Source of the DNA: Streptomyces sp. RPA4-2
GTDB taxonomy: Bacteria; Actinomycetota; Actinomycetes; Streptomycetales; Streptomycetaceae
Direction: 5' to 3'
DNA length: 64,000 bases
NCBI RefSeq assembly: GCF_012273515.2
Contig: NZ_CP050975.2
Location: forward strand, 5,270,001 to 5,334,000
Each line of letters starts with the position of its first letter. Position 1 is the first letter of the stretch. The notes under the pieces were generated by a model. The model did no database searches. It had not been told where the DNA came from and saw only the letters and a program-made list of their open reading frames with translations. The position numbers were made by a program, and so were the translations under genes. Below are positions 1 to 64,000 of the stretch, one piece after another.

Positions 1-1
1 G

Positions 2-613
2 CTCTACGGGCGGCTGCCCGGGTACCACCTCTCCGAGCTCGGGCGGCAGATGGCCGACCGGGTCGCCGAGCACCTGGCGTCGCGTGACGTCACGCAGGTG
101 ATCGCCTCCCCGCTGGAGCGGGCGCAGGAGACCGCGACGCCCATCGCCAAGGCGCACGGACTCGACCTCGGGACCGACGAGCGGCTGATCGAGGCCGAGA
201 ACGTCTTCCAGGGCAAGACCTTCGGGGTGGGCGACGGCGCGCTGCGCAGGCCCGAGAACTGGAAGTACCTCGTCAACCCGGTCAAGCCGTCCTGGGGCGA
301 GCCGTACGTGGAGCAGGTCGTCCGGATGATGGGGGCGCTGGACGCCGCCAAGGACGCGGCCCGTGGTCATGAAGCGGTGCTGGTCAGCCACCAGTTGCCG
401 ATCTGGATCGTGCGTTCCTTCGTCGAGCGGCGGCGGTTGTGGCACGACCCGCGGAAGCGGCAGTGCACGCTCGCGTCCCTCACGACCTTCACCTACCGCG
501 GCGACAAGATCGTCTCCGTCGGCTACAGCGAGCCCGCCCGGGATCTCGTCCCGTCCCATCTCCTCGCGGGCGCCAAGCCGGTGAAGGGGAAGAGCAAGGC
601 GTTCGGCGCGTAG
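2..613 (+). CDS. Histidine phosphatase (phosphoglycerate mutase-like) family protein, 5' end missing
   Basis: The reading frame is open from the first bases of the window, so the gene starts upstream and the usual N-terminal RHG motif is not visible. The part present has the branch-1 histidine phosphatase pattern: SPLERAQETA (helix after the phosphate pocket), an acidic ERLIEAE segment, and the second catalytic histidine in LVSHQLPIW. These enzymes form a phosphohistidine intermediate and act on sugar phosphates or other phosphate esters; the substrate cannot be told here. It precedes the deacetylase-like lipoprotein and cytochrome c maturation genes on the same strand with a gap of about 170 bases, so it is probably a separate unit. 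Confidence 0.85.
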   Translation, partial: LYGRLPGYHLSELGRQMADRVAEHLASRDVTQVIASPLERAQETATPIAKAHGLDLGTDERLIEAENVFQGKTFGVGDGALRRPENWKYLVNPVKPSWGEPYVEQVVRMMGALDAAKDAARGHEAVLVSHQLPIWIVRSFVERRRLWHDPRKRQCTLASLTTFTYRGDKIVSVGYSEPARDLVPSHLLAGAKPVKGKSKAFGA

Positions 614-725
614 CCATTCCGGTCCCGCATATGAACTTCCGGTGACTGTGAAGTGTGCCACTCGGATCGATCTTCGTAAATTATGATCAATATGAGCGAG
701 TTGGCGGAACCCATCCGCGCTTCGT

Positions 726-766
726 GCCCTCTCATTATGTGCCTGCTGAGAGACAGCTGAGAGGGC
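726..766 (+). promoter_or_regulatory. Nested hairpin in the leader of the deacetylase-like gene
   Basis: A perfect 9-bp outer stem (GCCCTCTCA at 726-734 pairing with TGAGAGGGC at 758-766) encloses a small inner hairpin (GCTG-AGAGA-CAGC, 745-757) that abuts the 3' arm. The gaaggag ribosome binding site begins three bases downstream. A TATGAT -10-like hexamer lies at 682-687, so the hairpin would be in the transcribed leader. A role in translation or mRNA stability is inference. Confidence 0.5.
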
Positions 767-786
767 GCGAAGGAGATGGGGACCGC

Positions 787-2106
787 ATGCGGGACATCAG
801 CCGGAGGGGAATGATCGGCCTCGGGGCGGGTGCCACGGCGGCACTCGGACTGGCGGCGTGCGGCACCGCGGACCACGACGCTTCCAACGGTGCGAGCGAT
901 TCACGGCCGGGCAAACCCGGTCGGTCGTCCCGGCCCGGCGCTCCCAAGCCCACCGCGCGCCCGATAGGCGACGGCTCCACCTCCTTCACGGGCAAGCAGC
1001 CGAAGCAGCCCAAGGCCCCCGTGCCCCTGGAGCCCGGCGAGACCCCTCCGCAGTTCGTGATCTTCTCCTGGGACGGCGCGGGGGAGGTCGGGACCGGCCT
1101 CTTCTCCCGGTTCCTGCGGCTCGCCGAGGAGCACGACGCGCACATGACCTTCTTCCTCTCCGGGCTCTATCTGCTGCCCGAGTCGAAGAAGCGCATGTAC
1201 CTGCCGCCGAACAACCCCCGCGGCGCCTCGGACATCGGCTACCTCACCGACGAGCACGTCAAGGCGACCCTCGGAGGCGTCCGGCAGGCCTGGCTCGACG
1301 GCCACGAGATCGGCACGCACTTCAACGGCCACTTCTGCTCCGGCCACGGCACCGTCGCCAACTGGACGCCGGCCCAGTGGCGCAGCGAGATAGACCAGGC
1401 CAAGTCCTTCGTCAAGGAGTGGCGGACCAACACGGGCTGGAGCGATCTGCCCTCGCTGCCGTTCGACTACGACAAGGAACTCATAGGCGGCCGGACCCCG
1501 TGTCTGCTCGGGCAGAACAACCTGCTGCCCACCGCCAAGGAACTCGGCTGGCGCTACGACGCCTCCTCGCCCGGTGGACGCCAGCGCTGGCCGCAGAAGA
1601 ACCGGGGCGTGTGGGATCTCCCACTGCAGGCCGTCCCGTTCCCGGGCCACAGCTTCGAAGTCCTCTCCATGGACTACAACATGCTCGCCAACCAGTCGGT
1701 CAACTCGACGAAGGCGCCGTCGTACAACTACCCGGGCTGGCGGAAGCAGGCCGCCGAGGCCTACATCGCCGGATTCCGGCGGGCGTACGAGTCGAACCGG
1801 GCGCCCTTCTTCATAGGCAACCACTTCGAGGAGTGGAACGGCGGCATCTACATGGACGCCGTCGAGCAGGCCTTCACGTACATCGCGCGGGAGAAGGAGA
1901 AGGGCGAGGACGTGCGGCTCGTCTCCTTCCGGCAGTTCGTGGACTGGCTGGACGTACAGCCGCCCGAGATCGTCGCCAAGCTGCAGTCCCTGGACGTGGG
2001 CCGGCGGCCGGCCGGCGGCTGGAAGACGTTCCTGGGCGACACGGACAAGGCGACCGCCGGCGCCTCCGCCGGTGCCTCGTCCAGCGCGTCGGGGAGCGCC
2101 ACCTGA
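787..2106 (+). CDS. Polysaccharide-deacetylase-like lipoprotein
   Basis: A 439-residue exported protein. The ATG at 787 follows a good ribosome binding site (gaaggagat) and begins a signal peptide with a twin-arginine-like SRRGMIG and a lipobox ending LAAC (Cys25), so it is probably a Tat-exported lipoprotein. A Pro/Lys-rich linker runs to about residue 90. The globular part resembles the NodB fold: FSWDGA (about 93-98) sits where the metal-binding TFDD motif is expected, and HFNGH (about 178-182) keeps the H-x3-H metal site. The altered first motif means catalytic deacetylation of a glycan is likely but not certain. It lies directly upstream of the cytochrome c maturation genes; a functional link is not obvious. 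Confidence 0.75.
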   Translation: MRDISRRGMIGLGAGATAALGLAACGTADHDASNGASDSRPGKPGRSSRPGAPKPTARPIGDGSTSFTGKQPKQPKAPVPLEPGETPPQFVIFSWDGAGEVGTGLFSRFLRLAEEHDAHMTFFLSGLYLLPESKKRMYLPPNNPRGASDIGYLTDEHVKATLGGVRQAWLDGHEIGTHFNGHFCSGHGTVANWTPAQWRSEIDQAKSFVKEWRTNTGWSDLPSLPFDYDKELIGGRTPCLLGQNNLLPTAKELGWRYDASSPGGRQRWPQKNRGVWDLPLQAVPFPGHSFEVLSMDYNMLANQSVNSTKAPSYNYPGWRKQAAEAYIAGFRRAYESNRAPFFIGNHFEEWNGGIYMDAVEQAFTYIAREKEKGEDVRLVSFRQFVDWLDVQPPEIVAKLQSLDVGRRPAGGWKTFLGDTDKATAGASAGASSSASGSAT

Positions 2107-2172
2107 AAGGGTGTTCTCCGCCCGCGAGGGGGGTGCGGAAGATCCCCGAAACGGGCATGCGAAACTTTTCAC

Positions 2173-2796
2173 ATGAGTGCCGCCTGTCGCGCCGAACCAC
2201 GCTCGAACCGCACCCGTAGCCGCGTCGCCCTGCTCACCGCCGGGGCCGCCGTCGCCACGCTCGTCCTGTCCGCGTGCGGGTCCGGGGGGACCTCCGGAGG
2301 GTCGGGCAACACCAACTTCGTCGCGGGCAAGGACGGCATCTCCACCGTCGCGAAGGGGTCACGGGTCGACGCACCGGACCTCTCCGGCGCGACCGTCGAC
2401 GGCAGGAAGCTCGACGTCGCGGACTACAAGGGCAAGATCGTCGTCCTGAACGTGTGGGGTTCCTGGTGCCCGCCGTGCCGTGCCGAGGCACCGAACTTCG
2501 TCAAGGTCGCCAAGGACACCGAGGCGAAGGGCGTGCAGTTCGTCGGTATCAACACCCGTGACTCCGAGACCTCGCTCGCCCGCGCGTTCGAGAAGGAGTT
2601 CGGGGTCACGTACCCCAGCCTCTACGACCCGACGGGCAAGCTGATGCTCCGCTTCAAGAAGGGCACGCTCAACCCGCAGACGATTCCCTCCACGCTCGTC
2701 ATCGACCGGGACGGGAAGGTCGCGGCGCGGACGCTGCAGGCCCTCAGCGAGGACAAGCTGCGCGAGATGCTCGCCCCGATCATCGCGGAGAAGTGA
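2173..2796 (+). CDS. resA: Thioredoxin-like lipoprotein, TlpA/ResA family
   Basis: A 207-residue lipoprotein with lipobox LSAC (Cys35) and a thioredoxin domain carrying the redox pair in WCPPC (Trp98-Cys102) and a cis-proline segment TIPSTLVID. ResA-type proteins reduce the haem-binding cysteines of apocytochrome c outside the membrane. It is the first of four tightly packed genes with CcdA six bases downstream, then ResB and CcsB, the standard system II set, which strongly supports this role. A close paralogue lies at 20171-20734. The ATG at 2173 sits just before a basic stretch and hydrophobic core typical of a signal peptide. Confidence 0.9.
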   Translation: MSAACRAEPRSNRTRSRVALLTAGAAVATLVLSACGSGGTSGGSGNTNFVAGKDGISTVAKGSRVDAPDLSGATVDGRKLDVADYKGKIVVLNVWGSWCPPCRAEAPNFVKVAKDTEAKGVQFVGINTRDSETSLARAFEKEFGVTYPSLYDPTGKLMLRFKKGTLNPQTIPSTLVIDRDGKVAARTLQALSEDKLREMLAPIIAEK

Positions 2797-2802
2797 CCTG
2801 AC

Positions 2803-3570
2803 GTGTCCCTTCTCGCCGCCTCCGCCGACGGAATGAACGGCACCGTCTACAGCGGGGCCCTGCTGCTCGCCCTGCCCGTCGCCGTGCTCGGCGGGCTCGT
2901 CTCCTTCTTCTCACCGTGTGTGCTGCCGCTCGTACCGGGCTATCTGTCGTACGTCACCGGTGTCACCGGTACCGATCTGGCGGAGGCCAGACGGGGGCGG
3001 ATGGTCGCGGGCGCGAGCCTGTTCGTACTCGGCTTCACCGCCGTGTTCGTCTCCGGCGGGGCACTGTTCGGGTACTTCGGGTCGACGCTGTACGAGCAGC
3101 AGGGCGCTCTGTCCAAGGTGCTCGGCGTGCTCATGATCCTGATGGGCGTCTTCTTCATGGGGATGATGCCCTGGCTGACCCAGCGCGAGTTCCGCTTCCA
3201 CAGGCGGCCGGTGGCGGGTCTGGTCGGGGCGCCCCTCCTCGGCGCGCTGTTCGGGATCGGCTGGACGCCCTGCATCGGCCCGACCCTCGCCTCCGTGCTG
3301 GCGCTCTCCTCCAACGAGGCGAGCGCGGGACGCGGGGCCATACTGACCGTCGCGTACTGCCTCGGACTCGGCGTGCCCTTCGTGCTCGCCGCCGTCGCCT
3401 TCCGCAAGGCGCTCGGCGCCTTCGGCTGGGTCAAGCGCCACTATGTCTGGGTCATGCGCATCGGCGGCACCATGATGATCGTGACCGGTGTGCTCCTGCT
3501 GACGGGTGCCTGGGACAGTCTGGTGCAGCAGATGCAGACGTGGTCCAACGGCTTCACGGTAGGGATCTGA
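2803..3570 (+). CDS. ccdA: Cytochrome c biogenesis protein CcdA
   Basis: A 255-residue polytopic membrane protein starting with GTG. It has about six hydrophobic segments and the two conserved cysteines of the family: one in FFSPCVLPLVPGY near the first segment and one in GWTPCIGPTLASV in the fourth. CcdA carries electrons from cytoplasmic thioredoxin through the membrane to ResA-like proteins. It lies between the ResA-like lipoprotein (6 bases) and ResB (3 bases), so the genes are almost certainly co-transcribed and perhaps translationally coupled. Confidence 0.93.
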   Translation: MSLLAASADGMNGTVYSGALLLALPVAVLGGLVSFFSPCVLPLVPGYLSYVTGVTGTDLAEARRGRMVAGASLFVLGFTAVFVSGGALFGYFGSTLYEQQGALSKVLGVLMILMGVFFMGMMPWLTQREFRFHRRPVAGLVGAPLLGALFGIGWTPCIGPTLASVLALSSNEASAGRGAILTVAYCLGLGVPFVLAAVAFRKALGAFGWVKRHYVWVMRIGGTMMIVTGVLLLTGAWDSLVQQMQTWSNGFTVGI

Positions 3571-3573
3571 TCG

Positions 3574-5451
3574 ATGAGCACGACCGACACCGATACCGAC
3601 GACGGCACCGGTAGGACGGCGGCGGAACCGGTGGCCGCCAAGCGGCACATCGGGGTGAGCGCCGACGGCGAACTCGGCGAGGCCGGATCCCAGCTGTCCA
3701 CGGCGCCCGTCGACACGGCCGTGCCCGGTTCGTTCGGCGGGATGCGGGCGCCCGGCCCCATCGGGGCGCTGGCATGGACCGGCCGTGAGGCCGTCGGCTG
3801 GGCGCGCTGGTTCTGGCGGCAGCTGACCTCCATGCGGGTCGCGCTGATCCTGCTCTTCCTGCTGTCGCTCGGCGCGATCCCCGGGTCGCTGATCCCGCAG
3901 TCCGGGACCGACGCGCAGAAGGTCGCGGACTTCAAGGACGCGCACTCGCTCCTCGGTCCGTTCTACGACCGGCTGGGCCTCTTCCACGTCTACAGCTCGG
4001 TGTGGTTCTCGGCGATCTACATCCTGCTCTTCGTCTCGCTCATCGGCTGCATCGTGCCCCGCACCTGGCAGTTCGTGGGGCAGCTGCGCGGCCGTCCGCC
4101 GGGCGCGCCGAAGCGGCTGGACCGGCTGCCCGCGTACGCGACCTGGCGCACCGCCGCCGAGCCGGAGCAGGTCCGCGAGGCCGCGCTCCAGGTGCTCGGG
4201 CGGCGCCGCTTCCGGGCGCACGTGGAGAAGGACGCCGTCGCCGCCGAGAAGGGCTACCTCCGCGAGACCGGCAACCTGCTCTTCCACATCGCGCTCGTCG
4301 TGATGCTCGTCTCCTTCGCCTGGGGCCAGCTCTTCAAGTCCGAGGGCAACAAGCTGATCGTCGAGGGCGACGGCTTCTCCAACACGCTCTCGCAGTACGA
4401 CGACTTCAAGTCGGGCAACCTCTTCGGCAGCGACGACCTCACGCCGTTCAGCTTCGACCTGAAGAAGTTCACGGGTACCTACGAGCGGACCGGTCCCAAC
4501 AAGGGCACCCCGCGGACCTACCAGGCGGCCGTCACCTACAGCGTGGGCGCCTACGGCAAGGACCGGAAGACCCTCGTCAAGGTCAACGAGCCGCTGAGGA
4601 TCGGTGACTCGAAGGTCTACCTCACCGCCCACGGCTACGCGCCCGTCGTCACGGTCCGCAACGGCAGGGGCGACGTCGTCTTCCACGACGCCGTGCCGAT
4701 GCTGCCGCTCGACCCGAACGTCACCTCGCAGGGCGCGATCAAGGTCATGGACGGCTACCGGAACGGGCGGGGGCAGCCCGAGCAGCTCGGCTTCTCCGGC
4801 GTCTTCGTGCCGACCTTCGCGGGCGCGGGCAAGGGCACGATGTTCTCGCAGTTCCCCGCGCTCGACTTCCCCGTGCTCGCGCTGACCGGATACCACGGCA
4901 GCCTGGGGGTCGACGCGGGCATCCCGCAGAACGTGTACCAGCTCGACAAGTCCAAGATGACGCAGTTCAAGGACGCGAAGGGCAACCCCCTCGCGGCGCG
5001 TCTGCTGCCCGGCGAGACCATGAAGCTGCCCGACGGTGCCGGCTCGATCACCTTCGACAAGGGCGTCAAGCAGTGGGCGAACTTCCAGGTCACCCAGCAG
5101 CCCGGCAGTGACTGGGCGCTCGCCGGAGCCTTCACCGCGATCTTCGGTCTCGCCGGCTCGCTCTTCATCCAGCGCCGCCGGGTCTGGGTGCGCGCCACCA
5201 CGGGCGCGGACGGTGTGACCGTCGTGGAGATGGCGGGCCTGGGCCGCAGCGAGTCCGCGAAGCTTCCCGAGGAGCTCGGCGACCTGGCCGCGCTCGTGCA
5301 CGAACAGGCACCCACCAAGACCGACGAACCCGACGCGGGGACGGACCCCGACGCCGGGACGGACCCCGCAGCCGAGCCGGACGCCGATTCGGACACCACC
5401 GACCCCGACCCTCACGCCGTACCTGCCGCCGAAGGGGCTGAGAAGCAGTGA
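3574..5451 (+). CDS. resB: Cytochrome c biogenesis protein ResB (Ccs1)
   Basis: A 625-residue protein of the ResB/Ccs1 family, partner of CcsB in the system II haem-delivery and cytochrome c synthetase complex. The first ~85 residues are hydrophilic, followed by membrane segments (for example VALILLFLLSLGAIPGSLIP), a long extracytoplasmic domain and a last membrane segment near residue 520. The C-terminal ~60 residues are a low-complexity Asp/Pro/Thr tail with repeated DAGTDP units, probably disordered. The stop overlaps the GTG of ccsB by four bases. Confidence 0.93.
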   Translation: MSTTDTDTDDGTGRTAAEPVAAKRHIGVSADGELGEAGSQLSTAPVDTAVPGSFGGMRAPGPIGALAWTGREAVGWARWFWRQLTSMRVALILLFLLSLGAIPGSLIPQSGTDAQKVADFKDAHSLLGPFYDRLGLFHVYSSVWFSAIYILLFVSLIGCIVPRTWQFVGQLRGRPPGAPKRLDRLPAYATWRTAAEPEQVREAALQVLGRRRFRAHVEKDAVAAEKGYLRETGNLLFHIALVVMLVSFAWGQLFKSEGNKLIVEGDGFSNTLSQYDDFKSGNLFGSDDLTPFSFDLKKFTGTYERTGPNKGTPRTYQAAVTYSVGAYGKDRKTLVKVNEPLRIGDSKVYLTAHGYAPVVTVRNGRGDVVFHDAVPMLPLDPNVTSQGAIKVMDGYRNGRGQPEQLGFSGVFVPTFAGAGKGTMFSQFPALDFPVLALTGYHGSLGVDAGIPQNVYQLDKSKMTQFKDAKGNPLAARLLPGETMKLPDGAGSITFDKGVKQWANFQVTQQPGSDWALAGAFTAIFGLAGSLFIQRRRVWVRATTGADGVTVVEMAGLGRSESAKLPEELGDLAALVHEQAPTKTDEPDAGTDPDAGTDPAAEPDADSDTTDPDPHAVPAAEGAEKQ

Positions 5452-6524
5452 CTCTCGCCACCGCAACCAACGAACACCTCGCCAACATCAGCAACACGCT
5501 GGTCTACTCCTCGATGGCCGTCTACACCCTGGCCTTCTTCGCGTACATCGCCGAGTGGATCTTCGGCAGCCGCAGCAAGGTCGCCCGCACGGCGGCCGCG
5601 CTCACCTCCGGCACCGAGGCGGCGACTCCCGCGGTCACCGTGAAGTCGGCGGGCGGTACCGCCGTCCTGGAGCGGCCGCAGGTCGTCACCCGGTCCGCGG
5701 CCGGCGCCCGTGACGTGCCCGACGGGCCGGGGGCCCACGGCGGGGACGAACAGGGCGACCTGTACGGCCGCATCGCGGTGTCCCTCACCGTGGTCGCCTG
5801 GGCCGTCGAGACGGCCGGCGTGGTGGCCCGCGCCCTGTCGGTGCAGCGTGCGCCGTGGGGCAACATGTACGAGTTCAGCGTCACCTTCTCGACCGTCGCC
5901 GTGACCGTGTACCTGGCGTTCCTGCTGGCGAGGAAGGACATCCGCTGGCTGGGTCTGCCGCTGGTCACCACGGTCCTGCTCGACCTCGGTCTCGCCGTCA
6001 CGGTGCTGTACACCGCCAGCGACCAGCTGGTTCCCGCACTCCACTCGTACTGGCTCTACATCCACGTCTCGACCGCGATCCTCTGCGGCGCGATCTTCTA
6101 CGTGGGCGCGGTCGGCACCCTGCTGTACCTCTTCAAGGACTCCTACGAGAACAAGCTGGCGGGCGGTGGCAGGCCCGGGAGCTTCGCCACCTCCGTCATG
6201 GAGCGGCTGCCCTCCTCGGCCTCCCTCGACAAGTTCTCCTACCGGGTCAACGCCGCCGTCTTCCCGCTGTGGACCTTCACGATCATCGCGGGCGCGATCT
6301 GGGCCGGTGACGCGTGGGGCCGCTACTGGGGCTGGGACCCGAAGGAGACCTGGGCGTTCATCACCTGGGTCGCCTACGCCTGCTATCTGCACGCCCGTGC
6401 CACGGCCGGCTGGAAGGGCCGCAAGGCCGCGTACATCGCGCTCATCGCCTTCGCGTGTTTCCTCTTCAACTACTACGGCGTCAACATCTTCGTCTCCGGC
6501 AAGCACTCCTACGCCGGGGTCTGA
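5448..6524 (+). CDS. ccsB: Cytochrome c biogenesis protein CcsB/ResC (haem handling)
   Basis: A 358-residue polytopic protein. The diagnostic haem-handling signature is present as WGWDPKETWAF at about residues 294-304, followed by membrane segments. With ResB it presents haem to reduced apocytochrome c outside the membrane. It has a long hydrophilic loop (about residues 40-105) after the first membrane segment. It starts at a GTG overlapping the resB stop and is the last gene of the operon. Confidence 0.93.
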   Translation: MTLATATNEHLANISNTLVYSSMAVYTLAFFAYIAEWIFGSRSKVARTAAALTSGTEAATPAVTVKSAGGTAVLERPQVVTRSAAGARDVPDGPGAHGGDEQGDLYGRIAVSLTVVAWAVETAGVVARALSVQRAPWGNMYEFSVTFSTVAVTVYLAFLLARKDIRWLGLPLVTTVLLDLGLAVTVLYTASDQLVPALHSYWLYIHVSTAILCGAIFYVGAVGTLLYLFKDSYENKLAGGGRPGSFATSVMERLPSSASLDKFSYRVNAAVFPLWTFTIIAGAIWAGDAWGRYWGWDPKETWAFITWVAYACYLHARATAGWKGRKAAYIALIAFACFLFNYYGVNIFVSGKHSYAGV

Positions 6525-6582
6525 CGCCCGCACCGGCGTGACCACGGGTGCGGAACCCTCCGCCCCGGGCCACGCTGGTGTC

Positions 6583-6996
6583 ATGACCGGAACCATCGAA
6601 GAGGGAGCCGTCGAGACCCGGGGGGACACGCAGGTACGGCACTGGCTGCTGCGTCTTCCCCAGCCTGTGGACGAGGTCTGGGCGGCGATGGCCACCCCCG
6701 AGGGACTCGTGGGGTGGCTGGCGCGTGCGGAGGTGTTCGAGCCGCGCCTCGGCGGGGCGGTCGACCTGCGTGGACTGGGCACCGGCCGGATCACCGCCTG
6801 GGACGTCGAGCGGGTCGCCGAGTACACGATGGAGAGCCGCGGCCGGGTCCGGTTCCACCTGGAGCCCGCGCCGCCGGACGACACCGGCACCGGCACCGGC
6901 ACCACCGTCCGGTTCACCCACGAGTACGAGGGCGACTACGAGCCCGGCCCCTGGCGGATCCGCTTCGAACGGCTGCTGACCCTGCTGACGGACTAG
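6583..6996 (+). CDS. SRPBCC/START-like domain protein (AHSA1-type)
   Basis: A 137-residue protein with the SRPBCC helix-grip pattern seen in AHSA1-like proteins: an opening strand (HWLLRLPQPVDEVWAAMATPE), GWLARAEVFEPRLGGAVDL, and late strands containing TTVRFTHEYEGDY. These domains bind hydrophobic ligands or act as co-chaperone modules; no ligand can be inferred. The ATG at 6583 was chosen because the homologous fold begins a few residues later; the frame is open further upstream but only through the ccsB end. It converges with the next minus-strand gene with 12 bases between the stops. Confidence 0.75.
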   Translation: MTGTIEEGAVETRGDTQVRHWLLRLPQPVDEVWAAMATPEGLVGWLARAEVFEPRLGGAVDLRGLGTGRITAWDVERVAEYTMESRGRVRFHLEPAPPDDTGTGTGTTVRFTHEYEGDYEPGPWRIRFERLLTLLTD

Positions 6997-7008
6997 GGCG
7001 TGACGGCG

Positions 7009-8556
7009 CTACGACGGCGGCAGGCACTCCTTCGCCGGCGGCTTCCCCTCCGGCCAGGCGATCTTCACGAAGCGGGCGCGGGACTCGGGGGTCAGCTGCA
7101 CGATCGGTACGGCCTTGTCGTACGGATTGCCGTGGGCGTCCAGGCAGATCCACCCGCTCGCCCCGTTCACCCGCAGCTCCCTGCCCTTGACCTGCGGCCA
7201 CTGGAGCCCCACGTCCGCCAGGGCCGGGATCCTCCCGGTCGGTGACGCCCCGCGAATGCCTCGCACGGCGAGCCGCATGGCGTCATGGGCGATGATCAGC
7301 TGGCCGTCGTCCAGGGCGATCGGGCCGACGGGACCGACCGGTTCCTTCGTGGCGCCGGCCAGCAGCGCCCGGAGCGCCTTCGCGTCGGCCGCGGCGCCCC
7401 CGGTTTTCGCGGAGTCCTTCAGCCAGGCGTCCGGGTGGGCGAGGGCCGTGTAGCGCACGGTCAGCAGCGGGTCCTTGAGGGCGGCCGGGTCGAGGTCCTT
7501 GTCACCGGCGAGGTAGGAACCCTCGTCGCCGGTGAGCACGGTGAACCGGCGGTCGTGGCAGCCGCGTTGGCCCAGCGTGTTGATGAACTGGCGCAGTTGG
7601 GTGTGGCGCCCCGCGAAGAGGACGGTGTCGGTACTGGCCGGCGTGTTGCACAGGATGTTGGTGATCTGCGCGAAGACGTTGGAGGTGCTGCCCTCCTTGC
7701 TGCGGTCGGCGGGCGGCGTGAAGGGCTGGGCCTCGTAGCGCGAGCCTGTGAGCATCTTCTCGAAGGACCCCTGCAGCGTGCGCGTGTACGGGTCGCCCGT
7801 CCGGTCGTAGACCAGGAAGGCGTTGACGGCCGAGACCTTGGCGAACGAGGCGAGGGCGCGGGCCTCGTCCGTGTTGGTGGGGGAGACGCGGGCGAGGCCG
7901 GGGAAGGGGTCCTTCCCGTGCTGCCCGTTGGCGAGGTCGTCGGCGGTGATCGAGCTCCCTATCACCGGGATGCCCCGGGCGGTCAGCTCCGCGACGGCCT
8001 TCTTGTTGTTGTCGGTGCTCTGTCCGACCCCGGTCACCGCGCGCAGCCGGTCGGGTCCCTTCGCCATGCTCTCCAGCCGGTCGACCGTGTACTGCCAGTA
8101 CGTACCGGTGGAACCGGGGTTGGCCAGCACCAGGCGGATCTTCGGCTTCAGCCCGGTGGTGTCGTGGTTGGCCTGGTACTGGGCCAGGTAGGCGCCCTGG
8201 AGTTCGTGCAGCACGTCGCCCAGGTTGTCGGCGTCGGTCGCCGTGAACGGCTCCAGCAGGGCGACGGTGACGTAACTGCCGGGCTCCAGACGGGCGTTCT
8301 CCCGGTGGATCGCCCGTACGGTGTCGGCGAACTGCGGCCGGCCGAAGGCGTACGTGGACCACGAGACGCCCACACATTCGCCGCTGCCCTCGGGCTGGAC
8401 GACGCCCGGTGCGCAGGACCGATTCTCCTTGGTGGCCGTCATGCCGCCCCAGACGCCGAGGCCCGTGAGGGCGGCGGCCAGCGTCAGCGCCACGTACCGG
8501 CGGAAACGGATCTCCCAGACGTCCTCGCGCAGCCACCGCCACCAACGCGCCATCAT
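7009..8556 (-). CDS. Membrane-anchored periplasmic-binding-protein-type receptor, function unknown
   Basis: A 515-residue protein (ATG at 8556; a second ATG follows directly at 8553). A short basic cytoplasmic tail (MMARWWRWLREDVW) is followed by one transmembrane helix (about 21-38) and a large extracytoplasmic region resembling type 1 periplasmic binding proteins of branched-chain amino acid receptors: two-lobed pattern, AVTGVGQSTDNNKKAVAELT, GIPVIGSSITADD, AFLVYDRTGDPYTRTLQGSF. No permease or ABC ATPase genes are nearby, so ordinary transport is doubtful. It lies 19 bases downstream of the STAND-like P-loop gene on the same strand, suggesting a sensor/effector pair. That functional reading is inference. 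Confidence 0.75.
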   Translation of the reverse strand: MMARWWRWLREDVWEIRFRRYVALTLAAALTGLGVWGGMTATKENRSCAPGVVQPEGSGECVGVSWSTYAFGRPQFADTVRAIHRENARLEPGSYVTVALLEPFTATDADNLGDVLHELQGAYLAQYQANHDTTGLKPKIRLVLANPGSTGTYWQYTVDRLESMAKGPDRLRAVTGVGQSTDNNKKAVAELTARGIPVIGSSITADDLANGQHGKDPFPGLARVSPTNTDEARALASFAKVSAVNAFLVYDRTGDPYTRTLQGSFEKMLTGSRYEAQPFTPPADRSKEGSTSNVFAQITNILCNTPASTDTVLFAGRHTQLRQFINTLGQRGCHDRRFTVLTGDEGSYLAGDKDLDPAALKDPLLTVRYTALAHPDAWLKDSAKTGGAAADAKALRALLAGATKEPVGPVGPIALDDGQLIIAHDAMRLAVRGIRGASPTGRIPALADVGLQWPQVKGRELRVNGASGWICLDAHGNPYDKAVPIVQLTPESRARFVKIAWPEGKPPAKECLPPS

Positions 8557-8575
8557 CGGTCCCCGTCCCCTGTCA

Positions 8576-10681
8576 TCACTGCCCCCCGGTCCCGTTCTCG
8601 TCGTCGTCCGGGACGCGCAGAGGGCGTCCGGCCAGCGCGTGCGACGGCCACTCCCGCGAGGCCCGCCACAGCAGCGGGTTGCCCGCGGGCCGAAGGTTCG
8701 ACAGCTGCTCCAGTTCGAAGCGGAGCCGCTCACCCACCTTCGGGTCCGGCAGCACCAGCGGATCGGTCAGCTGCCAGACGGCGTGCAGCAGCCGTCGTAC
8801 CCGCAGATGCAGTACGGCGTCCACGCTGTCCGGCGGCCGCTGGGCCGCGTCCGTGCGGCCGAGCGCGATCGACGCCCGGTCGTCGTGGCCGGCGGGGTTG
8901 TCGGCGTCCCGGCCGTCCGGGCCGTGCGCGTGGTAGTACGGCGCGGACGCGATGAAGAGCAGCGTCGCGAGCCAGCTCCTGGTGTCGGTGCGCGGGAAGG
9001 TGTCGCGCAGGTGCGCCACCGCGAAGTCCGCCTTGCCCAGGGCGAGTTCGTGGTGCAGCCGGTAGCGGTCCCGGTCGGGGAGTTCCCCGTCGCCGTAGTG
9101 GTCGACGAGAGTGCGGTGCACGGCCCGCCACCGCTCGTGGTCCGGGTCGTCGTGGTGCAGGCGCAGCAGGAGCAGCGCGCGCAGGAACGGATCGCCCACG
9201 AACTGCCCGGCGACCGTGGGCAGGCCCTCCCGCGCCAGCCGCTCCTCCAGGTCGAGGACGCCCGAGGCGCCGAAGTCGTCCGGGAGCTGGACCTCCGCGA
9301 GGGCGCACGCCGAGTCGCGGTCGTGGGCGGCGGCGAGCACGGTCAGCTCGTCGAGCCGGCCGCCGGGCACCAGCCGGTCCAGCAGTTCCAGATAGGTGGG
9401 GCGACCGTCGTGGTCCTCGTGGACGACGACGTCCGCGGTGAGCAACGGGCCCAGCGAGGTGGCTCCGCGGGGCAGGTTCTGCCGGGCGGACTCCGCGAGC
9501 AGGGTCACGCCGAGCGGGCTGCCGCCGGTCAGCCGGTGGGTCGCGTGCGGCAGGTGCGGCGGCACGTCCAGGCCCTGGGCGGTGCCGCCCAGCAGGTGCA
9601 GGGTGTCGTCCGGGGTCAGTGGCGGCAGCGAGACGAGCAGTGCCCGCGAGGACGGCGAGGTACCCGGCTCCCAGCCGGTGTGCCGGATCACCTCGGGGAG
9701 GGTGCGCCGGCCCGCGTTGCGCAGCGCCGGGTGGGTGTCCCCGCGCAGGGCGGCGAAGAAGACGACCTGGTCGGCGATGCCGTCGGCGCGGTCGCGCAGC
9801 ACGGGTTCCAGCAGGCCGAGGCCGGCCGGCTCCCGCATGTTGTCGATCAGTACGACCGGGCGGCCCAGCCGGTGCGAGCGCTGCATGACCCCCGCGTACG
9901 CGTCGTCGAGATCGGCCAGCAGGGCCCGGACGAGATGGCGTTCGGCGTGCGTGCGGGAGTCGCCGCCGGCGCGGAAGTGCGCGGAGAGCAGGATCAGTCC
10001 GAGCTTGGCGTTGCCGCCCGCGTTCGGATAGTCGCGGTACCAGGTGGCGGCCCTGCGCAGTCTGCGGTGGGTGGGGGCGATCCCCTCGGCGAAGGCCTCC
10101 AGGGTCGCCTCGATGATCGGCTCCACCACCGGGCCCGTACTGCTCATCGAGGCGATGAGCTTGGCGACGACCTTGCTCACCCAGCGGCCCGCGAAGCCCG
10201 ACAGCCGTGAGCCCGTCTCGTTCAGGAGCAGGATGCGCTCCGCCTCCTGCCGGATGCGCGGCACGTCGCGGTCGCTCCAGCCGCCCGCCGCCACCGCGAG
10301 CAGCCCGGAGGCCAGCCGCGGGAAGCCGATCCGTCCGGCGCCGGTCACCGGCTCGGCGAGCTGCTCGGCGATCGTGGTGAGCGCCTGCCCGACCGGTGAC
10401 CAGGACTCCGCGGGCCGCTCGGGCGCGGGAGCGGTGAACTGGCGGTCCTCGCCGTCGACGAGCGCGACCGGCGTATGGCCGCGGTAGGCGTCCCGCAGCT
10501 CGCGCAGCACCGCGCTCCTGCCCAGGCCCCGGCCGCCCGTGAACACCACGAAGGGCAGTTCCTTCGCATGTTCGACGGGGGCCGAGCGCAGTTGGTACGG
10601 GCGCAGCCCGACGAGACGTGAAGCGAGACCGGGCGGGTCGGTGTCGAACAACGCCCCGCGTCCGTGCAGCCCTCTGTGCAC
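8576..10681 (-). CDS. STAND-like P-loop NTPase-family protein with degenerate Walker A
   Basis: A 701-residue soluble protein starting with GTG at 10681 behind a GGGGGAG ribosome binding site. A P-loop-like segment GGRGLGRSA (about 49-57) has arginine where the Walker A lysine is expected. A Walker B-like RPVVLIDNM follows (about 274-282) with Asn after the Asp, then a VVFFAALRGD strand (sensor-1-like) and LTGGSPLGVTLL (about 384-394), which resembles the GxP motif of STAND ATPases. The C-terminal ~300 residues look helical, compatible with a repeat or sensor domain. It is upstream of and probably co-transcribed with the periplasmic-receptor gene. I do not recognise a named family; defence, signalling or assembly roles are all possible. 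Confidence 0.7.
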   Translation of the reverse strand: MHRGLHGRGALFDTDPPGLASRLVGLRPYQLRSAPVEHAKELPFVVFTGGRGLGRSAVLRELRDAYRGHTPVALVDGEDRQFTAPAPERPAESWSPVGQALTTIAEQLAEPVTGAGRIGFPRLASGLLAVAAGGWSDRDVPRIRQEAERILLLNETGSRLSGFAGRWVSKVVAKLIASMSSTGPVVEPIIEATLEAFAEGIAPTHRRLRRAATWYRDYPNAGGNAKLGLILLSAHFRAGGDSRTHAERHLVRALLADLDDAYAGVMQRSHRLGRPVVLIDNMREPAGLGLLEPVLRDRADGIADQVVFFAALRGDTHPALRNAGRRTLPEVIRHTGWEPGTSPSSRALLVSLPPLTPDDTLHLLGGTAQGLDVPPHLPHATHRLTGGSPLGVTLLAESARQNLPRGATSLGPLLTADVVVHEDHDGRPTYLELLDRLVPGGRLDELTVLAAAHDRDSACALAEVQLPDDFGASGVLDLEERLAREGLPTVAGQFVGDPFLRALLLLRLHHDDPDHERWRAVHRTLVDHYGDGELPDRDRYRLHHELALGKADFAVAHLRDTFPRTDTRSWLATLLFIASAPYYHAHGPDGRDADNPAGHDDRASIALGRTDAAQRPPDSVDAVLHLRVRRLLHAVWQLTDPLVLPDPKVGERLRFELEQLSNLRPAGNPLLWRASREWPSHALAGRPLRVPDDDENGTGGQ

Positions 10682-10822
10682 CGCATCTCCCCCTGGCGCG
10701 GTCCGGTCCTGCCTGTGCTGCTGTGAGGTGTATCAATACCAGTGTAAAAAGGGGGAGTTGCTTCGGACTAGGGTGTGTGATGTCCGTTTGGTTACGGAAT
10801 TCGTCCGCATCCTTTCCGGCGG

Positions 10823-11842
10823 CTAGCCCACAGTGATCGAATCGAGCTTGTTCCGCAGGTACGTGTGGGAGTCGACCGGCGGGTACGCGACGCGCCCCAC
10901 CGGAGCGGGTACGGACTCCACCACCGTCCCCGGCGTGCACTCGCCGAAGTAGACCAGCGACATCAGCTCCTCGGCGGGCGCGTCCGCGGGCGGCGGCAGT
11001 ACCCGGTGCCGCCCCGAACGCCACCGGTCGCCCGTCCAACGGGCCATCAGATCACCGATGTTGACGGTGAAGGCAGTGGGATCGAAGGGTGCGTCCCGCC
11101 AGCCGTCCTCGTCCGTGAAGACCTGCAGCCCGCCCTTGCCCGCCTGCCGGTCGAGCAGGGTGACGGTGCCGAAGTCGGTGTGCGGGCCGATACGGAACTG
11201 GCCCGGCTCGGGCGCGCCCACGACCTCCGTCCCCGGATACCAGTTGATGTTGAAGCCGTAGGTCGGGTGGTCCATGTGCCGGGTGAAGAAGTCCGGTTCC
11301 AGGCCGAGCGCCTCGCCGAGGAGGGCGAGGAGGTGGTTCTCCAGTTCGCCCATCCGGGCCAGGTACTCCTCGCACAGCTCCCGCAGCCCGGGGGCTTGTG
11401 CCGGCCACACGTTGGGCGCGTACCACTCCGCGTTGGTCTCCGGGTCCTCGAACGGTTCGTGCGTCGCGAAGGTCAGCGACTCCTTGAGGTCCGGCGGGGT
11501 CTCGGTGCCCTCGGCGTACCCGTTGGCCTCGGCGCCCGATCCGAGCCAGCCGCGTCCGCCGACCCGGGCGGCGTACGGCTGTTTCGTCTCCGTGGGCAGG
11601 ACGAAGAAGGCGCGCGCCGCCGCCCGGATCCGGGCGCGCAGGGACGGGTCGACGCCGTGGCCGGTGACGAGGAGGAAGCCCGCGGTCCGCAGGGCGTCGT
11701 CGACGGTACGGGCGATCCGCGCGCGGGTCGCCCGGTCGCCGGACAGCCACGGGCGCAGGTCGACGGTCGGGATACGGGAGCGGGCCGGGGGCTCCGCCCG
11801 GCGGGGGGCCCGGGGATCACTCGCCTCACTCGCCTCACTCAC
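10823..11842 (-). CDS. Isopenicillin N synthase-family Fe(II) dioxygenase-like protein
   Basis: A 339-residue protein with the double-stranded beta-helix iron site of the IPNS/2OG-oxygenase family: HTD (His221, Asp223) in GPHTDFGTVTLL and a distal His279 in SGRHRVL. The N-terminal part has the family's IPTVDL and GFLLVTGHGV segments. The Arg-x-Ser motif that normally binds 2-oxoglutarate reads LMSLVYF (293-299), so the arginine is replaced by leucine. Its ATG lies eight bases inside the upstream deaminase gene, so the two are translationally coupled. Substrate unknown; a pyrimidine base is one possibility given the partner. Confidence 0.82.
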   Translation of the reverse strand: MSEASEASDPRAPRRAEPPARSRIPTVDLRPWLSGDRATRARIARTVDDALRTAGFLLVTGHGVDPSLRARIRAAARAFFVLPTETKQPYAARVGGRGWLGSGAEANGYAEGTETPPDLKESLTFATHEPFEDPETNAEWYAPNVWPAQAPGLRELCEEYLARMGELENHLLALLGEALGLEPDFFTRHMDHPTYGFNINWYPGTEVVGAPEPGQFRIGPHTDFGTVTLLDRQAGKGGLQVFTDEDGWRDAPFDPTAFTVNIGDLMARWTGDRWRSGRHRVLPPPADAPAEELMSLVYFGECTPGTVVESVPAPVGRVAYPPVDSHTYLRNKLDSITVG

Positions 11843-12305
11843 CGATGTCCTCGTTCCACAGGGCCGGGTTCTTCTCGACGAAGTCGCGCATCATGGCCGC
11901 GCACTCGGGATCGTCCAGCCGGACGATCTCCACACCGTGCCCGGCCAGCCAGTCGTGGCCGCCGTGGAAGGTCCCGGCCTCCCCGATCACGACCCGGGAG
12001 ATGCCGAACTGGCGGACCAGACCGCTGCAGTACCAGCACGGCGACAGGGTGGTCACCATGGTCGTACCGCGGTAGGTCCGCCGCCGTCCGGCGGCACGGA
12101 AGGCCGCGGTCTCCGCGTGCATGGACGGGTCGCCGTCCTGGACGCGCCGGTTGTGGCCGCGCCCGAGGAGGGTGCCGTCGGCGTCGTACAGCGCGGCGCC
12201 GATGGGGATGCCGCCCTCCGCGAGCCCGGCGCGGGCCTCCTCGACGGCGGTGGCGAGCCACGCGCGGGCCCGTGCCGGGTCGACTGCCTGATCGATGCGC
12301 TCCAT
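11835..12305 (-). CDS. Cytosine deaminase-like nucleobase deaminase (yeast FCY1 type)
   Basis: A 156-residue zinc deaminase. Zinc and catalytic residues are in SMHAETAAF (His63, Glu65) and TLSPCWYC (Cys90, Cys93). The closeness to yeast cytosine deaminase is unusual: GGIPIGAALYDADGTLLGRG, VRQFGISRVVIGE, and a C-terminus ending NEDIGE where the yeast protein ends EDIGE, at nearly the same length. Likely reaction: hydrolytic deamination of cytosine or a related base. Guanine deaminase and tRNA adenosine deaminase relatives are less likely on length and the C-terminus. The stop overlaps the start of the dioxygenase gene. Confidence 0.82.
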   Translation of the reverse strand: MERIDQAVDPARARAWLATAVEEARAGLAEGGIPIGAALYDADGTLLGRGHNRRVQDGDPSMHAETAAFRAAGRRRTYRGTTMVTTLSPCWYCSGLVRQFGISRVVIGEAGTFHGGHDWLAGHGVEIVRLDDPECAAMMRDFVEKNPALWNEDIGE

Positions 12306-12386
12306 GACTCCACTCTCCTGTGGCCGGAGCGCGAGGGCAACGCGCGAAGGCCCTCCCGGCGCCCGGACCCGGCCCCGGACGGACCG

Positions 12387-13499
12387 TCAGCGGCAGTGGC
12401 GCGCGTACTGCCGGGCCAGCGCGCGGAAGGACTCCTTCGGCTCCCAGTGCCATCCGGCGGCCTCCGGAGCGCCGGGCCGACGGTCCTCGACCGCCTTGAC
12501 GAGGGAGTAGCTCGCCGTGTCGAGGTCGTGGCGCGGATCGCGGGGGCGGTGCGGGGCGTCCGGGGTGACGAAGGTGTACGCCATCGCCGAGTACAGGCCC
12601 ATCGACTCGAACACCGACAGCACGTCCGTCAGATACGCGGCCTGCGCGCGCTCGCTGCGGACGACGCCCTCCTTGATCTCCGGCGGCTCCTTGCCGTAGT
12701 CGACGACGTCCCAGCCCATGCCGCCGCGCTCCGGGGCGCCCTCGAAGGTGCAGCAGCCGAACTCCATGACGGCGACGGGCTTCCCGAACCGGGTGTACCG
12801 GGCGAGATCGCGGACGTAGGCGTCCCGGTGCCGGAAGAACCCGTAGTAGTCGAGGCCGACGAGATCGAAGAGGCCCCAGTCGACGTCCTCGTCCTGAGCG
12901 GCGGCGTACGTCAGCCGTCCGCGGAAGACGGAGCGGCCCACGCCCGCCGCCCGCGCCGTGAAGCGGTGCAGACGCCGCGCCGTCGTCACGGGGTCGAACG
13001 TGCCGTTGAGGAGGTTCTCGACGCGCTCCTGGGCGTTGGCGCCGGGCACGATCCCGGGTACGTACAGCACGAACTCGCACCCCACGCTGAGGTGCACCCC
13101 GGCCCCCTGCCGGCGCAGCCGCTCCGCGCACCGGCCCGTCTCGGCGAGGTGGTCGAGGATGTCCCGTTCGGGCACGTCGCCCAGGGTCGGTTCGAGCCAG
13201 ACGTGCAGACCCCGCTCGGCCGCCTCGGTGGCCGTGGCGGCGAGCCGTTCGACACCGTCGCCGGTGACCTTCACGGAGTTGGCGTGCAGGTCGTGCGCGA
13301 GCGCGCGCAGATCGCCGCGCATCCGCCGGGCGCTCCACCCCGTGCCGGGCGTCTCCCCGTCCGCCACCTCGTAGACCGCGCCCCGGTAGGTCAGTTCCCG
13401 TCGGTAAGCCGTCGCCCCGGCCCGCCCCGCGGGCAGCACCGCCGCCGCCGTCCCCGCCGCGGCCATCCCCAGGAACCGTGCCCGGCTGATCCCCTGCAT
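12387..13499 (-). CDS. Secreted TIM-barrel glycoside-hydrolase-like protein
   Basis: A 370-residue protein with an N-terminal export signal (RARFLGMAAAGTAAAVLPAGRAGATA; Tat-like layout but without a true twin arginine). The rest has a (beta/alpha)8 pattern with candidate catalytic glutamates in VGCEFVLY (Glu142) and VAVMEFGCC (Glu246), plus GLHVWLEPTL and LVGLDYYGFF, as in clan GH-A-like barrels. Similar proteins are sometimes labelled abortive infection proteins in databases, which the sequence does not support. It is the first gene of a minus-strand run; 81 bases separate it from the deaminase gene, so co-transcription is possible. Confidence 0.65.
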   Translation of the reverse strand: MQGISRARFLGMAAAGTAAAVLPAGRAGATAYRRELTYRGAVYEVADGETPGTGWSARRMRGDLRALAHDLHANSVKVTGDGVERLAATATEAAERGLHVWLEPTLGDVPERDILDHLAETGRCAERLRRQGAGVHLSVGCEFVLYVPGIVPGANAQERVENLLNGTFDPVTTARRLHRFTARAAGVGRSVFRGRLTYAAAQDEDVDWGLFDLVGLDYYGFFRHRDAYVRDLARYTRFGKPVAVMEFGCCTFEGAPERGGMGWDVVDYGKEPPEIKEGVVRSERAQAAYLTDVLSVFESMGLYSAMAYTFVTPDAPHRPRDPRHDLDTASYSLVKAVEDRRPGAPEAAGWHWEPKESFRALARQYARHCR

Positions 13500-13560
13500 C
13501 GCGCCTCCCCGTGTCGTCGTCCCGACCCAGTCTGGGAAGCGGTCCGCCGCGGCGCCGTCC

Positions 13561-13622
13561 GCCGATGGTCTACGGGCGGCTGCCGAAGGTATGAGCCGGG
13601 GCGGGACGCGTAGACCATCGGC
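13561..13622. repeat. Long perfect inverted repeat between two minus-strand genes
   Basis: A 14-base arm at 13561-13574 is the exact reverse complement of 13609-13622 (core GATGGTCTACG / CGTAGACCATC), with a 34-base GC-rich centre. It lies after the methyltransferase stop and upstream of the glycosidase-like gene. It could be a transcription terminator or a two-half-site operator; no run of T follows on the minus strand. Confidence 0.6.
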
Positions 13623-13648
13623 ACGGGTGGCGCGCCGGCGCTCTCCGG

Positions 13649-14293
13649 CTACTCCCGCTCCCTGCGGGCCAGTACGAACGCCTGGGGCGTGTTCTCCCGC
13701 ACGTCGGCCTCGCGGACGAGACGCGCGACCTCGACGAGCCCGGCGGCGCGCAGCAGTCCCGCGACGCGTTCGGGCGGGAAGCGGTGGACGTCGAGGTCGA
13801 GGTCGTGCCCGTACGCGTGGTCCAGGTGCACCCGCTCGTCCCCCACCTTGTAGGCGAGGAGGAGATGGCCGCCGGGAGCCAGTACGCGGTGGAACTCACC
13901 GAAGAACAGGGGGAGTTCCTCCAGCGGCGTGTGCACGGTGGAGTACCAGGTCAGCGCTCCGGCGAGTGCGCCGTCCGCGATGTCGAGAGCGGCCATGGTC
14001 CCCACCTCGAACCGCAGCTCCGGATGGCGGCGGCGGGCCACCGCCACCATCCCCGGTGACAGATCGATCCCGTACGCGTCCAGCCCGAGCCCGTCCAGAT
14101 ACGTGGTCACCCGCCCCGGCCCGCACCCGAGATCCGCGACCGGCCCGCCCCCGCCGTCCCTCACCTTCTCCGCGAAGGCCCCGAGCATGGCCCGGTCGAA
14201 CGGCTTGTCCGCCAGCTCCGTCCTGAGCAGCTCGGCGTAGTCGTCGGCGACGGTGTCGTACGACGCCCTGGTGGCGTCAAGGCGAGAGTCCAT
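13649..14293 (-). CDS. Class I SAM-dependent methyltransferase
   Basis: A 214-residue protein with the Rossmann methyltransferase pattern: motif I VADLGCGPGRVTTYL, an acidic loop GIDLSPGMVAVAR, and motif III/IV regions MAALDIADGALAG and HRVLAPGGHLLLAYK. The N-terminal segment RASYDTVADDYAELL is typical of small-molecule type 11 methyltransferases. The substrate is unknown. The gene stands alone between an inverted repeat and a small membrane-protein gene. Confidence 0.85.
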   Translation of the reverse strand: MDSRLDATRASYDTVADDYAELLRTELADKPFDRAMLGAFAEKVRDGGGGPVADLGCGPGRVTTYLDGLGLDAYGIDLSPGMVAVARRRHPELRFEVGTMAALDIADGALAGALTWYSTVHTPLEELPLFFGEFHRVLAPGGHLLLAYKVGDERVHLDHAYGHDLDLDVHRFPPERVAGLLRAAGLVEVARLVREADVRENTPQAFVLARRERE

Positions 14294-14360
14294 GGCGGCG
14301 GACAGTAGCCCGAGTCACTGACAACCCTTCCCCAACCGCGGGCGCCCGCCCGGCCGTTCG

Positions 14361-14777
14361 TCAGTCCCGGGGCTCGTCGTCGGACTTGTTCAGCCGCTCC
14401 CGCCGCCGCAGCTCCTCCTCGCGGCGCTGCAGGTCGGCCTCCCAGTCCTTCAGGAGTGCCTCGTCACGGTCCGGCCGCTCGGCCTTTTCGGTCCTGAGGG
14501 AGTCGAGGAACTCCGGGTTGTCGTCGGGGGCGACATACGGCGCGCCCTGTTCGCGACGCCATCCGGTGGCCGCGGCGCCCGCCGGGCCCCCGCGGCGCGT
14601 CCGGCCCGCGACGAGCCAGGCGACCGGTCCGACCAGTACCTCGCCGAAGAGCAGGATGATGATCACCCACACCACCTTCGGCAGACCGCGGACCTCCTCC
14701 TCGGGGGTGTTCAGACAGTCGATGAAGGCGTAGATCCACAGCGCCAGGACCAGCAGGAAGGGCAGATACCTGAGCAT
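14361..14777 (-). CDS. PLDc_N-type two-TM membrane protein
   Basis: A 138-residue protein. The first ~65 residues are two membrane helices (MLRYLPFLLVLALWIYAF and VWVIIILLFGEVLVGPVAWL) of the phospholipase D N-terminal type without any PLD catalytic HKD motif. The rest is a charged tail ending in a predicted helix/coiled coil (DWEADLQRREEELRRRE). The frame is open far upstream on the minus strand only because it is antisense to mqnL; ATG 14777 gives the family-like start. It is divergent from mqnL, with about 185 bases between starts. Confidence 0.8.
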   Translation of the reverse strand: MLRYLPFLLVLALWIYAFIDCLNTPEEEVRGLPKVVWVIIILLFGEVLVGPVAWLVAGRTRRGGPAGAAATGWRREQGAPYVAPDDNPEFLDSLRTEKAERPDRDEALLKDWEADLQRREEELRRRERLNKSDDEPRD

Positions 14778-14963
14778 GGCCGAACGGTCCCCCAGTGAGC
14801 GACGGCGGGGCGGCACAGGGCCCCGGTGACGCGGCCAGGGTAGCGGTTGGCCCCACCGGGGCGAACCGGACCGGCCCCGACCGCCGGACGGGGCGGCCGC
14901 CGCCCGCCCGGCGACGGTGGGGCGCACGCAGCCGCCCAGGGGGCCTCGGCGATACTGGAACGC

Positions 14964-16415
14964 ATGGCTTACGACGATCTTCGCTCCCTGCTGCGGGCAC
15001 TGGAGCGCGAGGGTGACCTCAAGCGCATCAAGGCCGAGGTGGACCCGTACCTGGAGGTGGGGGAGATCGTCGACCGTGTGCAGAAGGCCGGCGGCCCCGC
15101 GCTGCTCTTCGAGAACGTGCGCGGTTCCGCCATGCCGCTCGCCATGAACGTCTTCGGGACCGACCGGCGCCTGCTGAAGGCCCTCGGGCTGAAGTCGTAC
15201 GGCGAGATCTCCGACAAGATCGGCGGACTGCTCAGGCCCGAGCTGCCGCACGGATTCGTGGGGGTGCGCGAGGCCTTCGGCAAACTCGGCGCGATGGCCC
15301 ACGTACCGCCGAAGAAGGTCAAGGAAGCGCCGGTGCAGGAGGTCGTCCTGCGCGGCGACGACGTCGATCTCGACGCGCTGCCCGCCCTCTTCACCTGGCC
15401 CCAGGACGGCGGCTCCTTCTTCAATCTCGGGCTGACCCACACCAAGGACCCCGAGAGCGGCATCCGCAACCTCGGGCTCTACCGTCTGCAGCGCCACGAC
15501 AAGCGCACCATCGGTATGCACTGGCAGATCCACAAGGACAGCCGGAACCACTACCAGGTCGCGGCGCGCAGGGGGGAGCGGCTGCCCGTCGCGATCGCCT
15601 TCGGCTGTCCCCCCGCCGTGACGTACGCCTCCACCGCCCCGCTGCCCGGTGACATCGACGAGTACCTCTTCGCCGGGTTCATCCAGGGCAAGCGGATCGA
15701 GATGGTGGACTGCAAGACCGTCCCGCTCCAGGTACCCGCGCAGGCCGAGGTGGTCCTGGAGGGGTGGCTGGAGCCGGGCGAGACGCTGCCCGAGGGGCCG
15801 TTCGGCGACCACACCGGGTTCTACACGCCGCAGGAGCCCTTCCCGGCGCTGACCATCGACTGCGTGACCATGCGGAAGCGGCCGCTGCTCCAGTCCATCG
15901 TCGTGGGCCGGCCGCCGACCGAGGACGGCCCGCTGGGCCGGGCCACCGAGCGCTTCTTCCTGCCCCTGCTGAAGATCATCGTGCCGGACATCGTGGACTA
16001 CCACCTGCCCGAGGCGGGCGGCTTCCACAACTGCGCGATCGTCGCGATCGACAAGAAATACCCCAAACATGCCCAGAAGGTGATGCATGCCGTCTGGGGC
16101 GCCCACATGATGTCCCTCACGAAGCTCATCGTGGTCGTCGACTCGGACTGTGACGTCCACGACCTCCACGAGGTCGCGTGGCGGGCCCTGGGCAACACCG
16201 ACTACTCCCGTGACCTCACGGTCGTGGAGGGTCCCGTCGATCACCTCGACCACGCCTCCTACCAGCAGTTCTGGGGCGGCAAGGCGGGTATCGACGCGAC
16301 GAGGAAATGGCCCGAGGAGGGCTACACCCGGGACGGCGGCTGGCCCGAGATGGTGCTGTCCGACCCACAGACGGCAGCGACGGTCGACCGCCGCTGGAAG
16401 GAGTACGGGCTGTGA
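14964..16415 (+). CDS. mqnL: UbiD-family decarboxylase MqnL (menaquinone biosynthesis)
   Basis: A 483-residue UbiD-type, prenylated-FMN-dependent decarboxylase. Family segments include MAYDDLRSLLRALEREGDL, NLGLYRLQRHDKRTIGMHW, GCPPAVTYASTAPLPG, EGPFGDHTGFYTP and WGAHMMSLTKLIVVVD. It is followed with 4-base overlap by a UbiA-type prenyltransferase and then UbiX, the order known for the late steps of the futalosine menaquinone pathway in Streptomyces, where MqnL decarboxylates the prenylated dihydroxynaphthoate intermediate. ATG 14964 begins the conserved N-terminus; the open frame upstream is low-complexity. Confidence 0.93.
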   Translation: MAYDDLRSLLRALEREGDLKRIKAEVDPYLEVGEIVDRVQKAGGPALLFENVRGSAMPLAMNVFGTDRRLLKALGLKSYGEISDKIGGLLRPELPHGFVGVREAFGKLGAMAHVPPKKVKEAPVQEVVLRGDDVDLDALPALFTWPQDGGSFFNLGLTHTKDPESGIRNLGLYRLQRHDKRTIGMHWQIHKDSRNHYQVAARRGERLPVAIAFGCPPAVTYASTAPLPGDIDEYLFAGFIQGKRIEMVDCKTVPLQVPAQAEVVLEGWLEPGETLPEGPFGDHTGFYTPQEPFPALTIDCVTMRKRPLLQSIVVGRPPTEDGPLGRATERFFLPLLKIIVPDIVDYHLPEAGGFHNCAIVAIDKKYPKHAQKVMHAVWGAHMMSLTKLIVVVDSDCDVHDLHEVAWRALGNTDYSRDLTVVEGPVDHLDHASYQQFWGGKAGIDATRKWPEEGYTRDGGWPEMVLSDPQTAATVDRRWKEYGL

Positions 16416-17314
16416 GTTCAGCTTCCGCGGCGCTCCCGCAGCCGGGCCGCACCAAGGCGTTCCTGCGCCTCGTCATGATCGAGCACTCGGTGTTCGCGCT
16501 GCCCTTCGCGTACATCGCCGCGCTCACCGCGATGTACGAACTGGACGGGAACATCCACTGGGGACGGCTGTTCCTGGTCACCGTCGCGATGGTCGGGCTG
16601 CGCACCTTCGCGATGGCGGCGAACCGGATCATCGACCGCGAGATCGACGCCCGCAACCCGCGCACCGCCCACCGCGAGCTGGTCACCGGCGCGATGAGCG
16701 TGAAGCACGCCTGGACCGGCGCGCTGGTCGCCCTGGTCTTCTTCCTGGGCGCGGCGGCCCTGCTGAACCCGCTCTGCCTGGCGCTCGCGCCCATCGCCGT
16801 GATCCCGATGGTGGTGTACCCGTACGGCAAGCGGTTCACGAACTTCCCGCAGGCCATCCTGGGTCTCGCGCAGGCGATGGGGCCGATCGGCGGCTGGCTG
16901 GCGATCACCGGCGAGTGGTCCTGGGACTCGGTGATCCTGGGACTCGCGGTCGGCGTCTGGATCGGCGGCTTCGACCTGATCTACGCCTGCCAGGACGTCG
17001 AGACGGACCGCGAGGTCGGCGTCATGTCCGTACCCGCGCGCTTCGGCATCCCCGCCGCCGTCCGGGGGGCCCGGGTCTGCCACGCCGTCACCACGGCGCT
17101 CTTCGTCTGGTACGCCCTCGCCACCGGCGCCGGTGCCTTCTTCTGGTTCGGCCTGGTGATCGTCGCGGGCGCCTTCCTCTACGAGCACAGCATCGTCAAG
17201 CCGCACGACCTGTCCCGGCTGAACCGCGCGTTCTTCAGTGTCAACGGGTTCATCGGCATCGCTCTGTTCGTGTGCGCCCTGCTCGATCTGCTGGTCCGCG
17301 GGCTCACGGTCTGA
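16412..17314 (+). CDS. mqnP: UbiA-family prenyltransferase MqnP
   Basis: A 300-residue polytopic membrane prenyltransferase. The two Asp-rich motifs that bind Mg-prenyl diphosphate are NRIIDREID (about residues 71-79) and DVETDREVG (about 195-203). About eight hydrophobic segments follow the family pattern. It attaches the polyprenyl chain to 1,4-dihydroxy-6-naphthoate in the futalosine pathway. The GTG at 16412 overlaps the mqnL stop by four bases, which fixes the start; the open frame further upstream lies inside mqnL. Confidence 0.93.
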   Translation: MSSASAALPQPGRTKAFLRLVMIEHSVFALPFAYIAALTAMYELDGNIHWGRLFLVTVAMVGLRTFAMAANRIIDREIDARNPRTAHRELVTGAMSVKHAWTGALVALVFFLGAAALLNPLCLALAPIAVIPMVVYPYGKRFTNFPQAILGLAQAMGPIGGWLAITGEWSWDSVILGLAVGVWIGGFDLIYACQDVETDREVGVMSVPARFGIPAAVRGARVCHAVTTALFVWYALATGAGAFFWFGLVIVAGAFLYEHSIVKPHDLSRLNRAFFSVNGFIGIALFVCALLDLLVRGLTV

Positions 17315-17332
17315 ATCCCGTCAGTCGCCGGA

Positions 17333-17338
17333 TACCCT
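17333..17338 (+). promoter_or_regulatory. Predicted -10 element giving a leaderless mqnM transcript
   Basis: TACCCT ends seven bases before the ATG of mqnM, so transcription would begin at or next to the start codon. A weak -35 (TCTGAA, 17310-17315) lies 17 bases upstream. No ribosome binding site is visible before this ATG. Confidence 0.45.
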
Positions 17339-17345
17339 CGACACC

Positions 17346-18029
17346 ATGAAGCCAGGACAGACGCAGCGCCGGCCTTGGATCGTGGGGGTGTCCGGCGCGT
17401 CCGGTACGCCGTACGCCGCCGCCGTGCTGCGTGCGCTGCTGGCGGCGGGCGAGAGCGTGGACCTGGTCGTCAGCAGGGCCTCGCGGCTCACGCTCCTCGA
17501 CGAGACCGGGCTCTCCTTCCGCGACGCGCACTGGCGGGACGACCTGCGGGAATGGCTGGCGCGGGGCGCGGACGGCAAGCCCGGCACCTTCGACGCCTTC
17601 GAGGGGCACCTCGACGCCGTGCGGCACTGGAGCGCGGGCGACCTGGCGGCGGGACCGTCCTCGGGTTCGTACCCCTCCAAGGGCATGCTCATCGTGCCCG
17701 CCTCGACGGCCTGTGTGGCGGGAGTCGCCCTCGGTCTGTCGAAGGACCTGCTGCAGCGCGCCGCGAGCGTGACCCTGAAGGAGGGGCGCCGGCTGGTCGT
17801 CGCCGTACGCGAGACCCCGCTGAACGGGCAGACGCTGCGGCACCTGGTCTCCCTGGACGACGCGGGCGCGACCGTACTGCCCGCCTCGCCGGCCTTCTAC
17901 GCGGGCGCCACGCACATCCAGGACCTGGTGGACTTCGTCGCCGGGCGGGTGCTGGACGCGGCGGGCGTCGAACACCGGCTGTACCGCCGGTGGGAGGGCG
18001 AACTCGGCGGTGGCTCCCGCGCGACCTGA
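17346..18029 (+). CDS. mqnM: UbiX-type flavin prenyltransferase MqnM
   Basis: A 227-residue protein of the UbiX/PAD1 family, which makes prenylated FMN for UbiD enzymes such as MqnL. The FMN-binding start GVSGASGTPYAAAVL is clear, as are PASTACVAGVALGLSKDLLQRAA and VVAVRETPLNG. Bacterial UbiX is usually about 190-200 residues; the extra length is mainly an insertion near residues 60-95 rich in Gly/Asp/Ser. It is 31 bases after mqnP and could be expressed both from the operon and from its own promoter. Confidence 0.93.
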   Translation: MKPGQTQRRPWIVGVSGASGTPYAAAVLRALLAAGESVDLVVSRASRLTLLDETGLSFRDAHWRDDLREWLARGADGKPGTFDAFEGHLDAVRHWSAGDLAAGPSSGSYPSKGMLIVPASTACVAGVALGLSKDLLQRAASVTLKEGRRLVVAVRETPLNGQTLRHLVSLDDAGATVLPASPAFYAGATHIQDLVDFVAGRVLDAAGVEHRLYRRWEGELGGGSRAT

Positions 18030-18164
18030 GCACCGGCGGCAGTACCTCCCGGCAGCACCCGGCACCGCCTCAGCACCACCTCGACACGACCGAACGACCT
18101 CGCACGACTCAGCGGACTCGCACACTTCAGGACTCACACACTTCAGCGGAAGGCTAGCGATCGC

Positions 18165-18620
18165 ATGGACGCGGTGGACAGGCAGCTCATCCAGGCCCTG
18201 AGAGAGAACGGCAGAGCCTCCTACGCCGAGCTGGGGCGCCTCGTCGGTCTGTCGGGGCCCAGCGTCACCGACCGCATCAACCGGTTGGAGGCGGCCGGGG
18301 TCATCACCGGATACCGCGCCACCGTCGACTCCGCCTCGCTCGGTCTCGGCGTCACCGCCCTGATCGGCATCTCGCTGTCCGACGCGGCCGACCACGAGGA
18401 CGTGGCCCACCGCATGCGGGACCTCGGCGAGATCGAGGACTGCTGGTTCATCGCGGGCGACGACTCGTTCATGCTCAAGGTGCGGGCGAGCGACGTGGAC
18501 GGCCTGGAGAAGACCATCCGGCGGCTGTCGGGAACGAAGGGCGTCTCCAGGACCCGTACGACGATCGTGCTCTCGACGAAGTGGGAGAACCGGGTGGGGG
18601 AGCTGCCCGAGGAGGAGTAG
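18165..18620 (+). CDS. Lrp/AsnC-family transcriptional regulator
   Basis: A 151-residue protein with an N-terminal winged helix-turn-helix (DRQLIQALRENGRASYAELGRLVGLSGPSVTDRINRLEAAGVITGY written in pieces: DRQLIQALREN, SYAELGRLVGLSG, RINRLEAAGVITGY) and a C-terminal RAM ligand-binding domain with the GDDSFMLKVRA strand. The family usually senses amino acids. It lies 135 bases downstream of mqnM on the same strand, behind a leader with a repeated cacacttca element (18120-18145). Regulation of the mqn genes is possible but not shown. Confidence 0.88.
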   Translation: MDAVDRQLIQALRENGRASYAELGRLVGLSGPSVTDRINRLEAAGVITGYRATVDSASLGLGVTALIGISLSDAADHEDVAHRMRDLGEIEDCWFIAGDDSFMLKVRASDVDGLEKTIRRLSGTKGVSRTRTTIVLSTKWENRVGELPEEE

Positions 18621-18890
18621 GACCCGGTTCCGCGGCCGCCGGGGACGCCTCGTGGCCGACCCGGTGGTACTCGTACCGCCGGTGGTTCCTCGCACCCGCC
18701 GGTGGTACCTCGTCGCCGGCGGTTCCTCGTGGTCGGCGGGGGCCAAGTGGTCGCGCCCGTGCACCTCATGAGGTCGCGCGGGCGTTCGGGGTTTCGGCCT
18801 GCCGGATTTCCGGGAGTGCCATGATGGGGCGTGCAGGATCTTCACACCTGCGCGCCGGAGACTCCGACGCCCGACAGCAAGGAAGCCGAC

Positions 18891-19163
18891 ATGGCCACTG
18901 GAACCGGAACCACCTCTGCCGACAGCCCCGCGGCCCTCTACGGGCCGGTGTCGCTCGGCCTCGGCATCGTCGCCCTGATCGCCGTGGCGCTCTCCGGCTT
19001 CATCGGAATCGCGATCCCGCTCCTGGCCGGCAGCCTCGCCGTCACCTTCGGCATCCTCGGCCTGACCCGCGGTCCCCACCGGGGCCGGAGCGTCATCGGA
19101 CTCGCCACCGGCTCCGTGGGCGTGCTCTACCCGGTCTTCGCCATCATCGCCTTCGCTTCCTGA
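18891..19163 (+). CDS. Small DUF4190-like membrane protein
   Basis: A 90-residue protein with a short hydrophilic N-terminus and two hydrophobic helices (VSLGLGIVALIAVALSGFIG and IPLLAGSLAVTFGILGL, then GLATGSVGVLYPVFAIIAF) matching the DUF4190 layout. ATG 18891 has AGGA at the right distance; an in-frame upstream start (18831) would add a polar stretch without support. No function is known. It is followed by a strong hairpin. Confidence 0.7.
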   Translation: MATGTGTTSADSPAALYGPVSLGLGIVALIAVALSGFIGIAIPLLAGSLAVTFGILGLTRGPHRGRSVIGLATGSVGVLYPVFAIIAFAS

Positions 19164-19219
19164 CGCCGCCGGTGCGGTGGGGAGCCGGCCTCGCCGTGGC
19201 CCGTCCCGCGGCCGCGCAG

Positions 19220-19259
19220 CGCTTCGCCCCGCCGTCCGGACGGTCGGCGGGGCGAAGCG
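19220..19259. terminator. Strong hairpin, probable terminator after the DUF4190 gene
   Basis: A perfect 15-bp stem (19220-19234 with 19245-19259, CGCTTCGCCCCGCCG and its complement) around a 10-base loop. It lies 57 bases after the DUF4190 stop and 140 bases downstream of the LuxR-type stop, so it may serve both converging genes. As often in Streptomyces, no U-tract follows. Confidence 0.7.
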
Positions 19260-19399
19260 ACAGGGCCCGAGTCGACCCGCGGCACCCGGTCGGTGCGCGG
19301 CGGACCCTGTCCGTAGCGAATTCCTCGGCCTTCCTGGGGAGTTCTCCGGCCTGGGTCAGTTACCGGACACCCGGCCGCCGGCGAACCAGCCCCCGGGCC

Positions 19400-19762
19400 T
19401 TACGCGACACAGGGCTCGCGTCGTCTCCGCGGCGGGATGACATCGTCCTGCGCGCAGCCCGGATGGGAGCAGAGCAGGCCATGGGCGAGCACCGACAGCA
19501 TGGCGGCCTGCAACCGCGTCTCCTGCCCCAGCTTCTCTATGATCCGTGCGATGTGCGCCTTCACCGTCCGCTCCGCGATGCTCAGCTCGCGCGCCAGCTG
19601 CCGGTTGCCCAGCCCCGTGCCGAGCAGCAGCAGGACTTCCTTCTCCCGCCCTGTCAGCCTCTCCAGCCTCGCTGCCCAAGAGCCGGAGGCCGGATCCCTC
19701 TCGGACCACTGGTAGGGACATGACGGGTCATTCGTGTGGTGCGCGTAGGACCGCTCAAACAT
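19400..19762 (-). CDS. Small LuxR-type helix-turn-helix regulator
   Basis: A 120-residue protein consisting of little more than a LuxR/FixJ-type C-terminal HTH: LERLTGREKEVLLLLGTGL, NRQLARELSIAERTVKAHIARIIEKLG. No receiver, PAS or autoinducer domain is present. The ATG at 19762 has a good AGGAAGGA ribosome binding site; the open frame upstream lacks one and looks non-coding. The N-terminal ~40 residues (HHTNDPSCPYQWSERDP) contain His/Cys and could bind a metal or ligand. It is divergent from the second TlpA gene, a possible target. Confidence 0.82.
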   Translation of the reverse strand: MFERSYAHHTNDPSCPYQWSERDPASGSWAARLERLTGREKEVLLLLGTGLGNRQLARELSIAERTVKAHIARIIEKLGQETRLQAAMLSVLAHGLLCSHPGCAQDDVIPPRRRREPCVA

Positions 19763-20170
19763 TTCGGTCCTTCCTGATCCCGCGTTTCCAGCAGAGCCCC
19801 GTGCCCTGGTTGCTGCGGTGATCTCTGTCAACGTAGCACCGGGCACTGACACGGGCACGTCAGAAAATGGCGACTCCTTCGGGTGTCTCGAGGGAACTGT
19901 CCGGAGAAGCAATTTCTGCCAACTTCTTTGATTCATAAACTTGTTGTGCGTAATCGGAGTCCCCGAGCAGCCATGGCATAAGTAGTTGTGCGGCCTGCCG
20001 GGGAATGCCTCTCGGCGCTCGGGCAGGGGAGGGCATAGGCCCATGCGTCGAACAGGGTTCGGTTGAGGCGTTCGACCGCGACGGACCCGGGCGAGGCGGT
20101 GCTGCGAGTAAACGGCGCCACGCGGGTCGGCGACCCAACCGCCGCTCTGTCGGGAGGTGTTGGAATACTC
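19763..20170. other. Divergent intergenic region between the LuxR-type and TlpA genes
   Basis: About 400 bases without a convincing gene. The stretch 19860-19980 is clearly richer in A/T than its surroundings, and a TTGACA hexamer occurs on the minus strand at 19831-19826, but no matching -10 is clear. It should hold the promoters of both flanking genes. Confidence 0.5.
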
Positions 20171-20734
20171 ATGACCATGGAGTACCCCCGTCGATCGATG
20201 GTTCTGGCCCTGGTCCTGCTCGCCCTCACAGCCTGCGCTCCCCAGCGCCAGTCCGGCGGCTCCCCGGCCTCCATGCTCGACAGCATTCCGGTGGCCGATC
20301 GCCGCTCCGCGCCCGATCTCAGCGGTGCCACCCTCGACGGCTCACCTGTTCACCTTGCCGACTATCGGGGCAAGGTCGTCGTGCTCAACGTCTGGGCCTC
20401 CTGGTGCGGTCCCTGTCGCGCCGAGTCACCCGAACTCTCCCGCGCGCAGGAGCACTTGAAAGCCGAGGGAATCCAGGTGCTGGGGGTCAGCACCGACGCG
20501 GACAGGAGCAAGGGCCGCGCCTTCCAGCGCGAGCACCATCTCGCCTATCCCAGCCTCCACGATCCCAGCCACCGGCAGTTGTCACGGTTGCCGAAGGGCT
20601 ATCTGTACCAAGCCCTGCCGTTCACGCTCTTCATCGACCGCCGGGGCAGGATCGCCGCCACCTATGTCAGCACCCTCACGGAAGCCGACGTGCGCCGCGT
20701 CACTGCTCCGCTGTTGCGCGAATCGGTGCGCTGA
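20171..20734 (+). CDS. Second TlpA/ResA-like thioredoxin lipoprotein
   Basis: A 187-residue protein with a lipobox (LTAC) and a thioredoxin domain with redox motif WCGPC. It is a clear paralogue of the 2173-2796 protein: both contain APDLSGAT, DGxxxxxADY and GKxVVLNVW. The family reduces or isomerises disulfides outside the membrane. Unlike the first copy it is not next to ccdA or cytochrome genes, so it may serve other secreted proteins. ATG 20171 is preferred (GGGAGG 13 bases upstream); ATG 20177 is possible. A weak palindrome (CCGGAAGG/CCTTCCGG, 20739-20791) follows. Confidence 0.85.
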   Translation: MTMEYPRRSMVLALVLLALTACAPQRQSGGSPASMLDSIPVADRRSAPDLSGATLDGSPVHLADYRGKVVVLNVWASWCGPCRAESPELSRAQEHLKAEGIQVLGVSTDADRSKGRAFQREHHLAYPSLHDPSHRQLSRLPKGYLYQALPFTLFIDRRGRIAATYVSTLTEADVRRVTAPLLRESVR

Positions 20735-20897
20735 CCTCCCGGAAGGCCACCTCCCCGAGGGGCAGTTCCCTCTGGGACACCTCCCTTCCGGACGTCGCGC
20801 GCCCCGCCCGGGCAGCGCTACTTTCGATGTCGCCGGGAGCCGAACGGGCCCCCGGGCAAGGTGAGTCGATGGTGGGGAGGGAGAGGCGTGCGGTCCA

Positions 20898-21392
20898 TCA
20901 GGCGTCCGGAGCGATACACCTCGCGCGCTGCTTCACCGGCGCGACGAGGTGGCTCATCTCGACCAGTACGGCATCGGTCTCCCGTACGTCGTCGGAGATC
21001 GACACCTCCACCGCGGGCCGCCTTCCATAGGTGACCAAGTACTTGCGCCCGTCCCGCGACTGAGCCTCTCTCAGCACCCAGTCCACACCGTCGACGGTCA
21101 CACACATGTCAGTGGTCGGCGCCGGCGGATACAGGCCGCACCGCAACTCCACCGCCCCTCGGCCCCACGCGGCGAGCCCCTCGTACGAGACCCGGTCGCG
21201 CTCGTTGCCGGCCAGGCTCGACGGATAGTTCCCGGCGATCCGCGCGCACTCCGGCGTGTCCGCCAACGGGCCCTGCTCGAGGGCGAACACCGGCGAAGTC
21301 ACCTCACGTGCGACCAGAACTCCTCCTGTCACCAGTGCCGCGAGGGCCAGACCGACAGAAGCCCAGGACCTACGGGACCAACCGTTCAACAC
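20898..21392 (-). CDS. DUF3515-like exported/membrane protein
   Basis: About 164 residues. One hydrophobic helix near the N-terminus (WASVGLALAALVTGGVLVA) is followed by an extracytoplasmic domain with the DUF3515 pattern: ECARIAGNYPSSLAG, AAWGRGAVELRCGLYPP, CVTVDGVDWVLRE, LVTYGRRPAVEVSI, and four cysteines. Function unknown. The start is uncertain: GTG at 21392 is taken because ATGs at 21425/21422 overlap the start of the divergent lectin gene; TTG codons are alternatives. It converges with the TlpA gene. Confidence 0.65.
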   Translation of the reverse strand: MLNGWSRRSWASVGLALAALVTGGVLVAREVTSPVFALEQGPLADTPECARIAGNYPSSLAGNERDRVSYEGLAAWGRGAVELRCGLYPPAPTTDMCVTVDGVDWVLREAQSRDGRKYLVTYGRRPAVEVSISDDVRETDAVLVEMSHLVAPVKQRARCIAPDA

Positions 21393-21423
21393 CAACAACC
21401 CTTTCGCAAAAGGAGAAAGCATC

Positions 21424-21960
21424 ATGCGCGAAGCCATTCGCGGCCTTGTCATCGCCGGAGCGGTCGCAGCCGCCGCCGCAGCCACCGTAGCTCCCGCCAC
21501 CGCCGTCACGGCCGCGGCGACCACCGCGAAACCTGCGGCCGTCAGGTCCGCCGCGGCCTACACCAACGTCCGCCTCGAAAAGGTCTGGGGACCCACTGGC
21601 CGCTGCCTCTCCATGAAGGGGAGCACCGGGACCGGTGCCCAACTCACCCTTCAGAAGTGCAACGCGGACTCCACACAGAAGTGGACCCTGAAGGGCAATT
21701 CCAGCGGCGTCTACACCATCAAGAACAAGAAGTCCGGCAAGTGCCTCGGCATCAGGAGCAGCGCGGCCGGCACGCGCGTCACCCAGCACCCCTGCAACGC
21801 CTCCGCCAAGAGCCAGCAGTGGGTCCTGGGCAGCAGCCGGATCATCAGCAAGCAGGCGAACAAGGTGATCACTGCGAAGAGCAGCGACGCCAACACCTAC
21901 CCCGTCATCGACAAGTACAGCTCCGCGAAGCGCAAGCAGCAGGAGTGGGGCCTGTCCTGA
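21424..21960 (+). CDS. Secreted ricin-type beta-trefoil lectin
   Basis: A 178-residue protein: an Ala-rich signal peptide (first ~30 residues), then a single ricin B-like domain. The three QxW repeats typical of the fold are visible as QKW, QQW and QEW, with GRCLSMKG and GKCLGIRSS as sugar-site-like loops. It is lysine-rich and has no catalytic domain attached, so it probably binds carbohydrate. A strong AAAGGAG ribosome binding site precedes the ATG. Confidence 0.85.
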   Translation: MREAIRGLVIAGAVAAAAAATVAPATAVTAAATTAKPAAVRSAAAYTNVRLEKVWGPTGRCLSMKGSTGTGAQLTLQKCNADSTQKWTLKGNSSGVYTIKNKKSGKCLGIRSSAAGTRVTQHPCNASAKSQQWVLGSSRIISKQANKVITAKSSDANTYPVIDKYSSAKRKQQEWGLS

Positions 21961-22053
21961 CCGCGAAGGCGTCGGGCGCCACTCTCGTGGGCCCGTCAGC
22001 AGGGCGAGGTGGCCGCGGCCGGCGGCACAGAAGATGACGAAAGGGAAAAACTG

Positions 22054-23223
22054 ATGTATCTCTCGCGTTCCGTCAAGATGGCAATGCTGACGGTGGCCCC
22101 CCTCATGCTGGTCGCCACCGGGTTCGACGCGTCCGCCTCCGCCGGACAGGACCCACGGCCGGGCGCTGCGGCGTTCTCCCTGTCCGCGCTGTCCTCCGAC
22201 TCGCTGAGCGACGTGTCCGGCGTCAGTGCGAAGAGCGCGGTGGGCAGGACGCTTCAGGCGCAGGGGTTCGGTGTCCTGCGGGCCGCCTCGGGAGAGACGG
22301 CGGTCGTCGACACCTCTCTCGCCCGCGAGGGCATCACCTCGGCGGCCGGCAAGGACTTCGTGACACTGTCCTGGAAGGGCTATGAGAAGGGTGCCCGCTA
22401 CGTCATCACCCGGGACGGCAGGAACGTGGCCGCCCTGGCCGCGGGCGTCACCTCCTTCCGCGACACGCACGTGAAGCCGGGCGCCGGGTACCACTACCAG
22501 GTCGTGCCGGTGCTGCCCGAGGGCGGCGCCCCGCAGGCCCGGCTGTACGGCGTGCGGGTGTCCGTGCCGGCCTCCGGCTCGCTGACGGGGCTGCGCGCGC
22601 AGGCGGCCGAGCGGGCGACAGCCGCGGCCGTGGCCAGGACGTCCACGGTGACCTGGTTGGGCTTCATTCCGCAGAAGAAGGTCAACGCTCCCCCGGCGGG
22701 CTGTGACTACGGCACGAACTACCAGTTCGGCGGCGACGGGCACTCCGACTTCAACTGGAAGTCGGACAAGTACCGCTTCGCCCTGAACGCGACCGTCACG
22801 TGGAACACCAAGAAGGTCGTGGCGAACAAGCACATACAGGCCAGTCACGTGTACCTGAAGAGGACCGGCAGGCTCGTCGCCCAGAAGACCGCCAGCGCCC
22901 GGAACACCTACGCCAAGAAGCTGGGGTCGAGCAGCAGGAGCGTGGACGTACGGATGGTCGTGCACGCCACGAACCCGTTCTGCAGGGGCCTGGGCGGAGT
23001 CAAGGGTGCCGCGGACGGGGCCCTGACGATGAACCTGGCCACGAGCGGCAACTACGCCATCCGCTCCGGCAAGCACCGGCTGTACCCGAACACCTACATC
23101 TACATCTACGACGGCGGGCGCGTCACCGACGTCGTCACGCGGAGGTACGCCAGCACCGCGTGCCTGATCGGTTCGGTCGCCTGCCCGGAGGCCGACCTGA
23201 CCGGCTACTACGGTCGGTTCTGA
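22054..23223 (+). CDS. Secreted protein with an Fn3-like module, function unknown
   Basis: A 389-residue exported protein (signal peptide ending near ASASA, residue ~29). Residues ~100-170 look like a fibronectin type III beta-sandwich (VTLSWKGYEKGARYVITRDGR in part; GYHYQVVPVLPEGG). The C-terminal ~200 residues are rich in Tyr, Lys and Asn with paired cysteines and a Tyr-rich motif (TYIYIYDGGR); I do not recognise this domain. Only about 90 bases separate it from the lectin gene, so the two are probably co-transcribed and may act together on an external surface or glycan. Confidence 0.7.
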   Translation: MYLSRSVKMAMLTVAPLMLVATGFDASASAGQDPRPGAAAFSLSALSSDSLSDVSGVSAKSAVGRTLQAQGFGVLRAASGETAVVDTSLAREGITSAAGKDFVTLSWKGYEKGARYVITRDGRNVAALAAGVTSFRDTHVKPGAGYHYQVVPVLPEGGAPQARLYGVRVSVPASGSLTGLRAQAAERATAAAVARTSTVTWLGFIPQKKVNAPPAGCDYGTNYQFGGDGHSDFNWKSDKYRFALNATVTWNTKKVVANKHIQASHVYLKRTGRLVAQKTASARNTYAKKLGSSSRSVDVRMVVHATNPFCRGLGGVKGAADGALTMNLATSGNYAIRSGKHRLYPNTYIYIYDGGRVTDVVTRRYASTACLIGSVACPEADLTGYYGRF

Positions 23224-23235
23224 CCCTGCCGTGAG

Positions 23236-23282
23236 GTGAGCAGGGGCCACCCGGCGACAGGACCCGGGTGGCCCCTGCTCAC
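23236..23282 (+). terminator. Strong terminator after the secreted Fn3-like gene
   Basis: A perfect 19-bp stem (23236-23254 with 23264-23282) around a 9-base loop, starting 13 bases after the stop codon. It also marks the right edge of the accessory-looking block before mqnE. Confidence 0.85.
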
Positions 23283-23419
23283 CCGGAGTGACGGTGGCAG
23301 ATCTTCGCACGTTGCGCGCCCCCTCCCGCGGCCCCGCCGGTCCCCTCCGGCGGGGCCGTGAACCGGCGGCGACCTGCCTGGGCGTACGGTTGGGGGGTCT
23401 GTCGGAGAAAGGTGTGAGC

Positions 23420-24583
23420 ATGGATGTCGGGCTCAAGCGCGAGCTGGAGGACAAGGTCCGGGCCGGTGAGCGGCTGACCCGCGAGGACGGCATCGCGCTC
23501 TACGAGTCGGACGATCTGGCCTGGCTGGGCGGGCTCGCCCACGAGGTGCGCACGCGGAAGAACGGCGACGTCGTCCACTTCAACGTCAACCGTCACCTCA
23601 ACATGACGAACGTGTGCACCGCGTCGTGCGCCTACTGCTCGTTCCAGCGCAAGCCGGGCGAGAAGGACGCGTACACGATGCGTATCGAGGAGGCCGTCCG
23701 CCTCGCCAAGGCGATGGAGAACGAGAACCTCACCGAGCTGCACATCGTCAACGGCCTGCACCCGAACCTCCCGTGGCGCTACTACCCGCGCTCCCTCAGC
23801 GAGCTGAAGAAGGCGCTGCCGAACGTCTCGCTGAAGGCGTTCACCGCGACGGAGATCCACCACTTCGAGACGATCTCCGGCATGTCGGCCTCCGACATCC
23901 TGGACGAGCTGATCGAGGCGGGCCTCGAGTCGCTGACCGGCGGCGGCGCGGAGATCTTCGACTGGGAGGTGCGGCAGCACATCGTCGACCACCGCACCCA
24001 CTGGGAGGACTGGTCGCGCATCCACCGCCTCGCGCACTCCAAGGGCCTCAAGACCCCCGCGACCATGCTGTACGGGCACATCGAGGAGCCCCGCCACCGT
24101 GTCGACCACGTCCTGAGGCTCCGCGAGCTGCAGGACGAGACCGGCGGCTTCCAGGTCTTCATCCCGCTGCGCTACCAGCACGACTTCGTGGACATGAAGG
24201 ACGGAAAGGTCCGCAACAAGCTCCAGGCCCGCACCCAGATGGCGACCGGCGCCGAGGCGCTGAAGACCTTCGCGGTCTCCCGCCTCCTGTTCGACAACGT
24301 CCCGCACGTCAAGGTCTTCTGGGTCATGCACGGCGTACAGACCGCGCAGCTCGCCCTGCAGCACGGCGCGGACGACATGGACGGTTCGGTCGTCGAGTAC
24401 AAGATCACGCACGACGCGGACAACTACGGCACCCCGAACAAGCTGACCCGCGAGGATCTGCTCGACCTGATCCGCGACGCCGGCTTCCGCCCCATGGAGC
24501 GCAACACCCGCTACGAGATCATCCGCGAGTACGACGGACCGGACCCGGCGCGCCGGGAGGCCCCGCAGCCGATGCGCGTGTGA
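23420..24583 (+). CDS. mqnE: Aminofutalosine synthase MqnE (radical SAM)
   Basis: A 387-residue radical SAM enzyme with the CxxxCxxC iron-sulfur motif CTASCAYC (Cys66, 70, 73). It adds the adenosyl radical to 3-(1-carboxyvinyloxy)benzoate, the product of MqnA, giving aminofutalosine. Diagnostic family segments are NVNRHLNMTNVC, TELHIVNGLHPNLPW, LKAFTATEIHHFE and LTGGGAEIFD. The ATG at 23420 follows GAGAAAGG and an apparent -10 (TACGGT, 23386-23391). In S. coelicolor, as I recall, the mqnE orthologue directly follows the Lrp gene; here 4.7 kb lie between. Confidence 0.95.
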   Translation: MDVGLKRELEDKVRAGERLTREDGIALYESDDLAWLGGLAHEVRTRKNGDVVHFNVNRHLNMTNVCTASCAYCSFQRKPGEKDAYTMRIEEAVRLAKAMENENLTELHIVNGLHPNLPWRYYPRSLSELKKALPNVSLKAFTATEIHHFETISGMSASDILDELIEAGLESLTGGGAEIFDWEVRQHIVDHRTHWEDWSRIHRLAHSKGLKTPATMLYGHIEEPRHRVDHVLRLRELQDETGGFQVFIPLRYQHDFVDMKDGKVRNKLQARTQMATGAEALKTFAVSRLLFDNVPHVKVFWVMHGVQTAQLALQHGADDMDGSVVEYKITHDADNYGTPNKLTREDLLDLIRDAGFRPMERNTRYEIIREYDGPDPARREAPQPMRV

Positions 24584-24629
24584 CGTACCGGCGCGCGCCG
24601 GCCGCGGTCCGACGGAGCGACCTCTGCGG

Positions 24630-24660
24630 TTGAGGGGCTCTGACCTCGATGTTCTAGCCT
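24630..24660 (+). promoter_or_regulatory. Predicted promoter of the GNAT gene, leaderless
   Basis: TTGAGG (24630-24635) and TAGCCT (24655-24660) are separated by 19 bases. The -10 ends eight bases before GTG 24669, which has no ribosome binding site, so a leaderless transcript is predicted. Confidence 0.45.
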
Positions 24661-24668
24661 GGGTGACC

Positions 24669-25208
24669 GTGCCACTGACGTTCACCCTCTTCACCGAGGA
24701 CACGAAGCCGACCCCGGCCCTGCCCGACCAGTTGCTCACGCTCTGGACGGACGTCACCAACGCGGGCGGCGCGGTCGGATTCGTGCCGCCGGTGACCCCC
24801 GCCGACATACGCCCCCGCGCCGAGGCCCACCTCGGCGCCGTGGCCGAGGGCCGCACCCGGCTCCTCGCCGCCTTCACCGCCGACGGGCGGCTCGCCGCCA
24901 CCGCCTTCCTCTCCTTCAACGACCACCCCCTGATGCGGCACTGGGCCTGGCTCTACACCGTCATGGTCGACCCCGCGCTCCAGGGCCGCGGCTACGGCGC
25001 CGAGCTGCTCCAGGAGGCCGAGCGGCAGGCCCGCGACCTCGGCCTCGACGCGCTCCGGCTCACCTGCCGGGGCGGGGAGGGGCTGGAGCGCTTCTACGCT
25101 TCCTGCGGCTACAAGGAGGTCGGCCGGGTGCCCGAGGCGATACGCGTCGCACCGGGCGACGACCGGGACGACATCAGCATGCTGCTGCCCCTGCCGCGCG
25201 GTGAGTGA
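24669..25208 (+). CDS. GNAT-family N-acetyltransferase
   Basis: About 179 residues. The acetyl-CoA site is clear in VMVDPALQGRGYGAELLQEAERQAR (V-x-P-x-x-Q-x-G-x-G-x pattern), followed by the terminal strand/helix FYASCGYKEVGR. The substrate is unknown. Start choice: GTG 24669 follows a TAGCCT -10 by eight bases; GTG 24663 and TTG 24630 are alternatives but overlap or precede the predicted transcript start. Confidence 0.82.
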   Translation: MPLTFTLFTEDTKPTPALPDQLLTLWTDVTNAGGAVGFVPPVTPADIRPRAEAHLGAVAEGRTRLLAAFTADGRLAATAFLSFNDHPLMRHWAWLYTVMVDPALQGRGYGAELLQEAERQARDLGLDALRLTCRGGEGLERFYASCGYKEVGRVPEAIRVAPGDDRDDISMLLPLPRGE

Positions 25209-25303
25209 GGCCCCCCTGAGTGATCCGCACTCCCGGCGTGCTTCACTGGACGGTGCCCTTTGGGAACGTTCGAAACGGATTCGGAACGGAAGAGTGGATT
25301 GAC

Positions 25304-25606
25304 ATGGGCCGCTACACGCTGATGCGCCTCGGTATCTTCGCAGGCTGCCTCGTGGTCGTCTGGGGCCTCGTCTACTCGGGCATCGCGCCGCGCGGTCTGG
25401 GCGACTCCAACTACATGTGGGTGGTCCTGCTCGCCCTGGTGATCTCCGCGCCGATCAGCTTCGTCGTGCTGCGCAAGGAGCGCGACCGGGCCTCCGCCCA
25501 GGTCGTCGCGCGCGTGGACCGCGCCCGGGCCAACCTGGAGCAGAACCGCAGCCAGGAGGACCACGCGGACGACGCCGCCCGCGGCGCGCAGAGCCAGCCC
25601 TCCTGA
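25304..25606 (+). CDS. DUF4229-like two-TM protein
   Basis: A 100-residue protein with two membrane helices (LGIFAGCLVVVWGLVYSGIA and WVVLLALVISAPISFVVL) and a charged C-terminal helix (RASAQVVARVDRARANLEQN) ending in a hydrophilic tail. This matches actinobacterial DUF4229 proteins, of unknown function. The ATG at 25304 follows a plausible GGAACGGAAGAG leader. Confidence 0.75.
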   Translation: MGRYTLMRLGIFAGCLVVVWGLVYSGIAPRGLGDSNYMWVVLLALVISAPISFVVLRKERDRASAQVVARVDRARANLEQNRSQEDHADDAARGAQSQPS

Positions 25607-25690
25607 CACCCCCGCACCGCCGGCCGCGCGGCCGGGGACCCCGGCTTCCTCGGCGCCGGTCCGGCGGCGGCCGATCGTACGCTTGCCCGT

Positions 25691-26380
25691 ATGGGTGCTG
25701 TGAAGAACAAGCGGATGCCGCGTGCGGTGCGTGAGCAGCAGATGCTGGACGCCGCTGTGCGGACCTTCGGGCAGCGGGGATACCGGGCCGCGTCGATGGA
25801 CGAGATCGCCGATCTGGCAGGCGTGTCCAAGCCGTTGGTCTACCTGTACCTGAACTCGAAGGAAGACCTGTTCACCGCCTGCATCCGGCGTGAGGCCGTG
25901 GCACTGACCGCGGCGGTGCGCGCGGGCGTCGGACCGGGCCTGACCGCCGACCGCCAACTGTGGGAAGGCCTGCGGGCGTTCTTCACCCATACGGCGCGGA
26001 ACCCCGACGGCTGGTCGGTGCTGCACCGTCAGGCGCGCACGCACGGCGAGCCGTTCGCGGCCGAGGTCGCCACGATGCGCGAGGAACTCGTCGCGTTCGT
26101 CACCCAGTTGATCGTGGTCGCCGCGCGCGAGGCGCATCGCGATCCGTCCCTGCCCGCACGCGAGGTCGCCGGGCTCGCCGAGGCCCTCGTCGGTGCCGCG
26201 GAGTCCCTGGCGGCCTGGGCCAACGCCACGCCGGGCGTCTCCGCGAAGCAGGCCGCGGCGACCCTGATGAACTTCGCCTGGGCGGGCCTGGGCGACCTCA
26301 TGGACAACCGCCCCTGGTCGCCGCCGCCGTTCGACGACCGGGAGCAGACCCGCCCCGGCGCGGACCTCGCCACGCCTTAG
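25691..26380 (+). CDS. TetR-family transcriptional regulator
   Basis: A 229-residue protein. The N-terminal HTH reads REQQMLDAAVRTFGQRGY, SMDEIADLAGVSKPLVYLYLNSKEDL in order, which is classic TetR. The C-terminal ligand domain is helical and unassigned. A TACGCT -10 (25678-25683) ends seven bases before the ATG, so the mRNA is probably leaderless. It converges with a MaoC-like gene (stops overlap by four bases) whose promoter carries two TTAC(T/C)C palindromes; those are candidate operators for this regulator. Similar regulators often control fatty-acid metabolism. Confidence 0.88.
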   Translation: MGAVKNKRMPRAVREQQMLDAAVRTFGQRGYRAASMDEIADLAGVSKPLVYLYLNSKEDLFTACIRREAVALTAAVRAGVGPGLTADRQLWEGLRAFFTHTARNPDGWSVLHRQARTHGEPFAAEVATMREELVAFVTQLIVVAAREAHRDPSLPAREVAGLAEALVGAAESLAAWANATPGVSAKQAAATLMNFAWAGLGDLMDNRPWSPPPFDDREQTRPGADLATP

Positions 26381-27264
26381 ACCCGGTCAGGGTCTCCGGG
26401 GTGCACCTCCCCGGTGAGGTGCCGGCGGACCGGGTTGCCGCCCGGGGCGCGGAGTTCGAAGGCGGGGCCGTCGGCGGCGTAGGTGACGGTGCCCGGCAGG
26501 AGGACGGGGGCCTTGAAGTCCGCGCGCACGTACACCGGTCCCTGCGGTCCCTGTTCCGCGAGGCAGCGGGCGACGGTCCACATCCCGTGGGCGATGGCTC
26601 GGGGGAATCCGAAGAGACGGGCGGTGAACGGGTGCAGATGGATGGGGTTGCGGTCCCCGGACACGGCGCCGTAGCGGCGTCCGACGTCGCCGCCGAGACG
26701 CCATTCGGCGCGGGCGGGCAACGGGCCCCTCGCCACGCCGGCGTTCCTGGACGGTGACGGTGCCGGTTCCGGAGCCGCTGAGGGGGAGCCCCCGGTCGTC
26801 CGGTGCCGTGCCAGGTACGTACTTCTCGACGCCCACACGAGTGCGCCGCCCGCTCTCGCCTCGGTCACGACGAGGGCCTCGGTCCCGCGGCGGTGCGGTG
26901 CCAGTCCCTCGGCGTACACGGTGAGTTCGTACGTCTCGGTGGCGTCGGGCGCCCGCCGCTGCCTGATCTCGATCGACGTGTGCACGAGCCCGAGCAGTGG
27001 CAGCGGGAAGGGACGGCTCGCCATGACCCGCATGGCGAGCGGAAAGCCGAGGAGGTGCGGGTACGTGATCGGGAGCGCGTCCGAACCAGTGGCGAAGCCG
27101 CAGATGCGTTCGTAGCCGGCCAGGTGGGCGAGGTCGACGCGCAGGTTCTGGAGGACGAGGCGGGCCGGGGGAACGGGTGCGTTCGGGCGGGGGCGCTTGA
27201 AGGGGGAGAGGAGGGCGCCGCGGACGAGGTGGGGGGTCATGGAGGGCATGTGGCGGTCGGCCAT
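26377..27264 (-). CDS. MaoC-like (hotdog) dehydratase-domain protein
   Basis: A 295-residue protein. The C-terminal half has the MaoC/R-hydratase hydratase-2 motif: RRYGAVSGDRNPIHLHPFTARLFGFPRAIAHGMW written in two pieces, with the catalytic Asp in SGDRNPIH and His in AHGMW. The N-terminal half looks like a second, degenerate hotdog (YPHLLGFPLAMRVMAS). Such double-hotdog proteins hydrate enoyl-CoA thioesters. ATG 27264 has GGGGAG eight bases upstream. Twin palindromic operators lie 29-56 bases before the start, so expression is likely repressor-controlled. Confidence 0.85.
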   Translation of the reverse strand: MADRHMPSMTPHLVRGALLSPFKRPRPNAPVPPARLVLQNLRVDLAHLAGYERICGFATGSDALPITYPHLLGFPLAMRVMASRPFPLPLLGLVHTSIEIRQRRAPDATETYELTVYAEGLAPHRRGTEALVVTEARAGGALVWASRSTYLARHRTTGGSPSAAPEPAPSPSRNAGVARGPLPARAEWRLGGDVGRRYGAVSGDRNPIHLHPFTARLFGFPRAIAHGMWTVARCLAEQGPQGPVYVRADFKAPVLLPGTVTYAADGPAFELRAPGGNPVRRHLTGEVHPGDPDRV

Positions 27265-27292
27265 GGTCCAACTCCCCTGCGGGGACGTAGAT

Positions 27293-27320
27293 TTACTCCA
27301 GAGTAAGTTACCCAGGGTAA
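27293..27320 (-). promoter_or_regulatory. Twin palindromic operators upstream of the MaoC-like gene
   Basis: Two perfect palindromes lie side by side: TTACTC-CA-GAGTAA (27293-27306) and TTACCC-A-GGGTAA (27308-27320), one base apart. A TACTCT -10-like hexamer on the minus strand lies inside the first, so a bound protein would block transcription. Their size and symmetry fit a TetR-type repressor, most simply the one at 25691-26380 (inference). Confidence 0.7.
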
Positions 27321-27387
27321 GGCTACGTTACGGATCAGAGGCGGCTCGTCATTCGCCGATCGGACCGGCGCCGTGGTCATGCTTTTT

Positions 27388-27560
27388 CAGCCCGTCCGGC
27401 GCTTGAGGACGAGCCCTTCGGGCGGATGCGGGGGTCCAGGGGGCAGAGCCCCTTGGCGGGGTGCGGCGGCGGAGCCCCGCGGGGGTTCGGGGGCGCGGCT
27501 CCCGGCGGGGTCTCCGGGCGGAGCCCCCGTGGAGGGACGGGTAGGGGCGGCGGGGGCGAA
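27388..27560. repeat. Streptomyces dispersed intergenic repeat, GC-rich
   Basis: Starts with cagcccgtccggcgcttgag followed by gacgagcccttcgggcgg, a sequence I know as widely scattered in Streptomyces intergenic regions, then a G-rich stretch of short imperfect repeats (gcagagcccc, gcggagcccc, gcggctcccgg, gcggagccccc). It contains small hairpins such as GCCC-TTC-GGGC. The 417-base gap between the operators and the acyl-CoA synthetase gene holds this and no convincing ORF. Confidence 0.65.
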
Positions 27561-27737
27561 GGAAAGGGCTACCTCGGGTAACTCGCACCTCGCCCGCCCC
27601 AAACACCCACAAACCCCACACCCCGGCCCCGTACGATCCCGCTCACCCCTGCCTCGCATGAACCCCCCACCCTCCAGGCCCGTATGAGGCTTCGGCCCTC
27701 GGACCGACCTGGTCCCGGCAGACAAAGGAGTCGCCCC

Positions 27738-29636
27738 GTGCCCAGCCCGTACCACTCCCCGCCCTCCCTCGTGGAGCCCGAGATCAGGCGGTTGGACGGT
27801 GTCGTGCGCGAGGTGTCCGTGCCGCCTCTGGTCGCCCGGGTGACCCACGGCTCACTCGCCGACATCCCGTTCGACAACGCCACCGAGGCCCCCGGGGAAC
27901 CGGTCCTCAGCCGCAAGGACTCCGACGGCGGCTGGCAGGACGTGACGGCGGCCGAGTTCGCCGCCCAGGTGCTGGCGGTCGCGAAGGGACTGATCGCCGA
28001 GGGCCTGGCACCGGGCGACCGCATCGCGATCATGGCCCGGACGACCTACGAGTGGACGCTGCTGGACTTCGCCGCCTGGGCCGCCGGGCTCGTCACCGTG
28101 CCCGTCTACCCCACCTCCTCCGTCTTCCAGGTCCGCTGGATCCTCCAGGACTCGGGAGCCGTCGCGCTCGCCACGGAGACCGTGGCCCAGGCGTCCGCAC
28201 TCGGCCCGGAGCGCGACCGGATCCCCGACCTGCGGCACATGTGGGTCTTCGAGAAGGGGCACGTGGAGCGGCTGGCCGAGCGGGGCCGGGACATTCCGGA
28301 CCAGGAAGTCGCCGTACGCCGGGGCGTGCTGGGCCCCGCCACGCTCGCCACGCTCATCTACACCTCGGGCACGACCGGCCGCCCCAAGGGCTGCGCGCTC
28401 ACCCACGGCAACTTCTTCGCCGAGATCGACAACGCGATCGAGCTGCTCTACCCGATCTTCAGGACCAAGACGTCGGACGCCGCGTCCATGCTCCTGTTCC
28501 TGCCCCTCTCGCACGTCTTCGGACGGATGGTCGCGGTGGCCTGTCTGCGGGCCCGGGTACGGCTGGGGCATGCGCCGAGCCTGCGCACCGAGGACCTGCT
28601 CGCCGACCTGGCGAGCTTCCGGCCCACGTTCCTGCTGGCCATCCCGTACGTGCTGGAGAAGGTGTTCAACACCGGCCGGGCGACGGCCGAGAAGATGGGC
28701 CGCGGTGCGTCCTTCGACCGGGCGGCGCGCATCGCGTGCGGCTACGGCGAGGCGGTCGAGGCCCGGCAGCACGGCACCGGCCCCGGTCCCTCCCGCTCCC
28801 TGCGGGCGGCCCGCGCTCTCTACGATCCGCTGGTCTACCGGCGTATCCGCAAGGCGCTCGGCGGCAGGGTCCGCTACGCGATCTGCGGCGGCTCCCCGCT
28901 CGGCCGCCGCCTCGCCGCGTTCTACGCGGGTGCCGGTATCGAGATCTACGAGGGCTACGGCCTGACGGAGGCCACCGCGGCCGCCACGGTCACGCCCCCG
29001 CTCAAACCCCGGCTGGGAACGGTGGGATGGCCGCTGCCGGGCACCCGGGTACGGATCGCGGGCGACGGCGAAGTGCTGCTGAGCGGCTCACAGATCTTCC
29101 GCGGTTACTGGGATCCGCACGCGGGCGGAGTGGTCGACGCGGCTCCCGACGGCTGGTTCGCCACCGGCGACATCGGCGAGCTGGACGACGGGGGCTATCT
29201 GTCCATCACCGGCCGCAAGAAGGAGATCCTGATCACCGCGGGCGGCAAGAGCGTGGCCCCCGCGCCGCTGGAGAACTGGCTGCGCTCGCACCCCCTGATC
29301 GCCCAGTGCATCGTGCTCGGCGACCGCCGGCCCTACGTCAGCGCCCTCGTCACCCTCGACCTCGACGGCATCACCCACTGGCGCCAGATGATCGGCAAGC
29401 ACCCCGTGCCACCGGAGCTGCTGGTCGACGATCCCGAACTGAACGTCATCATCCAGCGCGCGATCGACGAGGCCAACAAGCTCGTCTCCCGCCCCGAGTC
29501 CATCCGCCGCTTCGCCGTCCTTCCGGTGGACTTCACGGAGGAGGCCGGCCATGTGACCCCCACCCTGAAGCTCAAGAGGGCCGCGATCGAACGCGACTTC
29601 GGCAAGGAGATCGAGAGCCTGTACCTGAAGCCGTGA
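27738..29636 (+). CDS. Long-chain fatty-acid-CoA ligase (AMP-binding)
   Basis: A 632-residue adenylate-forming enzyme. The P-loop-like signature TLIYTSGTTGRPKGC (about 206-220) is intact, as are YEGYGLTEATAAAT, DGWFATGDIGELD and the core-hinge GRKKEILITAGGKSVAP. Length and pattern fit long-chain acyl-CoA synthetases, which activate fatty acids through an acyl-AMP. GTG 27738 has a textbook AAAGGAG seven bases upstream; the frame is open 18 codons further but without a start signal. The nearby MaoC-like and TetR genes suggest a fatty-acid context. Confidence 0.92.
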   Translation: MPSPYHSPPSLVEPEIRRLDGVVREVSVPPLVARVTHGSLADIPFDNATEAPGEPVLSRKDSDGGWQDVTAAEFAAQVLAVAKGLIAEGLAPGDRIAIMARTTYEWTLLDFAAWAAGLVTVPVYPTSSVFQVRWILQDSGAVALATETVAQASALGPERDRIPDLRHMWVFEKGHVERLAERGRDIPDQEVAVRRGVLGPATLATLIYTSGTTGRPKGCALTHGNFFAEIDNAIELLYPIFRTKTSDAASMLLFLPLSHVFGRMVAVACLRARVRLGHAPSLRTEDLLADLASFRPTFLLAIPYVLEKVFNTGRATAEKMGRGASFDRAARIACGYGEAVEARQHGTGPGPSRSLRAARALYDPLVYRRIRKALGGRVRYAICGGSPLGRRLAAFYAGAGIEIYEGYGLTEATAAATVTPPLKPRLGTVGWPLPGTRVRIAGDGEVLLSGSQIFRGYWDPHAGGVVDAAPDGWFATGDIGELDDGGYLSITGRKKEILITAGGKSVAPAPLENWLRSHPLIAQCIVLGDRRPYVSALVTLDLDGITHWRQMIGKHPVPPELLVDDPELNVIIQRAIDEANKLVSRPESIRRFAVLPVDFTEEAGHVTPTLKLKRAAIERDFGKEIESLYLKP

Positions 29637-29665
29637 AGCCGTGAAGCCGTGAAGCCCTGAAGCCG
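29626..29665. repeat. Five 8-bp tandem repeats across the acyl-CoA ligase stop codon
   Basis: TGAAGCCG is repeated five times in a row (fourth copy TGAAGCCC). The stop codon TGA (29634-29636) is the start of the second copy. Because the unit is not a multiple of three, a TGA falls successively in all three frames. Confidence 0.85.
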
Positions 29666-29734
29666 TGAGGTCTGGCGCCGGGACGCCGTGGAGCGGCGGG
29701 GGATCCGGCGGAGCGGCGGGCGGCGGGAAAGGCA

Positions 29735-29765
29735 GGAGCCCCGCGACCGGCTGGCGCGGGGCTCC
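29735..29765. terminator. Bidirectional terminator between acyl-CoA ligase and cold-shock genes
   Basis: A perfect 11-bp stem (GGAGCCCCGCG at 29735-29745 with CGCGGGGCTCC at 29755-29765) with a 9-base loop lies between two converging genes, 99 bases after one stop and 55 bases beyond the other. Confidence 0.8.
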
Positions 29766-29819
29766 TTGGGTACTGCTATCCGTTCCGGATCAAAGCATTG
29801 GGCTCATGGAGCCGAAGGC

Positions 29820-30023
29820 TTAGAGCGGGGTGACGTTCTCCGCCTGCGGGCCCTTCGGACCCTGCGTGACGTCGAAGGAAACCGCCTGGTTCTCTTCGAG
29901 AGAGCGGAATCCGCTCGCGTTGATCGCGGAGTAGTGGACGAAGACGTCCGGGCCGCCGCCTTCCTGGGCGATGAAACCAAAGCCCTTTTCGGCGTTGAAC
30001 CACTTCACGGTTCCGGTAGCCAT
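29820..30023 (-). CDS. Cold-shock domain protein (CspA family)
   Basis: A 67-residue protein that is a single OB-fold cold-shock domain. RNP1 is KGFGFIAQ and RNP2 is VFVHYSAI; the start [18 protein letters not shown] is the Streptomyces form. It binds single-stranded RNA/DNA and acts as an RNA chaperone. The ATG at 30023 has CAAGGAGGG upstream. The leader is long (about 140 bases from the predicted start of transcription) and contains a stable hairpin, as is usual for csp genes. It is divergent from mqnA, the same arrangement as I recall at SCO4505-SCO4506. Confidence 0.95.
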
Positions 30024-30103
30024 AAGCCCTCCTTGGGCCCAAAGGGTTGCCCTGCTCCAGAACCTGCGATTGTGTAAACAACTGCATACGTCTGAAAACG
30101 ACG

Positions 30104-30134
30104 AGAGCCCGCGGTCACATGCTCCGCAGGCTCT
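30104..30134 (-). promoter_or_regulatory. Hairpin in the cold-shock gene leader
   Basis: On the minus strand an 11-bp stem (AGAGCCTGCGG with CCGCGGGCTCT, one G-U pair) closes a 9-base loop, about 80-110 bases before the cold-shock start codon and inside the predicted transcript. It may stabilise or regulate the mRNA. Confidence 0.5.
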
Positions 30135-30169
30135 GTACTGCAAGGGAAACCAAACTGCAACTTGCGGCG

Positions 30170-30197
30170 AGCCTAGCACGCAGGCAGCCGAAAGCAA
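30170..30197 (-). promoter_or_regulatory. Predicted promoter of the cold-shock gene
   Basis: On the minus strand TTGCTT (30197-30192) and TAGGCT (30175-30170) are 16 bases apart, a good vegetative (HrdB-type) match. Transcription would start near 30163. Confidence 0.5.
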
Positions 30198-30332
30198 TAG
30201 GGGGAAAGATCTCGTCACCCGGATGTCTGACCCGTCCGGTGTATGCGTTGACGTCGTGGTGTCGGCCCGTCGGCGCGAGGGCGGACACAGGGGGTCGAAA
30301 CGGCCGGAGAAGCCTCGCGGGGACCCTGAGGA

Positions 30333-31215
<883 letters not shown>

Positions 31216-31307
31216 GGTCCGGAAGCCCAAGGGCCCCGCGCGCTCGGAGGCGTACGGAACTACCCTGCTGGGCAGTGCGTCCAGTGCGTACGGGGGAGGG
31301 ATGAGCT

Positions 31308-33035
31308 GTGAGTGTCATGCAGCCGCTCGGAGTCGACGAACCCACGGTCGTGGGGCCCTACCGGCTGCTCGGCCGGCTCGGCTCCGGCGGCATGGGGCGC
31401 GTGTACCTGGGCCGCAGCGCGGGCGGGCGCACGGTCGCGGTCAAGATCGTGCACCCGCACTTCGCGCTGGACGAGGAGTTCCGCGCCCGGTTCCGTCGCG
31501 AGGTCGAGGCCGCGCGACGGGTCGGCGGCGCGTGGACGGCCCCGGTCCTGGACGCGGACCCGGAGGCCCCCGTGCCCTGGGTGGCGACGGGATACGCGGC
31601 CGGTCCCTCGCTCGCGGCCGCCGTCGCGGACACCGGCCCCCTGCCCGTGGCGTCCGTACGGGTGCTGGGCGCGGGCCTCGCCGAGGCGCTCGGGGCGGTT
31701 CACGTGCTCGGCCTCGTCCACCGCGACGTCAAGCCCTCCAACGTCCTGCTGACCCTCGACGGCCCCCTCCTCATCGACTTCGGCATCGCCCGCGCGACCG
31801 ACGGCACGGCCTCGCTCACCTCGACGGGCGTCTCCGTCGGCTCTCCCGGCTACATGTCGCCGGAGCAGATCCTCGGCAAGGCGGTCACGGGGGCGGCCGA
31901 CGTCTTCTCGCTCGGCGCGGTGCTGGTGTACGCGGCGACGGGGGAGTCCCCCTTCCCCGGTGACTCCTCGGCCGCGCTCCTCTACAAGGTGGTGCACGAG
32001 GAACCCCGGCTCGGCTCCCTGGAGGGCGAGTTGCGGGACCTGGCGGCGGCCTGTCTGGCGAAGAACCCGGACGGGCGGCCGGCCCCCGCCGAGGTGGCCG
32101 CGCGACTGGCCCCCGGCGGGGCGGCCCGTTCGGTGACGGCGGGATGGCTGCCGGGGCCGCTGGTCGAGCAGGTCAGCCGCAGTGCCGTGCAGTTGCTGAA
32201 CCTGGAGGCGACGGCGGCCGCGCCGTCCGGACCGGTGGGGTTCGACAGCCCCTCGGTGGGCACGGATTCCGGCTCCGGGACGCCGGGCGCAGGGACGCAT
32301 GCGACCGGCGGGGTCTTCGGGCCGCCGCCCGCGATGCCCCCGTATCCCACGCACCCCACGTACGTACCCGACCAGCGCGAGCCGCGGGACGCGGCCGAGG
32401 TCCGGGCCGACCACTCCGCCGGTCCCGGCCACGACCCCGGCAGACTCTCCGTCAGCATGGCCGCGACCTCCGCCTCCGACGCGAACGGCCGCGGGCGCAG
32501 GCTCAGTTGCACGGTTGCCCTCGCGGTCGCCGGAGCCCTCGCGGCGGTGACGGTGGGCTCGGCGTTCCTCTTCGACCTGCTGCCGGGCGGCGATCACCCC
32601 TCGGACTCCGGCGGTGACTCGGCGGCGAGCCGTCCGGCGGCGTCGCCGGACCCGTCCGGCCGGGCGGACACGGAGCTGAGTTCGGTGCCCGCGAAGTACC
32701 TCGGCACCTGGGAGGGCGACGCCTTCGCGCTGGACGGGAGCCTGCCCGCGGGCACCTTCCGCGTCACCCTGCACCGGGCCGCCGTGGGCAAGGAACTGGG
32801 CACGTTCCGGTCGACCGACCTGATCGGCGGCGTCTGCGACGACGTACTCGTCCTGAAGAAGGTCACGGACCAGCGGCTCACCGCGACGAGCATCGCCAGG
32901 AAGTCCAACCCCGGCACCTGCACGACGGGCAGCCACGAGGTCCGGCTGACACCCGCCAAGGGCGACCTCAAGTACGAGACCGACAACCCGGACGCGGGCG
33001 ATCCGGTCGCGCGGATGTCGAAATCGCCCAACTGA
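31308..33035 (+). CDS. Transmembrane Ser/Thr protein kinase (PknB-type)
   Basis: A 575-residue kinase. The N-terminal kinase domain (about 15-270) has the Gly-rich loop GRLGSGGMGRVYLG, the catalytic lysine in VAVKIVHPH, the catalytic loop HRDVKPSN (about 141-148), DFGIARA, and GSPGYMSPEQ. A Pro/Gly-rich linker leads to one membrane helix (about 400-423) and an extracytoplasmic domain of ~150 residues (YLGTWEGDAFAL to the end) with three cysteines; no PASTA repeats. GTG 31308 follows GGGGGAGGG. Such kinases sense extracellular signals; the ligand is unknown. Confidence 0.92.
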   Translation: MSVMQPLGVDEPTVVGPYRLLGRLGSGGMGRVYLGRSAGGRTVAVKIVHPHFALDEEFRARFRREVEAARRVGGAWTAPVLDADPEAPVPWVATGYAAGPSLAAAVADTGPLPVASVRVLGAGLAEALGAVHVLGLVHRDVKPSNVLLTLDGPLLIDFGIARATDGTASLTSTGVSVGSPGYMSPEQILGKAVTGAADVFSLGAVLVYAATGESPFPGDSSAALLYKVVHEEPRLGSLEGELRDLAAACLAKNPDGRPAPAEVAARLAPGGAARSVTAGWLPGPLVEQVSRSAVQLLNLEATAAAPSGPVGFDSPSVGTDSGSGTPGAGTHATGGVFGPPPAMPPYPTHPTYVPDQREPRDAAEVRADHSAGPGHDPGRLSVSMAATSASDANGRGRRLSCTVALAVAGALAAVTVGSAFLFDLLPGGDHPSDSGGDSAASRPAASPDPSGRADTELSSVPAKYLGTWEGDAFALDGSLPAGTFRVTLHRAAVGKELGTFRSTDLIGGVCDDVLVLKKVTDQRLTATSIARKSNPGTCTTGSHEVRLTPAKGDLKYETDNPDAGDPVARMSKSPN

Positions 33036-33117
33036 CCGACCACGCGCGGGCCATGGAGCCCGGGGGGAGGCGACGGACCGCGCAAGGCGCGCCCTGCCCG
33101 GACCGCGGCCGGCTGCG

Positions 33118-33123
33118 TAGGGT
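33118..33123 (+). promoter_or_regulatory. Predicted -10 element, leaderless prepilin peptidase transcript
   Basis: TAGGGT ends six bases before GTG 33130. No ribosome binding site is present in between. Confidence 0.4.
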
Positions 33124-33129
33124 GTCCGG

Positions 33130-33930
33130 GTGGACCCCGTTCTCTGGCTGACCGCCGTCGCCGCCGCCTGGGGCGCGGCGGTGGGTGTGCTCGTCCCACG
33201 GGCCGCCCACCGCTTCTCCGTCGAGCCGGACGAGGCGTGGCGGGACCGCTGTCCCGGCGGCCACGCCCTCACGGGGGTCGCGGGCGGCTGGCTCGGACCC
33301 GCCCGCTGCGCCGAGTGCGCCGGCCGTACGGTGCCGGCGGCGTCCGGCGCGGCGGGGCGCCCGGCACGGCTCGCCGCCGCGGCGTCGTACGGACCGCGCA
33401 CCCCCCTCGTGTCCCTCACCACCGCGCTGGTCTGCGCCGGTCTCGCCCTCGCCACCGGCATCCGCCCCGAGCTGGGCGCCTGGCTGCTGCTCGCGCCGCT
33501 CGGTGTGCTGCTCGCGGTCGTGGACTTCGGGGTGCAGCGGCTGCCGGACGTGCTCACCCTGCCGCTCGCCGGCCTCGCGCTCGCGCTGCTGGGGGCCGCC
33601 GCCGTCCTCCCCGAACACGCCGGGAACTGGCCGACCGCGCTGTTCGGGGCACTCGCGCTGGGCTGCGCCTACTTCCTCCTCTTCCTCGTCAATCCGAACG
33701 GCATGGGGTTCGGGGACGTGAAGCTCGCGCTGGGACTCGGGGCGGTGCTCGGCTGGTACGGATGGGGGACCGTCGTCCTCGGGACCTTCGCCGGGTTCCT
33801 GTTCGGGGGGCTGTACGGACTGGGCCTCGTCCTCGCGCGCCGCGCGGGGCGCAGGACGTCGATCCCGTTCGGACCGTTCCTGATCGCGGGGGCGTACCTC
33901 GGGCTCCTGATGGGGGCGTACGCGGCCTGA
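33130..33930 (+). CDS. Type IV prepilin peptidase (A24 family)
   Basis: A 266-residue membrane aspartyl protease. The two catalytic aspartates are in AVVDFGVQRLPD (about 132) and GFGDVKL (about 196). A cytoplasmic segment near residues 41-65 contains CPGGH and CAEC, resembling the zinc-binding Cys pattern of full-length TFPP enzymes though with a His in place of one Cys. Substrates would be type IV or Flp/Tad prepilins; no pilin or pilus assembly gene is in the window, so the partners are elsewhere. Confidence 0.85.
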   Translation: MDPVLWLTAVAAAWGAAVGVLVPRAAHRFSVEPDEAWRDRCPGGHALTGVAGGWLGPARCAECAGRTVPAASGAAGRPARLAAAASYGPRTPLVSLTTALVCAGLALATGIRPELGAWLLLAPLGVLLAVVDFGVQRLPDVLTLPLAGLALALLGAAAVLPEHAGNWPTALFGALALGCAYFLLFLVNPNGMGFGDVKLALGLGAVLGWYGWGTVVLGTFAGFLFGGLYGLGLVLARRAGRRTSIPFGPFLIAGAYLGLLMGAYAA

Positions 33931-34001
33931 CGTCGGGCTCCTGGTGGGGCTGGCGTAGGCTGGCCAGGTCCGTCCACACCCTTATGAAAGGGACGCTCCC
34001 G

Positions 34002-35201
34002 GTGACCGAGAAGGCCGACCTTCAGTCCGTCCTCGACCGTGCCGCCGAGGGCGGGCGCATCACCCCGGAAGAGGCGCTCGACCTCTACCGTGACGCCCCG
34101 CTGCACGCGCTGGGCGCCGCCGCCGACGCCGTACGCCGCCGCAGGTACGCCGGCACCGAGCACATCGCGACGTACATCATCGAGCGGAACATCAACTACA
34201 CGAACGTGTGCGTCACGGCGTGCAAGTTCTGCGCCTTCTACGCCGCGCCCAAGGACACCGCCAAGGGCTGGACCCGCGACCTCGACGACATCCTGCGCCG
34301 CTGCGCGGAGACCGTCGAACTCGGCGGCACCCAGATCATGTTCCAGGGCGGACACCACCCCGACTACGGCGTGGAGTACTACGAGAAGCACTTCTCCGCG
34401 ATCAAGGAGAACTTCCCCCAGCTGGTCATCCACTCCCTCGGCGCGTCCGAGGTCGAGCACATGGCCCGGATCTCCAAGGTGAGCGTGGAGGAGGCCATCC
34501 AGCGGATCCACACCGCCGGCCTCGACTCCTTCGCGGGCGCCGGCGCGGAACTGCTCCCGGCCCGCCCCCGCAAGGCGATCGCCCCGCTCAAGGAGTCCGG
34601 CGAACGCTGGCTGGAGATCATGGAGACCGCGCACGGGCTGGGGGTCGAGTCGACCTCGACGATGCTCATGGGCACCGGCGAGACCAACGCCGAACGCATC
34701 GAGCACCTGAGCATGATCCGTGACGTACAGGACCGGACCGGCGGTTTCCGCGCCTTCATCCCGTACACCTACCAGCCGGAGAACAACCACCTCAAGGGCC
34801 GTACGCAGGCCACGCTCTTCGAGTACCTGCGCATGATCGCGATCGCCCGGCTCTTCTTCGACAACGTGGCCCACATCCAGGGTTCCTGGCTGACCACCGG
34901 CAAGGAGGTCGGCCAGCTCTCGCTGCACTACGGCGCGGACGACCTCGGCTCGATCATGCTGGAGGAGAACGTGGTCTCCTCGGCGGGCGCCAAGCACCGC
35001 TCCAACCGCATGGAGATCATCGACCTGATCCGCAAGGCCGGACGCGTGCCCGCCCAGCGGACCACGACGTACGAGCACATCGTCGTCCACGACGACCCGG
35101 CGGACGACCCGGTCGACGAGCGGGTCATGTCGCACATCTCGTCCACCGCGATCGCGGGCGGCACCGCCCACCCCGAGCTGAAGCTGCTCGCGTCCAACTG
35201 A
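34002..35201 (+). CDS. mqnC: Cyclic dehypoxanthinylfutalosine synthase MqnC (radical SAM)
   Basis: A 399-residue radical SAM enzyme with CxxxCxxC in NVCVTACKFCAFY. It closes the ring of dehypoxanthinylfutalosine in the futalosine pathway. Diagnostic parts are YIIERNINYTNVC, QIMFQGGHHPDYG, SFAGAGAELLP and YTYQPENNHLKG. GTG 34002 is chosen because GAAAGGGA lies at the right distance and the family starts here; ATG 33984 adds six residues. A TAGGCT -10 lies at 33956-33961. It is related in sequence to mqnE 10 kb away. Confidence 0.95.
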   Translation: MTEKADLQSVLDRAAEGGRITPEEALDLYRDAPLHALGAAADAVRRRRYAGTEHIATYIIERNINYTNVCVTACKFCAFYAAPKDTAKGWTRDLDDILRRCAETVELGGTQIMFQGGHHPDYGVEYYEKHFSAIKENFPQLVIHSLGASEVEHMARISKVSVEEAIQRIHTAGLDSFAGAGAELLPARPRKAIAPLKESGERWLEIMETAHGLGVESTSTMLMGTGETNAERIEHLSMIRDVQDRTGGFRAFIPYTYQPENNHLKGRTQATLFEYLRMIAIARLFFDNVAHIQGSWLTTGKEVGQLSLHYGADDLGSIMLEENVVSSAGAKHRSNRMEIIDLIRKAGRVPAQRTTTYEHIVVHDDPADDPVDERVMSHISSTAIAGGTAHPELKLLASN

Positions 35202-35208
35202 CCCCGCT

Positions 35209-35655
35209 GTGCTGACCATTCACGCCGCCGACGAGCTGCGGCTCAGCTGGGACGCGGAGCCCGTGCGGGACGGCGCGGTCGCCGTGCGGGGGGACCGGGT
35301 CGTGGGGACCGGGTCCCTGGGCGAGCTGCTCGAGCGTTTTCCGGGGGCACGGCTGAGGCGCTGGCCCGGTGTGCTCGGGCCCGCGCTGGTCCACGAGGGC
35401 CCGCTGCCGCAGGCGCCGTCCCCGCGCGAACGGCTGCACGCGGTACTGAAGTCGGGCTCCACCGCCGTACTGGAGCGGTACGCGGGCACCCCCGACCTGC
35501 GTGCCGCGGCCGTCCGTAACGAGGTGGCCGTGCTTCCCCGTACCCGCGAGACGGCGATCGTCGACACCGGACGCGCCGACCTCGCGGTCTTCGACACGGA
35601 CGGGGCGTGCGTCGCCACCGTCTGCGCCGGCCGCCTGGTGCACCGACGCCGCTGA
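35209..35655 (+). CDS. Amidohydrolase-like N-/C-terminal domain protein without the catalytic barrel
   Basis: A 148-residue protein. It looks like the small composite beta-sandwich domain that flanks the barrel in imidazolonepropionase-type amidohydrolases: GAVAVRGDRVVGTGSLGEL at the start and DTGRADLAVFDTDGACVATVCAGRLV at the end, with a short middle. The HxH zinc motif and the rest of the TIM barrel are missing, so it is not expected to be catalytic. It starts (GTG) seven bases after mqnC and is probably co-transcribed. It may be a shrunken relative of a deaminase or a structural partner. Confidence 0.7.
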   Translation: MLTIHAADELRLSWDAEPVRDGAVAVRGDRVVGTGSLGELLERFPGARLRRWPGVLGPALVHEGPLPQAPSPRERLHAVLKSGSTAVLERYAGTPDLRAAAVRNEVAVLPRTRETAIVDTGRADLAVFDTDGACVATVCAGRLVHRRR

Positions 35656-35707
35656 GCCGCTCCGGCCGGCCTCAGGAAACTCCTCATTGCGTATGCACCC
35701 GCTTTTG

Positions 35708-35733
35708 TTGTTTCCGTCCCCGGACGGAAACAA
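35708..35733. promoter_or_regulatory. Perfect 26-bp palindrome
   Basis: TTGTTTCCGTCC and GGACGGAAACAA are exact complements around a CC spacer. It lies 53 bases after the amidohydrolase-like stop. The 2-base centre is short for a terminator loop; a dimeric regulator site is equally plausible. Confidence 0.6.
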
Positions 35734-35990
35734 ATGCGATTCCGGAGTTCAAAGGTGGCACATTCGATGACTGTCCCTGAATGCAAGGGGTCTATGAGCA
35801 GCCCACGGGAAAGGTGTCCCGAATCGGAAGAGTCGGACATGTGATCGGGGCATAGGGTTCATATGCGTCGGCTTCGAGCCGTGCGGTCGTTCAGGGATTC
35901 TCACGGAGAACGGACGGGCTGGGCCGAGTTTCCTGGGCGACGCACATGAGAACCAGGGAATTGGACACATGAATCGACCGGTTCTGGAAG

Positions 35991-36134
35991 GTGCCCGCCT
36001 TCGAGAAGTGGCCGCCGCTGGAGAGCCCGTGGTTCATGTTCGGGGTCGGCTGGGTGCTGATCCGGATCGCGATCCCGCTGTGCGGCCGGGGCGGGGACGT
36101 GGCGGCCCGGAAGAAGCCGGGACCGTTCCCCTGA
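35991..36134 (+). CDS. Possible small membrane protein
   Basis: A 47-residue frame from GTG 35991 encodes a short amphipathic start ([15 protein letters not shown]), one hydrophobic helix ([18 protein letters not shown]) and a basic tail. The frame is open from 35973. A weak TGGAAG precedes the GTG. The protein-like composition argues for a real small gene, but there is no homologue I can name. Confidence 0.4.
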
Positions 36135-36205
36135 GTGGTCGTAAAAGACCTGTGTACGGGCCGGGCGCCGGAGGGCCGTCCGTCCCGTGCTGCCACAATG
36201 GGACC

Positions 36206-36898
36206 GTGACCCGCGCATCCCTGGACAAGCAGCCGCACGAAGTCGCCTCGATGTTCGACGACGTGGCGGAACGGTACGACCTGACGAACGACCTGCTGTC
36301 GCTCGGCCAGGACCGGGTGTGGCGCAGAGAGGTCGCGAAAGCGGTCGACGCGCGCCCCGCGCAGAAGATCCTGGACCTGGCGGCCGGCACGGCGACCTCG
36401 TCGCTCCCCTTCGCCCGCACCGGCGCGTACGTCGTGCCGTGCGACTTCTCCCTCGGCATGCTCCGGGTCGGCAAGAAGAACCACCCCTGGCTGCCGCTGA
36501 CCGCCGGCGACGCGACGAAGCTGCCCTTCAAGGACGACACCTTCGACGCGGTGACGATCTCCTTCGGTCTGCGCAACGTCCAGGACACCGACACGGCGCT
36601 GAGCGAGCTGTACCGGGTGACCAAGCCGGGCGGCCGGGTCGTGATCTGCGAGTTCTCGCACCCGACCTGGGCACCCTTCCGCACGGTCTACACCGAGTAC
36701 CTGATGCGGGCGCTGCCGTCGGTCGCCCGCGCGGTGTCGTCCAACCCCGACGCGTACGTCTATCTCGCCGAGTCCATCCGGGAGTGGCCCGACCAGCCCG
36801 CCCTGGCGGAGCGGCTGCGCAAGGCCGGCTGGTCGAAGGTGGCGTGGCGGAACCTGACGGGTGGCGTGGTCGCCCTGCACCGGGGCTTCAAGGCCTGA
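36206..36898 (+). CDS. menG: Demethylmenaquinone methyltransferase MenG/UbiE
   Basis: A 230-residue SAM-dependent methyltransferase that methylates demethylmenaquinone, the last core step. UbiE hallmarks: [22 protein letters not shown] split across the N-terminus, [15 protein letters not shown] (motif I), [19 protein letters not shown] and [16 protein letters not shown] 36206 comes six bases after a CACAAT -10-like hexamer (36194-36199) and has no ribosome binding site, so the mRNA may be leaderless. Its 3' end overlaps the converging PASTA gene by 11 bases. Confidence 0.94.
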
Positions 36899-37241
36899 CG
36901 GATCTCAGCGCCTCGAACGGGTCGCCCGGCTCGTCGAGCTCACGGCGCAGACCGCCCGACGGCGGGAGCGGCAACCGGGGTTCACGCACCCCGGCGCCTC
37001 CCTCGGCGTCACCGAGGTCGAACCACACGGTGACCACGGCACCGCGGGGGATCTCGGAGCCGGGCGGCGGGTACTGGCGTACGACGTAGTCGACGACGGT
37101 GAGAGGGAAGTCGGGCCGGTCGGGCGCGGCGAGCAGCACGCCTCGCGCCTCGGCCCTCTCCCGCGCGTCCACAGCCATCAGACCGATGAGTCGCGGTACG
37201 CGCACTTCGGGTGTCTCGGGTGTCAGGCGCACGGACGTCAC
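36888..37241 (-). CDS. Small PASTA-domain protein
   Basis: A 117-residue protein starting with GTG. One PASTA-like domain is visible: [22 protein letters not shown] with [22 protein letters not shown], followed by a Pro/Gly-rich tail. PASTA domains bind peptidoglycan stems or muropeptides when outside the cell, but there is no signal peptide or membrane helix, so this one appears cytoplasmic. The 3' end overlaps menG. Confidence 0.75.
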
Positions 37242-37335
37242 CCCCCAGCGGTACCGGCAGGGTAAGCCCCGGCCGGTCCCTTGCGGAAGGCGTCGGCGGT
37301 CCTCGCGCGAGCTGCCGGCGGCCTCCGCGCGGGCC

Positions 37336-37363
37336 GTGAGCGGCTCGTGCGGGAGCCGCTCAC
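37336..37363 (-). terminator. Terminator after the minus-strand GNAT gene
   Basis: A perfect 11-bp stem (GTGAGCGGCTC at 37336-37346 with GAGCCGCTCAC at 37353-37363) and a 6-base loop, 44 bases beyond the GNAT stop at 37408. Confidence 0.75.
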
Positions 37364-37407
37364 AGCCCTTCGTCCGGGGCCCTCGCGGGAGCCCCTCGCG
37401 CGAACCG

Positions 37408-37914
37408 TCAGAGGGTGAGCCGGTAGCAGTGCGCGGCGTCCTCCTGCGTGGGATGGGCGAAGACCTCGGCCAGTTCCATGCCCACGCGTCGGGTCACGGC
37501 GATCGACCGCTCGTTGCCGGGTCTGACCATGGCGACGACCCGGGGGACGCCCGCCGCCCGTACCCGCTCCAGGGTGGTCACCGCGGCCGCGGTGACGTAC
37601 CCCTTGCCCCAGTGCGCGCGCCCGAGCCGCCAGCCGATCTCGATCTCACCCCTGGGCCCCCACTCGCCCGGCCACGGCTGCGCGCCCGTGAAGCCGAGCA
37701 CCTCGCCCTCGGAGTCGACGATCGTCCACAGACAGAATCCGAGCTCGGCGTCGTGCCGTCGCTGCCGTGCGGTGAGCTCCTCGTACACGGACAACTCGGC
37801 CGCCCGGCCGCCGTGGAACTCCATGACCTCCGGGTCGGCGAAGATCCGGTGCCAGGCGAACGCGTCCTCGTCGGTGGGGACACGGAGTCGGACGTCGGGG
37901 AGAGCTCGGTTCAC
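37408..37914 (-). CDS. GNAT-family acetyltransferase (RimJ/RimL-like)
   Basis: A 168-residue protein starting with GTG. The RimJ/L type pattern is visible: LRVPTDEDAFAWHRIFADPEVMEF at the start, GEIEIGWRLGRAHWGKGYVTAAAVTTL (acetyl-CoA loop), and GNERSIAVTRRVGMELAEVF. These enzymes acetylate N-termini or small molecules; no substrate can be named. It is divergent from the reductase gene with about 100 bases between starts. Confidence 0.85.
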   Translation of the reverse strand: MNRALPDVRLRVPTDEDAFAWHRIFADPEVMEFHGGRAAELSVYEELTARQRRHDAELGFCLWTIVDSEGEVLGFTGAQPWPGEWGPRGEIEIGWRLGRAHWGKGYVTAAAVTTLERVRAAGVPRVVAMVRPGNERSIAVTRRVGMELAEVFAHPTQEDAAHCYRLTL

Positions 37915-38014
37915 GGGGGCAGCCCTTCAGCCAGGTCAGTCAGTACCGCTGCATAGACTGCCCATGTCCAGTGCCCGTCAGCACGCAGATTTCGAGTCTT
38001 GGGGAGACCCCGCC

Positions 38015-39310
38015 GTGACCGAGCCCCAACCCCTCTCCGAAAACACCGCAGATGTGATCGTCGTCGGGGCTGGGCCAGCCGGTTCCACGACCGCGTACTA
38101 CCTGGCGAAGGCCGGACTCGACGTCCTGCTCCTGGAGAAGACCGCGTTCCCCCGGGAGAAGGTCTGCGGTGACGGGCTGACCCCGCGCGCGACCAAGCAG
38201 CTCGTCTCGATGGGCATCGACATCTCCGAAGAGGCCGGCTGGCTGCGGAACAAGGGGCTGCGCATCATCGGCGGCGGTGTCCGCCTCCAGCTCGACTGGC
38301 CGGATCTCGCCTCGTACCCGGACTACGGGCTCGTCCGCAAGCGCGACGACTTCGACGAGCAGCTGGCACGGCAGGCGCAGAAGGCGGGCGCCCGGTTGTT
38401 CGAGCGCTGCAACGTCGGCGCCCCGATCATCGACGACCGCACGGGCCGCATCACGGGCGTGCACGCCAAGCTCGGCGACTCGGGGGAGAAGCGGGAGGTC
38501 ACCTTCCACGCGCCGCTGGTCGTCGCGGCCGACGGCAACTCCACCCGCCTCTCGCTGGCGATGGGCCTGCACCGCCGCGAGGACCGCCCGATGGGCGTCG
38601 CCGTCCGTACGTACTTCACCTCCCCGCGCCACGAGGACGACTACCTGGAGTCCTGGCTGGAGCTGTGGGACCGCCGGGGCCCCGAGGACCGTCTGCTGCC
38701 CGGCTACGGCTGGATCTTCGGCATGGGCGACGGCACGTCGAACGTCGGCCTCGGTGTGCTCAACACCTCCGACTCCTTCAAGGAGCTGGACTGGCGCGAG
38801 GTCCTGAAGGCGTGGTGCGCCTCGATGCCGGAGGACTGGGGCTACACGCCCGAGAACATGACCGGCCCGATCCGCGGCGCCGCCCTGCCGATGGCCTTCA
38901 ACCGCCAGCCGCACTACACGAAGGGGTTGTTGTTGGTCGGCGACGCCGGCGGTCTGGTGAACCCCTTCAACGGCGAGGGCATCGCGTACGCCATGGAGTC
39001 CGGTCAGATCGCCGCGGACGTCATCGTCCAGGCCCACGCCCGCTCGACTCCCGCCGGGCGCGAACTGGCCCTCGAGCGCTACCCCCGTGTCCTCAAGGAC
39101 ACCTACGGCGGGTACTACACCCTCGGCCGCGCCTTCGTGAAGCTGATCGGCAACCCGAAGGTCATGAAGATCGCGACGCAGCGGGGCCTGACCCACCCGC
39201 TCCTGATGAAGTTCACCCTGAAGATGCTGGCGAACCTGACGGACCCGACCGGCGGCGACGCGATGGACCGGATCATCAACGGGTTGTCGAAGGTGGCACC
39301 GAAGGCCTGA
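38015..39310 (+). CDS. Geranylgeranyl-reductase-family FAD protein, possible menaquinone side-chain reductase
   Basis: A 431-residue flavoprotein. FAD binding: VIVVGAGPAGSTTAYYLA near the N-terminus and LLLVGDAGGLVNPFNGEGI late; PREKVCGDGLTPRA is a family hallmark. Relatives reduce isoprenoid double bonds; in mycobacteria the MenJ enzyme saturates a menaquinone isoprene unit, and the position next to menG supports a similar role here (inference). GTG 38015 has GGGGAGA eight bases upstream; an in-frame ATG at 37964 lies too close to a TAGACT -10 (37954-37959) to be transcribed from it. Confidence 0.85.
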   Translation: MTEPQPLSENTADVIVVGAGPAGSTTAYYLAKAGLDVLLLEKTAFPREKVCGDGLTPRATKQLVSMGIDISEEAGWLRNKGLRIIGGGVRLQLDWPDLASYPDYGLVRKRDDFDEQLARQAQKAGARLFERCNVGAPIIDDRTGRITGVHAKLGDSGEKREVTFHAPLVVAADGNSTRLSLAMGLHRREDRPMGVAVRTYFTSPRHEDDYLESWLELWDRRGPEDRLLPGYGWIFGMGDGTSNVGLGVLNTSDSFKELDWREVLKAWCASMPEDWGYTPENMTGPIRGAALPMAFNRQPHYTKGLLLVGDAGGLVNPFNGEGIAYAMESGQIAADVIVQAHARSTPAGRELALERYPRVLKDTYGGYYTLGRAFVKLIGNPKVMKIATQRGLTHPLLMKFTLKMLANLTDPTGGDAMDRIINGLSKVAPKA

Positions 39311-39571
39311 GGCCGGGTCCGCCGCGCGCGGGAGGCCTGCCCTTCGGCTCGGCCTCCGTGGTGCCCCCGCGCGCGAGGACGCCTCACGCCGGTCCTCCGT
39401 GAACCGCGGCGCGTACTCGGCGCGCCCTCGGCACGTCCACGCGGTCGCGTCGGAAGAGCCGGCGCGGACGGACGTGCCCGCTGCGCGCGCGGCACGCACT
39501 CTCGTTCCATCTGCGGCACTTGACCCGTTTCGTGCATCCCGGGCGGGACCTCGCGCACCAGCGGGCACGCT

Positions 39572-39643
39572 CGTCCGTGGCGTCCGTGGCGTCCGTGGCG
39601 TCCGTGGCGTCCGTGGCGTCCGTGGCGTCCGTGGCGTCCGTGG
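39572..39643. repeat. Minisatellite: eight perfect copies of a 9-bp unit
   Basis: CGTCCGTGG is repeated eight times without a mismatch. In the frames it would read as repeated Ser-Val-Ala, Arg-Gly-Val or Pro-Arg-Thr triplets, but no surrounding gene supports translation. Confidence 0.9.
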
Positions 39644-39860
39644 CGGGCAGCGGCGGACGAGGGTGCGGGCGCGAGCCCGCTTGCGGGAGCGGGGTGCGGC
39701 TCGGCTTCGGGGACGGTGCGCTGTCGGGTCCGCGACCGGCGCCCGTCCGTCCGGCGGCCGGAGGCGCATCCGGTGGCCGTCGGCGGCAGGCTCTTCCCGT
39801 CGCTGTGAGGGCCCTCTGAGGCCCGAACGGGCCGCGGTCGCCCCGCGGATACGACGACGG

Positions 39861-39886
39861 GGGCCGCCGCCTTCAGGCGGCGGCCC
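39861..39886 (-). terminator. Terminator after the NlpC/P60 gene
   Basis: A perfect 11-bp stem (GGGCCGCCGCC with GGCGGCGGCCC) and a TTCA loop, 33 bases beyond the NlpC stop on the minus strand. Confidence 0.8.
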
Positions 39887-39918
39887 TCAAGCCGTAGGAC
39901 TTCAGACGCGGGTGCGGC

Positions 39919-40722
39919 TCAGAGAACGCGTACCGCGCCGGTGGCCGGGTAGCCCGACAGGTTCTGAATCACGACACCCTTGGAGGGGTTGGCGGCGTCC
40001 AGGTACTGCCCGTTACCGATGTACACGCCCACGTGGTACGCCGAACCGGCCGAACCCCAGTACAGGATGTCGCCGACCTGGACGTTGGACAGCGAGACCG
40101 GCGTACCGGACGTCGACTGGTCCTGGGAGACGCGCGGCAGGTCGACACCGACCTGCTTGAACGCGGCCTGCACGAGACCGGAGCAGTCCCACGCGCTGGG
40201 TCCCGTACCGCCCATCACGTACGCGTCGCCGACCTGTGCCTTGAGGAAGGCGATGACGGTCGCGACGCTGCCGCTGGCCGGCGCCGAGACGGTCGAGGTC
40301 GTGGACGCCGAAGCGGACAGGGTGGTCCGCGCGGCGGAGCGCGAGGCGGCCTGCTCGGCCGCGGCCTTGCGCGCGGCCTCGGCCTTCTTCTTGGCCTCCG
40401 CCTTCTTCTTGGCGTCGGCGAGGTCCGCCTTGGCCTGCTTCGCGGCATTTGCGGCTGCCGCGTCGCGCTCGGCCTGCAACTCGTAGTTGGCCGCGGCCTG
40501 CTGGGTGGCGTCCGCGGACTGGGCGACCTGGGTCGCGAGGTCGGCCGTCAGGGTCGGCAGTTCAAGGGTCTGCGTCACGGGCTCGGCCGCGCTCGCAGAG
40601 CCGGCCGCACCGGCGACGGCCAGGGTGCTGAGAACGCCACCGGCAACTCCGGCGCGCATCGCGAGCGTCGACGCGTTGCGGCGGGGCTTCCGGTGGCTAC
40701 GTATGTGAGCGGTGTGGGACAT
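39919..40722 (-). CDS. Secreted NlpC/P60 peptidoglycan endopeptidase
   Basis: A 267-residue exported protein: basic start and signal peptide (cleavage near residue 45), a coiled-coil region rich in Ala, Lys and Gln (about 62-132), a Ser/Ala/Thr linker, and a C-terminal NlpC/P60 domain. The catalytic cysteine is in WDCSGLVQ (about 180) and histidine in YHVGVYIG (about 230). Such enzymes cut stem peptides of the cell wall. ATG 40722 is preferred for the signal-peptide layout; ATG 40752 is possible. It is divergent from nuoA with a 750-base gap. Confidence 0.92.
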   Translation of the reverse strand: MSHTAHIRSHRKPRRNASTLAMRAGVAGGVLSTLAVAGAAGSASAAEPVTQTLELPTLTADLATQVAQSADATQQAAANYELQAERDAAAANAAKQAKADLADAKKKAEAKKKAEAARKAAAEQAASRSAARTTLSASASTTSTVSAPASGSVATVIAFLKAQVGDAYVMGGTGPSAWDCSGLVQAAFKQVGVDLPRVSQDQSTSGTPVSLSNVQVGDILYWGSAGSAYHVGVYIGNGQYLDAANPSKGVVIQNLSGYPATGAVRVL

Positions 40723-40961
40723 GGGTACAACCGGTATCAGGGGCTCCCTCATACCTTCAAGAAACGTGTGGTGCGCCACAGTTGTTCAATCGGCGGCCGA
40801 ATCCGGGGCGCGTCACTCCTTATTGACGCCGTAACGGGCATTGCGGACAGGGATGATCAAGCCTGTGATCATGCTGTTTCCGTAATACGTCCGAATTGCC
40901 CTCCGCCTACCACTGGTTGCGGCCAGTGGCCAAGCCCCGCTTATCTGGCGCATAGACAGAT

Positions 40962-40975
40962 GTGGCACAGGTCAC
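40962..40975. promoter_or_regulatory. Crp-type binding motif between nlpC and nuoA
   Basis: GTG-GCACAG-GTCAC fits the Streptomyces Crp pattern GTG-N6-GNCAC. It is about 240 bases before the NlpC start and 500 bases before nuoA. Confidence 0.45.
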
Positions 40976-41195
40976 ACAGCCGTCTCACGGACGGCATGCC
41001 GCGCGCGTAGATCCCGAGAGTCCCCCGCTCGTGAACGCGTGCACGCGTGGATGTCGTCCACATCCGTCCACACCCCTCCCCCCGACGTGTGAACGGGGTC
41101 CTCTATCAAGCCGTCCCGTCCATCGCCAATTTGCATGCGAAGGAAGTCTCTTGATATGGAGACGTCGCCCCGGACCTGCGATGACGAGCGGAAAT

Positions 41196-41210
41196 GTCAC
41201 CTCTGGTGAC
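41196..41210. promoter_or_regulatory. Palindrome GTCACC-N3-GGTGAC upstream of nuoA
   Basis: Perfect 6-base arms around TCT, 265 bases before the nuoA start. Size and symmetry suggest a dimeric regulator site; the regulator is unknown. Confidence 0.45.
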
Positions 41211-41351
41211 CGTGCGGACGCTTCGCGTGTGAAGATCACCGCTCATCCGACTTCATGATCCTTCGTCAGGTGGTGGAGATCACAAAGCTAGTGCAATACC
41301 CCGTGTCGCAGATCACAGACCGGCGGGCATAGGATGCGAGGCAGTTGGGCT

Positions 41352-41367
41352 TGTGACCTGCTTCACA
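41352..41367 (+). promoter_or_regulatory. Rex-type redox operator upstream of nuoA
   Basis: TGTGACCTGCTTCACA matches the Streptomyces Rex operator (TGTGAAC-N3-TTCACA) at all positions but one. Rex senses NADH/NAD+ and is known to control respiratory genes in S. coelicolor including nuo. A TAGGAT -10-like hexamer lies about 25 bases upstream, so bound Rex would sit just after the promoter. The site also fits the general Crp consensus TGTGA-N6-TCACA. Confidence 0.7.
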
Positions 41368-41474
41368 TGTACGCGATCTTCGTCGGGACGCACGGGGCTC
41401 GTGGAACGGGTGGGCGGAAGTGCTGGCCCGACACAACCGCCAGCAGTCAGTGCCGACTGAGAGGAGCGAGGAGC

Positions 41475-41834
41475 GTGAACGCGTATGCGCCGATCCTCGT
41501 ACTGGGAGCCCTCGGGGCAGGCTTTGCGATCTTCTCCGTGGTCATGGCCACGCTTATCGGTCCAAAGCGATACAACCGGGCCAAGCTCGAGGCTTACGAG
41601 TGCGGTATCGAGCCGACCCCCACGCCGGCCGGCGGCGGGCGCTTCCCGATCAAGTACTACCTGACGGCGATGCTCTTCATCGTCTTCGACATCGAGATCG
41701 TCTTCCTCTACCCCTGGGCCGTCACCTTCGACGCCCTGGGTGTTTTCGGGCTCGTGGAGATGCTGCTCTTCGTGCTCACCGTCTTCGTCGCGTACGCGTA
41801 CGTATGGCGGCGCGGCGGCTTGGAATGGGACTGA
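41475..41834 (+). CDS. nuoA: NADH-quinone oxidoreductase subunit A
   Basis: A 119-residue membrane subunit of complex I with three hydrophobic helices and the conserved loop KLEAYECGIEPTPTPAGGGRF, plus the acidic FIVFDIEIVFLYPWA helix. GTG 41475 follows GAGGAGCGAGGAG. It is the first of 14 nuo genes in the usual order. Complex I oxidises NADH, reduces menaquinone in this organism, and pumps protons. Confidence 0.96.
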   Translation: MNAYAPILVLGALGAGFAIFSVVMATLIGPKRYNRAKLEAYECGIEPTPTPAGGGRFPIKYYLTAMLFIVFDIEIVFLYPWAVTFDALGVFGLVEMLLFVLTVFVAYAYVWRRGGLEWD

Positions 41835-41848
41835 GGGGCCTCTAAGAC

Positions 41849-42399
<551 letters not shown>

Positions 42400-42403
<4 letters not shown>

Positions 42404-43146
42404 GCGACGCGAACGGCGCCGGCGACGGCGTGAACCCGGAGAAGGACCTCGGCGCGTCCAACCTCCCCGGCCAGCGTGGCGACGGCGGCGAGGAGATCCG
42501 CGTCCAGCGCGGCATGTTCGGCGCCAACAACGGCGGCGACACCTCCGGCTACGGCGGCCTGGTCCGCTCCGTCCGGCTGCCCGGCCCGGCCGCCCGCCCC
42601 TACGGCGGCTGGTTCGACGAGGTCGCCGACGAGCTCGAGGGCGCCCTGGAGGAACAGGGACTCGTCCCCGGGAACGCGATCGAGAAGACGATCGTGGACC
42701 GCGACGAGCTCACCTTCCACATCGAACGCGAGTACCTGGTCCGGGTCGCCCAGACCCTCCGCGACGACCCGGCCCTCCGCTTCGAACTGTGCACGGGCGT
42801 GAGCGCAGTGCACTACCCCAGCGACAAGGGCCGCGAGCTGCACGCCGTCTACCACCTGCGCTCGATCACCCACAACCGGCTGATCCGCATCGAGGTCAGC
42901 GCCCCCGACGCCGACCCGCACGTCCCGTCACTCGTCCCCGTCTATCCGACGAACGACTGGCACGAGCGCGAGGCGTACGACTTCTTCGGCCTGATCTTCG
43001 ACGGTCACCCGGCACTGACGCGGATCATGATGCCGGACGACTGGCAGGGCCACCCGCAGCGCAAGGACTATCCCCTCGGTGGCATCCCCATCGAGTACAA
43101 GGGCGCCCAGATCCCGGCTCCGGACCAGCGGAGGTCGTACTCATGA
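42400..43146 (+). CDS. nuoC: NADH-quinone oxidoreductase subunit C
   Basis: A 248-residue peripheral-arm subunit. The family motif is [25 protein letters not shown] in two overlapping parts, ending [12 protein letters not shown]. The first ~70 residues are a hydrophilic Gly/Asn/Asp-rich extension typical of actinobacteria. The GTG at 42400 overlaps nuoB by four bases. Separate nuoC and nuoD rather than the enterobacterial CD fusion. Confidence 0.95.
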
Positions 43147-44477
43147 GCACGCAGACCCCTTCTTCTGCCGCATCCGCCCGCGAGACGACCGAGGGCACCG
43201 TCTACACGGTCACCGGTGGCGACTGGGACGAGATCGCGCAGTCCGCGGCGAGGTCCGACGACGAGCGCATCATCGTCAACATGGGCCCGCAGCACCCGTC
43301 CACGCACGGCGTGCTCCGGCTCATCCTGGAGATCGACGGCGAGACGGTCACCGAGGCCCGCTGCGGCATCGGCTACCTCCACACCGGCATCGAGAAGAAC
43401 CTCGAATTCCGTACGTGGACACAGGGCACCACGTTCGTGACGCGCATGGACTACCTGACGCCGTTCTTCAACGAGACGGCGTACTGCCTCGCGGTCGAGA
43501 AACTCCTCGGCATCGAGGACCAGATCCCCGACCGTGCCTCGATCATCCGCGTGCTCCTCATGGAGCTGAACCGGATCTCCTCCCACCTGGTGTGCATCGC
43601 CACCGGCGGCATGGAGCTCGGCGCCACCACGATCATGATCTACGGCTTCCGTGACCGTGAACTGATCCTCGACATCTACGAGCTGATCACCGGCCTGCGG
43701 ATGAACCACGCGTACATCCGCCCCGGCGGACTCGCCCAGGACCTGCCGCCCGGCGCGGTGGACCAGATCCGCGAGTTCGTGAAGAAGATGACGAAGAACC
43801 TTCCCGAGTACGACAAGCTCGCCACCGGGAACCCCATCTTCAAGGCCCGTATGCAGGACGTCGGCTATCTCGACCTGGCCGGCTGCATGGCCCTCGGCGC
43901 CACCGGACCCGTCCTCCGCTCGGCGGGCCTGCCGCACGACCTGCGCAAGTCCCAGCCGTACTGCGGCTACGAGACGTACGACTTCGAGATCCCCACCGCC
44001 GACACCTGCGACTCCTACGGGCGCTTCCTGATCCGCCTCGAAGAGATGCGCCAGTCGCTCCACATCGTCGAACAGTGCCTGGACCGGCTGCAGCCGGGGC
44101 CGGTCATGGTCGCCGACAAGAAGATCGCCTGGCCCGCGCAGCTCGCGCTCGGTCCCGACGGTCTGGGCAACTCCCTCGACCACATCAAGAAGATCATGGG
44201 CACCTCCATGGAGGCCCTCATCCACCACTTCAAGCTGGTGACCGAGGGCTTCCGCGTCCCGCCGGGACAGGCGTACGCGGCGGTCGAGTCGCCCAAGGGC
44301 GAACTCGGGGTGCACGTCGTCTCCGACGGAGGCACCCGCCCCTACCGGGTCCACTTCCGGGACCCGTCCTTCACCAACCTGCAGGCCATGGCGGCGATGT
44401 GCGAGGGCGGCCAGGTCGCCGACGTCATCGTCGCCGTCGCGTCCATCGACCCCGTGATGGGAGGCGTCGACCGGTGA
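43143..44477 (+). CDS. nuoD: NADH-quinone oxidoreductase subunit D
   Basis: A 444-residue 49-kDa-type subunit, which with NuoB forms the quinone cavity. Conserved parts are [29 protein letters not shown] and the C-terminal DPVMGGVDR. The histidine of QHPSTHG lines the quinone pocket. ATG 43143 overlaps nuoC (ATGA); GTG of nuoE overlaps its stop. Confidence 0.97.
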
Positions 44478-45316
44478 CCACCACCCCCGAGGGCGTCAGC
44501 CTGGGCATGCCCCGACTGCCCGCGCCCGACTACCCGGACGACGTTCGGACCCGGCTCGAAGCGGACGCGCGCGAGATCATCGCCCGCTATCCGGACTCCC
44601 GCTCGGCGCTCCTTCCGTTGCTGCATCTCGTGCAGTCGGAGGAGGGCCATGTCACGCGCACGGGGATGCAGTTCTGCGCGGACGTACTGAGCCTGACCAC
44701 CGCCGAGGTCACCGCGGTCGCGACCTTCTACTCGATGTACCGGCGCAAGCCGAGCGGTGACTACCAGGTGGGTGTGTGCACCAACACCCTGTGCGCGGTC
44801 ATGGGCGGCGACGCGATCTTCGAGGCCCTCCAGGACCACCTGGGCGTCGGCAACGGCGAGACCACCGGTGACGGCAAAGTCACCCTGGAGCACATCGAGT
44901 GCAACGCGGCCTGCGACTTCGCGCCCGTCGTGATGGTCAACTGGGAGTTCTTCGACAACCAGACCGTGGCCTCCGCGAAGCGCCTCGTCGACGACCTGCG
45001 CGCGGGAGCGGCGGTCGAGCCCACCCGCGGCGCCCCCCTCTGCACCTTCAAGGACACCGCCCGGATCCTGGCGGGCTTCCCCGACGAGCGCGCCGGGGCC
45101 GTCGAAGCGGGTGGCGGCGCGGGCCCCGCCTCGCTGACCGGCCTCCGCCTGGCCAAGGGGGAGAGCGGTGCCGCGCGCGTGGTCCATCCGCGAGGTGGAG
45201 GCGCTCCGCAGGACCAGCCGCCGGCCGAGCACCTGAGCTCGCACGACGCGCCGCAGGACACGTCGGCCTCCGATCCGTCGCACCCGGCGGGTCCCACAGC
45301 CGAGGAGGGGGAGTGA
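44474..45316 (+). CDS. nuoE: NADH-quinone oxidoreductase subunit E with C-terminal extension
   Basis: A 280-residue protein whose first ~190 residues are the 24-kDa thioredoxin-like subunit with the N1a 2Fe-2S ligands in [13 protein letters not shown] and [10 protein letters not shown]. The remaining ~90 residues are a Pro/Gly/Ser/His-rich tail, longer than in E. coli (about 166 residues in all) and probably disordered. It works with NuoF in NADH oxidation. Confidence 0.95.
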
Positions 45317-46701
45317 TGACATTGGCACCCGAGAACGGGGGCACCGCCCGCGCGAGCGCATTCGAACGCGGCGGAGAGACCAGCCCCGAGAAGCTGCTCG
45401 CACCCGTACTGTCGGCCTTCTGGGACGAGGAGCGGTCCTGGACGCTGGACGTCTACCGAAGGCACGAGGGGTACGAGGGGCTGCGCAAGGCGCTGGCCAT
45501 GTCGCCGGACGACCTGATCGCGTACGTCAAGGACTCCGGTCTGCGCGGCCGGGGCGGCGCGGGATTCCCCACGGGAATGAAGTGGCAGTTCATTCCGCAG
45601 GGCGATGGAAAACCCCACTATCTAGTTGTCAACGCCGACGAGTCGGAGCCGGGCACCTGCAAGGACATCCCGCTCCTCTTCGCGAACCCGCACAGCCTCA
45701 TCGAGGGCATTGTGATCGCGTGTTATGCCATCCGGTCTTCGCATGCCTTCATCTATCTCCGCGGTGAAGTCGTCCCCGTGTTGCGGCGGTTGCACGAGGC
45801 CGTCCGTGAGGCCTACGCGGCCGGCTACCTCGGCGAGAACATCCTGGGCAGCGGACTCGATCTCCAGCTCACCGTGCACGCGGGCGCGGGCGCGTACATC
45901 TGCGGTGAGGAGACCGCACTGCTCGACTCGCTCGAAGGCCGCCGTGGTCAACCGCGGCTTCGTCCCCCCTTCCCAGCCGTCGCAGGGCTCTATGCGTGCC
46001 CAACTGTGGTGAACAACGTCGAGTCGATCGCGTCAGTTCCCGCAATCCTGCAAAAAGGCAAGGAATGGTTCAGGTCGATGGGAAGCGAGAAGTCCCCGGG
46101 CTTCACGCTCTACTCGCTCAGCGGCCACGTCACCAGTCCCGGCCAGTACGAGGCCCCGCTCGGTATCACGCTCCGTCAACTCCTCGACATGAGCGGCGGG
46201 ATGCGCGCCGGACACCGGCTGAAGTTCTGGACGCCGGGCGGCTCCTCGACACCGATGTTCACCGAAGAACACCTCGACGTCCCTCTTGACTACGAAGGAG
46301 TGGGCGCCGCGGGTTCCATGCTCGGCACCAAAGCGCTCCAGTGCTTCGACGAGACGACCTGCGTAGTCCGGGCGGTCACCCGGTGGACCGAGTTCTACGC
46401 GCACGAGTCCTGCGGCAAGTGCACCCCGTGCCGCGAAGGGACCTACTGGCTGGTGCAGTTGCTGCGCGACATCGAGGCCGGCAAGGGCGTCATGTCCGAC
46501 CTCGACAAGCTCAATGACATCGCCGACAACATCAATGGCAAGTCGTTCTGCGCCCTCGGCGACGGTGCCGCCTCGCCGATCTTCTCCTCGCTCAAGTACT
46601 TCCGCGAGGAGTACGAGCAGCACATCACGGGCCGCGGCTGCCCCTTCGACCCGGCCAGGTCGACGGCCTGGGCGGACAAGCACACGGAGGTGAACGCATG
46701 A
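45316..46701 (+). CDS. nuoF: NADH-quinone oxidoreductase subunit F (NADH/FMN)
   Basis: A 461-residue subunit with the NADH/FMN site ([16 protein letters not shown] and [18 protein letters not shown]) and the N3 4Fe-4S ligands in [13 protein letters not shown] plus a later Cys in [10 protein letters not shown]. The ATG at 45316 shares bases with the nuoE stop (TGATG); an in-frame GTG lies one codon upstream. Confidence 0.97.
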
Positions 46702-49202
46702 CGGTGACCACCAGCGCTCCCTCGGGAGGGGGAGAGGCGGCGGTTCCGCCGGAGGATCTCGTCTCGCTGACGATCGACGGCGCCGAGATCAGCGTGCCCA
46801 AGGGCACCCTGGTCATCCGCGCCGCGGAACAGCTCGGCATCGAGATCCCCCGCTTCTGCGACCACCCGCTGCTCGACCCCGCCGGCGCCTGCCGCCAGTG
46901 CATCGTCGAGGTCGAGGGACAGCGCAAGCCCATGGCGTCCTGCACGATCACGTGCACGGACGGGATGGTGGTGAAGACACAGCTCACCTCACCCGTCGCC
47001 GAGAAGGCCCAGTACGGCGTGATGGAGCTGCTGCTCATCAACCACCCGCTGGACTGCCCGGTCTGCGACAAGGGCGGCGAGTGCCCGCTGCAGAACCAGG
47101 CGATGTCGCACGGCGGCGCCGAATCCCGCTTCGACGGAAAGAAGCGGACGTACGAGAAGCCGGTCCCCATCTCCACCCAGGTGCTGCTCGACCGCGAGCG
47201 GTGCGTGCTGTGCGCCCGCTGCACCCGGTTCAGCAACCAGATCGCGGGCGACCCGATGATCGAGCTGATCGAGCGCGGGGCGCTCCAGCAGGTCGGCACC
47301 GGCGAGGGCGATCCCTTCGAGTCGTACTTCTCCGGGAACACGATCCAGATCTGCCCGGTCGGAGCGCTGACCTCGGCGGCGTACCGCTTCCGTTCCCGCC
47401 CCTTCGACCTCGTCTCCTCGCACTCGGTGTGCGAGCACTGCGCGGGCGGCTGCGCGACGCGCACGGATCACCGGCGCGGCAAGGTGATGCGACGCCTCGC
47501 GGCTCCCGACCCGGAGGTCAACGAGGAGTGGCTGTGCGACAAGGGGCGCTTCGGGTTCCGGTACGCGCAGCAGCGTGACCGGCTGGAGACGCCTCTGGTC
47601 CGCGGCGCCTCCGGTGAACTGGAGCCCGCCTCCTGGCCGGAGGCCCTGGAGGCCGCGGCCCGGGGACTGCTGGCGGCCCGGGGCCGGACCGGTGTCCTGG
47701 CCGGAGGCCGGCTCACCGTCGAGGACGCCTACGCCTACAGCAAGTTCGCGCGCGTGGCCCTCGACACCAACGACATCGACTTCCGCGCGCGCGTGCACAG
47801 CGCCGAGGAGGCCGACTTCCTGGCGGCCCGCGTGGCCGGCCGGGGACGGGACCTCGACGGTACGGGCGTCACGTACACCTCCCTGGAGAAGGCGCCCGCG
47901 GTTCTGCTCGTCGGCTTCGAGTCCGAGGAGGAGGCGCCCGGAGTCTTCCTGCGGTTGCGCAAGGCCTGGCGTGGACACGGGCAGAAGACCTTCTCCCTCG
48001 CCACGCACGCGACGCGCGGCCTGGCCAAGGCGGGAGGCACGCTGCTGCCCGCCGCGCCCGGTACCGAGACCGAGTGGCTGAACGCCCTCGCGAGCGGGGT
48101 CGGTCTGGAGGGCGACGGAGCCGGGGCCGCCGAGGCACTGCGCGGAGCAGGCGCCGTGATTGTCGTCGGCGAGCGGCTCGCCGCGGTGGCGGGCGGACTC
48201 ACCTCCGCCGTACGAGCCGCGGCCGCGACCGGCGCCGCGCTGGCGTGGATCCCGCGGCGGGCAGGGGAGCGCGGCGCCATCGAGGCGGGCGCTCTGCCGT
48301 CGCTGCTGCCGGGCGGGCGCCCGGCCACCGACCCGCGCGCGCGGGAGGAGGTCGCCGTCGCCTGGGGCGTATCCCAGCTCCCGCACCGCTACGGGCGCGA
48401 CACCGGCCAGATCGTCGAGGCCGCCGCGGCAGGCGAGCTGCAGGCCCTGGTGGTGGCGGGTGTGGAGGTCAACGACCTGCCCGACCCGGCACGCGCGCGT
48501 GCGGCACTTTCGGAGATCGGCTTCCTGGTGTCGCTCGAACTGCGTCCCGGTGAGGTCACCGAACACGCGGATGTCGTCCTCCCGGTGGCCGCGGTCACCG
48601 AGAAGTCCGGCACCTTCCTCAACTGGGAAGGCAGGGCCCGCCTCTTCGAGGCCGCGCTCAAGCCCGAGCAGATGACACGCACCCCGGCACCCACCGACGC
48701 GCGGGTGCTGCAGATGCTGGCCGACGCCATGGACGTACACCTCGGTCTGCCGGACCTGCGCACCACGCGCGGCGAGCTGGACCGGCTCGGCGCCTGGGGC
48801 GGTCCACGTTCCGCCGAACCCGTCGAGATCGCGGCGTCGCTGCCGCGTCCCGCCGCCGGGGAGGCCGTGCTCGCGGGCCATCGGCTGCTGCTCGACCTGG
48901 GGCGTCTCCAGGAGGGCGACGAGGCGCTCGCCGGGACCCGGCACGCGGCACGCGCACGCGTGTCGGCCGCCACGGCCGCCGAGGCGGGTGTCAAGGAGGG
49001 CGACCTCCTCGCCGTCACCGGCAGCGCCGGGACCATCGCCCTCCCGCTGCAGATCACCGAGATGCCCGACCGTGTGGTCTGGCTTCCGCTGAACTCCGCC
49101 GGCGGGGGCGTCGCCTCCGACACGGGGGCGCTGCCCGGCGCACTCGTCCGCATCGGCCCGGCGACGCTCGCCACCGAGGCCCCCAAGGAGGTGGAGGCAT
49201 GA
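46698..49202 (+). CDS. nuoG: NADH-quinone oxidoreductase subunit G
   Basis: An 834-residue molybdopterin-oxidoreductase-like subunit. Clusters in order: 2Fe-2S ([16 protein letters not shown]), a His-ligated cluster ([17 protein letters not shown]), a 4Fe-4S ([10 protein letters not shown] with ICPVGAL), then CEHCAGGC followed by WLCDKGRF, the extra cysteine set that holds cluster N7 in some bacteria. The C-terminal half resembles the molybdopterin fold but is Ala-rich and probably has no cofactor. Confidence 0.96.
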
Positions 49203-50581
49203 CGCCGTACACGCCGTACCTCGCCACAGAAGACCTCTCCATGTTCGGCCGCGACCCCTGGTGGCTGGTCGTCGTCAAGGCGGTCTTCTGCTTCGCCTTC
49301 CTGATGATCACCGTGCTCTTCTCCATCGTGTGGGAGCGCAAGGTCGTCGCCTGGATGCAGCTGCGCATCGGCCCCAACCGGCACGGCCCCTGGGGCATGC
49401 TCCAGTCGCTCGCCGACGGCATCAAACTGATGCTCAAGGAAGACCTCGTCGTCAAACGCGCGGACAAGGTGGTCTACGTCCTCGCACCGGTCGTCGCGGC
49501 CATCCCGGCCTTCATGGCGATCGCGGTGATCCCCTTCGGACCCGCGGGCAACGAGATCTCGATCTTCGGGCACCGCACCACGATGCAGCTCACCGACCTG
49601 CCGATCGCGATGCTCTACATCCTCGCGGTCGCCTCGGTCGGCATCTACGGGATCGTGCTCGCGGGCTGGTCCTCCGGGTCGACGTATCCGCTCCTCGGCG
49701 GACTGCGTTCCTGCGCGCAGATGATCTCCTACGAGATCGCCATGGGCGCCGCGTTCGCCTCGGTGTTCCTCTACTCCGGGTCGATGTCGACCTCGACGAT
49801 CGTCGAGCAGCAGCACGACCGCTGGTACGTCCTGCTGCTGCCGGTCTCCTTCGTGATCTACATCATCACGATGGTCGGTGAGACCAACCGCGCCCCCTTC
49901 GACATGCCGGAGTCCGAGGGCGACCTCGTCGGCGGCTTCAACACCGAGTACTCGTCCATCAAGTTCGCGCTGTTCATGCTCGCCGAGTACGTGAACATGG
50001 TGACGGTCTCGGCCGTGTCGACCACGCTCTTCCTCGGCGGCTGGCGGGCCCCCTGGCCCATCAGCACCTTCTGGGAGGGCGCCAACCACGGCTGGTGGCC
50101 GATGCTCTGGTTCGTGGTGAAGGTGCAGCTGCTGCTGTTCTTCTTCATCTGGCTGCGCGGCACGCTCCCGCGCGTCCGCTACGACCAGCTGATGAAGCTC
50201 GGCTGGAAGGTCCTCATCCCGGTCTCCGTGGTGTGGCTGATGCTCGTCGCGACCGTACGGACCCTGAAGAACCAGCACTACGACTTCGCCGACATCGCGC
50301 TGTACGTCGGCGGCGGTGTCCTCGTGCTGCTGCTGATCTCGTTCGCCGTGGACATCTTCCGAGAGAAGCCGGAGGCCCGGGAGGCGCCGGCCGAGGCCGT
50401 CGCCTTCGACCCGATGGCCGGCGGATTCCCGGTGCCGCCGCTGCCGGGGCAGGAGCTGCCGCCGGTGCCGCGGCGCCGCCCGCATCGCGAGCGGGAGTTG
50501 ATTGTCAGTGGTGGGTCCGATACTGCGAGTGACGGATCGGACGGCGGATCTCGTGACGGAAAGGAGGGGTCCGATGTCTGA
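49199..50581 (+). CDS. nuoH: NADH-quinone oxidoreductase subunit H with C-terminal extension
   Basis: A 460-residue membrane subunit at the junction with the peripheral arm. It has about eight helices, [19 protein letters not shown] and the conserved acidic loop [24 protein letters not shown] in pieces. The last ~75 residues form a hydrophilic tail (Pro-rich, then Ser/Gly/Asp-rich) absent in E. coli. The end of this tail encodes the strong ribosome binding site of nuoI. Confidence 0.96.
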
Positions 50582-51176
50582 GGAGCCGAAGGAGACCAAA
50601 CCCGGTTTCCAGAACCCCGTCGCCGGCTTCGGCGTGACCTTCAAGGCCATGTTCAAGAAGCGGCTGACGGAGCAGTACCCGGAGCAGCACAAGACCACGG
50701 CCCCGCGGTTCCACGGCCGGCACCAGCTCAACCGCCATCCGGACGGGCTGGAGAAGTGCGTCGGCTGCGAGCTGTGCGCGTGGGCCTGTCCCGCGGACGC
50801 CATCTACGTGGAGGGCGCGGACAACACCGAGGAGGAGCGCTACTCGCCCGGCGAGCGCTACGGCCGCGTCTACCAGATCAACTACGCACGCTGCATCCTG
50901 TGCGGTCTGTGCATCGAGGCGTGCCCCACGCGCGCGCTGACGATGACGAACGAGTTCGAGCTCGCGGACAGCAGCCGTGCCAACCTCATCTACACCAAGG
51001 AGCAGCTGCTCGCCGGTCTCGAGGAGGGCATGGTGGAGTCACCGCACTCGATCTTCCCCGGGACGGACGAGCAGGACTACTACCAGGGCCTGGTCACGGA
51101 GGCGGCGCCCGGCACCGTACGCCAAGTGGCCGTCTCCAAGGGCGAGAAGCCCCATGAGGAGGGGGTGGAAGCATGA
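50574..51176 (+). CDS. nuoI: NADH-quinone oxidoreductase subunit I
   Basis: A 200-residue ferredoxin-like subunit with two 4Fe-4S motifs: [11 protein letters not shown] (Cys62, 65, 68, 72) and [11 protein letters not shown] (Cys107, 110, 113, 117), clusters N6a and N6b. The ATG at 50574 follows AAGGAGGGG, the best ribosome binding site in the operon, and overlaps the end of nuoH. Confidence 0.97.
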
Positions 51177-51991
51177 GCGCGCAGCTCGCCGCCTACTCCA
51201 CCTCTACCGGAGAGGCCTTCCAGTTCTGGGTGCTCGGCACCGTCGCCGTGATCGGTGCCCTGTGCACCGTCTTCATGAAGAAGGCCGTGCACAGCGCGCT
51301 CTGTCTCGCCGGGACCATGATCGTCCTGGCGGTGTTCTATCTCGCCAACGGCGCGTACTTCCTGGGCATCGTGCAGATCGTCGTCTACACCGGCGCGATC
51401 ATGATGCTGTTCCTGTTCGTGGTCATGCTCGTCGGTGTCACCGCGGCGGACTCCCTGAAAGAGACCATCAAGGGGCAGCGCTGGCTGGCCCTGGTCTGCG
51501 GTCTCGGCTTCGGTGCCCTGCTGATCGCGGGTATCGGCCACGCGTCGCTGACGGAGTTCAACGGCCTGGGCAAGGCCAACGCCAACGGGAACGTGGAGGG
51601 TCTCGCGGCCCTCATCTTCACGAAGTACGTGTTCGCCTTCGAGATCACCGGCGCGCTGCTCATCACGGCCGCCGTCGGCGCCATGGTGCTCACGCACCGG
51701 GAGCGCACCGAGCGCCCCAAGACCCAGCGCGAGCTGTCCGAGCAGCGGGTGCGGGAGGGCAAGCACCTGCCGCCGCTGCCGGCCCCGGGTGTCTACGCCC
51801 GGCACAACGCGGTGGACATCGCGGGTCTCCTCCCGGACGGCACCCCCTCGGAGCTGACCGTCAACAAGACACTGCGGGAGCGCGGCCAGGTCCGTGACGT
51901 GTCCACCGAGGCACTGAGCGATCTGAAGGCCCTGGAGCAGCGCGCCGAAGAACGCCTGGAGCGCACGAAGACGGAGGAGGCGTCCCAGTGA
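51173..51991 (+). CDS. nuoJ: NADH-quinone oxidoreductase subunit J with C-terminal extension
   Basis: A 272-residue subunit. The first ~175 residues hold five membrane helices, with the pi-bulge helix [19 protein letters not shown] ~95-residue charged C-terminal extension (rich in Arg, Glu, Lys) follows and has no counterpart in E. coli NuoJ (184 residues). The ATG overlaps the nuoI stop; the nuoK GTG overlaps its own stop. Confidence 0.95.
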
Positions 51992-52287
51992 ATCCGGTCA
52001 ACTACCTCTATCTCGCCGCCCTGTTGTTCACGATCGGCGCCACCGGCGTGCTGATCAGGCGCAACGCGATCGTGGTGTTCATGTGTGTCGAGCTCATGCT
52101 CAACGCCTGCAACCTCGCGTTCGTCGTGTTCTCCCGCATGCACGGCAATCTCGACGGCCAGATCATCGCCTTCTTCACGATGGTCGTCGCCGCCGCGGAG
52201 GTCGTGGTCGGGCTCGCGATCATCGTGTCGCTGTTCCGTTCCCGCCACTCGGCCTCGGTCGACGACGCCAGCCTGATGAAGCTGTAA
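51988..52287 (+). CDS. nuoK: NADH-quinone oxidoreductase subunit K
   Basis: A 99-residue three-helix membrane subunit, the usual size. The conserved glutamates are in [15 protein letters not shown] and [17 protein letters not shown] start overlapping nuoJ by four bases. Confidence 0.97.
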
Positions 52288-52301
52288 GGGGTCGCTGAAT
52301 C

Positions 52302-54215
52302 GTGGAAGATCTGATTGCGCTGCTGGTAGCGGCGCCTCTGCTCGGAGCGGCCGTACTGCTGTGCGGCGGCCGGCGGCTCGACGCCGTCGGCCACTGGATC
52401 GGCACGGCGCTCGCGGCGGCCTCCTTCGTGATCGGCGCGGTCCTCTTCGCCGACATGCTGGGCAAGAGCGCCGCCGACCGGCCCCTGGGCCAGCACCTGT
52501 TCAGCTGGATCCCCGTCGCGGGCTTCCGGGCGGACGTCTCCCTCCAGCTGGACCAGCTGTCGATGACGTTCGTCCTTCTGATCACGGGCGTCGGCTCCCT
52601 GATCCACCTGTACTCCATCGGGTACATGGAGCACGACGAGCGGCGCCGCCGCTTCTTCGGCTATCTGAACCTGTTCCTCGCGGCGATGCTGCTGCTCGTC
52701 CTCGCGGACAACTACCTGCTGCTGTACGTCGGCTGGGAGGGCGTGGGCCTCGCCTCGTACCTGCTGATCGGCTTCTGGCAGCACAAGCCCAGCGCCGCCA
52801 CCGCCGCGAAGAAGGCCTTCCTGGTCAACCGCGTCGGCGACATGGGCCTGTCGATCGCCATCATGCTGATGTTCACCACCTTCGGCACCTTCGCCTTCGG
52901 ACCGGTGCTCGGCAGCGAGGGGCACCCGGGGCTGGTCGGCGGCGCCACGGAGGGCAAGCTCACCGCCGTCGCGCTGATGCTGCTGCTCGCCGCCTGCGGC
53001 AAGTCCGCCCAGGTGCCGCTGCAGTCCTGGCTCGGGGACGCGATGGAGGGCCCGACCCCGGTCTCGGCCCTCATCCACGCGGCGACGATGGTGACCGCGG
53101 GCGTCTACCTGATCGTCCGCTCCGGCGCGATCTTCAACGCGGCGCCCGACGCGCAGCTGGTCGTCACCGTGGTCGGTGCCGTCACCCTGCTGTTCGGTGC
53201 GATCGTCGGTTGCGCGAAGGACGACATCAAGAAGGCGCTCGCCGGCTCGACGATGTCGCAGATCGGCTACATGGTGCTGGCCGCGGGCCTCGGCCCGATC
53301 GGCTATGTCTTCGCGATCATGCACCTGGTGACGCACGGCTTCTTCAAGGCGGGGCTGTTCCTCGGCGCCGGCTCGGTGATGCACGGTATGAACGACGAGG
53401 TCGACATGCGGAGGTACGGCGGCCTCAGGAAATACATGCCGGTCACCTTCGTCACCTTCGGCCTCGGCTACCTCGCCATCATCGGCTTCCCGGGTCTGTC
53501 CGGCTTCTTCTCCAAGGACAAGATCATCGAGGCGGCCTTCGCCAAGGGCGGTACCGAGGGCTGGATCCTCGGCGGCGCCGCCCTTCTCGGCGCGGCGATC
53601 ACCGCGTTCTACATGACGCGCGTGATGATCATGACCTTCTTCGGCGAGAAGCGCTGGCAGCCCGATGCGGAGGGCCACGAGCCCCACCCGCACGAGTCGC
53701 CCCGGTCCATGACGATCCCCATGATCGTGCTGGCCTTCGGCTCGGTCTTCGCGGGTGGCTTCTTCAGCATCGGCGACCGCTTCCTGCACTGGCTGGAGCC
53801 GATCACCGGGCACTCGGAGGGCGACTCGCCCGTCAGCGCCCTCACGGTCACGCTGGCCACGATGGTCCTCCTCGTCGTCGGCGCCGGAATCGCCTACCTC
53901 CAGTACGGGCGCAGCCCCGTCCCGGCCGTCGCCCCGCGCGGTTCCCTGCTCACCCGGGCCGCCCGGCGCGACCTGCTCCAGGACGACTTCAACCACGTCG
54001 TCCTGGTGCGCGGCGGGGAGCACCTCACGCGCTCCCTGGTGTACGTCGACCACACCCTGGTCGACGGGGTCGTCAACGGTACGGCGGCCTCGATGGGCGG
54101 CCTCTCCGGGCGACTGCGCAAGCTGCAGAACGGCTATGCCCGCAGTTACGCGGTCTCGATGTTCGGCGGTGCGGCGGTCCTCATCGCCGCGACCCTGCTG
54201 ATGAGGGCGGTCTGA
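52302..54215 (+). CDS. nuoL: NADH-quinone oxidoreductase subunit L (antiporter-like)
   Basis: A 637-residue antiporter-like subunit with about 15-16 helices. Family parts include [18 protein letters not shown] (conserved Glu), [29 protein letters not shown] in two pieces and [12 protein letters not shown] (conserved Lys region). A lateral helix and a C-terminal anchor helix follow. GTG 52302, 14 bases after nuoK. Confidence 0.96.
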
Positions 54216-54220
54216 TCCCG

Positions 54221-55792
54221 ATGTCCTTTCCTCTGCTGACAGCGACGGCGGCGCTCCCGGCCCTCGGAGCGGTGGCCACGGCCGCCGTGCCGGCCGCGCG
54301 CCGTGCCGCCGCCAAGTGGCTGGCGCTGCTCGTCTCGCTCGCCACACTCGCCCTGGCCGCGATCGTGCTCGTACGGTTCGACCCCGGCGGCAACCGCTAC
54401 CAGCTCACCGAATCCCACTCCTGGATCAAGGACTTCGGGGTGCGGTACGAGCTGGGTGTGGACGGCATCGGGGTGGCGCTGGTGGCGCTGACCGCGCTGC
54501 TGATCCCGTTCGTGATCCTCGCGGGCTGGCACGACGCCGACCCGCAGGAGACCGGGAACACGCGCTGGCGGCCGACCCAGGGCTTCTTCGCCCTGATCCT
54601 GGCCGTCGAGGCGATGGTGATCATCTCCTTCGAGGCCACCGACGTCTTCCTCTTCTACATCTTCTTCGAAGCCATGCTGATCCCGATGTACTTCCTCATC
54701 GGCGGCTTCGGGGACAAGGCCCACGAGCACGGCGACGAGGTCGCGGCGACACAGCGGTCGTACGCCGCGGTGAAGTTCCTCCTGTACAACCTGGTCGGCG
54801 GTCTGATCATGCTGGCCGCGGTCATCGGCCTCTACGTGGTCGCCGGGAACTTCTCGCTCCAGGAGATCGTGCAGGCCCGCGCCAACGGCTCGCTGCACAT
54901 GGCGACCAGTACGGAGCGGTGGCTGTTCCTGGGCTTCTTCTTCGCGTTCGCGGTGAAGGCACCGCTGTGGCCGCTGCACACCTGGCTGCCCAACGCCATG
55001 GGGGAGGCCACGGCGCCGGTCGCGGTCCTGATCACGGCGGTGGTCGACAAGGTCGGCACCTTCGCGATGCTCCGCTTCTGCCTCCAGCTCTTCCCCGAGG
55101 CCAGCAAGTGGGCGACGCCGGCCATCCTCGTCCTCGCCCTGATCAGCATCGTCTACGGGGCTCTGGTCGCGGTCGGCCAGCGGGACATCAAGCGGCTGGT
55201 GGCGTACGCGTCGATCTCGCACTTCGGCTTCATCATCCTGGGCATCTTCGCGATGACCAGCCAGGGCCAGTCGGGCGCGACGCTCTACATGGTCAACCAC
55301 GGGATCTCGACGGCCGCCCTGATGCTGGTGGCGGGCTTCCTGATCTCGCGGCGCGGCTCGCGTCTGATCGCCGACTACGGAGGGGTGCAGAAGGTCGCCC
55401 CGGTGCTCGCCGGCACCTTCCTGGTCGGCAGCCTCGCGACCCTCTCCCTTCCCGGGCTCGCGCCCTTCGTGAGTGAATTCCTCGTCCTGGTCGGCACGTT
55501 CACGCGCTACCCGGCCGTCGGCATCGTCGCCACCTTCGGCATCGTGCTCGCCGCGCTCTACACGCTCGTCCTGTACCAGCGGACGATGACGGGCCCGGTG
55601 AAGGCCGAGGTCGCCGAGATGCCCGACCTCAGGGTGCGCGAACTCCTGGTGGTCGCTCCGCTGATCGCTCTGCTGATCTTCCTGGGCGTCTATCCGAAGC
55701 CCGTCACCGACATCGTCAACCCCGCGGTCCAGCAGACCATGTCGGATGTACACAAAAAGGACCCCCAGCCCGAGGTGGAGGCGGCCAAGTGA
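54221..55792 (+). CDS. nuoM: NADH-quinone oxidoreductase subunit M (antiporter-like)
   Basis: A 523-residue antiporter-like subunit. Conserved: FLFYIFFEAMLIPMYFLIG (Glu), KAPLWPLHTWLPNAMGEA and LVAYASISHFGFIILGI. ATG 54221 lies five bases after the nuoL stop. Its stop overlaps the nuoN GTG. Confidence 0.96.
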   Translation: MSFPLLTATAALPALGAVATAAVPAARRAAAKWLALLVSLATLALAAIVLVRFDPGGNRYQLTESHSWIKDFGVRYELGVDGIGVALVALTALLIPFVILAGWHDADPQETGNTRWRPTQGFFALILAVEAMVIISFEATDVFLFYIFFEAMLIPMYFLIGGFGDKAHEHGDEVAATQRSYAAVKFLLYNLVGGLIMLAAVIGLYVVAGNFSLQEIVQARANGSLHMATSTERWLFLGFFFAFAVKAPLWPLHTWLPNAMGEATAPVAVLITAVVDKVGTFAMLRFCLQLFPEASKWATPAILVLALISIVYGALVAVGQRDIKRLVAYASISHFGFIILGIFAMTSQGQSGATLYMVNHGISTAALMLVAGFLISRRGSRLIADYGGVQKVAPVLAGTFLVGSLATLSLPGLAPFVSEFLVLVGTFTRYPAVGIVATFGIVLAALYTLVLYQRTMTGPVKAEVAEMPDLRVRELLVVAPLIALLIFLGVYPKPVTDIVNPAVQQTMSDVHKKDPQPEVEAAK

Positions 55793-57438
55793 GCGCAGCA
55801 GCCGTCCACAGCCTGTGGACAACCGCGGCGGAGCCGATCGCGAAGATCGACGCGCCGAAGATCGAATACGGGCAATTGTCGCCCACCCTGATCGTCATCG
55901 GGGCGGCGCTCGTCGGGGTGCTGATCGAGGCCTTCGTCCCGCGCAAGTCCCGTTACTACACCCAGGTGTTCGTGTCCGTCGTCGCGCTCGCCGCCGCCTT
56001 CGCCGCGGTGGTCGCGATGGCGGCCGGCGGATACGGGACGACGAAGGCACACATCGCGGCGATGGGCGCGATCGCCGTCGACGGGCCCTCCCTGTTCCTG
56101 CAGGGCACGATCCTGCTGGCGGGCATCCTCGGCGTCTTCACCTTCGCCGAGCGCCGGCTCGACCCGGAGGCGCACGGAAACCGCGTCGACTCGTTCGCCG
56201 CGCAGGCCGCCTCCGTGCCCGGCAGCGACAGTGAAAAGGCCGCGGTGAAGGCCGGGTTCACCACCACCGAGGTGTTCCCGCTGCTGCTCTTCGCGATCGG
56301 CGGCATGCTGGTCTTCCCGTCGGCCAACGACCTGCTGACGCTGTTCATCGCGCTGGAGGTCTTCTCGCTGCCGCTGTACCTGTTGTGCGCCGTGGCCCGC
56401 CGCAAGCGGCTCATGTCGCAGGAGGCCGCGGTCAAGTACTTCCTGCTCGGCGCCTTCGCCTCCGCGTTCACCCTCTTCGGCATCGCCCTGCTCTACGGCT
56501 ACGCGGGCTCGGTGTCGTACGCCAGGATCGCGCAGGTCGTCGACGGCACGGTCACCAACGTCGACCCGGCACTCGCCGGGACCATGGGCAACGACGTGCT
56601 GCTGCTGATCGGCGCCGCGATGGTCGTCATGGGCCTGCTCTTCAAGGTCGGCGCGGTGCCCTTCCACATGTGGACGCCGGACGTCTACCAGGGAGCGCCG
56701 ACACCGGTCACCGGCTTCATGGCGGCGGCGACGAAGGTGGCCGCCTTCGGGGCGCTGCTGCGTCTGCTGTACGTCGTCCTGCCCGGCCTGCGCTGGGACT
56801 GGCGGCCGGTCATGTGGGCCGTCGCGATCGTCACCATGCTGGGCGGTGCCATCGTCGCGATCACCCAGACCGACATCAAGCGCCTGCTGGCGTACTCGTC
56901 GATCGCGCACGCGGGCTTCATCCTCGCGGGTGTCATCGCGGCCTCGCCGGACGGTGTCTCGTCGGTCCTCTTCTACCTGGCTGCCTACTCGTTCGTGACG
57001 ATCGGGGCCTTCGCGGTCGTGACCCTGGTCCGCGACGCGGGCGGCGAGGCGACACACCTGTCCAAGTGGGCGGGCCTCGGACGCCGCTCCCCGCTGGTGG
57101 CGGCCGTCTTCGCGGTCTTCCTGCTGGCCTTCGCGGGCATCCCGCTGACCTCGGGCTTCGCCGGAAAGTTCGCCGTGTTCAAGGCGGCGGCGGAGGGCGG
57201 TGCGGGCGCGCTGGTCGTGGTCGGTGTGATCTCGTCGGCGATCGCGGCGTTCTTCTACATCCGGGTGATCGTGCTGATGTTCTTCAGTGAACCGAAGCCG
57301 GAGGGGCCCACGGTCGCGGTGCCCTCGCCGCTGACCATGACGGCGATCGCGTTCGGCGTCGCGGTCACGCTGGTGCTGGGAGTCGCGCCGCAGTACTTCC
57401 TCGACCTGGCGAGCCAGGCGGGCGTCTTCGTCCGCTGA
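55789..57438 (+). CDS. nuoN: NADH-quinone oxidoreductase subunit N (antiporter-like)
   Basis: A 549-residue antiporter-like subunit, the last gene of the operon. Conserved: FIALEVFSLPLYLLC (Glu), KVGAVPFHMWTPDVYQGAPTP and LAYSSIAHAGFILAGV. It has a hydrophilic loop at about residues 125-155. A strong hairpin follows 14 bases after the stop. Confidence 0.96.
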   Translation: MSAAAVHSLWTTAAEPIAKIDAPKIEYGQLSPTLIVIGAALVGVLIEAFVPRKSRYYTQVFVSVVALAAAFAAVVAMAAGGYGTTKAHIAAMGAIAVDGPSLFLQGTILLAGILGVFTFAERRLDPEAHGNRVDSFAAQAASVPGSDSEKAAVKAGFTTTEVFPLLLFAIGGMLVFPSANDLLTLFIALEVFSLPLYLLCAVARRKRLMSQEAAVKYFLLGAFASAFTLFGIALLYGYAGSVSYARIAQVVDGTVTNVDPALAGTMGNDVLLLIGAAMVVMGLLFKVGAVPFHMWTPDVYQGAPTPVTGFMAAATKVAAFGALLRLLYVVLPGLRWDWRPVMWAVAIVTMLGGAIVAITQTDIKRLLAYSSIAHAGFILAGVIAASPDGVSSVLFYLAAYSFVTIGAFAVVTLVRDAGGEATHLSKWAGLGRRSPLVAAVFAVFLLAFAGIPLTSGFAGKFAVFKAAAEGGAGALVVVGVISSAIAAFFYIRVIVLMFFSEPKPEGPTVAVPSPLTMTAIAFGVAVTLVLGVAPQYFLDLASQAGVFVR

Positions 57439-57451
57439 CCGGGACCGCCTG

Positions 57452-57493
57452 CGGCTCGGGCCCCGCTCCTTCCCGGGGGGGGGGCCCGAGCCG
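57452..57493. terminator. Terminator of the nuo operon with a G10 tract
   Basis: A perfect 13-bp stem (CGGCTCGGGCCCC at 57452-57464 with GGGGCCCGAGCCG at 57481-57493) and a 16-base loop ending in a run of ten G (57475-57484). It lies between converging genes and probably serves both. Confidence 0.8.
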
Positions 57494-57496
57494 TTC

Positions 57497-58096
57497 TCAG
57501 TGGGCCGTGTGGGCCGTGTGGGCCGACGGCGCGGAGTGCGCCGAGACGGCCGGACACGACACCCGGGGGTTCCACCGGTTGAACAGGCCATCGGGGTTGT
57601 GCTTCCAGAGCCAGACGTGCAGGTCGTAGTGGACCGGCATGCCGGGGTAGTGCCCAGGCATCGGGCCTTCGAACTTCTGGCCGAACAGCGAAGGCCGGTC
57701 GCCGCTGGTCTTCATGTCCTGGTCCTTGTCCACCACGATCCACTCCACCCCCGCCAGCCTGCGCCTTCCGTCCGGTCCGTCCTCGAAGAGCAGAGCTCCC
57801 GGCTTCGCCGGGTCGAGGGAGCCGTAGCGGGACTCGTTGAAGTAGTGGTAGCCCATGGCGCCGTGGCCCGCGGGGTCCGCCGAGCACGCGAAGGGAACGT
57901 AGCCGTCGGCGAGGGCGGTCGACTCGTCGAGATACTTCACGCTGGCCGCGTACGCCGTGTCCAGGTCCCGTACGGCCGAGGGGTCCATGGGGGTCGTGGG
58001 CCCGCCCGCGGCCGGGGCGGGCACGGCGGCCAGGGCGAGCGAGGCGGCGACGGCTGTCGCGAGGGCGAGAGCGGTCCTGAGCGGACGCTGGGACAT
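57497..58096 (-). CDS. Secreted protein of unknown function
   Basis: A 199-residue exported protein with an Ala-rich signal peptide (cleavage near PAPAAGG, residue ~31). The mature part has aromatic and His-rich motifs: ADGYVPFACS, GAMGYHYFNESRYG, LAGVEWIVVDKDQD and HYDLHVWLWKHNPDG, with two cysteines. The C-terminus is a low-complexity Ala/His/Thr/Ser tail of three-residue repeats. Several His residues could bind a metal. I do not recognise the family. It converges with nuoN. Confidence 0.7.
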   Translation of the reverse strand: MSQRPLRTALALATAVAASLALAAVPAPAAGGPTTPMDPSAVRDLDTAYAASVKYLDESTALADGYVPFACSADPAGHGAMGYHYFNESRYGSLDPAKPGALLFEDGPDGRRRLAGVEWIVVDKDQDMKTSGDRPSLFGQKFEGPMPGHYPGMPVHYDLHVWLWKHNPDGLFNRWNPRVSCPAVSAHSAPSAHTAHTAH

Positions 58097-58306
58097 GCGA
58101 TGACTCCTAGAGGCGCGAGAGCGGTGTACGGGACGGTGCCGGTCCGTCGGCTGCGGCCCCTCCGCCGGCCCGAGCAGCATGTCCCGCGGCCGTGAGGGGT
58201 CGCCATACGAGAGGGGCCAACGGGTGGAACGCGGGTAAGGCGCGCCGCCCGGTGGAGTGAGCGCGGGCGGGACAACGGTGCGCAGAGGAGCCGAACGGTC
58301 GCAGCC

Positions 58307-58315
58307 TGTGGATAA
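58307..58315 (-). promoter_or_regulatory. Perfect DnaA box upstream of recQ
   Basis: TGTGGATAA on the plus strand is the complement of TTATCCACA, a consensus DnaA box, 72-80 bases before the recQ start. It is one of very few such perfect matches noticed in the window. It may allow DnaA to affect recQ transcription. Confidence 0.4.
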
Positions 58316-58386
58316 CTCCGAGGCTGTCGGCGCGGACCCCTATCGTGGACGCAGTGGTCGAGGCGCGACGTACGGGGGACTGGACG

Positions 58387-60366
58387 ATGGGCGGGACGGG
58401 TGTGATGACCGAAGCGGACGCGACGGAGAAGCTGGGGGAGGGCGAGGCACTGGCCACGCTCCACCGGGTCTTCGGGTACGACGCCTTCCGCGGCGAGCAG
58501 GAAGCGATCATCGAGCACGTGGTGGCGGGCGGTGACGCCGTCGTCCTGATGCCGACGGGTGGCGGCAAGTCACTCTGCTATCAGATTCCGTCCCTGGTCA
58601 GACCGGGCACGGGCGTGGTCGTCTCGCCGCTCATCGCCCTGATGCAGGACCAGGTGGACGCACTGCGCGCGCTGGGCGTGCGCGCCGGCTTCATGAACTC
58701 CACGCAGGACTTCGACGAGCGCCGCGTCGTCGAGGCCGAGCTGCTGGCGGGCGAGCTTGACCTGCTCTACCTGGCCCCGGAGCGGCTGCGCCTGGACAGC
58801 ACACTGGACCTGCTGTCGCGGGCGAAGATCTCCGTCTTCGCGATCGACGAAGCGCACTGCGTGGCCCAGTGGGGTCACGACTTCCGCCCCGACTACCTGG
58901 CACTCTCGCTGCTCGGCGAGCGCTGGCCGGACGTCCCGCGCCTCGCGCTGACGGCCACGGCCACACACGCGACGCACAAGGAGATCACCCAGCGCCTGGC
59001 CATGCCGCACGCGCGCCACTTCGAGGCGAGCTTCGACCGGCCCAACATCCAGTACCGGATCGTCCCGAAGGCCGACCCCAAGAAGCAGCTGCTGTCGTTC
59101 CTGCGCGAGGAGCACGCGGGCGACGCGGGCATCGTGTACTGCCTCTCGCGCAACTCGGTCGAGAAGACCGCCGAGTTCCTCTCCCGCAACGGCGTCGAGG
59201 CGGTGCCGTACCACGCGGGCCTGGACGCGGGCACCCGCGCCGCGCACCAGTCGCGCTTCCTGCGCGAAGAGGGCCTGGTCGTCGTCGCCACGATCGCCTT
59301 CGGCATGGGCATCGACAAACCCGACGTGCGGTTCGTCGCCCACCTCGACCTGCCCAAGTCGGTGGAGGGGTATTACCAGGAGACGGGCCGCGCGGGCCGC
59401 GACGGACAGCCGTCCACGGCATGGATGGCGTACGGCCTGCAGGACGTCGTGCAGCAGCGCAAGCTGATCCAGGGCTCCGAGGGCGACGAGGCGTTCCGCC
59501 GGCGGGCCGCAGCCCACCTGGACTCGATGCTGGCGCTGTGCGAGACGGCCCAGTGCCGGCGTTCCCAGCTGCTGGCCTACTTCGGCCAGGACCCGCACAC
59601 CCCGGCGTGCGGCAACTGCGACACCTGCCTGACGCCGCCCGAGACCTGGGACGGCACGGTCGCGGCGCAGAAGCTGCTGTCGACGGTGGTGCGGTTGCAG
59701 CGGGAGCGCGGGCAGAAGTTCGGCGCGCTCCAGATCGTCGACATCCTGCTGGGGCGCCGGACCGCCAAGGTGATCCAGTTCGACCACGACCAGCTGTCCG
59801 TGTTCGGCATCGGCGAGGATTTGTCGGAGCCCGAATGGCGCGGTGTCGTACGGCAGTTGCTCGCGCAGGGGCTGCTCGCCGTCGAGGGCGAGTACGGGAC
59901 ACTGGTGCTGACCGAGGAGAGCGGGACGGTGCTGAGGCGCGAGCGCGACGTGCCGTTGCGCAAGGAGCAGCCGAAGCCGGCCACCTCCCGTTCCTCCGCG
60001 TCGCCCCGGGGCGAACGCAAGGCCAAGGCCGTTGTGGAGCTGCCGCAGGAACTCGTCCCCGCCTTCGAGGCCCTGCGAGCGTGGCGTGCCGAGCAGGCCA
60101 AGGAACAGGGCGTCCCGGCGTACGTCATCTTCCACGACGCCACGCTCCGGGAGATCGCGACGGTGTGGCCCACCTCCGTGGCGGACCTCGGGGGTATCAG
60201 CGGGGTGGGCGAGAAGAAGCTCGCGACGTACGGCGCGGGCGTGGTCGGGGTGCTCGCCGCCCTGGGCGGCGCCCCCGGAGGGGCGCCGGCTCCCGCGGCC
60301 GACGAGGCGCCGGACCCGGACTGGCCGGAGATGGACGCGGAGCCGGAGCCGGAGGACTGGATGTAG
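58387..60366 (+). CDS. recQ: ATP-dependent DNA helicase RecQ
   Basis: About 659 residues. Superfamily 2 motifs are intact: motif [15 protein letters not shown] (about 55-68), DEAH (about 154-157) in [19 protein letters not shown], motif [14 protein letters not shown]. The RecQ zinc-binding Cys set (CETAQC with CGNCDTC), winged-helix and C-terminal HRDC domains follow. The start is uncertain: ATG 58387 has GGGGGA seven bases upstream; GTG 58354 would be leaderless behind TATCGT (58341-58346); GTG 58345 overlaps that -10. Confidence 0.93.
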
Positions 60367-60429
60367 CACCGCGCCCGAAACCCGGGTCCCGGGCCTCGGG
60401 GCGCAGGACAGGGCCTCGTCGGGCGGTGC

Positions 60430-60468
60430 CCCCGCGCCTCGCCTCGCCGGGCTGGGCCGGGCGCGGGG
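60430..60468. terminator. Possible terminator between recQ and fumarylacetoacetase
   Basis: CCCCGCGCC (60430-60438) and GGCGCGGGG (60460-60468) form a perfect 9-bp stem with a 21-base GC-rich loop between two converging genes. Confidence 0.4.
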
Positions 60469-60492
60469 TGCGCGGGAGCGGGGCGGGGGGTA

Positions 60493-61698
60493 CTAGCGGA
60501 TGCGGCCCGTCACCTCGCCGAGGGCGACTCGGGTGCCATTCGGGCCGGGAGCCCAGGCGGTCATCGTCACCTCGTCGCCGTCCTCGAGGAAGGTCCGCTT
60601 GCCGGTGGGGAGCTCGAGGGGCTCGCGGCCGTTCCAGGTGAGTTCGAGGAGGGAGCCGCGTTCCTGCGGCGAGGGCCCGCTGACCGTTCCCGAGCCGTAC
60701 AGGTCGCCGGTGCGCAGGGAGGCTCCGTTGACCGTCATGTGGGCCAGTTGCTGGGCGGCCGTCCAGTACATGGTGGAGAAGGGCGGCTCCGAGACGACGT
60801 GGCCGTTGATGGCGACGGAGATGCGGAGGTCGTAGCCGCCGGGGTCCTCCGCGGAGTCGTCCAGGTAGGGAAGAAGGGGGTGCGTGCGGACCGGAGACGC
60901 GACACGGGCGTCGTCCAGGGCGTCGAGCGGGGTGACCCACGCCGACACCGAGGTGGCGAAGGACTTGCCGAGGAAGGGACCGAGCGGGACGTACTCCCAG
61001 GCCTGGATGTCGCGCGCCGACCAGTCGTTGAGGAGGCAGAGGCCGAAGACGTGGTCGCGGAAGTCGGCGAGGGGCACCGGAGTGCCGAGGGGCGAGGGGG
61101 CGCCGACCACGAAGCCGACCTCGGCCTCGATGTCGAGCCGGACGGACGGACCGAAGGCGGGCACCGTGTCCGTGGGGGCCTTGCGCTGGCCCGACGGACG
61201 CACCACCTCCGTACCCGACACCACCACCGTGCCCGCGCGGCCGTGGTAGCCGATCGGCAGGTGCTTCCAGTTGGGGGTGAGGGAGTCCGCGGCGTCGGGG
61301 CGGAAGATCTGTCCGACGTTACGGGCGTGGTTCTCGGAGGCGTAGAAGTCGACGTAGTCCGCGACCTCGAACGGGAGGTGCAGGGTCACCTCGGAGAGCG
61401 GGTACAGATGGGGCTCCACGGTCTCCCGGTGGGCCGGGACCGTCACCCAGCCCGTCAGCGCGCGGCGCACGTCGGACCAGGCCGTACGGCCCGCCGCGAG
61501 CAGCGGGTTCAGGTTCGGCCGCGCGAGCAGCTCGGCGTACGGGGAGCCGAGTGCCCGGGCCGCCGCGCCCGCGTCGAGGACGTGGTCGCCGAGCCGGACA
61601 CCGACGCTCCGTTCGGACGAGCCGGCCCGGGAGAAGACGCCGTAGGGGAGGTTGTGCGGGCCGAAGGGATCGCCCTCGGGGACATCGAAGGGGGGCAT
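60493..61698 (-). CDS. Fumarylacetoacetase
   Basis: A 401-residue hydrolase of the last step of tyrosine/phenylalanine catabolism, splitting fumarylacetoacetate into fumarate and acetoacetate. The N-terminal SH3-like part is followed by the FAH domain: DYVDFYASENHARNVG (metal Asp and catalytic His), LDIEAEVGFVVG (metal Glu), LLNDWSARDIQAWEY (metal Asp) and GPFLGKSFATSVSAWV. ATG 61698. Other homogentisate-pathway genes are not in the window. Confidence 0.94.
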   Translation of the reverse strand: MPPFDVPEGDPFGPHNLPYGVFSRAGSSERSVGVRLGDHVLDAGAAARALGSPYAELLARPNLNPLLAAGRTAWSDVRRALTGWVTVPAHRETVEPHLYPLSEVTLHLPFEVADYVDFYASENHARNVGQIFRPDAADSLTPNWKHLPIGYHGRAGTVVVSGTEVVRPSGQRKAPTDTVPAFGPSVRLDIEAEVGFVVGAPSPLGTPVPLADFRDHVFGLCLLNDWSARDIQAWEYVPLGPFLGKSFATSVSAWVTPLDALDDARVASPVRTHPLLPYLDDSAEDPGGYDLRISVAINGHVVSEPPFSTMYWTAAQQLAHMTVNGASLRTGDLYGSGTVSGPSPQERGSLLELTWNGREPLELPTGKRTFLEDGDEVTMTAWAPGPNGTRVALGEVTGRIR

Positions 61699-61835
61699 CG
61701 GGTGGTGCCTCGCTTTCGTGGTCGTACGCGCCGTGATCCATGTGTTCCACGCGTTCCGTGTGGTCGCGGCACACGTTACGGGGGAGTGACCGTGCTGTGG
61801 CAGTGCCTAAAGAGTTCGCAATGTCCGAATAGGCC

Positions 61836-61865
61836 TTGTCGGACGCGGCAATTCCGGCTTAGCGT
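61836..61865 (+). promoter_or_regulatory. Predicted promoter of the ATP-grasp gene
   Basis: TTGTCG (61836-61841) and TAGCGT (61860-61865) are 18 bases apart. Transcription would start near 61872. Confidence 0.5.
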
Positions 61866-61922
61866 CCTTTGGGGACATGGACGGGGTGGGTCCGGTCCGT
61901 AGGGGGGACACGTGGGGGACCC

Positions 61923-63194
61923 GTGGCCAGGGGCGTCAGTGGAGTGCCGGTCGACGCCGACCGGGACGTTCCCGGGCTGATAGTGAAATTCGGTGACTAT
62001 CCGCTGCACCACGGAGGAGTGGGCGCCATCCGGAGCCTGGGCCGCCTGGGCATACCGATGTACGCGATCACCGAGGACCGTTACACGCCTGCCGCGGCCT
62101 CACGCTATCTGCGCCGTGCCTTCGTCTGGCCGACGACGGGGACGGAGGAGCCGGAGCGCCTGGTCGAGGGGCTGTTGCGGATCGGCCGTCGCATAGGGCG
62201 GCCGACGGTGCTCGTCCCGACGGACGAGGAGGCCGCCGTCCTGATAGCGGAACACCAGGAGGAGCTCGCGGAGCGCTTTCTCTTTCCTCGGGTGGACGCC
62301 AAACTGCCCCGCCGCCTCGCCAGCAAGCAGGGCCTGCACGAGCTGTGCGTGGAGCACGGCATTCCCAGTCCGGCGGCCGCCTTTCCCCAGTCGTACGAGG
62401 AGATCGAGCGCTTCGCCGCCTCGGCCCGCTTCCCTCTCGTGGCCAAGAACCGGGAGGCGTTCGTGCGCCGCAGCCGGCCCGCGGTCAACGGGACGACGAG
62501 GATCGCGACCCGGGAGGGGCTGCTGGCACTCGCCCGGGACTGGGGCGGGAACCCGGGTGTCATCCTCCAGGAGTACCTGCCCAGGGAGGAGGCGGAGGAC
62601 TGGATCGTGCACGCGTACTTCGACGCGGACTCGACGCCGCTCGCGATGTTCACGGGCGTGAAAGTCCGCTCCTGGCCACCGCACGCGGGCATGACGGCGA
62701 ACGCGTACGTCGTCGACAATCCGGAACTCGCGGACCTCGCCGCACGTTTCATCAAACAGATCGGCTTCAGCGGCGTCATCGACCTCGACCTGCGCTTCGA
62801 CCGCCGCGACGGGCAGTACAAGCTTCTCGACTTCAACCCCCGCATGGGCGCGCAGTTCCGGCTCTTCGAGAACGAGTCGGGGATCGACGTCGTCCGGGCC
62901 ATGCACCTCGACCTGACCGGGCGCACCGTTCCCGAGGGGGAACAGCGGGCCGGCCACCGGTACATCGTGGAGAACATCGACCTGCCGGCCCTGCTCGCCT
63001 ACCGGCGCAGCGGCTACACCACCCCGCACGCGCCGGCGCGCGCGAGCGGTACGGAGCTGGCCTGGCTCGCGGGTGACGACCTGCGGCCGTTCTTCACGAT
63101 GCTCGCGCGCTTCGTGCGGCCGGGCGCGAGACATCTGTACCAGCTGTGGCGGACCAACCGCCGCGGCAGCAGTACCAGTACGACCACGAAGTGA
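61923..63194 (+). CDS. ATP-grasp carboxylate-amine ligase-like protein
   Basis: About 423 residues. An ATP-grasp fold is indicated by PLVAKNREAFVRRS (nucleotide lysine), VILQEYLPREEAEDW, and the Mg site LLDFNPRMGAQFRLFENESG. The N-terminal part (PGLIVKFGDYPLHHGGVGAI) is pre-ATP-grasp-like. These enzymes join a carboxylate and an amine through an acyl phosphate; substrates are unknown. The start is uncertain: GTG 61923 is used, TTG 61869 is too near the predicted transcript start. It is followed 28 bases later by a flavoprotein gene, so both may belong to a small biosynthetic unit that continues beyond the window. Confidence 0.8.
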   Translation: MARGVSGVPVDADRDVPGLIVKFGDYPLHHGGVGAIRSLGRLGIPMYAITEDRYTPAAASRYLRRAFVWPTTGTEEPERLVEGLLRIGRRIGRPTVLVPTDEEAAVLIAEHQEELAERFLFPRVDAKLPRRLASKQGLHELCVEHGIPSPAAAFPQSYEEIERFAASARFPLVAKNREAFVRRSRPAVNGTTRIATREGLLALARDWGGNPGVILQEYLPREEAEDWIVHAYFDADSTPLAMFTGVKVRSWPPHAGMTANAYVVDNPELADLAARFIKQIGFSGVIDLDLRFDRRDGQYKLLDFNPRMGAQFRLFENESGIDVVRAMHLDLTGRTVPEGEQRAGHRYIVENIDLPALLAYRRSGYTTPHAPARASGTELAWLAGDDLRPFFTMLARFVRPGARHLYQLWRTNRRGSSTSTTTK

Positions 63195-63222
63195 CGGAAG
63201 AACGTCCTGGGGAGGGGACTTC

Positions 63223-64000
63223 GTGATTCATCCGGTAGCAGTCATCGGTGCGGGCCCGTTCGGCCTGTCCACCGCCGCCCATCTGCGGGCGCGCGGCATT
63301 CCGGTGCGTGTCTTCGGCCGGCCCATGGTGAGCTGGCGCGACCACATGCCCGAGGGGATGCTCCTCAAATCGACCCCGGCCGCTTCCAGCATCGACGCCC
63401 CGCAGCCGGGCCACACACTCCGTGACTACTGCGACGCCGCCGGGATACCGCGGCTCGTCACGGACGAGGACATCATCCCGGTCGAGACGTTCATCGCCTA
63501 CGGGGAGTGGTTCCAGCGGCAGCTCGTGCCCGAGCTGGAGCAGGTGCGGGTCGTCTCCGTCGACCGACGGGGCGCCGACGGATTCGAGCTGAAGCTGGAC
63601 TCGGGGGAGTCGTTCACGGCACGCGCGGTCGTCGTGGCCACCGGACTGTACGGCCTCGCCCATCTGCCGCCCGAGCTCGGTGAGGCGGCGGCGGACGGAC
63701 CGGCGCCCACCGGCCCCGTCTCGCACAGCTCCCAGCACCACGACCTCACCCGGTTCTCCGGCAGGGAACTGATCGTCGTCGGCGCGGGACAGTCCGCCCT
63801 GGAGACGGCCGCGCTGGCGGCGGAGGCGGGCGCGCAGGTGCGCGTGGTGTCCCGGGGCCGGGGCAGGGTCGCCTTCGGCGCACCGCCCTGGGGACAGCCG
63901 AAGCTGCGCCCGGAGTCGCCCTTCGGGCGCGCCTGGTCGCTGTGGGCGCTCAGCTACTACCCGCACCCCTACCGCTACCTGCCCGCCGAAGCCCGCCACT
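63223..64000 (+). CDS. FAD/NAD(P)-dependent oxidoreductase, 3' end beyond the window
   Basis: The first ~259 residues of a flavoprotein. FAD-binding GxGxxG is VAVIGAGPFGLSTAA (residues 9-14), and a second Rossmann motif for NAD(P)H is IVVGAGQSALETAAL (about 183-197). RAVVVATGLYG is the usual ATG motif between them. This layout is that of flavin monooxygenase-like or thioredoxin-reductase-like enzymes. GTG 63223 follows GGGGAGGGG. Probably co-transcribed with the ATP-grasp gene. Confidence 0.85.
   Translation, partial: MIHPVAVIGAGPFGLSTAAHLRARGIPVRVFGRPMVSWRDHMPEGMLLKSTPAASSIDAPQPGHTLRDYCDAAGIPRLVTDEDIIPVETFIAYGEWFQRQLVPELEQVRVVSVDRRGADGFELKLDSGESFTARAVVVATGLYGLAHLPPELGEAAADGPAPTGPVSHSSQHHDLTRFSGRELIVVGAGQSALETAALAAEAGAQVRVVSRGRGRVAFGAPPWGQPKLRPESPFGRAWSLWALSYYPHPYRYLPAEARH

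What the first reader, a model, noticed from the sequence alone, without database searches (positions are those of the whole stretch)
7009..10681. Two-gene unit: STAND-like P-loop protein with a membrane-anchored periplasmic-binding-protein receptor
A soluble ~700-residue protein with P-loop and GxP-like STAND features sits 19 bases upstream of a one-TM protein with a type 1 periplasmic ligand-binding domain. No permease or ABC ATPase is present, so transport is unlikely. A receptor outside coupled to a STAND-type switch inside would be a new type of signalling or defence device. The features are seen; the coupling is inference.
Basis: partly seen in the sequence, partly recalled or inferred. 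Interest (0 to 1): 0.7.

Follow-up and report, generated by a model that had tools for sequence, protein, structure and literature searches.

The report
Amino-acid-type receptor with NLR-like partner
Streptomyces and some relatives carry a two-gene unit in which an outward-facing ligand-binding receptor appears to be paired with an internal switch protein shaped like animal and plant immune switches; some bacteria carry both parts fused in one protein, which makes the pairing believable, but what it controls is unknown.

Summary
In detail: gene A (8576-10681, -, 701 aa) and gene B (7009-8556, -, 515 aa), 19 nt apart. A's model best matches STAND/AP-ATPases; no N-terminal effector domain is seen, and this copy has Arg for the P-loop Lys. 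B is a membrane-anchored type 1 periplasmic-binding domain with four invariant cysteines and most of the class C receptor amino-acid motif. Of 67 B matches in 60 other genus genomes, 45 have a large gene directly 5', all 45 A homologues (median gap 4 nt); 19 are single chains: an N-half homologous, as a group, to A's NTPase core (hhalign E 1.5e-14; decoys 0.28 or more), one TM, then the B domain. ABC permeases are not associated. Fusion and coupling support one transmembrane receptor unit; contact, signal direction, ligand and output are inferred. No defence context was found. Closest print: PBP domains behind a TM in caspase/EACC1 systems (Kaur 2020). I rate it a new variant of a known kind: a Venus-flytrap receptor with a STAND-type cytoplasmic half, accessory and fast-evolving.

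The parts
8576..10681 (-). Gene A, 701 aa: STAND-type NTPase (nucleotide-binding domain, helical domain, winged-helix domain, short helical tail)
   Evidence: domain limits are my reading of the model
10514..10537 (-). P-loop of A, GGRGLGRS (residues 49-56), Arg in place of Lys
9896..10324 (-). All-helical insertion of about 140 residues between the second strand and the Walker B strand (residues 120-262), with the family motif ALLADL (L250, D257 invariant in 65)
   Evidence: limits inferred from the model
9839..9856 (-). Walker B-like VVLIDN (residues 276-281); the residue after Asp is Asn in at least 36 of 65
9515..9529 (-). GxP motif TGGSP (residues 385-389; G387 invariant, P389 in 90% or more)
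8942..9394 (-). Winged-helix region of A (about residues 430-580; conserved R501, L503, L504, W518, H522, W570, A580, P581)
   Evidence: limits approximate
7009..8556 (-). Gene B, 515 aa: short stub predicted inside, one TM helix, type 1 periplasmic-binding (Venus flytrap) domain outside
8440..8496 (-). TM helix of B (residues 21-39) after a basic stub MMARWWRWLREDVWEIRFRR; no lipobox seen
   Evidence: sequence read by eye
7027..8415 (-). Ligand-binding domain of B (about residues 48-510); C48, C61, C303, C333 invariant in 44 of 44
7786..8019 (-). Predicted amino-acid pocket: S180, T204, N228, Y257, aligned with residues that I count as Ser165, Thr188, Asp208, Tyr236 of mGlu1
10733..10760 (-). 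Promoter/operator-like element CAACTCCCCCTTTTTACACTGGTATTGA upstream of A, conserved as CAAC-N(17-23)-GTTG in orthologues

Best explanation
A and B form one transmembrane receptor unit made of two chains. Outside, B's Venus-flytrap domain closes on an amino-acid-like small molecule. Its single TM helix and short basic stub dock on the nucleotide-binding core of A inside, and ligand binding changes the NTP state or oligomerisation of A, a STAND-type switch; the winged-helix part and tail of A then act on an unidentified partner. Shown: sequence and model evidence for both folds, conserved order and tight coupling of the genes, correlated divergence, and natural fusion of an A-type core to a B-type TM-PBP. 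Inferred: physical contact, direction of signalling, amino-acid ligand, switching by NTP, the output. In the window's copy the P-loop Lys is Arg, so it may bind nucleotide without hydrolysing it, or not bind it.
Confidence: 0.62

Rival explanations
1. Inside-out: A is an ATPase or chaperone-like regulator that assembles, positions or gates B, so energy or information flows from the cell to the receptor.
For: Same conserved coupling. A shows no N-terminal effector and no long repeat sensor, and no third gene recurs widely.
Against: Family members without the P-loop Lys (6 Ala and 5 Arg of 65; no P-loop motif in 19 of 19 single chains) argue against a need for hydrolysis.
Confidence: 0.17
2. Defence or self-recognition device: B senses a phage, bacteriocin or neighbour molecule and A triggers dormancy or death, as in STAND defence proteins.
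For: Best Foldseek hit of A is Avs3; both genes have diverged more than most flanking genes (medians 67.7 and 68.2% identity to the window against 84.4-86.0 for ccdA, ccsB, oxygenase and deaminase, but 73.1 for resB); the locus is present or absent between species.
Against: Among 120 of 151 close neighbours at most 2 hit any one of the 25 PADLOC families shown (38 matched in all; the number of neighbours with any hit was not given), many of them, as I recall, kinase models; Pfam shows mixed metabolic and regulatory genes; A hits PADLOC only weakly; the pocket looks like an amino-acid pocket and is conserved.
Confidence: 0.09
3. B is an orphan ABC substrate-binding protein, as many database entries name it, and A is unrelated.
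For: Many relatives are annotated as ABC transporter or branched-chain amino acid substrate-binding protein, others as hypothetical; fold of LivK.
Against: TM anchor and no lipobox by eye; A next to B in 45 of 45; ABC permease families in 2 of 17 multi-TM neighbours scanned near 50 loci; the fusion to the A-type core.
Confidence: 0.04
4. The pair is a signalling unit whose A acts mainly on DNA through its winged helix, as a membrane-tethered or ligand-released transcription regulator.
Against: No DNA-binding family was matched by Pfam; the winged helix of STANDs is usually structural (recalled); the dyad is in only 5 of 30 non-orthologous regions.
Confidence: 0.08

Closest known systems
STAND / AP-ATPases (NLR resistosomes, CED-4, Apaf-1, Avs)
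   Same: Nucleotide-binding core, GxP motif, helical and winged-helix domains in the same order (the definition of the class is recalled)
   Different: No N-terminal effector domain, no long repeat sensor; large helical insertion before Walker B; partner receptor encoded downstream; residue after the Walker B Asp often Asn; Lys replaced by Arg here
Kaur et al. 2020 System 4 (EACC1 plus caspase protein; PMC7159879, passages and section 33 read)
   Same: Actinobacterial two-gene membrane unit; [quoted passage not shown]
   Different: There the N-part is a caspase or cyclase domain; here it is a STAND-type NTPase core, separate or fused. EACC1 was not looked for
Venus kinase receptors and class C GPCRs (PMC2680970: start of abstract and one passage seen; PMC4026697: search listing with start of abstract)
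   Same: Venus-flytrap ectodomain, for VKRs one TM and a cytoplasmic signalling domain; amino-acid motif largely shared
   Different: Cytoplasmic part is a tyrosine kinase or a G-protein coupled 7TM, not a STAND NTPase
GlnH-GlnX-PknG of Corynebacterium glutamicum (PMC9769921: abstract and outline read)
   Same: Actinobacterial binding protein for amino acids that signals inward
   Different: Lipoprotein plus a four-TM protein plus a kinase; no STAND protein in the abstract
ABC-type Leu/Ile/Val-binding proteins
   Same: Fold and part of the pocket
   Different: Here a TM anchor, no lipobox seen, no permease association, and a STAND partner or fusion

Membership tests
STAND / AP-ATPase | P-loop GxxxxGK[ST] | tested here: inconclusive
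   Not met in the window's copy (GGRGLGRS); full motif in 45 of 65 family members, Lys in 54 of 65
STAND / AP-ATPase | Walker B hhhhD with a second acidic residue | tested here: inconclusive
   First Asp present (D280 in 90% or more); the next residue is Asn in at least 36 of 65
STAND / AP-ATPase | GxP motif before the winged helix | tested here: met
   TGGSP; G387 invariant, P389 in 90% or more of 65
STAND / AP-ATPase | Fold: nucleotide-binding, helical and winged-helix domains | tested here: met
STAND / AP-ATPase | N-terminal effector domain (usual, not universal) | tested here: not met
   Only 43 residues precede the first core strand; no Pfam domain there
STAND / AP-ATPase | C-terminal repeat sensor (usual, not universal) | tested here: inconclusive
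   About 120 residues with a few helices follow the winged helix; that tail was not searched alone
Type 1 periplasmic-binding (ANF/LIVBP) domain | Sequence or fold match | tested here: met
ABC importer substrate-binding protein | Encoded with permease and ATPase | tested here: not met
   None among the ten window genes scanned; permease families in 2 of 17 multi-TM neighbours scanned (of 20 found near 50 loci)
ABC importer substrate-binding protein | Lipobox or free secretion | tested here: inconclusive
   No lipobox by eye; hydrophobic stretch conserved; its cleavage in the two-gene form cannot be excluded. In the fused forms the TM is internal
EACC1/caspase System 4 (Kaur 2020) | Caspase-superfamily domain before the TM | tested here: not met
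   No peptidase family in A or in the 8 of 19 single chains scanned; as groups the N-halves of the 19 match A
EACC1/caspase System 4 (Kaur 2020) | EACC1 gene 5' of it | not tested
   No EACC1 model was searched
Anti-phage defence system | Match to known defence proteins or defence islands | tested here: inconclusive
   PADLOC on A and B (best E 0.023), on 65 A proteins (best mad8, 3 of 65, E 3.9e-4) and on 120 of 151 close neighbours (38 families, at most 2 members each among the 25 shown; no background rate measured)
Class C type amino-acid receptor | Five-residue amino-acid motif | tested here: inconclusive
   Four positions aligned in 44 B proteins: S180 44, T204 35 T and 7 S, N228 for Asp 40, Y257 44; in 19 single chains Ser 13, Thr/Ser 19, Asp/Asn 17, Tyr 19; the counterpart of Asp318 lies outside the alignment

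The most novel reading that the evidence does not exclude
A so far undescribed class of bacterial receptor: an amino-acid-sensing Venus flytrap outside the cell gates an NLR-like STAND assembly inside, so that a STAND takes its cue from an extracellular small molecule instead of from its own repeat domain. It exists as a two-gene switch and as a fused receptor in which the NTPase core has decayed to a pseudo-NTPase adaptor. Streptomyces would use it to read extracellular amino acids or related signals during growth or development.
Probability: 0.42. Interest if true: 0.82.

Novelty: new variant of a known kind. Interest (0 to 1): 0.62.

Why it matters
STAND switches (NLRs, Apaf-1, Avs) are known mainly as sensors of things inside the cell (recalled). 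A STAND whose sensor is a membrane receptor for extracellular small molecules would join two large signalling worlds, class C-like Venus flytraps and NLR-like switches, in bacteria. The fused forms make the coupling testable now, and they suggest a path from an active NTPase to a pseudo-NTPase receptor half. Many B proteins are at present named ABC substrate-binding proteins, so that annotation is likely misleading.

Tried and rejected
ABC transport set: rejected. Chance adjacency: rejected. Single-chain forms as caspase-TM-PBP of the EACC1 kind: no peptidase family by Pfam in the 8 of 19 scanned, and as groups the N-halves match A. Defence island: not seen, but without a background rate. A conserved third gene: not found; the largest cluster among 254 neighbours spans 7 of 50 loci, and 13 neighbours lie within 60 nt on the same strand. 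Single-sequence PDB searches gave nothing for A and only designed proteins for B. The structure search with the single-chain model was filled by PBP chains, so its N-half was not tested alone. Rfam in the window: none at gathering scores. The promoter and terminator scan found nothing. The phylum sample (5 of 246 at E<=1e-8) scored only 4 candidates per genome, so absence there is weak; the class sample gave 3 of 69 at E<=1e-6. NLRs and CED-4 were taken for STANDs from recall.

Paper searches (open-access library only, no preprints) listed no paper on this pair; Kaur 2020 is the closest. Seen: PMC7159879 passages and section 33; PMC8195603 passages; PMC2680970 one passage; PMC9769921 abstract and outline. 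All other papers were seen as search listings only.

Rows dropped and mixed: from the 71 rows I left out the own genome and three rows that are second pieces of listed matches, leaving 67. 'Two-gene' means that a frame of at least 300 codons with third-position GC of 0.78 or more ends near the predicted B start. Three of the 67 are neither kind: G001:C52 (contig edge, with the end of A just before B), G008:C102 (B with about 285 extra residues, no A) and G028:C595 (short frame). Among the 45, L043 and L048 have A in two frames and L068 is cut by the contig end. The dyad pattern was chosen after seeing related sequences, so its shuffle control overstates. The nb scans used 17 of 20 multi-TM neighbours and 120 of 151 close neighbours.
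Full report
WHAT IS THERE. The window comes from a 9.86 Mb single-contig genome; the named relatives of A and B in the lists are Streptomyces or actinobacterial proteins (best 120 of 345 and of 607 listed). Gene A (8576-10681, minus, 701 aa) is followed after 19 nt by gene B (7009-8556, minus, 515 aa). Downstream lie, on the other strand, cytochrome c maturation genes (DsbD_TM, ResB, Cytochrom_C_asm) and, next to B, a 140-codon frame without a Pfam match; upstream lie a 2OG-Fe(II) oxygenase, a cytidine-deaminase-like protein, a protein without a Pfam match and a methyltransferase. No ABC component is among the ten genes scanned.

GENE B. After a basic stub of 20 residues comes one hydrophobic helix and then a type 1 periplasmic-binding domain. 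The profile of 44 B proteins finds a Leu/Ile/Val-binding protein (9.6e-10) and the ectodomain of mGluR5 (4.3e-6), each over about a quarter of the profile. Four cysteines are invariant in 44 of 44, as expected for disulfides outside the cell. Aligned with mGluR5, B carries Ser (44 of 44), Thr/Ser (42 of 44), Asn in place of Asp (40 of 44) and Tyr (44 of 44) at positions that correspond to Ser165, Thr188, Asp208 and Tyr236 of mGlu1, which bind the carboxylate and amine of glutamate (motif from PMC2680970; the step from mGluR5 to mGlu1 numbering is my own count). In the 19 single chains the Ser is kept in 13, Thr/Ser in 19, Asp/Asn in 17 and Tyr in 19. An amino-acid-like ligand is therefore likely, but this is inference.

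CONSERVED PAIR. In 61 genomes of the genus, the own one included, 49 have a B match and 30 an A match. Of 67 B matches outside the own genome, 45 have a large coding frame directly 5', and all 45 are A homologues; 30 were recognised in the first HMM round and all 45 in the second. The distance is 7 nt or less in 36 of 45, median 4, with 20 overlaps, the pattern of translational coupling. The one A match that I found without a B match or contig edge is the decayed copy in G024. A and B divergences correlate (Pearson 0.92, 0 of 999 permutations as high; Spearman 0.61; same nearest neighbour in 27 of 42), as linked genes would. Around 50 non-orthologous loci no neighbour family recurs widely; ABC permease families appear in 2 of 17 multi-TM neighbours, and ABC_tran in 3 of 120 close neighbours.

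DISTRIBUTION AND EVOLUTION. In 16 of the 60 other genus genomes the pair lies beside the cytochrome c assembly gene as in the window, in 13 of them with the oxygenase or deaminase gene also in the fetched stretch. The same holds in named species such as Streptomyces olivochromogenes and Streptomyces aureus NRRL B-1941: 16 of 20 loci found with A have B. In 20 sampled genomes without the pair there, no A, B or fused gene was found at that site; in one (L130) the deaminase gene follows some 65 nt behind the assembly gene. In S. rhizosphaerihabitans and S. dysideae the end of A and all of B are missing; S. fructofermentans has lost B but keeps an A of 695 codons; the fourth of the 20 is cut by its contig end. 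A and B (medians 67.7 and 68.2% identity to the window) have diverged more than ccdA (86.0), ccsB (84.4), the oxygenase (84.7) and the deaminase (85.2), and less clearly more than resB (73.1) (31 loci with some repeats, best matching segments). Outside the genus, the two-gene form occurs in another family of the class (L088) and fused forms in two more (L089, L110, L112). The unit is thus accessory and, in the genomes sampled, found mostly in Streptomyces.

MECHANISM. The best-supported reading is a receptor unit: ligand outside on B, one TM, A's core docked inside, and a change in A passed on through its winged helix and tail. Fold evidence, coupling and fusion are shown; contact, direction, ligand, nucleotide use and output are inferred. 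The decayed P-loops in part of the family suggest that the core can also serve as a plain adaptor. Rivals are an inside-out ATPase, a defence device, a DNA-binding regulator and an orphan transport protein; only the last is largely excluded.

KNOWN OR NEW. The nearest statement in print that I found is one sentence in Kaur et al. 2020 (PMC7159879) on TM-PBP ends in caspase proteins of a two-gene actinobacterial system. Venus kinase receptors (VFT, one TM, kinase) are the nearest by working principle, and GlnH-GlnX-PknG the nearest actinobacterial signalling through a binding protein. None of the ten paper searches listed a paper on a STAND paired with, or fused to, a periplasmic-binding receptor; subscription papers and preprints were not searched. 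Both parts are known kinds; the combination appears new, hence a new variant of a known kind.

Noticed in passing
window 10733-10760 (-) and upstream of A in orthologous loci: Conserved promoter/operator-like element, CCAACxC..CCT....TAnnCTGnnGTTGA: the dyad CAAC-N(17-23)-GTTG occurs within 150 nt of A in 25 of 36 orthologous regions (some are repeats; shuffled mean 0.32), in 5 of 30 non-orthologous ones; the window's copy has one mismatch in GTTG.
   Followed up: partly
L069 (G008:C102) 4366-6705: A B-type domain with about 285 extra N-terminal residues and no A gene in front, between two genes with one TM each; possibly a third architecture.
   Followed up: no
L018, L054, L055, L058, L059, L060: Six A proteins have GSGAS at the P-loop (Lys to Ala) while keeping their B partner, so a pseudo-NTPase seems to have arisen within the two-gene form as well.
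   Followed up: partly
L103 / L119 (Streptomyces fructofermentans): A of full length without B: a natural test of whether A is kept under selection alone.
   Followed up: no
window 12390-13499 (-) and 655-2103 (+): Two long frames near the unit without any Pfam match at E<=1e-5.
   Followed up: no
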